The notes under the pieces are model-generated. The model was given only the letters and a program-made list of their open reading frames with translations, made no database searches and had not been told where the DNA came from. Position numbers and translations under genes: made by a program. From the IMG/VR virus record IMGVR_UViG_3300034181_000006, positions 1-29,570 of that record: a stretch of 29,570 nt of DNA. One strand, given 5' to 3'. The stretch comes from a virus. Shown here one piece after another: positions 1 to 29,570 of this stretch; the stretch's first letter is position 1, and each line of letters begins with the position of its first letter.

Positions 1-1067
1 ATCAAGGCTCCAGCCGCCGTTTGCAGCGCTGTCACCGTGTCTGCGTCCAAATAGCCCAGCGTGCCGGCAATAGTTGCCCCCGCCCAGCCTATGACGCCTA
101 TAACGGTCTTGAGCCCCTTGAACGCCTCGCCGCCGAACACAGTATCAATCTTGCTCGTGGGCTTTGGTTCCGGCACGGGCGAACGCTCGGCTTGCTGCAA
201 ATCACCCGGCAGCGGTTCAGGCATGGGCTCGACGGGGAACAGCTCTTTTAGCTTGGCTTCTGCCTTGCCCGCAACGTCGCGGATCTGTGTGTAAGTGGCT
301 TCCTTGAGCTTGGCCGTGACGGCTTCTGGCTCCGGCTCCACTTTTTCCGGGCTGAAGGCTTCCGCCAGCGCCTTGATAGCCAGGTTGATGGCCCCGCCCG
401 CTACAACGTTGACCAGCGTCGGCGCAATGAACGCCAACGGCTCGACCTCTTTCCTGAATTCATCCATGATGTCTTCCTCGTTTGCTTCCGGTTCCGGCAT
501 GAGCACCAGCCTTTCATTCATCAACGCCCGCAACAGCACCGCCGCGCCGATCTGTTCAGAAACTAAATCAGCTCGGTATTTGCCGTCCGTTGCGTATTTC
601 CCGCTCGCGTAAAGGTTCGAAAAGCTCCACAGGTAAGGCGAGTTAATGCCGCGATAGCGCATATAGCCCCAACCGTTATACCGCTCAAACTCATAAAGCG
701 CACGCGGAATTGACCAATCCTTGATCTGGTCAAGCTCCTTTAGCTTGATCGCATCAATTGCGCTCTCATCCCACGAGAACGGCGGTTGCCCTTTCTCTGG
801 CCTGCCGGGCGGCTCCTGCACGGTCCGCGCGGTGAGCGGGTCACCATTGTGCAGATGAGTGGTGAAGTCCTGCCCGCTTTCGAGATTGTGCGTTATGCCA
901 ATCCACCACCACGGAACGCCCGTCATGCGCTCGACGCGCTCGTAATTGTCGCGCGAAGCTGCAATATCATAGGCAACCTTCGTCGCGGCGTTCATTTGGG
1001 CGCGGCTTGAACGCATTTTCTTGAACAGATTGGCATAGCCGCGTTTTGTCGCTTCAAATGTCGGCAT
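1..1067 (-). CDS. Endolysin of the phage lysozyme family, C-terminus cut by window edge
   Basis: The frame is open from an ATG at 1067 to the left edge, giving 355 visible residues and no stop. Residues about 30-165 match a lysozyme-like peptidoglycan hydrolase family: a VPWWWI segment (51-56), then HNLES with candidate catalytic Glu63, a HNGDPLTART segment (73-82), PPGRP, a YEFERYNGWGY segment and SPYLW followed by GKY and DGKY. It should cleave peptidoglycan glycan strands at lysis. After residue about 190 there is a low-complexity Pro/Glu-rich linker (PEPE repeats), and near the left edge a hydrophobic stretch (VIGVIGWAGATIAG) that could be a membrane segment. The start lies two bases after the preceding stop, within GTTTAAACATG. 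The enzyme family is fairly secure; bond specificity is not. Confidence 0.8.
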   Translation of the reverse strand, partial: MPTFEATKRGYANLFKKMRSSRAQMNAATKVAYDIAASRDNYERVERMTGVPWWWIGITHNLESGQDFTTHLHNGDPLTARTVQEPPGRPEKGQPPFSWDESAIDAIKLKELDQIKDWSIPRALYEFERYNGWGYMRYRGINSPYLWSFSNLYASGKYATDGKYRADLVSEQIGAAVLLRALMNERLVLMPEPEANEEDIMDEFRKEVEPLAFIAPTLVNVVAGGAINLAIKALAEAFSPEKVEPEPEAVTAKLKEATYTQIRDVAGKAEAKLKELFPVEPMPEPLPGDLQQAERSPVPEPKPTSKIDTVFGGEAFKGLKTVIGVIGWAGATIAGTLGYLDADTVTALQTAAGAL

Positions 1068-1069
1068 GT

Positions 1070-1684
1070 TTAAACGCGTCCTATAATTGACAAACGCCCG
1101 TTCTCAAGCGTAACCTCGTCTCTCGTGTCGTACCAACCGTTTTCATCGAGTTGCAGGGGCTGTTCCGTGCCATCATTCAAGCGGTAGCCGCTTGCTAACC
1201 CTTTACTACGCACCCAAAGCACGCCCGCCCGTATTTCCCATTCGATCCCGCGCGCCGGGATACCGTCAAAAGCCACGCGCCCGACTTCCGTAATGCCGTA
1301 ATGATCATGAACGGGAACGTCAATTAAGGCTTGAATTCCGTTTTTAGCGTGCGGCCATAAATTCTTGTACAAAACTATACGCTGAAGCGTCCCACGCATC
1401 TCACCCGCATGCTTCTTAAGAAGTTTAAACGCAGGAGCCATACCCGAAAACACTATATGAGCCGTATGCGCTTGGTCCCAAGGTAAAACTTGTCCGCCAT
1501 CGCGCTTAACGGCTTCAACAAAGCTTATTTGGTAAATAGACGTTTCGATTTCTGCTGAACATGCAACTCGTTTATCCGCGTACTCACCTTTCCACGCTTC
1601 GCAACGCGCTTGAATAGCTTCTTCGGATATCAAAACTTCTTTAAGCGCTCCGGTTGTTCCGCTTGTCGTCGTTATGATCGTCAT
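1070..1684 (-). CDS. Mini adenylate-forming (ANL superfamily) domain protein
   Basis: A protein of 204 residues built almost only of the ANL (acyl-CoA synthetase / NRPS adenylation) core. Visible motifs are the A3 phosphate loop TSGTTGALK at residues 7-15 (Leu where Pro is usual), the A5 motif YGITE at 129-133, LWVRSKGLASGY at 156-167 matching the usual ELWVRG..GY strand, WYDTRD at 184-189 replacing the usual TGD but keeping the ribose-binding Asp, and GRLSIIGR at 196-203 matching the A8 hinge. It lacks the roughly 150-residue N-terminal subdomain and stops at the hinge, so the C-terminal domain with the catalytic Lys (A10) is absent. Complete enzymes make acyl-adenylates from ATP and a carboxylate; this one may only bind or may work in trans. 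Its ATG overlaps the stop of the upstream tail gene (ATGA). Local GC is low (22 of 60 bases at 1321-1380). Confidence 0.75.
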   Translation of the reverse strand: MTIITTTSGTTGALKEVLISEEAIQARCEAWKGEYADKRVACSAEIETSIYQISFVEAVKRDGGQVLPWDQAHTAHIVFSGMAPAFKLLKKHAGEMRGTLQRIVLYKNLWPHAKNGIQALIDVPVHDHYGITEVGRVAFDGIPARGIEWEIRAGVLWVRSKGLASGYRLNDGTEQPLQLDENGWYDTRDEVTLENGRLSIIGRV

Positions 1685-2337
1685 GTCACCCTCAAGAAAC
1701 CGCTTCCGAGCATATTAGCGCTGCCTTCATCATCCATATCAACCGCTATGTTAGCAGGTGACGAATTATAAAGCTTACGCGCAAGGTACGAAAAACTTGC
1801 ACTTACCGTCAAATCAATTTCACCGTCTTTTGCCGGTGACATGGTGCGAGGGTTTACGGTCCCGGTTAAGCTGCCGTCACTGTACGAACCTATTCCGACT
1901 AGCGGTGTTCCTTGCCCGCTGGCTAAAATTGTTTGCGAACTCGGATTGCCCGCTGTGACTTCCGTGTCTGGCGTTGACGCAACAATACTACTTATATTGG
2001 CATCGGCCCGATATAAGAAATAACCTTGAGCAATTGCAAGTGTTGCTGACATTGCTGCTGTTATCGTTGCGCTTGAGTCCGCCACTTCTGCAATCTTATA
2101 GCTGACTACAATACGCGACACGCCGCCGGCCATCGTAAACCATTGCGTGAAGCCGGACGGCGTTGCGGCTGCTGGCGGTGATCCTTTGTTTGCGGCGAAT
2201 TCGGCATAAATGATTAAATCGGTTCCTGATAACCCTGCCGGCAAATCGATGTCACCGTCATCTTGAGTACCCGCTGTAACGTAAGTCAGCGTAATGCCGC
2301 GCGCAACAAGCCCCCTTCGACGGATTAAACCACTCAT
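1681..2337 (-). CDS. Probable tail fibre accessory / receptor-region structural protein
   Basis: 218 residues, rich in Ser, Thr, Ala and Gly with alternating hydrophobic residues, typical of a beta-sandwich phage tail protein. The layout PSGF...SYKIAE...SATIT...A..GYFLYR recurs in phage tail-tip proteins. No enzymatic motif is visible. It starts at an ATG overlapping the stop of the tail-fibre gene (TAATG) and ends in an ATGA overlap with the ANL-like gene, so the three are probably translated together. Base composition is lower in GC than the capsid genes, as often seen in exchangeable host-range loci. The tail location rests on context; a precise role cannot be read from the sequence. Confidence 0.55.
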   Translation of the reverse strand: MSGLIRRRGLVARGITLTYVTAGTQDDGDIDLPAGLSGTDLIIYAEFAANKGSPPAAATPSGFTQWFTMAGGVSRIVVSYKIAEVADSSATITAAMSATLAIAQGYFLYRADANISSIVASTPDTEVTAGNPSSQTILASGQGTPLVGIGSYSDGSLTGTVNPRTMSPAKDGEIDLTVSASFSYLARKLYNSSPANIAVDMDDEGSANMLGSGFLRVT

Positions 2338-3545
2338 TAGCTTACCCCACCATGCGCGCCGTCAATGATCCACGTGTCTGAAGCTTCACGGAACAGCACC
2401 GCCGAAGCATATTGCGCGCTGATGTCTGCGCCGCCGCCCGTGACGCCGTTCAGGGTAACGCCGGATGGCGCTTGAATGGTCGTAACACCCGCGCCAAGCT
2501 GCTTGATTTCGCAAATCATGTTTGCCGGATAGTTCGCAGTCCCTCCGCCATTCGCCTGGATGTTCACCGTGTTCGCACTTGCGTTGTTCATAGTGATGAT
2601 TTTACCGGAGTCCGTGTTCGACAGGCTGTAGCTCGTGCTCGTGTCCGTTGTGCGGCCTGGCTCCCGTTGCGCGAGGTCATTGCCTTCGACCGCTACAATG
2701 CCCGCTGCGGATCTGCTAAGCGTCGTATCGGATGCATGCCCAAGCTCAAGTGTCCCGCAAGCGATGGCCAACGCCGTGCCGAGCTCAAGCCCGTGAGTGA
2801 AAGCAAAGCGGTCCTGGCTCTCATCCCAGAACATGCGCGGTGATCCGCTCACAATGACGCTCAATAAGTCCGCATCTGCGTCACTGCCCGGATTGACGTC
2901 CAGGCCCGCCGCACCGGTAAGCACGATCGTAGCCAGGCCCGCAAGCGCCAGCGCATCCGATATGGTGACACCAGTGCCTTGATACACATCCCCGCTGGTG
3001 CCGTTCGCGCGGATCAGTTCATTATCTGCCGGGCTGGCAGGCAGAGACACCGCACCCAACGATGCAACGGTGACGTTTTCAAAGTTGTCCGCAGCCGAAT
3101 TCCAGCCGAGCAGCGTATTTGCGACCGGGTTTGGGATAACCAGGCCCGATAGCGTGGAGCTTTCTGGCAGCAACAGCGATCGGCCGATTTTCTCGTTTAA
3201 ACGCTGTAATAACATAACAGCCAGATCGGCCGCACGCTCATGTGTGGCAGAAGGGAACGGGTCATTGCGCGGCCAGGCTGTCTGTTGCTGCAAAGGCGGA
3301 TCGCGCACGAGGGTGAGCGTTTCACCTACGGCAAGCGCGGTGACGAGCGTGACGGTAGCAGACGAAAAATCCGCTGCCAGCGTGACCGAATAATGCGTCG
3401 TCAACGTCAACGTCGTGTCAACGCCGCTTACCGTTTTCACGACGCTAATATGCTCTTCGTCGAACAATTTGAAATTGAACGAAAATGGCCCGGTAGACCC
3501 GGAGCCCGCATACTGCACGCGGGCAACTTCTTCATCGACCGTCAT
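2337..3545 (-). CDS. Tail fibre protein with T7-type N-terminal attachment region
   Basis: 402 residues from the ATG at 3545, which has an AGGGAA ribosome-binding site; an in-frame start further upstream would overlap the preceding gene. The first about 130 residues (MTVDEEVARVQYAGSG, then FSFNFKLFDEEHISVV, then a TLVRDPPLQQQT segment) match the N-terminal region by which T7-like fibres dock on the tail tube. The rest is repetitive and rich in Ala, Ser, Gly and Asn. It ends with a small domain containing SGKIITMNN and VLFREASDTWIIDG that resembles C-terminal regions of phage spike or fibre proteins. It should recognise the cell surface. It contains a GTTTAAAC site at 3195-3202 read as Leu-Asn. 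Confidence 0.75.
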   Translation of the reverse strand: MTVDEEVARVQYAGSGSTGPFSFNFKLFDEEHISVVKTVSGVDTTLTLTTHYSVTLAADFSSATVTLVTALAVGETLTLVRDPPLQQQTAWPRNDPFPSATHERAADLAVMLLQRLNEKIGRSLLLPESSTLSGLVIPNPVANTLLGWNSAADNFENVTVASLGAVSLPASPADNELIRANGTSGDVYQGTGVTISDALALAGLATIVLTGAAGLDVNPGSDADADLLSVIVSGSPRMFWDESQDRFAFTHGLELGTALAIACGTLELGHASDTTLSRSAAGIVAVEGNDLAQREPGRTTDTSTSYSLSNTDSGKIITMNNASANTVNIQANGGGTANYPANMICEIKQLGAGVTTIQAPSGVTLNGVTGGGADISAQYASAVLFREASDTWIIDGAHGGVS

Positions 3546-3547
3546 GG

Positions 3548-6142
3548 CTAATTCCCTGCCTGCCATTCTGAGGGCGCAAAGCTGCTATCGCCCGTAATGC
3601 TTTCAACGAAACCCGGCGTCCCAAGGAATTCGATCCCCTGATCTTTCTTGAGCCTTCGCTGCATGCGCCTAAGATAGCCTGGATTGGCCGCTTCCGTCAA
3701 AGCATTCCAGAACAGCCAATCCGTGGCGAGTTTGGTGTAAAACATGTTCGTGAACGGAGTAATAGACCGGGCAAACCGGATCACATCCCCGGACGGGTTT
3801 TCGCCGCGCACCAAAGCCGCATAAATCGACGAGAAGCGTTCAACCTCGCCCATCGTCGGCCCCAACGCATAGGCTGCCAGGCTTGTGCCGTGCCGGTTCC
3901 ACTGCCCAAACAGGTAATCTCCCATGATCGATGCGGCCCCGGCGCGCGTGAAGCCCGCCAGCACGGCTTGCGTCGGGAACTCATCCCATTGGCTTGTCGG
4001 GTCTTGCCCTTTGAGAAGCTGGTTCAAGCCATTCGACACAATACCGAGAATCGTACCGAGGATGAAGAATTGCATGAGCCCGCCGATAGCGCCCATGGAA
4101 GATTGCCCGCCGTAAATCTCCCGGCCCCACGTGCGGCGAAGCATGGCCACGGTGAAGCTCTTGAATTGCATGGCGAGCCGAAGCGCAGCTCCCAGCGGCG
4201 TATCGGCTGCCGCCCCTTGATAAAGTATAGCCCGTTCAGCCACGCCAGGTTGCAACACACCGTAATCCATACGATCGGCATAATATGCATAAAGCCTGTC
4301 TGCCATTTGCCGTCTGAAGGCTCCGTATTCATTCACAGTGCCTGTAGCTTGATTATAAGCGTCAATCGCCGCGTCCGGGATGGCAAGAGCATCACGGGGC
4401 GTCAAATATGTCCGGCCTTCATTACCTACCAGCCACGGCGCTTGACGCAAGGCGTCCCATTCATGTTCGCCAATCGAGAACGCTTGCATGATGCGCTGTT
4501 CCGGCGCGTCCATGTTCACCCACGGCGTGTCTTTATGCTGCCCGAGATTGCGGCTCATCATCACCATAACGGAACCTCGCGCCCGGTTGGTCATCGCCAT
4601 TGCGCCGGTATACCGGAAAAACCATTCCTGTATCTGGTGAATGCGTCCAGTGAAGCCGCCGCTTATGCGCGGATCGTTCACTTCCATGAGCGCGCCGTAC
4701 TGCCCTATCTCACCTTCGATGAACGCGTTCAGGAGTTCGGATACCTGCCGCTTTTCCGAACCATGCCCGCCCCGGATATACCCGCCAAGCGTGGCGGTAA
4801 GCCGATCTACAAACCCGACGCCTTGATATCGCAGCTCGCCCGCCACGCTGGCAAGATCCGTCAACTGTGCAAACGGCAGAAAGCCCAGCTTGGCCATGCG
4901 CTGAACGGCAAGCGTGTTGTGTACGATAAGGTTGGCCGTCTGATTGTGCACGTGATTTGCTTCGCCCGTCATATAGGACATCCACAAATCGTAATGCCTG
5001 CGTTGCTCGTTTAAACGCTGCACCAAGTCCATGTCGCCAGCGTCTCGCGCACGTTGCAACGACATGACGAAATCCGTTTCAAGCGCGCGCTTGGGGTTTG
5101 TTCCCCATACGCGCATTAATCCGGCGTCCCGGCTCATGCTCATGGCGCTTTGAAAGATAACCTGCGTTGGCGTCATTTCGCTGGCCTGCTCCATATAAGC
5201 CAGCCAATCGTCTGCGCTCTTGAAATGAATGACACGCCGCTCCGAAACCTTCTTGGCCATGTTCTGGCCTGCTGAATACGTGATGACGTCCAACTCTGCC
5301 GGATCATAGCTATCATGCAATCCGGACGCGATACGCCGGTATTGTTCACGCAACGCATTGTCTATGAATTCCGGCGCCCGGTTCGGATAAATCGTATCAA
5401 TATCGAAATGCCTTTGCGCAAGCGATACCCATTCATCCTCGCCCATGCGCCGCAGAAGGTGAGCGCTGTGCGTCGTTTTCGAAATATACCCGTTATAAGA
5501 CCCGACGAATGCCCCTTCAGTGTTGAGCATTTCCACGCCCGCACGCTGCATGTTATAGATAGCTTGTGCGATTTGCTGCGCTTGTCGATTGCCTGTAATA
5601 CCTGGCTGCCCGTTACGCATGTTCAGCTGTTCAAGTTCGCGCGCCCATTCCCGTTCCAAGCTTCGATTTGCAAACAGGCGATCGAGGCCATTCGCTTTAA
5701 GCTCCCGATCAAATGCGCCAAGCAGGTTATGCACGTTCCCTTCGATCGCTGCCGCCGCGCTATCCCGCGACCCGTGAAAAGGCGTGTTTGTACCGACAAG
5801 CTTGGATTGAATACCTAACGACGTGTCCGGCGCGGCATTATACGATATTTCACGCACGGCCCGCTTTTCCGCATCCATAACGACGTTTGCGCGCTGCTGT
5901 GCCGCTACAAGCCGGGCACGCGCTATGAGGATGTCACGCGCTTCGACAAGGCGCGCATTCGTCGTGCTTTCAAGCTCTTGCTGAATACGTCCTTGTTCCG
6001 GAGAGAACGGACCGAACACTTGCCGGTTGCGCGGGTGAATGTCGTACTGAATAAGCATTTCAACCACGTCCGCCACTTCTTCCTTGGTGAGCGTGGTTTG
6101 CGTCTCGTCAATGATCGTTCGAATGCAATGCTCTTGGCTCAT
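3548..6142 (-). CDS. Large internal virion / ejection-type protein
   Basis: 864 residues, alpha-helical and charged, with no recognised catalytic motif. Long Arg/Glu/Gln-rich helical stretches fill the first half. A hydrophobic segment near residues 680-705 (GLMQFFILGTILGIVSNGLN) could cross or insert into a membrane, and a moderately hydrophobic C-terminal region follows. Its size and place between the transglycosylase internal proteins and the fibre fit the DNA-ejection proteins (gp15/gp16 class) that leave the capsid and span the envelope. The start ATG overlaps the stop of the 59-codon gene upstream (ATGA). The role is inferred from position and composition. Confidence 0.6.
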   Translation of the reverse strand: MSQEHCIRTIIDETQTTLTKEEVADVVEMLIQYDIHPRNRQVFGPFSPEQGRIQQELESTTNARLVEARDILIARARLVAAQQRANVVMDAEKRAVREISYNAAPDTSLGIQSKLVGTNTPFHGSRDSAAAAIEGNVHNLLGAFDRELKANGLDRLFANRSLEREWARELEQLNMRNGQPGITGNRQAQQIAQAIYNMQRAGVEMLNTEGAFVGSYNGYISKTTHSAHLLRRMGEDEWVSLAQRHFDIDTIYPNRAPEFIDNALREQYRRIASGLHDSYDPAELDVITYSAGQNMAKKVSERRVIHFKSADDWLAYMEQASEMTPTQVIFQSAMSMSRDAGLMRVWGTNPKRALETDFVMSLQRARDAGDMDLVQRLNEQRRHYDLWMSYMTGEANHVHNQTANLIVHNTLAVQRMAKLGFLPFAQLTDLASVAGELRYQGVGFVDRLTATLGGYIRGGHGSEKRQVSELLNAFIEGEIGQYGALMEVNDPRISGGFTGRIHQIQEWFFRYTGAMAMTNRARGSVMVMMSRNLGQHKDTPWVNMDAPEQRIMQAFSIGEHEWDALRQAPWLVGNEGRTYLTPRDALAIPDAAIDAYNQATGTVNEYGAFRRQMADRLYAYYADRMDYGVLQPGVAERAILYQGAAADTPLGAALRLAMQFKSFTVAMLRRTWGREIYGGQSSMGAIGGLMQFFILGTILGIVSNGLNQLLKGQDPTSQWDEFPTQAVLAGFTRAGAASIMGDYLFGQWNRHGTSLAAYALGPTMGEVERFSSIYAALVRGENPSGDVIRFARSITPFTNMFYTKLATDWLFWNALTEAANPGYLRRMQRRLKKDQGIEFLGTPGFVESITGDSSFAPSEWQAGN

Positions 6143-6318
6143 TCCAAAACCCCGTCTTTCGCGTATCGGATTGCGGCTTCCTTACCTTTATTCGTGTATA
6201 CGCGCCAGACAGATAATGAGCATTTCCCGTAAGCTTTGACCAGCTGTTGCACGTCTTCAGGCAACTTGGCCAAGGCAGTTTTTTCAAGCGAGCTTAAACG
6301 GGAGGTTTGAGTAGGCAT
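6139..6318 (-). CDS. Small unknown protein, 59 residues, between two internal virion genes
   Basis: An ATG at 6318 opens a 59-codon frame (start MPTQTSRLSS, end RYAKDGVLE) that stops at 6139 in an ATGA overlap with the next large gene. It overlaps the last 25 bases of the 1008-residue gene. The sequence is basic and probably helical, with LAKLPEDVQQLVKAYG then VWRVYTNKGKEAAIRYAKDG. It fills what would otherwise be a 151-base gap in a block with almost no gaps, and the junction style matches its neighbours, which supports a real gene. No family is recognised. Confidence 0.6.
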   Translation of the reverse strand: MPTQTSRLSSLEKTALAKLPEDVQQLVKAYGKCSLSVWRVYTNKGKEAAIRYAKDGVLE

Positions 6319-9300
6319 TTCACCGCAGTTTCATAAACATCAAGCAAATCGTCAGCTTCACGATCCACTTTCGCCAGTTGTGCCCGGATATTAGCGGCAG
6401 TATCTTCCGGCAGCAAGGGCAATATGCGCTCAAGGCGTGCCGTCGTGTCCGCCTCGATCTGCTGATAACGCGCGGTCACGTCGTTCAACTCCGGTGAAGT
6501 CAACGCTTCCTTTTCCGCTGGCGGCGTTTCAACTTTGCGATTTGCAGAGCCGATCTTTGCGTACTCAGCTGCCACGGCTGCGTTTTGTTCCTTCGTTCTT
6601 GGTAACGGAATACTCCGCGTTATCCATTCACGTTCAGAACGCGCGCCCGTAACGCGTTCACCCGCCACACGAGTTATATTTGGGTAGAGCTCTTGCATCG
6701 TTTGCCCGATTTTACGCAAAATACTAGGCCCTAATTTCCCGCGCGCTTCATCGAGGTTGTACAATTTTCCTTGGTCATTGTATGCATCAATGCTGTCAAT
6801 ATCAAATACCTCTCTAGCGGACTTACGCGGCCCGCCGGTCACTACCGCTATAGGCTTATCCCCCTCATATATAACGTGTCTGCGTTTATTATCGCCTACA
6901 TAGTCTTCAGCGACCGCACGCAATTTTCGCGCGGAGCCGATCTTTGCATACTCAGCTGCTACGGCTGCGTTTTCTTCAGGTGAAAGCGGTCCGAGTTTGG
7001 CGGCGCTTGGCTGTTTCGTTTTCGATGCTGGCGTTTCGCCCTTCGCCTTGCGCGCTTTCACCTTGTTCTTGAACGTTAACAGCACGTCGGGTTGATCCAA
7101 CCGCGTGTTTATATCGAAATACGTGCTGTCAATTGTTGGAAGCTTGTCTCCGGTATCTGCATTACGCGCAACAAGCTCTTTCTTGCTGATCATGTTATTC
7201 AAAGCTTTGCGCATAGCTTCGAAATTGAATTCATACCGCCCTATGAAATGCATATCCGTCAGCGCTGAAAGGTAATATTCCCCTTTCGTCGCCATGTTCG
7301 GAAACATTTCGTCCAAGTCTTGGCGGATACGCTTCAGCTTTTCCGCAGCAAGGGACGGCGCGGATTTCCATTCCGGTTGCTTGCGCTCCGGAACTTTACC
7401 CGTTTCCTGCCGAGCCTGCTTTTTCGCTACGGTTTCCTTGGCCTGTTTGGCGCGATCCTTCTCAACGCCTTTAGCCAGTTCGCCAGCTTGGGGCTTTTGC
7501 GCTTTCCGAGTGACCTTTACACGGCCGATCGGGATGCCGCCACTACCCAAGCCCGCGCTATCGTCGAAGAAAACGTAAGTGCCGTAATTCGGGTCCGTGA
7601 AGGTGCTCTTGACAACAACGTCCGGCCCGGCCTCGCTTACCGCCATCGGCGCTCCGGTTTCGTCCAAGATGCTCACCGTGTCCCCGGCTTCCGGGACTTC
7701 CTCACCTTCTTTGACTTGGCCGGCCTCGATCTCGGCACGTGTCTGCGCGCTCTGTTCCTCTTTAGGCGGCGGGGGCGGCGCTTCCCCGCGTGCAATAGCT
7801 TCCCGGCGCGCTATGAGCCGGTCGATAGCTGTGTTCAGTCTTGCTCGCTCTGCGGCAACGACGTGCTGTTCCCGCCCCACAATCGCCCGAGCCCGGGTTT
7901 CCGGGCGCGCATTTGGATCCACGCCCGCCGCTTCTTGGGCCGCTGCAATGTACTCTTGCTCTTCGCGGAGGATTTCCGCAGCTTCCAAACGCTGGCGCTC
8001 ATCGATTTCGCGGAGAACGGGACGCAGCGGCGAACTCTTTTGCCCGGCTTTAAACGCGTCAACGAATTCATCCTTGGTGCGTACAAACCCGGCCTCGACC
8101 GCACGTTTAAACAGCTCATCGAATTCAACGCCCCTATCTGTGCGCTTCAAGCCCTTTCGCTTGATCATCGCCGTACGCGGCAAGGCTTCGTCCAACGCCG
8201 CTTCGAGTACGCCGTCTGTGTCTCGCACACCGCCATGCGAGCGCACCCACGACATGAAATCTTCCACGCTGGTTTGTTCCGGCTTACGCCGCTTGCCGGA
8301 TAGCTTGCCTTTCCAGTATTCCACGCGGGCAAGCGTGTCATCAATCTCCGGCCCGTCACGGCGTAACGTGGCCACATAGCGCAGCTGGTCTGCCAAATCC
8401 GGATCTTGCTTTGCCAGGTAATCAAGGACGTCCGAAGCTGACACCTCACGCCCGGCAAGCACGTCGGCCACAGCTGCACGCATTGCCGCTTCTTTGGCTT
8501 CATAGGGCAAACGGTCGACAAGATCCCCGGGCGTCTCGGCAGGTGAACGCCGGTAAGTTCGGCCCGTGATCTTTTCCGCCGCACCGCCAAACGCCATATG
8601 CAAGCCCGAGCCAAACCCGGCACCGAACAGCAGATTTTGCAGCGAATGAAACGCCGTGTAATCACGGCCTTCCTGCGTAGCTGCGGCCGCAATCAACGGT
8701 TCGACAAGGGCGGCACCACCCAAGCCTTCAATGGCGCCGATCTTCGCTCGCGCCATCGTGCGCCCGCCAAAGCTCCCCGCCCGCGCCAGCATGTTCATGG
8801 CCCGCGTCTGCCCGACGAACGGGACAAAGCCTGCTGCGATGTTGAGCGGGTCCAGGAGCGAAGCACCCACCGACGTGGTAAGCTGCGTCAAGGCGCTAGG
8901 GCTGTAGCCGGACACGGTAACTTCCCGCTCCATGCGCTCCCGCCCGCGCCGAATGAGGATGTCCAGCGCTTCTTGCGATATCGGGCCGTCACCGATGTCA
9001 AGCTTAAGCCCGGCATCCGCTATCTGGGCTTTTGCGTGCTCATTGGACACGCGCGTAAATCGTCGCTGGTTTTCTTCGAGCGTCTTACGCAGATAGCTAT
9101 CTGCGGGCAAGTCTTCCGGTATCGGATCAAAGGCATAACGCCCGGCACGCCCCAACTCAATAGAGCGGTACACCGAAGACGTCGGACTATCACGCAAAAC
9201 GTTTGCCGTTTGAGCGCTTAGGTATTCCCCGAAACCCGCTTCCACGTCCAGGATTGAAAATTCCGGCCCGTAAGACGCCAATGCAGGCCCTACCGGCACG

Positions 9301-9320
9301 TAATTTGTTGCGTCAACCAT
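6294..9320 (-). CDS. Very large internal virion protein with duplicated C-terminal motif
   Basis: 1008 residues. Residues about 150-250 hold Gly/Ala-rich hydrophobic stretches (LLDPLNIAAGFVPFVGQ, ALVEPLIAAAA, LLFGAGFGSGLHMAFGG) typical of phage internal virion proteins that reach the host membrane. Residues about 490-680 are low complexity, with a Pro run (APPPPPKEE) and many Lys, Gln and Glu. The motif NAAVAAEYAKIGSA occurs twice, near residues 783-798 and 912-927, exactly 129 codons apart, from 47-bp near-identical DNA repeats. Start ATG follows AGGTAGGTG nine bases after the upstream stop. No catalytic site was recognised. An ejection role is inferred from position. Confidence 0.55.
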   Translation of the reverse strand: MVDATNYVPVGPALASYGPEFSILDVEAGFGEYLSAQTANVLRDSPTSSVYRSIELGRAGRYAFDPIPEDLPADSYLRKTLEENQRRFTRVSNEHAKAQIADAGLKLDIGDGPISQEALDILIRRGRERMEREVTVSGYSPSALTQLTTSVGASLLDPLNIAAGFVPFVGQTRAMNMLARAGSFGGRTMARAKIGAIEGLGGAALVEPLIAAAATQEGRDYTAFHSLQNLLFGAGFGSGLHMAFGGAAEKITGRTYRRSPAETPGDLVDRLPYEAKEAAMRAAVADVLAGREVSASDVLDYLAKQDPDLADQLRYVATLRRDGPEIDDTLARVEYWKGKLSGKRRKPEQTSVEDFMSWVRSHGGVRDTDGVLEAALDEALPRTAMIKRKGLKRTDRGVEFDELFKRAVEAGFVRTKDEFVDAFKAGQKSSPLRPVLREIDERQRLEAAEILREEQEYIAAAQEAAGVDPNARPETRARAIVGREQHVVAAERARLNTAIDRLIARREAIARGEAPPPPPKEEQSAQTRAEIEAGQVKEGEEVPEAGDTVSILDETGAPMAVSEAGPDVVVKSTFTDPNYGTYVFFDDSAGLGSGGIPIGRVKVTRKAQKPQAGELAKGVEKDRAKQAKETVAKKQARQETGKVPERKQPEWKSAPSLAAEKLKRIRQDLDEMFPNMATKGEYYLSALTDMHFIGRYEFNFEAMRKALNNMISKKELVARNADTGDKLPTIDSTYFDINTRLDQPDVLLTFKNKVKARKAKGETPASKTKQPSAAKLGPLSPEENAAVAAEYAKIGSARKLRAVAEDYVGDNKRRHVIYEGDKPIAVVTGGPRKSAREVFDIDSIDAYNDQGKLYNLDEARGKLGPSILRKIGQTMQELYPNITRVAGERVTGARSEREWITRSIPLPRTKEQNAAVAAEYAKIGSANRKVETPPAEKEALTSPELNDVTARYQQIEADTTARLERILPLLPEDTAANIRAQLAKVDREADDLLDVYETAVKCLLKPPV
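6544..6590. repeat. Direct repeat copy 1 flanking a 129-codon cassette
   Basis: 47 bp matching 6931-6977 at 43 positions. Both copies lie in the same frame of the large internal virion gene and encode (E/Q)NAAVAAEYAKIGSA. The 387-bp offset is a multiple of three. Confidence 0.9.
6931..6977. repeat. Direct repeat copy 2 flanking a 129-codon cassette
   Basis: Partner of 6544-6590, with four mismatches in 47 bases. Recombination between the copies would delete or duplicate the intervening segment without shifting the reading frame. Confidence 0.9.
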
Positions 9321-9328
9321 GCTTACAC

Positions 9329-11974
9329 CTACCTGAAATCGTAACCCGTATAAAGCTCTTGTCGCCGCATTTCATCCGTTTGCTGATACACATCCTTGAA
9401 AGCTTGTTCTTTCTTTTCGCGTACTTGATCCCACGTCAAAGTTATTGGCCTGCCGTCCCGGTAATTCCACATTTTCCCGCCGACAACAAAACCGACGCCG
9501 GAGTCATCGGGAAGCGTTACCCATTTTCCTTCGCGCGCTAGCCAATCTCGCGTACGCCGCTGCAAATACTCGGTACTCAAAGCCGCACGCAGTTCCGTGT
9601 TCCCGGCTGCAAACAGCTGGATATTCCCTTCGCGTGTCAAATTGCGATGCTCTTGTTCAAGCGTCACTTCAAGGCCGTCAAAATATCCAGGCTTTGGCAC
9701 GCGAATATTCATATAGCTGGAATTTTCCATTTGGTATTTGAACCCCAGCAAATCGTCATAGGCACGCTCTGCCGCCGTCGAAACGCTATCTCCGCTTGTC
9801 ACATACATCGCCGCAAGCTTCTTGGCTTGTTCAAATAGCGTATTTATGTGCGGCGAAGCTGACACTTGAAAACCGGCAGATGCGATATACGGGTCAAACT
9901 CCGATTGCAAGTCTTCCTCAATGCTTAGCTTATCGGCCTTGGGTATGACTTTGGTCAAATCCTCAAAGCTTTTATCGTGAACTTGCGCCAGCGCTTGCGC
10001 CGCATGCGGCTGAATGCCCGACGTAATGACTTTAAGCGGTGCCGTCATGGACTCGCGCAAGTCTTCATAAACGCGCGGCCACTTATTACCCCACATCTGT
10101 TTAAACGCGGTAAGCTGGGCAACCACGAGCCGTGCGCCGTTATCCGTTTCAAGCGTTTGCCCGAGCGTGGCAGCTATCGTTTCTGCATAGGATTTCGGGA
10201 CAAGCTTCCGCGCTTCTATAGGCACGCCAAGTTTGTCATACTCTTCCACGAGCATAGCCGTGTAATGGTCTGTAGCTGCTTTCGCCGCTTTCGGGTCTTC
10301 CGGATTTAGCGTGGAAGCTACGCCAAGTGCTTCCTTAAGCTCCGGATTGTATGTCACAGCATAACTCGCTGCATCGTCAGCAATCGCATTACGGATGTTT
10401 TGGCTTTCAGCCTTCGCCCCGTAATACCCGCGCAACCGCTCGTCGTAAAATGCATCGCCTTTTTCCGGCTTCAAGCCTTCCACATATTGGCCGTGATCGC
10501 GTAACGGCATGCGCTTCAGGTCGTAACCGGCTTTGGCCGCTACCGTCGCAGCCTGGAATTCACCGTAAGCGATGCCACCTTTGTTCGCGCCGTAAGCCGC
10601 AATGAATTCTTGCTCAGTCGGGACGTCCGAAGCCCCGCCGCGTTCACTCGTTTCCGCAAGGGAGTTATCTGCACGCTGTTTAAAAGCTGCATTTTGCTGC
10701 ACTTGACGCTTACGTATTTCAGCTTCTGCGGCTCCGTACAGCTGGTCACGGCTTTCAAACGTCAAATCGGCATAATAGCCCGGCGCGCCCGAACTTTTAT
10801 CAAAGCTCGTTTCTCCGCCCATCTTCTTACCGAAGATTTTGTAGACATCCGCAACCGATCGGCCCGGCTTGAATATGCCTGGATTAGCTTTTACTGCGGC
10901 GCTCGATACAAACCCGCGCGCATCTGCGTCCGGATGCTTCAATACGGCGTTGAGGAAGCGCGGCCCGCCACCTTCACCAAGAAAATGCATCATGTAGAGA
11001 TTTGCATTCGTCGGAGGGTACCCCGCCGTTTCGAGCAACTTCGCGTTATCCTGCGTGAATGCGCGGATGGCGATCTCTTGCGCTGCAGGCTTGAACCTGT
11101 CTTGCTCTGACAAGCCAAGTTCTGGGTGCCGCTTAAGCAGATTTGACCACGTTGATTTTGTAAACTGGTACGGCCCAAAAGCGCTAGACGTGTCCGAACC
11201 GATATTACGCCCACCGCTCTCCGTTGTTTTCAAACGCGAGTAGTATTCAACGCCCGTATTTGCTTTGGCTCCGGATACGGATTGCAGATCTTGTACAAGC
11301 CAATCCCGGACTTTCTCCGGCCGGTCGCGCAAATCGCCCTGAACTGCCGCATAACTTAATTTCTTTCCCAAATCCATATACAGCTTTTGCTTGACGTCCG
11401 AGGAAACGTCCAAGCTATGTATGGTTTCTGCGATAGTGGCTTGCGCAATTGCGTAAGTGGACTTGCGCGAGTCCGGATCTGCTACAAAAAGCTGATTAGC
11501 CGACGTGTCGATAGCTTTCGCAGTGTTCAGGATACGATTGTCACGACGCTGTTGCTGCTCAAAACCAAGCGAACGCCCATTAAGCTGCACCTCATACGGC
11601 AGCATCTTATCCCGGAAAGCCTTTCGCGCGGCTTCAGTTTCCAGCCCCTCAGAAACTTCATTCAGTCGCTCATTATACCGGCCCATTAAATCGGGAGTAA
11701 AGCCCGGCGCACCTGGCTCCGCGCTTTCCGACCGCTGCACGAATTCCGTGTCAATCTCCATACGCAGATCAGCTGCGGCACGAGCTGCATTGGCTTGCGC
11801 ATCCTGCATTTGCGTATGCTCGTAAGCGCTGAAAGCGCGCTGTGCTTCATCTGCGGCGGAGCGAATATCCGCGCCCACGTCATAAACTGCGGCCCCGCCT
11901 GGATCAAGGCGCGGCGCTGCCCCAGCACTGCCGGACTGAACACGTTCAGTGTATTCAGGAATTCGGAAAGCCAT
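9329..11974 (-). CDS. Internal virion protein with lytic transglycosylase (SLT) domain
   Basis: 881 residues from the ATG at 11974, which has an AAGGG site and lies 10 bases after the previous stop. A soluble-lytic-transglycosylase domain sits at about residues 245-370: catalytic Glu252 in KTTESGGRN, then SSAFGPYQFTKSTW, then a FLGEGGGPRFL segment resembling the usual HxxG region. It should open peptidoglycan during DNA ejection, like T7 gp16. The N-terminal 240 residues are helical and Gln/Arg/Ala-rich (EAQRAFSAYEH, GFEQQQRRDN), and the remaining 500 are long helical regions without further motifs. GTTTAAAC at 10099-10106 lies within the gene. Confidence 0.8.
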   Translation of the reverse strand: MAFRIPEYTERVQSGSAGAAPRLDPGGAAVYDVGADIRSAADEAQRAFSAYEHTQMQDAQANAARAAADLRMEIDTEFVQRSESAEPGAPGFTPDLMGRYNERLNEVSEGLETEAARKAFRDKMLPYEVQLNGRSLGFEQQQRRDNRILNTAKAIDTSANQLFVADPDSRKSTYAIAQATIAETIHSLDVSSDVKQKLYMDLGKKLSYAAVQGDLRDRPEKVRDWLVQDLQSVSGAKANTGVEYYSRLKTTESGGRNIGSDTSSAFGPYQFTKSTWSNLLKRHPELGLSEQDRFKPAAQEIAIRAFTQDNAKLLETAGYPPTNANLYMMHFLGEGGGPRFLNAVLKHPDADARGFVSSAAVKANPGIFKPGRSVADVYKIFGKKMGGETSFDKSSGAPGYYADLTFESRDQLYGAAEAEIRKRQVQQNAAFKQRADNSLAETSERGGASDVPTEQEFIAAYGANKGGIAYGEFQAATVAAKAGYDLKRMPLRDHGQYVEGLKPEKGDAFYDERLRGYYGAKAESQNIRNAIADDAASYAVTYNPELKEALGVASTLNPEDPKAAKAATDHYTAMLVEEYDKLGVPIEARKLVPKSYAETIAATLGQTLETDNGARLVVAQLTAFKQMWGNKWPRVYEDLRESMTAPLKVITSGIQPHAAQALAQVHDKSFEDLTKVIPKADKLSIEEDLQSEFDPYIASAGFQVSASPHINTLFEQAKKLAAMYVTSGDSVSTAAERAYDDLLGFKYQMENSSYMNIRVPKPGYFDGLEVTLEQEHRNLTREGNIQLFAAGNTELRAALSTEYLQRRTRDWLAREGKWVTLPDDSGVGFVVGGKMWNYRDGRPITLTWDQVREKKEQAFKDVYQQTDEMRRQELYTGYDFR

Positions 11975-11984
11975 TTGTAAGCCC

Positions 11985-12470
11985 TTACCGTATTTGTACG
12001 CCAACAGACTGGCCATAGCCGCTCAAAAGTTGCGTGCCCGCGCCTAGGACAGCACCGAACATACGCGGCCCCCGGCTCTTTTTCTCCGCGCTTGCTTTGA
12101 AAGACTCATTTGCCGCGCTGACTTCTTGCCCGCGCGCTCGCAATTCACCTTTGTACATTGTCGTCAATGCGTCAAGTTCGATTGCCGTGCGCGTAGCTTC
12201 CCCCGCTTTTTCAACGCTGAAGCCTTTAGGGGCAAAACCGCTTTGGGCAAAAGCTGCAAATTGCTGTGCTTCCTCACGGCGACCTTCCCGCCGCACGCGA
12301 TTTGCATCCGCGTTTGCCAGGCTCAATTCGTCAAGCGCGGCCTGCCTCAAATATGTGGCGTTCTGCTCGTACACCGCTTGTCGACCTCGGGACGCGGCAT
12401 TGCCTGCGAAAGCGCTCGCCATCGTTCCGACCGCCTTAACCCCGCCGAGGATCAAAGGTATCGCTTCCAT
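11985..12470 (-). CDS. Internal virion protein, gp14-like
   Basis: 161 residues. A hydrophobic Gly/Ala N-terminus (PLILGGVKAVGTMASAFAG) is followed by an Ala/Arg/Glu-rich helical body (RREGRREEAQQFAAFAQSGF) and a second Gly-rich hydrophobic patch near the C-terminus (GAVLGAGTQLLSGYG). This matches the pattern of T7 gp14-type proteins, which form the outer-membrane part of the ejection channel. AGAGG seven bases before the ATG supports the start. It overlaps the gp13-like gene by 35 bases and precedes the transglycosylase protein, the order expected for this module. Confidence 0.65.
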   Translation of the reverse strand: MEAIPLILGGVKAVGTMASAFAGNAASRGRQAVYEQNATYLRQAALDELSLANADANRVRREGRREEAQQFAAFAQSGFAPKGFSVEKAGEATRTAIELDALTTMYKGELRARGQEVSAANESFKASAEKKSRGPRMFGAVLGAGTQLLSGYGQSVGVQIR

Positions 12471-12921
12471 TCCGTAGCCTCTTAACCGCTGGCGTCACCA
12501 AATCCTTGATGCGCACGAAAACCCACAAATCACGGCCATCAACCCCGCCGCATTCCATGGTCGCTTCATACTTAAATCCAAGATGCACAGTAGCCCACCT
12601 TACCGCTTGAGGGAAGTCCGGTCTAATATACATCTCGATACGGGTAAAAGGCGCACATTCGAGTTCGATCCGCGTCCGGCGTGTAATAGCCTTAAGGTAA
12701 GTTCCGGCCCGGAAAGACAGCGAAGCCCAAGCCATGGCCCGGCCAGGCCACATGGGCACAATCCCCGCGCACGCCATCGGCTCACCTTGAGCGTTTAAAC
12801 ACGTGTACGAGCAATAGCCTTGCTCAAGAAATCGCCCGTGGCGCTCGGTCTGAAATCGGGCAGACTCGTTTTCCTGGATCTCAACCGCAAGCAGGTGTTG
12901 CGGTTTGAAAGGCACGATCAT
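12436..12921 (-). CDS. GNAT-fold gp13-like virion assembly protein
   Basis: 161 residues with a GNAT-like plan: a central segment ACAGIVPMWPGRAMAWASL, then a Thr/Arg-rich helix, then FTRIEMYIRPDFPQAVRWA and LGFKYEATMECGGVDGRDLWVF. The last part matches the usual GNAT 'GFxxEG...DGRD' region. Related proteins lie between the tail tube B and gp14-like genes in many podoviruses (T7 gp13 position), where a structural or assembly role is more likely than acetyl transfer. The ATG overlaps the tail tube B stop (ATGA). Enzyme activity is not demonstrated by the sequence, since a clear acetyl-CoA pyrophosphate loop is not obvious. Confidence 0.65.
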   Translation of the reverse strand: MIVPFKPQHLLAVEIQENESARFQTERHGRFLEQGYCSYTCLNAQGEPMACAGIVPMWPGRAMAWASLSFRAGTYLKAITRRTRIELECAPFTRIEMYIRPDFPQAVRWATVHLGFKYEATMECGGVDGRDLWVFVRIKDLVTPAVKRLRNGSDTFDPRRG

Positions 12922-15542
12922 TCACTAAACACTTCTTGCGCTATGCCCAAGCTCACAACAGTGGTTGGCAATGGTTGATCTTGAACGAATGTCACTGTCC
13001 GGACCGTCGATTGCCCGTCTGGCCACCCTATTTCAATGTCACCATTATACAAAGCGGGCGGCAAGTCCATCAAATCCGCCGCGTCCCGGTAAAGAACTTC
13101 TTGCAACTCTTCTTCCGATGGCCCAACCTGCCCGCCAAGAGTCGCTTCAAGTCGCAATATAAGCTTGACGATACGCCCGACCTTACCTTGCGCACTGCCT
13201 TTCTCGTTACCCCCGATCGGACGCTGTGTTTCGATAACCATTTTAGCGTTGTAGCCCGTGTGTACGCGCCCCGCGCCGTACTGAAGTGTGATAGACCCGC
13301 TCGACACTGTTCGATCCGGATGCACAGCCCCGTCTGTCACCACTTGAAGCGTTTCACCTTCCCACATGTCAAGGCCGCTTATCGTAGTCACCAATTCACG
13401 CGCCACGCCGCCCGACACGTAAGTTGTGAACGGCGCACCGTTAACGCCGTCAGTCAACCCGTTAACGTCTACCAAGTCGAAAGTATTCGTGGCTACGTTC
13501 TCGATTTCAAAAGAACGTGCATTAATCTCCCACGTTCCTATAACGCCGTCAATGCGTACCAAATCGCCATTCGAAAGCCCGTGCGCCGCGCTCGTGATTT
13601 GCACAACGCCCGTTCCACCATCTATATCGACGTCAGTAATTGTCAAAGGCACGTCGTAAGTCGCTGCCGAGTCCACAAATACAAGGTCTGCTTGATAATC
13701 GAACAACCGGCGTTCGTACGCGCCAAGCGGTTCAAACTCCCACCGCTGCGGTTTGGGCAGGTGTTCCGTCACATATTCGATATACCGCACGACGTTGCCG
13801 TCTATGGTGCGTTCCGCGATGTACCAAAGATCGTCCTTATCCCCGTCCGGATTTGGAATTGTGTTTATCGTCGTCACTTTTGCCGCGCGCATTTGCGAAG
13901 CGTCACGATAACCGCCTATGAAATGCGTAGACCAGCCGAAAACGTCTTGCTCTTTAGAGTAGACGAGACACGGCATGTTACCTTCCGCCGTCAAGCACCA
14001 AAACAGGTTGTCCGGCATCGGCACCCAAGCGGTCTGAACCACGCCGCCGAACATGATGTGTTCTGCCAAATCGTTTTGACTGTCAGCCTTGTAACGGAAA
14101 TTGTCAGCTTGGGTCATTGCCCGGATGCGCAAACCCGAGCTCTCAACGAAGAACGCTTCTTGCCCGACGCGCCAAGGCGCAACGGGGCGTGACCCGTAAC
14201 CCGTCTGCGGCTCGGATTTGCGGTTGAGTGGGCCGAACACGTCTTGTGCTGTCAACTCCCCGATAGCGTGCTCTCCGCCCGTCGTGCCGACAAGCAAACG
14301 CTCTGTAGGGATAGCCCACAAAATCTCTTCATCCTGGTCACTCGAAAGCTCTGCGGAAAACGCGTTGTCCGCCAGCACCTGGCCTGCCGTCTCTTCCGTG
14401 AACTCGGTAAACAGCGCCGGTACAGAAAAAGCGAAATTCCTTGAACCGATCATAACAAACCGTTCACGGAAGAAAGTCGCTTCGACGGGCCAGCCGTTCA
14501 CATCGCTGTAAAGGCCAAAAGCCCACCGCGTGGTGGCGTTACCAGATCCCACAGTGTAGAAGGGCAGCTGCGCGTTCGAGCCCACGCGCCACTCTTCCAC
14601 GGTCGCGGTTGCCGTCGTGCCGCCGCTACCGATCGCCGTAATCTTGAGCACGCCATAGCCTGGGTCTTGAAATTCCCAGGTATGCCCGACGTCCACGGTT
14701 ACCGGGCTCGTGCCGTCTTCCGGGTCAGGCCGCTGCCCGCTGCCGTCTGCCGCTGATCCTTCCTCATGCGTCGGCCCGCGCGTCCCGGAAACCACCTTGC
14801 CACCTGTGGCTCCGCTATTGCTGGTCAAGCTCTCATAGGTCTTGCCGTCATTCCGAACCAGATCGCCAATATTGTATTCCACGTTCGCTTCCCACGGCGG
14901 AACGTCGGAAAGGTCTTGCGGTTGAATGCGGAACAGCGCACCGACATGCCCGGCCACGAAAATAGCCGTGGAAGCCGTCAACGTTACCGTACCGGTCTGC
15001 GCGCTTGCGTATACCGTCGTTGCCGTAGTGTTTTGAGCGTCGAAAGGCCCGCCTACTGTTTCAAAATCCACCAGATCCCAGTCAACATCGCCAAATCGGC
15101 GAAGTTGCTTAATCTTATCCGTGCCGGAGCAAATATAGAGGATATCATTCGACTGCACGAGTTTGAATTTGAACGTCCCGTCCGCGTTCGTCATATCCGC
15201 ATAAGTCCACGGCGTTGCCACTTCATACGGAGCGAACGGACTCGCCGCATCCAGGAGCTGCGCGCGGTTGCGGTAAAAGCGGATGTAGTTGTCCCCGAAT
15301 TCCAGCATGTAAGCCACGGAACGCGAACGGACAAACCGCACCATCCACGCTTCGCCATTGCTTTTCGTGGTTGCTACGAATTTGCCGCCCGCACGTCTGC
15401 GCGCTGGCCCTTGGATGATCCCATGAGCATTGCGCAGCTTCCTGCACCCGTTCGGAAAGCGCAGAAGGTCTTCACGCCCTTCAAGCAAAGGCGTCAATTC
15501 ACCGGCGTTAAATCCGACCTGCCAGACATCTATTTCACCCAT
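12918..15542 (-). CDS. Tail tubular protein B (gp12-like nozzle)
   Basis: 874 residues. The N-terminus is diagnostic: IDVWQVGFNAGELTPLLEGR, then a Leu-rich segment ending NGCRKLRNAHG, then IIQGPARRRAGGKFVA and MLEFGDNYIRFYRN. This matches T7 gp12-type nozzle proteins, which end the short tail and carry the fibres. Later regions are beta-rich with repeated VTLTAS and GTSPVTVDVGHTW-like stretches. It overlaps the upstream small gene by 13 bases and the gp13-like gene by four. Length is close to T7 gp12 (about 800 residues) with modest extra insertions. Confidence 0.88.
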   Translation of the reverse strand: MGEIDVWQVGFNAGELTPLLEGREDLLRFPNGCRKLRNAHGIIQGPARRRAGGKFVATTKSNGEAWMVRFVRSRSVAYMLEFGDNYIRFYRNRAQLLDAASPFAPYEVATPWTYADMTNADGTFKFKLVQSNDILYICSGTDKIKQLRRFGDVDWDLVDFETVGGPFDAQNTTATTVYASAQTGTVTLTASTAIFVAGHVGALFRIQPQDLSDVPPWEANVEYNIGDLVRNDGKTYESLTSNSGATGGKVVSGTRGPTHEEGSAADGSGQRPDPEDGTSPVTVDVGHTWEFQDPGYGVLKITAIGSGGTTATATVEEWRVGSNAQLPFYTVGSGNATTRWAFGLYSDVNGWPVEATFFRERFVMIGSRNFAFSVPALFTEFTEETAGQVLADNAFSAELSSDQDEEILWAIPTERLLVGTTGGEHAIGELTAQDVFGPLNRKSEPQTGYGSRPVAPWRVGQEAFFVESSGLRIRAMTQADNFRYKADSQNDLAEHIMFGGVVQTAWVPMPDNLFWCLTAEGNMPCLVYSKEQDVFGWSTHFIGGYRDASQMRAAKVTTINTIPNPDGDKDDLWYIAERTIDGNVVRYIEYVTEHLPKPQRWEFEPLGAYERRLFDYQADLVFVDSAATYDVPLTITDVDIDGGTGVVQITSAAHGLSNGDLVRIDGVIGTWEINARSFEIENVATNTFDLVDVNGLTDGVNGAPFTTYVSGGVARELVTTISGLDMWEGETLQVVTDGAVHPDRTVSSGSITLQYGAGRVHTGYNAKMVIETQRPIGGNEKGSAQGKVGRIVKLILRLEATLGGQVGPSEEELQEVLYRDAADLMDLPPALYNGDIEIGWPDGQSTVRTVTFVQDQPLPTTVVSLGIAQEVFSE

Positions 15543-15808
15543 TCCCCGGCCTCATTCATACGCCCGAGGCTGAAAGTTCCCGATGTCAACGCCTCAGTAT
15601 AATTCGCTTCGTGTACCAGCAATTGCGCTAACTCTTCGTCAATGCGCGCAATTGCTGCGGTAGATCGTGCCGCGTAAATATTTTCGCCCAAACCTTCCCA
15701 GAATGCCAGGCGTTCAACGGCGTCCGCACGCGACGTATTGAGCACTGCCCTACGCGCCGTAATCAAATCGATCTGTTGCTGTGCAAATTCCGTGGTTGAT
15801 GTTGTCAT
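15530..15808 (-). CDS. Small helical protein between tail tube genes
   Basis: 92 residues from the ATG at 15808, which overlaps the tail tube A stop as TGATG; an upstream in-frame start is therefore less likely. The sequence is helical (QQQIDLITARRAVLNTSR, then AARSTAAIARIDEELAQLL). Its tight coupling to both tube genes suggests a tail assembly or structural role. No family is recognised. Confidence 0.6.
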   Translation of the reverse strand: MTTSTTEFAQQQIDLITARRAVLNTSRADAVERLAFWEGLGENIYAARSTAAIARIDEELAQLLVHEANYTEALTSGTFSLGRMNEAGEWVK

Positions 15809-16428
15809 CACGGCCCCACGCGCGACAACAACCAAGACGTATCCGGGATTTCTTCTGGTGGCTCTTCAATAGCGTCATTCAGCTTCGCAATTGATAAACG
15901 CCGATCTCGCGCTTGCTCGAATTGCGAAACGTCCGCCGCGCCTTTGCGCGTCAAGTCATGCACGGTCGCTATGCAAAGCTCTTCAATGAAGAAATCAATG
16001 AAAAGTGGATCCCACATCGCCTCGCTTGTCGTGCGAAATACGCCCCGGCAATTGAGCGGCGCGGCAAAATCAGTGAGGATCTTCCCGCCTTCAATCTGGA
16101 AATCAGGCTTTGGCGCTTCAGAATGGTATCGCGGCCCGAGCGAAGGCGCTCCGATGTACTGGTCATGTATCTGGATAAGCCGCAAGCAGTTCGCATCAAT
16201 CTGAAACTCGCGCGTATACCCGAACGTGGGAACTGACGTGAGCAATTGTGGGTTGAAACGCTGAATGGCGAAATTCCAGTTCGCGACTTTTTGCGCACTG
16301 TCCCGTGTCCCGGCATAAACCGCGTCCATGGACTTGGCCGATTTCTGTTGATCGGACAACGCCATGATGCGCGCCGATGCCAGCCGCGTCAAAGCCCGGT
16401 TCACGATTTCAACCCGATCTTGCGCCAT
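15808..16428 (-). CDS. Tail tubular protein A (gp11-like head-tail adaptor)
   Basis: 206 residues. The N-terminus DRVEIVNRALTRLASARI followed by DAVYAGTRDSAQKVANWNFAIQR is characteristic of T7 gp11-type adaptors, which join the portal to the nozzle. A FFIEELCIATVHDLTRKGA segment and a Pro/Ile/Trp-containing C-terminus (EIPDTSWLLSR) also fit. Length is close to T7 gp11 (196). The downstream order (small gene, gp12-like) supports the call. Confidence 0.85.
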   Translation of the reverse strand: MAQDRVEIVNRALTRLASARIMALSDQQKSAKSMDAVYAGTRDSAQKVANWNFAIQRFNPQLLTSVPTFGYTREFQIDANCLRLIQIHDQYIGAPSLGPRYHSEAPKPDFQIEGGKILTDFAAPLNCRGVFRTTSEAMWDPLFIDFFIEELCIATVHDLTRKGAADVSQFEQARDRRLSIAKLNDAIEEPPEEIPDTSWLLSRVGP

Positions 16429-16440
16429 AGTCGATAAGCC

Positions 16441-16635
16441 TTACGAAGCAGCCGGAGGCCACGGACCTTTCGCAACGCGTTCAGCCAGCATGTGAATGGC
16501 GTCCACGGCTTCATCCTGCGTCATGCCGTCATCCAGGTTGATGGCCACTTCCACGGATTTGGTTTGCGTTGCGAGCGCGTCCGTGATGTCTTCGAGCGTT
16601 TCGCCACGCTCCATTGCGTAATACCGGCTTGCCAT
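16441..16635 (-). CDS. Small unknown protein, 64 residues
   Basis: Acidic protein (SRYYAMERGETLEDITDAL, then MTQDEAVDAIHMLAERVA). Its ATG at 16635 directly follows the palindrome GTTTAAAC, whose TAA closes the upstream gene. It ends 12 bases before tail tube A. No family is recognised; position suggests a structural-operon accessory protein. Confidence 0.55.
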   Translation of the reverse strand: MASRYYAMERGETLEDITDALATQTKSVEVAINLDDGMTQDEAVDAIHMLAERVAKGPWPPAAS

Positions 16636-16637
16636 GT

Positions 16638-17249
16638 TTAAACGCCTTGTTTGAGAATTCCGTCAATCACGGGCTGAGCATACCAGCTTAGCGGCGGTGA
16701 GCCAAGCAAATCTCTGGGCGCGCCGGACATGGCGAAAACCTTGCCTTCAAACTCCCCAGCCGCGTGCAGCGCCTCCCAAGGCTTCCAGCCGTCCGTCTGC
16801 TTGTAATCATGCCCGGCATGCCACGGTGGCTCGAAGAAGCGCCCCGAGGCGTCCAACGGAGCCCCGCAGACGATGACGCGTTCATAGCCGATATGCAAGG
16901 CAACCTGCACGCCGAACAGCGTCGAAGTTCCGCCGCTTTGGTCAAACAGATGCACGCACTTCACGCCTTGCGAGGCGCGCACGGAATGCGTGACTGTCCC
17001 CATGAAATCCGGCTGAATAACGCCGTTGACGCGCCGGTACTTGCGCAGCAACAACCAGGACAGAACTTTCTCATCGTGGAAGGTGGCGAAGTGTTGACAC
17101 TTGGGCAGCGCCAAGAGCGCTTCATTGACGGTCATGACGTCATAATGATGCGCCAAGTCTTCATCGCTGCCGATGCCCAGCTCTGCGATGTCAGAAAAGA
17201 GCGTGCGGCCGGAGCCGCACACCAATAGCGTTTTCACGCCAGTTTCCAT
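16638..17249 (-). CDS. Rossmann-like protein, possibly DUF115/MptE-type
   Basis: 203 residues from the ATG at 17249, which overlaps the upstream stop as TAATG. The N-terminus TLLVCGSGRTL carries a GxG turn after a beta strand (residues 12-14), as in nucleotide-binding Rossmann folds. Then come ATFHDEKVLSW, GTSTLFGVQVALHIGYERVIVCGAPLD as a second strand-helix-strand unit, and WYAQPVIDGIL at the end. The GYERVIVCG..LD segment resembles the DUF115 / 6-hydroxymethylpterin pyrophosphokinase-like and sialyltransferase-like group, but the match is by eye and weak. It sits between a capsid-associated gene and the tail adaptor. Nothing shows the substrate. Confidence 0.5.
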   Translation of the reverse strand: METGVKTLLVCGSGRTLFSDIAELGIGSDEDLAHHYDVMTVNEALLALPKCQHFATFHDEKVLSWLLLRKYRRVNGVIQPDFMGTVTHSVRASQGVKCVHLFDQSGGTSTLFGVQVALHIGYERVIVCGAPLDASGRFFEPPWHAGHDYKQTDGWKPWEALHAAGEFEGKVFAMSGAPRDLLGSPPLSWYAQPVIDGILKQGV

Positions 17250-17740
17250 TACTCGACGCCGATAGCGATAATACCGTCGATCGTTGCGCCATCCGGGATA
17301 GAGCCGTTGTCCACGGTTGCCGTGATCGTCACACCGGCAAACGAGTCGAACGCCTTCACGCCGCTTGCCAACGCATCGCCTGGCGAGAACTCGGAAGCCC
17401 CGCCCGACACAACAGCATCGGTATGAATGCCGTCCGGATCTGCGACAACAGCGGCGCGCGTGATGCGGTCCTTGTAAGCAGCCCAACCGACGTCCAGCGT
17501 GCGGGATGTCCCGAAATCCGATACCTTGAGCCGTGACAAGTGCTGAAGGTATGCAACCTTACCGGCAGGCAGCTTGATAAGGCGCGCCGTCGAACCGTCA
17601 GAACCAAGGCCGGACTGCGTGAAGTTGACCTCGAAGAAACGCACTTTCGAATATGTGTTGTACGCTTCGTTGATCGTCGTGGGCTGCGGCTGCCCGGTCT
17701 GAATAGCATACTGCGTGCTATTCTGCGTCGTTACTGTCAT
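17249..17740 (-). CDS. Capsid-associated structural protein (candidate decoration protein)
   Basis: 163 residues from the ATG at 17740, seven bases after AAAGG. The sequence is Ser/Thr/Gly/Ala-rich and beta-like (GSTARLIKLPAGKVAYLQHLSR, SRTLDVGWAAYKDR, GVTITATVDNGSIPDGATI). It follows the major capsid gene after a hairpin, the usual place for a decoration or head-stabilising protein. The function is inferred from position and composition. Confidence 0.5.
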   Translation of the reverse strand: MTVTTQNSTQYAIQTGQPQPTTINEAYNTYSKVRFFEVNFTQSGLGSDGSTARLIKLPAGKVAYLQHLSRLKVSDFGTSRTLDVGWAAYKDRITRAAVVADPDGIHTDAVVSGGASEFSPGDALASGVKAFDSFAGVTITATVDNGSIPDGATIDGIIAIGVE

Positions 17741-17775
17741 TTTCAAACCTTTCGCGTGTTTTCTGCTTGCTTGAA

Positions 17776-17816
17776 GCGGTGACCTGTAGAGGTTATGAGC
17801 CTTTCCAGGTCACCGC
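17776..17816 (-). terminator. Hairpin downstream of the major capsid gene
   Basis: Perfect 11-bp inverted repeat, GCGGTGACCTG at 17776-17786 and CAGGTCACCGC at 17806-17816, with a 19-base loop. It lies 21 bases past the capsid stop and is followed on the minus strand by TTCAAGC, so there is no good U tract. It may be a weak terminator, a partial attenuator lowering expression after the capsid gene, or a 3'-end stabiliser. Confidence 0.55.
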
Positions 17817-17837
17817 CAGACGCTCGGGCGCGTGCGA

Positions 17838-18758
17838 TTACGCCGTCGTGTCATTCAGGCAGCGAATAACCTTGCCTTGCTGCGTGCGTGTAGCGCCGTA
17901 AGTGCCTTTGACATAAACCTGCGTAGCGTAAGACTTGTCGGCTCGCTCACTGACGCGAACCATCATGTCATTCCACGTGCCCAGATGCATGCCGGACTTG
18001 GCCCAAATCGGGTTATAATTCACGCCCGCACCGTCCGTGAGCGTTTCGGCGGCCTCATAGAACGCATCGTCGGTGAACTCCATGTATTTGAAGTTGATAC
18101 CGAGGAAGCGCGTCACGCGACCGTCGTCAAGCACTGGCTTGGTCTGATAGTCCATGTTGATGATCTGCGTCTGGCCGAGAAGATCTTCTTCCTCTTCCGC
18201 CGTGCACAGCATGAAAATGGGGTCCATTTCCAGATCAACATGAGCTTGCCGGAAGATCTTCCGAGCGCGCTTGAGCTTGGTGACGTTCAGGCCGGTAGAC
18301 GAGCCCGCTCCGACCGTCGCCGCGATATTGTACGTGGACGTGTCGAAAGTTTCCGTGCTGCCGCCTTTCTGCCCCGTCTTCGCGGCGGCAAAGAACGAAA
18401 GCAAGATCTGGTCGTCCTGCGACCGGCGCATAGCGTTGACGCCGTTGACAGCATAAGCGGACTGCGGGTCCAGCAGCGTGCGCAGAGTGTCCTGAGGGTC
18501 AATCAAATCTGCCCACTCATAGTCGTTCGGCTGCACCCAGCGCCGTGCGTGCGGCGTCGGAATGAGGGGCGTATCGCTGTGCCGTGTCGTCTTGCGCTGT
18601 GCACGAACCGGGCCGTACTGGTTCACTGGACTTGCCAGTTCGCCTGTAGGCGAACTCTGCATGACGCAATCGGCCAGCATACCGCCCCGCTGCTGAAGCA
18701 GGAATTCCACGTTCGTGGTGTACTGGTCCACAAAGTGGGTTGGAATGTCGTAAGACAT
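17838..18758 (-). CDS. Major capsid protein
   Basis: 306 residues from the ATG at 18758, preceded by AGAGG at six bases; a TTG in frame at 18776 lacks such a site. The start (SYDIPTHFVDQYTTNVEFLLQQ) and segments such as QPNDYEWADLIDPQDTLRTLLDP, DDQILLSFFAAAKTG, then SGMHLGTWNDMMVRV with QVYVKGTYGATR near the C-terminus match a major capsid family found in podoviruses such as Bordetella phage BPP-1. The size, a scaffold gene upstream and its own flanking terminators support the call. It should have the HK97-type fold (family knowledge). Confidence 0.85.
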   Translation of the reverse strand: MSYDIPTHFVDQYTTNVEFLLQQRGGMLADCVMQSSPTGELASPVNQYGPVRAQRKTTRHSDTPLIPTPHARRWVQPNDYEWADLIDPQDTLRTLLDPQSAYAVNGVNAMRRSQDDQILLSFFAAAKTGQKGGSTETFDTSTYNIAATVGAGSSTGLNVTKLKRARKIFRQAHVDLEMDPIFMLCTAEEEEDLLGQTQIINMDYQTKPVLDDGRVTRFLGINFKYMEFTDDAFYEAAETLTDGAGVNYNPIWAKSGMHLGTWNDMMVRVSERADKSYATQVYVKGTYGATRTQQGKVIRCLNDTTA

Positions 18759-18898
18759 GCTTTTCCTCTTGATCAAACCATGTTTAAACGCGCGGTAAGC
18801 TGGCCTACCACGATAAAGAGCGAAAAGGGTTGTCTTGTATCCAAGGCCCGATTTCTAGCCGTGCGCTGGCTTGCGTGCAGTTTGACCGCAAACAGAAA

Positions 18899-18927
18899 GG
18901 CCCGCGAAAGGTTATCTTTCACGAGCC
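18899..18927 (-). terminator. Rho-independent terminator between the Acb2-like and capsid genes
   Basis: On the minus strand GGCTCGTGAAAG (18927-18916) pairs with CTTTCGCGGGCC (18910-18899): 12 pairs with two G-U wobbles, a five-base loop, then TTTCTGTTTG. It lies 32 bases after the Acb2-like stop, so the capsid gene probably has its own promoter in about 18790-18890. I saw no convincing -35/-10 pair there. Confidence 0.7.
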
Positions 18928-18958
18928 AATTTACAGCCAGTTTAAACGGCGGTCAAGC

Positions 18959-19252
18959 TTAGTTGCTGCCCGTATTGAACGAACGCGCCCGAGCTTGCAC
19001 CGCAAACATGGCGGCAGTCTGCATGCTGGTACGGGCTACCGCAGCTTCACGCTTGGCCAGTTCCGTAGCATTCGGATCGTCATGTTGGATTTCATCGCAC
19101 AGCGTATGGAAAGCCGCCGCAAGCGTCTTCAGCGCCAAAATCTTTTCGTCCGCTGCCGGGTTGAAGCCGATATTCGCCAGCTCTGCCGCTTTGGGCGTAA
19201 TGTTGATTTCCGCGTTTGAATGCGGGACATTCCCATAAATCGTCATCGTCAT
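18959..19252 (-). CDS. Acb2/Tad1-like anti-defence sponge protein
   Basis: 97 residues. The C-terminal half fits the Acb2/Tad1 hairpin family: NPAADEKILALKTLAAAFHTL (31-51), then REAAVARTSMQTAAMFAVQA (68-87), where members usually show RE..LA.T.LQ.A.MWAV.A with Trp in place of this Phe. Acb2 proteins sequester cyclic oligonucleotides and block CBASS; Tad1 proteins sequester the Thoeris signal. If the call is right, this protein would bind a nucleotide second messenger in the infected cell. The start has GGAG eight bases upstream. It sits between head-assembly genes and the capsid gene, with GTTTAAAC on both sides (19274 and 18940) and a terminator after it, so it is an almost isolated unit. 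Recognised by motif only. Confidence 0.65.
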   Translation of the reverse strand: MTMTIYGNVPHSNAEINITPKAAELANIGFNPAADEKILALKTLAAAFHTLCDEIQHDDPNATELAKREAAVARTSMQTAAMFAVQARARSFNTGSN

Positions 19253-19285
19253 GCTAAAAACTCCACGTTAGCTGTTTAAACGAAC

Positions 19286-19636
19286 TTACGCCGTCCAGCC
19301 CATTGCAGCCATCGCCGCGCCATAGAGCTGGTCACTTTCGTGCGCCGTAAGCCGCTTCTTGGTGTAACGCGGATCGTTTTCGCTGTCCAGCGTCTCTTGC
19401 GTAAGCGTCGGCTCAAACTCATAAATATAAACCAAGGCCATGCCGTCTTCGCTGAATTGCAAATAGATCTGCGGTAAACTATCCGCCCGCCAAGCTTCCT
19501 GGCCTTCGCGAACGTAAGTCGCGAATAACTCCCCACCAAGCAATTCCATGACCTTCGCTTGATCACGCACAACACGTTGAACGCCCGCACGCGCTACGCT
19601 TGCCGCTTCTTGCGGCCCTTCAAACACTCTTGCCAT
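19286..19636 (-). CDS. Unknown protein of the head-assembly block
   Basis: 116 residues. Segments include SVARAGVQRVVRDQAKVMEL, then a beta-like LPQIYLQFSEDGMALVYIYEFEP, then YTKKRLTAHESDQLYGAAMA. AAGGG nine bases before the ATG supports the start. It is 15 bases from its upstream neighbour. No family is recognised. Confidence 0.6.
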   Translation of the reverse strand: MARVFEGPQEAASVARAGVQRVVRDQAKVMELLGGELFATYVREGQEAWRADSLPQIYLQFSEDGMALVYIYEFEPTLTQETLDSENDPRYTKKRLTAHESDQLYGAAMAAMGWTA

Positions 19637-19651
19637 CGTTAAAACCCTTTC

Positions 19652-20041
19652 CTAGTGGCTGAATGACACGTTTTTACCGTATCTCACCAGTTGGGATTTT
19701 GGCAAGAACGTTTCCGTTACGATCAAATCGCCTTGTTTGGTGTATCCCACCATGCGCGTGCGGTAACACCATTCACCGAGGCACGGCTTCGGGGCTGGGG
19801 CAAGCTCGAACAATACGTTCGTATCGTCCGGTTCCCAGCCGAAAACGCCGTGTTTAGCGCATTGTGCTTTCTGGAGTTTTACGGCTTCGTTGAACCAAAC
19901 CTCTCCGACGTGTTCAATGATGCCGCGAATGATGATGCTTTTGCTCTTTACGAGCGTATCGGCCTGGGCAGCGCCTTTTTCCTTGAGCGCTGCCCCGTCC
20001 CGTAATTCTATCTTGTCGCTTCCGATTTTGCTTTCTGCCAT
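19652..20041 (-). CDS. Unknown protein downstream of the scaffold gene
   Basis: 129 residues. A charged N-terminus (SDKIELRDGAALKEKG) precedes a probable small beta domain (SIIIRGIIEHVGEVWF; TRMVGYTKQGDLIVTETFLPKSQL). It overlaps the scaffold gene by 34 bases and has GAGG about nine bases before its ATG. Two Cys residues and a His lie in KAQCAKHGVFGWEPDD and KPCLGEWCYRT; zinc binding is possible but unproven. Confidence 0.55.
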   Translation of the reverse strand: MAESKIGSDKIELRDGAALKEKGAAQADTLVKSKSIIIRGIIEHVGEVWFNEAVKLQKAQCAKHGVFGWEPDDTNVLFELAPAPKPCLGEWCYRTRMVGYTKQGDLIVTETFLPKSQLVRYGKNVSFSH

Positions 20042-20949
20042 TTCGCCATTTCCTCGATTGCCGGTTGCCGGATTTTCTCATTCGAGGAATTGTAACGATC
20101 CATGAAATCTTTGTCAGCCAAAAGCTTGTTGATTTCATTCTGGGCAGACTCTTTCGTCGGTGCGAAATTGTTGAGCGAGCCCGGCCCACTGCCGCCGAAA
20201 TCTTTCAAACCGTCTGAACCGATGCGATTACCTATATTGTGAAAGAATTCCATGAACGGGCCGTAGCCCATGGCGCTTTCGATCTTGCTGGCCACTTCAT
20301 CGGTTAAGCCCATGGCACGATAAGCACGGGACGCAAGGTCGATACGCGTATCGTACTGATTACCCCAATCACGCTTCAGCTGTGCTTCCGCTGCTTCAGC
20401 ATCAACGGTGCTTTGACCTTCCGCAGCCTCGCGCAATTCCTTGCCGATGTCCCCGTAAGCGCCGACAATCTTCTGCACCTGCCAGGGCGCAAGCTCAGCC
20501 TCGTGGAACACCTTCTGAAAGCGCGGCCATACAGCGTCGTCTTTCAAGTTCATGCCTTCCGGCATTTGGTATTCCGCTTCTTTTTCCGGCCAACCTAGTT
20601 TTCGCGCGATCGATTGACGGCCTTCGACGTCTTCCGCGTTTTTGGGTAGCCGGATTGTGTCGGCTCCGACGAGTTTTTCAAGGTTGCGGTGCGCTTCGAC
20701 CAACGTGGTTGCGTCCGCGAATTCCTTGTTCTTGAGCCATTCGTGATGACTCTCGCCGATACCCGCTTTAGCGAACCACGGAGCATCATCACCAGCGCCA
20801 TTGCCGCCATCAGTCCCGCCAGCGCTAGCATTTCCCACGCCTCCGTCACCGTCGCCACCGCTGCCGCCGTCACCGCCAGCACCACTGCCGTTGTCCGCGT
20901 CCCGATAAACATTTTCCCACCCTAACAGCCTAGCCAAAATCAGATGCAT
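20008..20949 (-). CDS. Capsid scaffolding protein
   Basis: 313 residues from the ATG at 20949 with GAGG nine bases upstream. After residue 17 there is a Gly/Asp/Ala-rich low-complexity stretch, then WFAKAGIGESHHEWLKNKEF and LVEAHRNLEKLVGAD, then KNAEDVEGRQSIARKLGWPE. This 'AHRNLEKLVGAD...W..LGRP'-type order is a hallmark of podovirus scaffold proteins. The C-terminal half is helical and charged (KESAQNEINKLLADKDFMDRY). It lies between portal-side genes and the capsid gene, as expected. Confidence 0.8.
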   Translation of the reverse strand: MHLILARLLGWENVYRDADNGSGAGGDGGSGGDGDGGVGNASAGGTDGGNGAGDDAPWFAKAGIGESHHEWLKNKEFADATTLVEAHRNLEKLVGADTIRLPKNAEDVEGRQSIARKLGWPEKEAEYQMPEGMNLKDDAVWPRFQKVFHEAELAPWQVQKIVGAYGDIGKELREAAEGQSTVDAEAAEAQLKRDWGNQYDTRIDLASRAYRAMGLTDEVASKIESAMGYGPFMEFFHNIGNRIGSDGLKDFGGSGPGSLNNFAPTKESAQNEINKLLADKDFMDRYNSSNEKIRQPAIEEMAKWQKAKSEATR

Positions 20950-21277
20950 TACCTTGTTCCTCGAATTCAACATTTTCCATTAAGCGATTATGCAGCTTGC
21001 CTTGCATTTCCACGCTGTTGGACGTGTTTATCTGCGCAAGGATGCGTTCCATAACTGCTTTCTTACCCATAGCATACATTGAGGCATGCGAATCAACCAT
21101 TCGCGTTTCCGGGGACGTCAGCATGGGCGTGTCGAAATACCCGCAAAACTTTGCCAGGTCTTGCAGGACGATATCCGCATCGGAAACCGAGCCATTACCT
21201 TCAAAGAGATTTCCGTAAGCATTGAACGTTGCGGCCCGTTTCTGCCAAAGCGCCAGAAACTTGTCATACCACGCCAT
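20930..21277 (-). CDS. Bbp19-family-like phage protein
   Basis: 115 residues. The core DIVLQDLAKFCGYFDTPML with ASMYAMGKKAVMERILAQI resembles the Bbp19-like group of small phage proteins (usual pattern: VL.DL..FCG...GR.AV..RI). Such genes lie next to portal and scaffold genes; their biochemical role is unknown. The start overlaps the upstream stop as TAATG and its end overlaps the scaffold start region by 20 bases. The family call is by eye. Confidence 0.6.
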   Translation of the reverse strand: MAWYDKFLALWQKRAATFNAYGNLFEGNGSVSDADIVLQDLAKFCGYFDTPMLTSPETRMVDSHASMYAMGKKAVMERILAQINTSNSVEMQGKLHNRLMENVEFEEQGNASDFG

Positions 21278-21546
21278 TACTCTTCCTTGATATCATTCTG
21301 TTGCAGGAAGTGCTCATGCTCTTCCTTCTCGATACGCTCAAGAAGCTCACGCATGATGTAAGGCGCGTCGGGGTGCCCTGCACCCATAACCACGCCGCCG
21401 CGATTGCTTAGCAGCCTCACAAGTCCGCTTATCGCTTCGAACGCTTCCGCCTTGATAGACAGCAATTCCATTTCCCGGCGTTGCCGCTCAATCGTTTTCG
21501 CACCGTGTTTGAGCGCCTCTTTAACTTGATTATTCCATGCAAACAT
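21277..21546 (-). CDS. Small coiled-coil-like protein downstream of the portal gene
   Basis: 89 residues, mainly helical: KEALKHGAKTIERQRREMEL, then IMRELLERIEKEEHEHFLQQ. AAGGTG six bases before the ATG supports the start; the portal stop is nine bases upstream. No family is recognised; an assembly role is plausible from position only. Confidence 0.55.
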   Translation of the reverse strand: MFAWNNQVKEALKHGAKTIERQRREMELLSIKAEAFEAISGLVRLLSNRGGVVMGAGHPDAPYIMRELLERIEKEEHEHFLQQNDIKEE

Positions 21547-21555
21547 TATCGCACC

Positions 21556-23193
21556 TTATGCAGCTTGTTGACTTAGTACCCTTGCTTGCGCGGCATCTTT
21601 TGCAGCTGTGGCCAAAGGTTGCGCCATCGCTGCGGCTTGCTCCGCGTTTTTAGCTTGCTGGATCTGCATGAGGATCTTTTTCCAATCATCATCCGTTTCC
21701 ATCCAGTCAAGCGGCATGCCGTTGATTTGTGCCAGTTCAGGCAGGATCGTGTCAAGCTTGAAGCGCTGCAATATTGTCGGATCTTGTTCGGCAAACGGCA
21801 GAATGGTTTCGAGCGTCCGGACAAAGCCCAAGGCTTGCTCTGCCTTCTGTGCGCGCGTCAATGGGCTGTCATAAGTAATCTCGATAAGCCCACCAGCGTC
21901 CCGCAATATCTGCGGCATTTCCGGCAACAGGTTGCGCGCCGATGCAATGTCAAGCTCGCGCTCGATTTGCGAGCCCAAGAACTCCGATTGAAAACGCCCG
22001 ACCGTAGGCGTGAGCAATATGCCTTTCTCACGCGTGCGCTCAAGCACTTCCGTTGCCGTCATCGTCGGCGTTTCAATCAGGATCTGAAACAGATAGACCA
22101 GGAAAATGTCATTGATCACGCGGCCCGTCTCGTCAAGCATCTGAATGGCTGGCGCAAGATCGCCTTCCCACTTCAGCTGTTGAGCCATCGCCGTGCCGTC
22201 ACCTTTGACATAGCCCTTGTTCCGAAAGCCCGGCTGCATCTGAAACGGCTGCAAATTGGCGTCATCCCCGAGCAGCAAGATCGGTTCGGCCATACGGTGC
22301 GCCGCTCGCAGCACCGTGCGCTTGATCTCGTTGCGCATCTTGATATCGGCAAGCGCCAGCATGGCCGGAGAACGCCCGTATACCTCGCCCACGCCGGTCA
22401 CATAGCGCGCCACGGCAAACGGGAAGGTATGGAAGCCCTTGCGCGTCAAGTGCACGCGGCCTTCCTTGCTCACGTAATCCGACACGTAAGCCATGCCCGG
22501 CCAACCCCAGATATCACGCTGAATATGCGGATTTGGCATAACACGATGATAGAAGTCAAATTTCTGCGTGGACGCCTTGTCGCGCGCTTCGAGGATCTTC
22601 TGCGGCAGCTTGGCTTCGCCGAATTCCTCAACAGCCCTGTCCGCGTTGTACTCAAGCTTGCGGTACATGCGGTTGATTTTACCGTCTGCACCTTCACGCA
22701 TCCATGAATGCGATAATGGACACGCCTTATAATTCACGGAACGCCCTGCCGGATCGTCAATCATCATGATTGCCGTGCCGAGCGTTCCCAGGCATTCGAA
22801 AAGCTCATTGGTTTGCGCGGAATAGCTTGAACGCGAATTATAACGCATAGCGAAAAGCGCGTCCGTCGCTTCCTCGCAATAACGCTTCGTTTCGTCATTC
22901 TTGCGCAGGTGGCGCGCTTCCGGCTGCAAACCGTGATAACGCTCGCTATCCGGGATGGACATCGACTTGAATGCCGCGCCAAAACGCTGATTTGCCACTT
23001 GAGCCAGGCTATCGAACTGCCATTCGGTTCGCTTGCGTCCCGGCTGCTTGTTCTTGCCCTGGAATGTGTCATGCGTCGGCATCACGCGCCGGGCAACTTG
23101 CGCAAACAGATCATCGAACGTTCCGCGATTGGCTTGTTCTTCCTCAAGTTCGCGAATGATCTTGTCAGCTTCCGTTTCGCTCTTGCCGTACAT
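21556..23193 (-). CDS. Portal / head-tail connector protein (gp8-like)
   Basis: 545 residues from the ATG at 23193, six bases after GAGG; a TTG at 23199 is in frame but less likely. The start ESEADKI-like helix (SETEADKIIRELEEEQ), then VMPTHDTF, WQFDSLAQVANQRFGAAFKSM, LGTAIMMIDD and a GVGEVYGRSPAMLALADIKM segment are characteristic of T7-like head-tail connectors. Twelve copies form the DNA entry channel (family knowledge). The Gln/Ala-rich C-terminus matches the usual variable tail. GTTTAAAC at 23204-23211 lies directly before its ribosome-binding site. Confidence 0.9.
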   Translation of the reverse strand: MYGKSETEADKIIRELEEEQANRGTFDDLFAQVARRVMPTHDTFQGKNKQPGRKRTEWQFDSLAQVANQRFGAAFKSMSIPDSERYHGLQPEARHLRKNDETKRYCEEATDALFAMRYNSRSSYSAQTNELFECLGTLGTAIMMIDDPAGRSVNYKACPLSHSWMREGADGKINRMYRKLEYNADRAVEEFGEAKLPQKILEARDKASTQKFDFYHRVMPNPHIQRDIWGWPGMAYVSDYVSKEGRVHLTRKGFHTFPFAVARYVTGVGEVYGRSPAMLALADIKMRNEIKRTVLRAAHRMAEPILLLGDDANLQPFQMQPGFRNKGYVKGDGTAMAQQLKWEGDLAPAIQMLDETGRVINDIFLVYLFQILIETPTMTATEVLERTREKGILLTPTVGRFQSEFLGSQIERELDIASARNLLPEMPQILRDAGGLIEITYDSPLTRAQKAEQALGFVRTLETILPFAEQDPTILQRFKLDTILPELAQINGMPLDWMETDDDWKKILMQIQQAKNAEQAAAMAQPLATAAKDAAQARVLSQQAA

Positions 23194-23356
23194 GCGCAAC
23201 CTCGTTTAAACGCGCGTTACCGTCTTCCAGCGCAAGCAATAGCTGGTTTTCGCGCTTTCGCGCCGCACGGATCTTGCGGCGCACGTGATTTATGTGCTGC
23301 CGTTCAAGCCAGTCTTTGGCTCTATGACCGCTGTAGACATCACCGGCACGCTTCAT
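23165..23356 (-). CDS. Small basic protein upstream of the portal gene
   Basis: 63 residues, Arg/Lys-rich: KRAGDVYSGHRAKDWLERQH, then VRRKIRAARKRENQLLLALED. The ATG overlaps the upstream stop as TAATG and the end overlaps the portal start by 29 bases. The charge suggests contact with nucleic acid or another assembly factor, but no family is recognised. Confidence 0.55.
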   Translation of the reverse strand: MKRAGDVYSGHRAKDWLERQHINHVRRKIRAARKRENQLLLALEDGNARLNEVAHVRQERNGS

Positions 23357-23646
23357 TAGCCGATACCGACAACGCGAACCGTGCCGCCCGTAAGCGTGCC
23401 GTTCACACGCAACCGGCATTGCGGAAGCTCAAAGTTGTGCATTTCGACTGCATCGAGAACGATCACTGTGCCGTTGACGTCCTTGACGTTTACCCATACT
23501 GCGTCAATCAAGGCTTGCAAATTCGCATTCATGCTGCCCACGATCGTGCAAACTGCCGTGCCTTTGCCGCCCGGCCAACCTGCATTCTCAGAAGTAGCAA
23601 CGCCAGCGTCGACAAGCTCTAACCGCTCGGGTGTTCTTTCACTCAT
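23356..23646 (-). CDS. Small unknown protein, 96 residues
   Basis: The ATG at 23646 has AAAGG nine bases upstream; a TTG at 23655 is in frame but lies against that site. A beta-rich domain (GTAVCTIVGSMNANLQALID, NGTVIVLDAVEMHNFELP, RLRVNGTLTGGTVRVVG) suggests a small structural or tail-associated fold. No family is recognised. Confidence 0.55.
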   Translation of the reverse strand: MSERTPERLELVDAGVATSENAGWPGGKGTAVCTIVGSMNANLQALIDAVWVNVKDVNGTVIVLDAVEMHNFELPQCRLRVNGTLTGGTVRVVGIG

Positions 23647-23658
23647 GGACGTCAACCT

Positions 23659-23910
23659 TTATGCTGTGCCGCCAAGCAGCCGGAATGCGGCTGTGCGGCC
23701 TTGCGCCGCTCCTGCATTGGCCAGGCGCTGAGAAGCGCGGCCCGTGCGGTATTTTGTGCGGTCCTTAGTTTCCTGCCGCTGCTGGGCCTCGTCAATGGTT
23801 GGCGGCTTCACGGGCGGTGCAATTTCAGGCGGTTTGGGTGTTTCGATCCCGAACCAGTTATCCATGACGCTTTGTCCCACGGGCTCAATCTCCGAAATAA
23901 TCGTATTCAT
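23659..23910 (-). CDS. Small unknown protein downstream of the large terminase
   Basis: 83 residues if started at 23910, overlapping the terminase end by 26 bases. A second ATG at 23865 would give 68 residues and no overlap; neither has a strong ribosome-binding site. The middle is Pro-rich (TPKPPEIAPPVKPPTIDEAQ), then KDRTKYRTGRASQRLANAG and RTAAFRLLGG. Pro-rich and basic small proteins with this ending are common next to phage terminase genes. Function unknown. Confidence 0.5.
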   Translation of the reverse strand: MNTIISEIEPVGQSVMDNWFGIETPKPPEIAPPVKPPTIDEAQQRQETKDRTKYRTGRASQRLANAGAAQGRTAAFRLLGGTA

Positions 23911-25573
23911 CGTTGACCGGCTTGCTGTGATCCTTGTTCTTGGCGTTCCGTCCACGGAGCGTTTTGAACTCACCCTCACCGCACAGGTAATATCCCAGCG
24001 CATCGCAAACATGCGAATAAGCCGACTTATCCGGCTTTGTAGCATATTTTTCACTGCCTGCCACTTGTAAACGCCGAAATGACCATGCACCGGATAAACC
24101 TTTGACCAGCTTAGGACATCGACGGCGATTGATCAATATGCCTGGCCTACCGTTGATCAATCGAAGCATCGGCAATTTTATGGCCTCCACGCGTATTTCC
24201 GGGTCATTCGTTGGCGCTTCCTTCGCGGGGATGCCCTTCGATTTGAGGTGATCGAACACCGCAACACTGAAAATTTCGTCTTTGTTCTTTCCAGAAGGAT
24301 CGCCGTACATCGCTTTAAGCTTGTCGGAGATAACTGCATCCCCATTTTCGAATATACCGAAATCTTCAATCAATAAGCGTTTAAACAACGTGCCGAATTG
24401 TTCAATACCAATATCGTCAATGCTAAGTTCAGCGTGAATGAGATATGTTCCGAGTGGGTGGCGTTGACAGATAAGCCCGGCAGGTTGCAGCGTACCACCC
24501 CCAACATCAAAACCACCACCAAACGGAACGTTAGGCAAAGGCTTCAAGTCATTGACAGCCATCAAGTGCGGCTGGAATTCAGGGATAACGGGCTTTCCGT
24601 CCTGAACATAGACGAATTTGTTGCGGTAATAGCCATCAATCCACGCTTGGGACTTACCGGGGATGCGCGTCATATAGTAATTGCCGAGCCCCAAGATGTG
24701 CTTGCGCTCGATTTTGTCATGATCACGCGGTATGGAAGGATCAAACGTGCGATCTAACGGCAAATTCGGCAGATTTTCAGCCTTTGGGTTGACTGCATAG
24801 AGTTTGCCTTGTGCACCTTCGACAACTTGATCTGGCGTTACGCGCCCTACATCAGGCTCACCGGGCGCAGCAATGAAGTGATTGCCATCCGGAATGACTT
24901 GAGACACGCCGGGCGGCTGCATGAAGAATTCCCAACCCTTTGGCGGGTCTGCATAAGCCTCATAAAGCCAATGATCCTCATCTGGCGGGTTGCTATCGCC
25001 GATAATGAACGAACGGGACGGCATAACGCCGCCTTTAGCCATCGAAGGATAACGGCCAATGCGGTCACCGGCAGCGTCCACAATGGCTTTGGCGATTTCA
25101 CGGACTTCATTGAAGTAGATGGCCGTTGCTTCGTAAGACAGCAGCGATTTCACCTGTTCCGGCCGATCAAGCGCAAAGAAATCCACTTGGTAATCGATAC
25201 CTGGCTTGCCGTTCTTTGGCGGCAGTTTCAGCGTCCAGTTGATCGGACTTGATCGGCGAAACTTGGCTTCCCTGAATTGCGGCTTGTTCGCCCACATGGC
25301 TAGGAAGGTCTCAATCGTGGTGCGCCAGAGCTCCGGCATGCTGTTGCGGACAACGGCAAGCTTGAAATATCGGATATTGCCTTCGCCTGGCTCCTGGCCT
25401 TCTATGCCCAGCTGCGGAATGCCCGTGCACCATGCGTAAGGGTCGAAGCAGCAGAACACTGTCTTGCCGCTGCCAACCGGGCCAAGCACCATGCGCACGC
25501 GCGCTTCGGACAAGAGCATGCGTGCAAGCGTAGGCGAGTGCCTCAAGGATAGGAAAGGGTCATGCGCCGTCAT
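23885..25573 (-). CDS. terL: Terminase large subunit
   Basis: 562 residues from the ATG at 25573, which overlaps the small subunit stop as ATGA. The Walker A loop GPVGSGKT is at residues 31-38. A Walker B-like strand ending in acidic residues is seen as ATAIYFNEVREI. The nuclease half begins with GGGFDVGGGTLQPAGL, whose Asp fits the first catalytic position of the RNase H-like domain, and ends with YSHVCDALGYYLCGEG, matching the last acidic motif. It cuts and pumps phage DNA into the head with the portal. GTTTAAAC at 24379-24386 is in the gene. Confidence 0.92.
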   Translation of the reverse strand: MTAHDPFLSLRHSPTLARMLLSEARVRMVLGPVGSGKTVFCCFDPYAWCTGIPQLGIEGQEPGEGNIRYFKLAVVRNSMPELWRTTIETFLAMWANKPQFREAKFRRSSPINWTLKLPPKNGKPGIDYQVDFFALDRPEQVKSLLSYEATAIYFNEVREIAKAIVDAAGDRIGRYPSMAKGGVMPSRSFIIGDSNPPDEDHWLYEAYADPPKGWEFFMQPPGVSQVIPDGNHFIAAPGEPDVGRVTPDQVVEGAQGKLYAVNPKAENLPNLPLDRTFDPSIPRDHDKIERKHILGLGNYYMTRIPGKSQAWIDGYYRNKFVYVQDGKPVIPEFQPHLMAVNDLKPLPNVPFGGGFDVGGGTLQPAGLICQRHPLGTYLIHAELSIDDIGIEQFGTLFKRLLIEDFGIFENGDAVISDKLKAMYGDPSGKNKDEIFSVAVFDHLKSKGIPAKEAPTNDPEIRVEAIKLPMLRLINGRPGILINRRRCPKLVKGLSGAWSFRRLQVAGSEKYATKPDKSAYSHVCDALGYYLCGEGEFKTLRGRNAKNKDHSKPVNDEYDYFGD

Positions 25574-26157
25574 CCGTCTAACCAATCATCCATTTCAGCT
25601 TCGAGCGCTTCACTATCGTCCGGCTGCGTCGGGGGCGGCAATAGCCCGCGTTCCTCAAGCACTTCATAAGGCAGCTCAAGGGATACGCCTTCAAGCCGCT
25701 TATCTTCCTCACCGCCAAGCATGTTGGCGTCGTCACGCAGATCCGGCGCGATCTTTTCAACAGCCTTCAGCAACGCTTTGAGCTTATCATGGTGCTTTAC
25801 CTCTATCGTCACATCGCCTAATTGCGGATCAACCGTCCGTTTGAAGGATTGGATAGCGTAGGAAATATCAGGAGGCAAATCCGCGATATCCGAAATGCTT
25901 TCCACGTCTGCCACATCCGCGATATTGGAATTTATGACAGCCATAACCTTCAGCATGAGTGAAAACCGATCGAAACCAAGCGTGCGCAAGCGTATGTATT
26001 GCGTGCGCTGAAACTCCGCATCGAATAAGGCATCTTCGAACCATCGGCGGTAAAGATTTGGCGGAATACCGAGCGCCGCAGCTGCACGCGCAACACTACC
26101 GCCGTGTTCGTACACGCACGCGTCGATGAATTCACGCTGTTCACTCGATATCGTCAT
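25570..26157 (-). CDS. terS: Terminase small subunit
   Basis: 195 residues. The N-terminus (REFIDACVYEHGGSVARAAA, then ALGIPPNLYRRWFEDALFDAEF) is a helix-turn-helix typical of small terminases that recognise packaging sites. A helical centre (DKLKALLKAVEKIAPDLRDD) probably supports oligomerisation, and the C-terminus is acidic (DDSEALEAEMDDWLDG), probably for contact with the large subunit. It overlaps the endonuclease gene by 17 bases and the large subunit by four. Confidence 0.8.
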   Translation of the reverse strand: MTISSEQREFIDACVYEHGGSVARAAAALGIPPNLYRRWFEDALFDAEFQRTQYIRLRTLGFDRFSLMLKVMAVINSNIADVADVESISDIADLPPDISYAIQSFKRTVDPQLGDVTIEVKHHDKLKALLKAVEKIAPDLRDDANMLGGEEDKRLEGVSLELPYEVLEERGLLPPPTQPDDSEALEAEMDDWLDG

Positions 26158-26467
26158 TCGCTCTCAGCAAGTTCAAGAAATCCACGGCTGGCATCGTCAC
26201 AAGCCAGGGCTTATTATTGCGTCGGTGAGCCACAATAGGCAAGGCGCAATCGCTCGCCGCGTCCCTTATCGCTTGAGCCATGGCTGCGTCAACATTGAGG
26301 CGTTCGACCCGCTTCACTTCCACATGGCAGCCCGGCAGGCCAACCACGTCCTGTCCATCGATCCCGTTATACTGCTGGCCCCGGCGAGCTTCGCCCCAGC
26401 CGTGATCACGCAAGAGCCTGGCGAACTCGCGCTCACCGGCCTTGCCCTTCCTATTCCCGTTCTTCAT
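26141..26467 (-). CDS. PD-(D/E)XK endonuclease, Holliday-junction-resolvase-like
   Basis: 108 residues. Motifs are a basic start (KNGNRKGKAGEREFARLLR) with Glu12/Glu14, then NGIDGQDVVGLPG with Asp40, then HVEVKRVERLN with Glu50-Val-Lys52. This spacing (E, then D-x9-E-x-K) is the active site of the Hjc/VRR-like nuclease fold. It could resolve branched DNA before packaging, which fits its place as first gene of the packaging operon, ahead of the terminase pair. Its Shine-Dalgarno AGGTGAG lies in a hairpin stem (26472-26505). Confidence 0.72.
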   Translation of the reverse strand: MKNGNRKGKAGEREFARLLRDHGWGEARRGQQYNGIDGQDVVGLPGCHVEVKRVERLNVDAAMAQAIRDAASDCALPIVAHRRNNKPWLVTMPAVDFLNLLRANDDIE

Positions 26468-26471
26468 GGCC

Positions 26472-26505
26472 TCACCTGAATTGACCCTTGCCTATCCAGG
26501 TGAGT
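26472..26505 (-). promoter_or_regulatory. RBS-covering hairpin before the endonuclease gene
   Basis: In the minus-strand transcript CUCACCUG (26505-26498) can pair with CAGGUGAG (26479-26472) over eight bases with an 18-base loop. The second arm is the Shine-Dalgarno of the gene starting at 26467. Folding would hide the ribosome site. It could instead be a palindromic DNA operator. Confidence 0.55.
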
Positions 26506-26587
26506 TATGCCATCATCTGAACACCTCGGCAAGACGAACCCGGCGCTCCCCCCTGCCGTATCGTCAGTAGGCTGAAGACCCTCGTTA

Positions 26588-26622
26588 GGCGAGCATTGCA
26601 ATTCCCGGTTGCGATGCTCGCC
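26588..26622. other. Long stem-loop in the leader of the leftward operon
   Basis: GGCGAGCAT at 26588-26596 pairs with ATGCTCGCC at 26614-26622. One T-G wobble and a GCA/TGC pair extend the stem to 13 pairs around a nine-base loop (26601-26609). On the plus strand TTT follows; on the minus strand no T run follows. It may be a terminator for rightward transcription, an attenuator, or a DNA structure used at the origin. Confidence 0.55.
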
Positions 26623-26641
26623 TTTCGCACGTTTAGGGCAA

Positions 26642-26933
26642 GGTTACACCGGGTTACATCAAGGTTACATCTCAGTGTAACCCTAAATCGGATCATAAGC
26701 CCTTGATCCGTAACGATTTTTCACGAAGGTTACACCGGTTACATTAAAATCGCTACGAACTTTCCCAGCGGCCCCAGCTAGGTGAGCGTAGGCGAGTTCG
26801 CCGCGCGCACGGTCATTGAGCTCTATATCCCTCTTTTTAGTGTAACCAATGTAACCTTTTTATATAATATATTGATATATAAAGAAAAATAGGGGTTACA
26901 TCAAAGGTTACACTAGGTTACATCAAGGTTACA
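26642..26933. repeat. Iteron-like array of GGTTACA
   Basis: The seven-base word GGTTACA begins at 26642, 26652, 26663, 26728, 26737, 26894, 26906, 26916 and 26927. Its reverse complement begins at 26676, 26841 and 26850. Within clusters starts are 9-13 bases apart, about one helical turn, so bound proteins would line up on one DNA face. The 19-mer GGTTACATCAAGGTTACAT occurs twice, at 26652-26670 and 26916-26934. The arrangement fits a replication-initiator or repressor binding array between divergent operons. Confidence 0.85.
26857..26892. other. AT-rich tract, candidate unwinding element
   Basis: A 36-base stretch of almost pure A/T (TTTTTATATAATATATTGATATATAAAG and following) lies between GGTTACA clusters. 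It holds several TATAAT-like words on both strands, so it could be a duplex-opening element of an origin, a divergent promoter core, or both. Confidence 0.5.
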
Positions 26934-26941
26934 TTAGCTAG

Positions 26942-26964
26942 TTGCGAATGATTCTCATTTGCAA
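26942..26964. promoter_or_regulatory. Fur-box-like palindrome
   Basis: TTGCGAATGA and TCATTTGCAA form a 23-base palindrome with one mismatch around TTC. On the minus strand its centre matches the 19-base enterobacterial Fur consensus at 14 positions by hand alignment. It directly follows the GGTTACA array. A host Fur-family regulator could bind it; a phage repressor is the alternative. Confidence 0.45.
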
Positions 26965-27002
26965 AAACAAGTATAAATTTCGCAATTTTGGAATAAAACC
27001 GC

Positions 27003-27152
27003 AGTAATAGCCAAGTAACTATACACAGTATCAAGCCTAATTACTAAAGTATTTTAAGTAATCGTCTCATTGCATCATCGTATTTACTTCAACTAATCTT
27101 GTATTCGACACATTGCACGATCACATTTTTACCCATTTACTTTGCGATTACT
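27003..27152. repeat. Cluster of TTACT/AGTAA words
   Basis: AGTAA begins at 27003, 27014 and 27057; TTACT begins at 27041, 27084, 27137 and 27148. Two copies form ATTACT...AGTAAT at 27040-27062. The region is AT-rich, so part of this may be chance, but seven copies in 150 bases is notable. No gene is visible here. Confidence 0.4.
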
Positions 27153-27174
27153 TGCAATTTTCAAATTAACGCAT

Positions 27175-27203
27175 GAAAACAACCGAAAACAATCGAAAAC
27201 AAA
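27175..27203. repeat. Three 10-bp direct repeats GAAAACAAYC
   Basis: GAAAACAACC, GAAAACAATC and GAAAACAAA(T) follow one another with exact 10-bp period at 27175, 27185 and 27195. A-tracts repeated at helical period can bend DNA. They lie about 120 bases before the first rightward gene, so they may aid its promoter or an origin. Confidence 0.6.
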
Positions 27204-27234
27204 TTTCCACGCATAAAAACGCATTTTTTAGCTA

Positions 27235-27293
27235 TTGACGCGCGTTTAAACAGCTGTTACAGCTAATTTCGTGGACGACACGGAAAACAGGAG
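27235..27293 (+). promoter_or_regulatory. Candidate promoter and RBS of the rightward operon, with GTTTAAAC in the spacer
   Basis: TTGACG at 27235-27240 is a good -35 match; 17 bases later TACAGC is only a weak -10. The palindrome GTTTAAAC (27244-27251) lies in the spacer, where a bound protein would block polymerase. CAGGAG at 27288-27293 is a clear ribosome-binding site nine bases before the ATG at 27303. Confidence 0.4.
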
Positions 27294-27302
27294 AACACAG
27301 AA

Positions 27303-27545
27303 ATGACTGACAACCTTTCAAACCCGTTTGACAACGTAATCCTTGAAGACATCAGCGATTACGCAATCAAAGTTGGCGATAAGATTTTCGTTTCAAACGG
27401 GCAGTACGATATCGAGGGTTTTGCCATGATCGCAGTTTGCTACCCTTATGACTCCATTTTGAAAATCCGCGAAGACGACCGCACGGAAATCAACGTCAAA
27501 GGCTGGCTTGCTGACGAAATCGAAATCAACGGCGTGTCTTACTGA
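27303..27545 (+). CDS. Unknown first protein of the rightward operon
   Basis: 80 residues, acidic (DNLSNPFDNVILEDISDYA, then DDRTEINVKGWLADEIEI). It probably forms a small beta-rich domain (IKVGDKIFVSNGQYDIEGFAMI). CAGGAG nine bases before the ATG supports the start. As the first gene after the control region it is probably expressed early; small acidic early phage proteins often bind host proteins, but no family is recognised. Confidence 0.65.
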   Translation: MTDNLSNPFDNVILEDISDYAIKVGDKIFVSNGQYDIEGFAMIAVCYPYDSILKIREDDRTEINVKGWLADEIEINGVSY

Positions 27546-27546
27546 C

Positions 27547-27564
27547 GAGGCGCTTGCGCGCCTC
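27547..27564 (+). other. Short hairpin between the first two rightward genes
   Basis: GAGGCGC (27547-27553) pairs perfectly with GCGCCTC (27558-27564) around a four-base loop TTGC. No T run follows (ACCTATTC), so it is more likely an mRNA stability or partial attenuation element than a full terminator. Confidence 0.5.
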
Positions 27565-27596
27565 ACCTATTCACAGCTAAAACAAAGGGCAATATG

Positions 27597-28418
27597 ATGA
27601 CAAAGAAATCAAACTTCATTGAGCGCGAAGAAAAGCGTGACGTCAAAATCAACGGCAAGTGCAAGACCTTCAAAATTCGGCCTTCGATCTGGAAACAGTT
27701 CGTCAAGCTGGCCAAGGCCGCAAATCTTACGAACGAACAAGCGGCCAAAGACGCACAACGCGAATGCAACGGCACGCTCAAAGAGGCGATTGAAAAGTGG
27801 GTGCTTCGCCAAGTTGAAACGATCTACAGCTTTGAGAACCGTGAAGCCTGGCTTGAAGCACTCGTGGAAGCGATGAAGCCCGAATTCGCGGTGCGCGGCT
27901 GCCCGATAACACGCCCTATCAAGGTATCGATCGGCTTCACATCCAAGGGTGCACGCAGCAAAGCAATCGGCGAGTGCTGGAATTCAGAAGCGAGTGGCGA
28001 TGGCGCAAATCAGATCTTTATCTCACCTTACATTGAAGACGTGGTAAAGCTGGCTGGCATCCTTACTCACGAAATGATCCATGCATGGGATGATTGCAAG
28101 AATGCCCATAAGGCACCCTTCAAACGCGGGCAAAAAGCTATGGGCCTTGAAGGCAAGGCAACCGAGTGCGTGGACGGTGCGCAGTGGCGGGAATGGGCTT
28201 TGCCGCTTATTGAAGGCGTCGGGCCGATGCCGCATGCATCGCTTACAAGGCTGCCGACAAAGAAGAAACAAACGACGCGCATGCTTAAAGTGCAGTGCCC
28301 GTGCTGCGAATTCACTTTCCGCGCGGCAAAAACCTCCCTTGAAGCAGCTTGTGTAGACGGCAAGCTGGTTTGCCCAAGCCCGGCATGCGCTACGGACATT
28401 GAACTAGCTTTCGATTGA
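27597..28418 (+). CDS. SprT-like zinc metalloprotease
   Basis: 273 residues from the second of two adjacent ATGs, seven bases after AAAGGG; the first ATG at 27594 is only four bases away. The zinc site HEMIH is at residues 158-162, and a third ligand is likely in the following NAHKAPFKRGQKAMGL segment, which matches the SprT 'HGxxF' region. The C-terminus has a zinc-ribbon pattern, CPCC about 25 residues before CPSPAC. SprT/Spartan proteins cut proteins crosslinked to DNA; phage versions are often near replication genes. The N-terminal 80 residues are a basic helical extension outside the family core. Confidence 0.8.
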   Translation: MTKKSNFIEREEKRDVKINGKCKTFKIRPSIWKQFVKLAKAANLTNEQAAKDAQRECNGTLKEAIEKWVLRQVETIYSFENREAWLEALVEAMKPEFAVRGCPITRPIKVSIGFTSKGARSKAIGECWNSEASGDGANQIFISPYIEDVVKLAGILTHEMIHAWDDCKNAHKAPFKRGQKAMGLEGKATECVDGAQWREWALPLIEGVGPMPHASLTRLPTKKKQTTRMLKVQCPCCEFTFRAAKTSLEAACVDGKLVCPSPACATDIELAFD

Positions 28419-28556
28419 TCGCTACGCATTTTCATAGACACTCAATACGGCCTCAGGCGCTCTAGCTACCGCTAGGGCACCAGGGCTATTGCACGTAGCG
28501 CAACAGCATGCTATTCAGTGCGGGCTTTTACGTTTGCAAACATGAGGAAAAGCATT

Positions 28557-29288
28557 ATGGACAAAAAACAGCACTATGCTGACATCATTTCAGACCTGTC
28601 TAACGCATTGCAAGGCTCGGCAGCACTCATCCAGGAGCTGACGAACACAATCGCCGCACGCCCGGCACAACACAATTATCGCCCGCCAGATGAAACGCGG
28701 CAAGCGTACCAAACTGAAACGGGCCTCGTCGCAAAACTTCGCACCGAAATCGACAAGCTAAAGGAAGGCAACCTTAAAATCGCCCTTGAGCGTGACCAGG
28801 TACGGGAACGCGCGACCGATACGGCAAACCGTTTGAATGAGAAATCCCAAAAGCTGTCCGATGTGCAGGCCAAACTTGCCGTGGCAGAACGCCAGCTAAA
28901 GGAATTCGAAAGCCTTCAAGAGCGCGTCGAACGCATTGAAAACGGCAGTACTGCCCGTGACGTTAACTCGCATGAAGACCTTGTAAGCGAACTGAAGTTG
29001 CGCAGCCAAGAGCGCGATTACTGGCAAGACGAAGCTGCTCGGTTGCAAACTCGCTTGAACGAAATCGCGCAAGCCGGTCACAAACTTCTGGATGCTCACA
29101 TTGAATACTTCGGGCCGCGTCCCTGGGCAAACGCGGCAATCGAGCGTCAGCATGACGAACTTATTGACGCAATTAACGGAAATCCTGCCGCGCAGCCCGA
29201 AGCTGAACGCTCCGGACCGCCTACGCCCCGCACGGAAGCTGGGAACGTCATAACTTCCCCGAACGTTTCGGATCCCGTTGAGGATTGA
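28557..29288 (+). CDS. Coiled-coil protein, function unknown
   Basis: 243 residues from the ATG at 28557, with TGAGGA about eight bases upstream; a GTG at 28518 is in frame but has no such site. Residues about 60-170 form a long coiled coil (KLRTEIDKLKEGNLKIALE; EKSQKLSDVQAKLAVAERQL; DEAARLQTRLNEIAQAG). The C-terminus is Pro/Glu-rich and probably disordered. No enzymatic motif is seen. A scaffold for other early proteins is possible. It is 138 bases after the protease gene, so it may have its own regulation. Confidence 0.65.
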   Translation: MDKKQHYADIISDLSNALQGSAALIQELTNTIAARPAQHNYRPPDETRQAYQTETGLVAKLRTEIDKLKEGNLKIALERDQVRERATDTANRLNEKSQKLSDVQAKLAVAERQLKEFESLQERVERIENGSTARDVNSHEDLVSELKLRSQERDYWQDEAARLQTRLNEIAQAGHKLLDAHIEYFGPRPWANAAIERQHDELIDAINGNPAAQPEAERSGPPTPRTEAGNVITSPNVSDPVED

Positions 29289-29297
29289 CAAAAGCAT

Positions 29298-29325
29298 GCT
29301 GCCCGTTTTAGCTGGGACGGGCAGC
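29298..29325 (+). terminator. Terminator-like hairpin after the coiled-coil gene
   Basis: GCTGCCCGT (29298-29306) pairs perfectly with ACGGGCAGC (29317-29325) around a 10-base loop, starting nine bases after the stop. GAAACCC follows instead of a T run, so termination efficiency is uncertain. Confidence 0.5.
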
Positions 29326-29348
29326 GAAACCCTTAGCCGTTGGACCTC

Positions 29349-29570
29349 ATGAATCAGGCCGTCAACTTTCTCGCGAGCTTTGGCGGGAGCTTCCTTATTC
29401 GCGCCTTGTGGCCCGAAAAACAGCGTCCCAATCAACAGCCCGCGCCTATCCGTGCCGTGCCGGGCGGCTGGATACTGGGCACGAAGCCGCATCCGGGAGC
29501 CGCTTACACGTGGTATGGGACGCCCCAGGAATTCGCACGGGCCGACGCTTTTGATTTCGCACATCGCTTG
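29349..29570 (+). CDS. Unknown protein, C-terminus beyond window
   Basis: An ATG at 29349 opens a frame of 74 codons that runs to the right edge without a stop. It starts MNQAVNFLASFGGSFLIRAL, has a Pro/Gln-rich stretch (EKQRPNQQPAPIRAVPGG), then aromatic-rich TWYGTPQEFARADAFDFAH. The ribosome-binding site is weak. The opposite strand is also open here, so strand is the main doubt; direction and GC in codon third positions favour plus. Confidence 0.45.
   Translation, partial: MNQAVNFLASFGGSFLIRALWPEKQRPNQQPAPIRAVPGGWILGTKPHPGAAYTWYGTPQEFARADAFDFAHRL

Follow-up and report, generated by a model that had tools for sequence, protein, structure and literature searches.

Can a protein reduced to the central 200 residues of an ANL (AMP-binding) enzyme be of use to a phage, or is it only what is left of a captured gene? 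This question is raised by a 204-codon open reading frame in an IMG/VR virus record, whose whole stretch of 29,570 nucleotides was analysed and is referred to here as the window. The record is classed as linear and is possibly a fragment, and nearly all of its large genes are encoded by the minus strand and make up the structural module of a T7-like podovirus, with terminase, portal (head-tail adaptor), major head protein, tail tube proteins, internal virion proteins and tail fibre. The features needed for the argument are as follows.

3..1067, minus strand: lysin-like protein that runs off the contig, 36% identical to the gene in the same place in the related phage L009
1070..1684, minus strand: stand-alone ANL core of 204 residues, from the P-loop to the hairpin ahead of the hinge, recognised from motifs and profile matches
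1076..1099, minus strand: GRLSIIGR hairpin, residues 196-203; the protein stops one residue further on, short of the hinge Asp
1118..1138, minus strand: GWYDTRD, residues 183-189, with the predicted ribose-binding Asp189, from the sequence and the alignment of relatives
1286..1300, minus strand: A5 motif YGITE, residues 129-133, from the sequence and the alignment of relatives
1640..1666, minus strand: A3 phosphate loop TSGTTGALK, residues 7-15, conserved when compared with 20 relatives
1682..1693, minus strand: Shine-Dalgarno-like GAGGG and ATG, with the ATGA overlap with the upstream stop
1681..2337, minus strand: coupled upstream gene (218 residues), equally low in GC, whose relatives in other phages lie beside fibre or tail-type genes
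2337..3566, minus strand: tail fibre with a T7-type N-terminal attachment region, from profile matches

The ANL frame lies at 1070-1684 of the minus strand, and the plus strand is riddled with stops over the same interval. The start codon and the stop of the upstream gene overlap as ATGA, GAGGG lies 4 nt ahead of the ATG, and the ATG of the lysin-like gene is found 2 nt past the stop of the ANL frame. The original prediction placed this coupled gene behind two tail proteins and ahead of the lysin: the overlap and the 2-nt gap are present in the sequence, but the adjacent gene encodes a variable-slot protein, and a T7-fibre-type N-terminus is found only in the next gene further upstream. The product of 3-1067, which from its position we take to be the lysin, has no Pfam match. 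A frameshifted or longer ANL gene was considered and rejected, since the in-frame upstream extension amounts to 10 codons only (214 residues), and six-frame searches of the record with PF00501 and PF13193 revealed nothing besides this frame.

Elsewhere in the window, the product of 27594-28418 (plus strand) matches phrog_6361, of unknown function, and has weak similarity to M76/SprT-like metallopeptidases, while 26141-26467 (minus strand) gives a weak match to a phage PDDEXK endonuclease (PF24608, E = 1.2e-5, just below the cut-off). An internal protein of 895 residues (9329-12016, minus strand) has PHROG matches to transglycosylase/endolysin, and is a probable virion-borne wall-degrading enzyme according to these matches.

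Homology to MenE-type ligases

A custom profile, obtained from full-length ANL enzymes cut to the matching stretch and with the phage protein left out, scored the latter at 74.7 bits over residues 3-204, against 10.5 bits for the best of 5000 shuffles, which excludes the reading as a chance open frame. Similarly, a profile of short actinobacterial MenE-type enzymes gave 71.7 bits, against 8.2 for shuffles. The outcome of the HMM search proposed with the original prediction, against Pfam AMP-binding (PF00501), was mixed: there is a match at E = 2.7e-5 (residues 3-133 on profile positions 166-323), but its 23.6 bits fall short of the curated gathering cut-off of 29.9 bits, probably because about half of the 384-position model is absent by truncation. 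As judged from these comparisons, the phage protein is a genuine ANL homologue by descent, along its whole length.

The closest relatives of the core are MenE-type ligases. The NCBIfam MenE model PRK07824 matches at E = 4.3e-11 and 42.5 bits, below the equivalog cut-off of 345; a search of PDB sequences returned E. coli MenE chains at 5e-6; and an actinobacterial short MenE-type enzyme (L111) is 30% identical along residues 3-204 (a local search against a small set gave E = 1.6e-13). Identity to any relative stays below about 47%, over partial stretches. In phylogenetic trees the core sits on a very long branch, because of which it finds no placement among ANL families. Structure prediction by AlphaFold yielded a mean pLDDT of 44 with a 13-sequence alignment and of 41 with the single sequence, only about residues 146-203, the C-terminal barrel, being partly confident. 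When this modelled barrel was used in Foldseek, the top matches were MenE and other ANLs, over about 60-70 columns and none with E below 0.001; the match to E. coli MenE (E = 1.7e-3, about 65 columns) concerns this C-terminal end only.

Comparison with known systems places the core closest to the short MenE-type o-succinylbenzoate-CoA ligases of Actinomycetota (PRK07824-like), whose open frames are of about 380-420 residues (458 in L111). These enzymes and the phage protein are colinear from P-loop to A8, with no extra loops, and in both a compact FDG(I/V)P stretch links A5 to A7. Unlike the phage core, however, the actinobacterial enzymes carry about 80-100 residues before the P-loop, retain the A4 His and the GG motif, and have the whole C-terminal domain, A10 Lys included. 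E. coli MenE (PDB 5c5h, 6nj0), the best solved relative both by sequence and by the modelled barrel, differs in being a full two-domain enzyme of about 450 residues. Isolated ANL N-terminal domains without the C-terminal part have proved stable enough for crystal structures, namely those of PqsA (5oe3-5oe6, with adenylates) and BasE (3o83), but these are artificial constructs of about 390-440 residues in which the first subdomain is kept.

An ANL core is also common to the short ligases encoded alongside ACP and SDR in surface-sugar cassettes, found in phage record L079 and in Burkholderia stagnalis (L075). The L079 enzyme resembles the phage core in its short N-terminus (374 residues in total) and in its location in a phage record, whereas both ligases keep the C-terminal domain and partner genes, with 24-41% identity by stretch. 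The L079 cassette (L079:4402-10342), with a terminase nearby, includes a NeuB-like fragment, a GNAT, a CMP-sugar-type cytidylyltransferase, the ACP, the SDR, the ANL and a further large gene, names that were read directly from the sequences, and is apparently a phage-borne set for acyl modification of surface sugars. In an isolate prophage (L069:4198-7146), a 982-residue protein has a full FAAL-type ANL joined to an ACP-like segment and an uncharacterised N-terminal region, and its gene adjoins an FkbM-like methyltransferase gene and phage-type genes.

Motifs kept and domains lost

Motifs of ANL enzymes are assigned to parts of their ligands by general knowledge of the family. Of the 22 positions at which 20 relatives show at least 90% invariance, the phage core retains 16, including the Ser, Gly and Lys of the P-loop, YGxTE, Arg159, GY, GW, Thr187, Asp189 and the Arg of the last GR; the phosphate, ribose and Mg motifs are intact. 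Every invariant from residue 129 onward is kept, as is all of the phosphate loop but Pro14. The six losses (L14, T48, Q52, F55, A83 and Y106) all fall within residues 14-106: the A4 His is replaced by Gln52, and the GG motif of the adenine/acyl pocket is lost, with a Gly changed to Tyr106; another Gly is changed to Phe55. Full-length relatives that are similarly distant lose at most three invariants.

The protein begins one strand ahead of the P-loop, with the first N-terminal subdomain absent, and terminates at GRV, before the hinge Asp, with the whole C-terminal domain and the A10 Lys absent. In B. subtilis MenE, this A10 Lys (K471) touches the alpha phosphate of ATP (PMC11619455). No match to AMP-binding_C (PF13193) was found in six frames of the whole 29.6-kb record at E up to 1, and no partner ACP or transferase was present among the genes scanned in it. 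The original prediction was right that the N-terminal subdomain and the C-terminal domain with its catalytic Lys are missing, and that A3, A5 and WYxTxD occur in order with a final GR element within 204 residues; what it called the A8 hinge, however, is just the hairpin before the hinge.

Origin of the gene, its slot and its rarity

The GC content of the ANL core gene is 0.496 and that of its neighbour at 1681-2337 is 0.505, as compared with 0.575 for the capsid gene, and in both genes of the pair GC3 is near 0.46. The other genes measured have GC of 0.52-0.58 and GC3 of 0.55-0.73. Acquisition, as previously proposed from the difference to the capsid genes, agrees with these values: the gene is probably of outside origin and, given that its low GC and GC3 are shared with the neighbour, the two were probably acquired together.

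The slot between fibre and lysin is variable. In relatives whose internal virion protein is 62-64% identical (L006 and L008-L010), it holds a 103-residue protein (L008-L010) or an unrelated 252-residue protein (L006), and no ANL gene; in L009 the whole record lacks a match. A likeness seen by eye between the L006 slot gene and the neighbour at 1681-2337 was discarded as unsupported (BLASTP, E = 0.27). All four relatives encode, directly before the lysin, a 122-residue protein with a hydrophobic stretch, perhaps holin- or spanin-like, of which no counterpart precedes the lysin in the window.

Searches for further copies indicate that the trimmed form is very rare; it is known from one sequence. 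The core has no PHROG match, and in 50,697 phage records no comparable short protein was found, the sole match being an unannotated 2.5-kb record with an E. coli-like menE, in keeping with the earlier statement that this is not a described phage gene type. In IMG/VR, single-protein and two-sequence profile searches gave no close relative, and a third search gave only the full-length enzyme of L079; the DNA pattern for GWYDTRD occurs in nine contigs, with an ANL, likewise full-length, only in prophage L069, and since such patterns reach close relatives only, further copies are possible. About 1,080 genomes, drawn in sets of 398, 385 and 296 from the phylum and class of an alphaproteobacterial genome and from the phylum of a Mycolicibacterium, were also covered: among the matches listed, all lie in open frames of at least 354 residues, except one cut by a contig end. 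No paper on phage ANL or AMP-binding genes beside tail or lysis genes was found in the literature. Many of the phage records that match ANL queries (OR84xxxx, CAKLQ) resemble host genome contigs, with fadK, acs and menE, and look like contaminated depositions; judged from record sizes and annotation, most "phage" matches to ANLs come from host DNA, in assemblies that are unannotated or of bacterial scale.

A reduced binding core or a relic

We tentatively favour, with somewhat less than even confidence, the explanation that a captured ligase was cut down to a nucleotide- or adenylate-binding core, and that it is neither a working ligase nor a tail-acylating enzyme. A reduced binding protein appears most likely because the residues that contact the nucleotide have been kept and the parts needed for ligase work have not, and because the gene has an intact frame and intact translation signals and encodes a protein whose two ends coincide with subdomain edges. 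From the homology over 204 residues, the motifs kept and lost, both boundaries, the gene context and the absence from relatives, we infer the following course of events. A MenE-like acyl-CoA-ligase-type gene would have been captured, together with its tail-adjacent neighbour, into the variable fibre-lysin slot, and cut back until only the middle of the N-terminal domain was left. Its product would be a late protein, translated along with those of the tail genes, and might bind ATP, AMP or an acyl-adenylate weakly through the phosphate, Mg and ribose residues that it keeps. With the C-terminal domain and its A10 Lys gone, and without the A4 His and the GG motif, it would not work as an ordinary acyl ligase. 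Such a reused module could act in the late phase on lysis, on the host energy state, or via a partner. As a precedent, an N-terminal fragment of firefly luciferase retains weak activity (PMC12064465), although this precedent, like those of PqsA and BasE, is limited because these fragments keep the first subdomain (the first ~100 or more residues). The low pLDDT values and the singleton status also count against a reduced core, and the six lost invariants and the very long branch are compatible with decay as well.

A serious rival that ranks close behind, and which we consider a real possibility, is that a fragment of a bacterial ANL gene was captured by chance and that its frame is still open but functionless and on its way out. 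The single known copy, the loss of both flanking domains and of mid-domain invariants, the long branch and the lack of an ANL gene in the closest phage relatives all fit with this. An intact 204-codon frame with a ribosome-binding site, tightly coupled on both sides and ending at domain edges, is less expected of such a relic, as is the retention of nucleotide-contact residues at so low an identity to any relative; moreover, phages tend to purge useless DNA fast.

Less likely than either of these are three other explanations. In the first, a C-terminal domain, and perhaps an ACP, would come from the host or from phage genome beyond the contig and work together with the core in trans. The stop falls just ahead of the hinge, where a split would be natural, the record is possibly a fragment, and luciferase halves split at 436/437 can complement each other (PMC12064465); nevertheless, the 29.6 kb lack an AMP-binding_C match, the genes scanned include no ACP or transferase, and the N-terminal subdomain is missing too, all of which makes a split enzyme unlikely. 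We know of no natural split ANL of this kind. Modification of acyl groups on the tail or host surface, by analogy with the glycan cassettes, finds a parallel in the full short ANL of L079 with its ACP, SDR and sugar-nucleotide genes, yet it is highly improbable for a protein devoid of the catalytic Lys and acyl-pocket motifs, and those partners are all missing from the window genes that were scanned. Equally improbable is a virion or assembly component that uses the fold but not the nucleotide site, as could be suggested by the location behind two tail-region genes and the coupled translation: PHROGs hold no virion homologue, and nucleotide contacts that are better kept than the remainder would be unexpected if the fold alone mattered.

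The original prediction of a new phage function gained no positive support: no second copy was found, the substrate-side motifs are degraded, and the record yielded neither a partner ACP or transferase nor a C-terminal domain. What we have is a very reduced form within a known superfamily. The bolder proposal is that a stand-alone core of ~200 residues can fold and hold ATP or an acyl-adenylate with neither flanking domain present, and acts as a late podovirus protein at the adhesion-lysis junction; it might, for example, be a nucleotide-responsive lysis partner, or might trap or inhibit a host pathway that runs through acyl-adenylates, such as menaquinone synthesis. This we consider doubtful. 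If the gene is a relic, it would illustrate how an enzyme is captured and eroded in a variable slot of a phage genome, and would be of limited interest. If, on the other hand, the core is functional, it would add a gene type to the accessory repertoire of phages, and a natural protein made of the central 200 residues alone would represent the smallest nucleotide-holding unit of the ANL fold.
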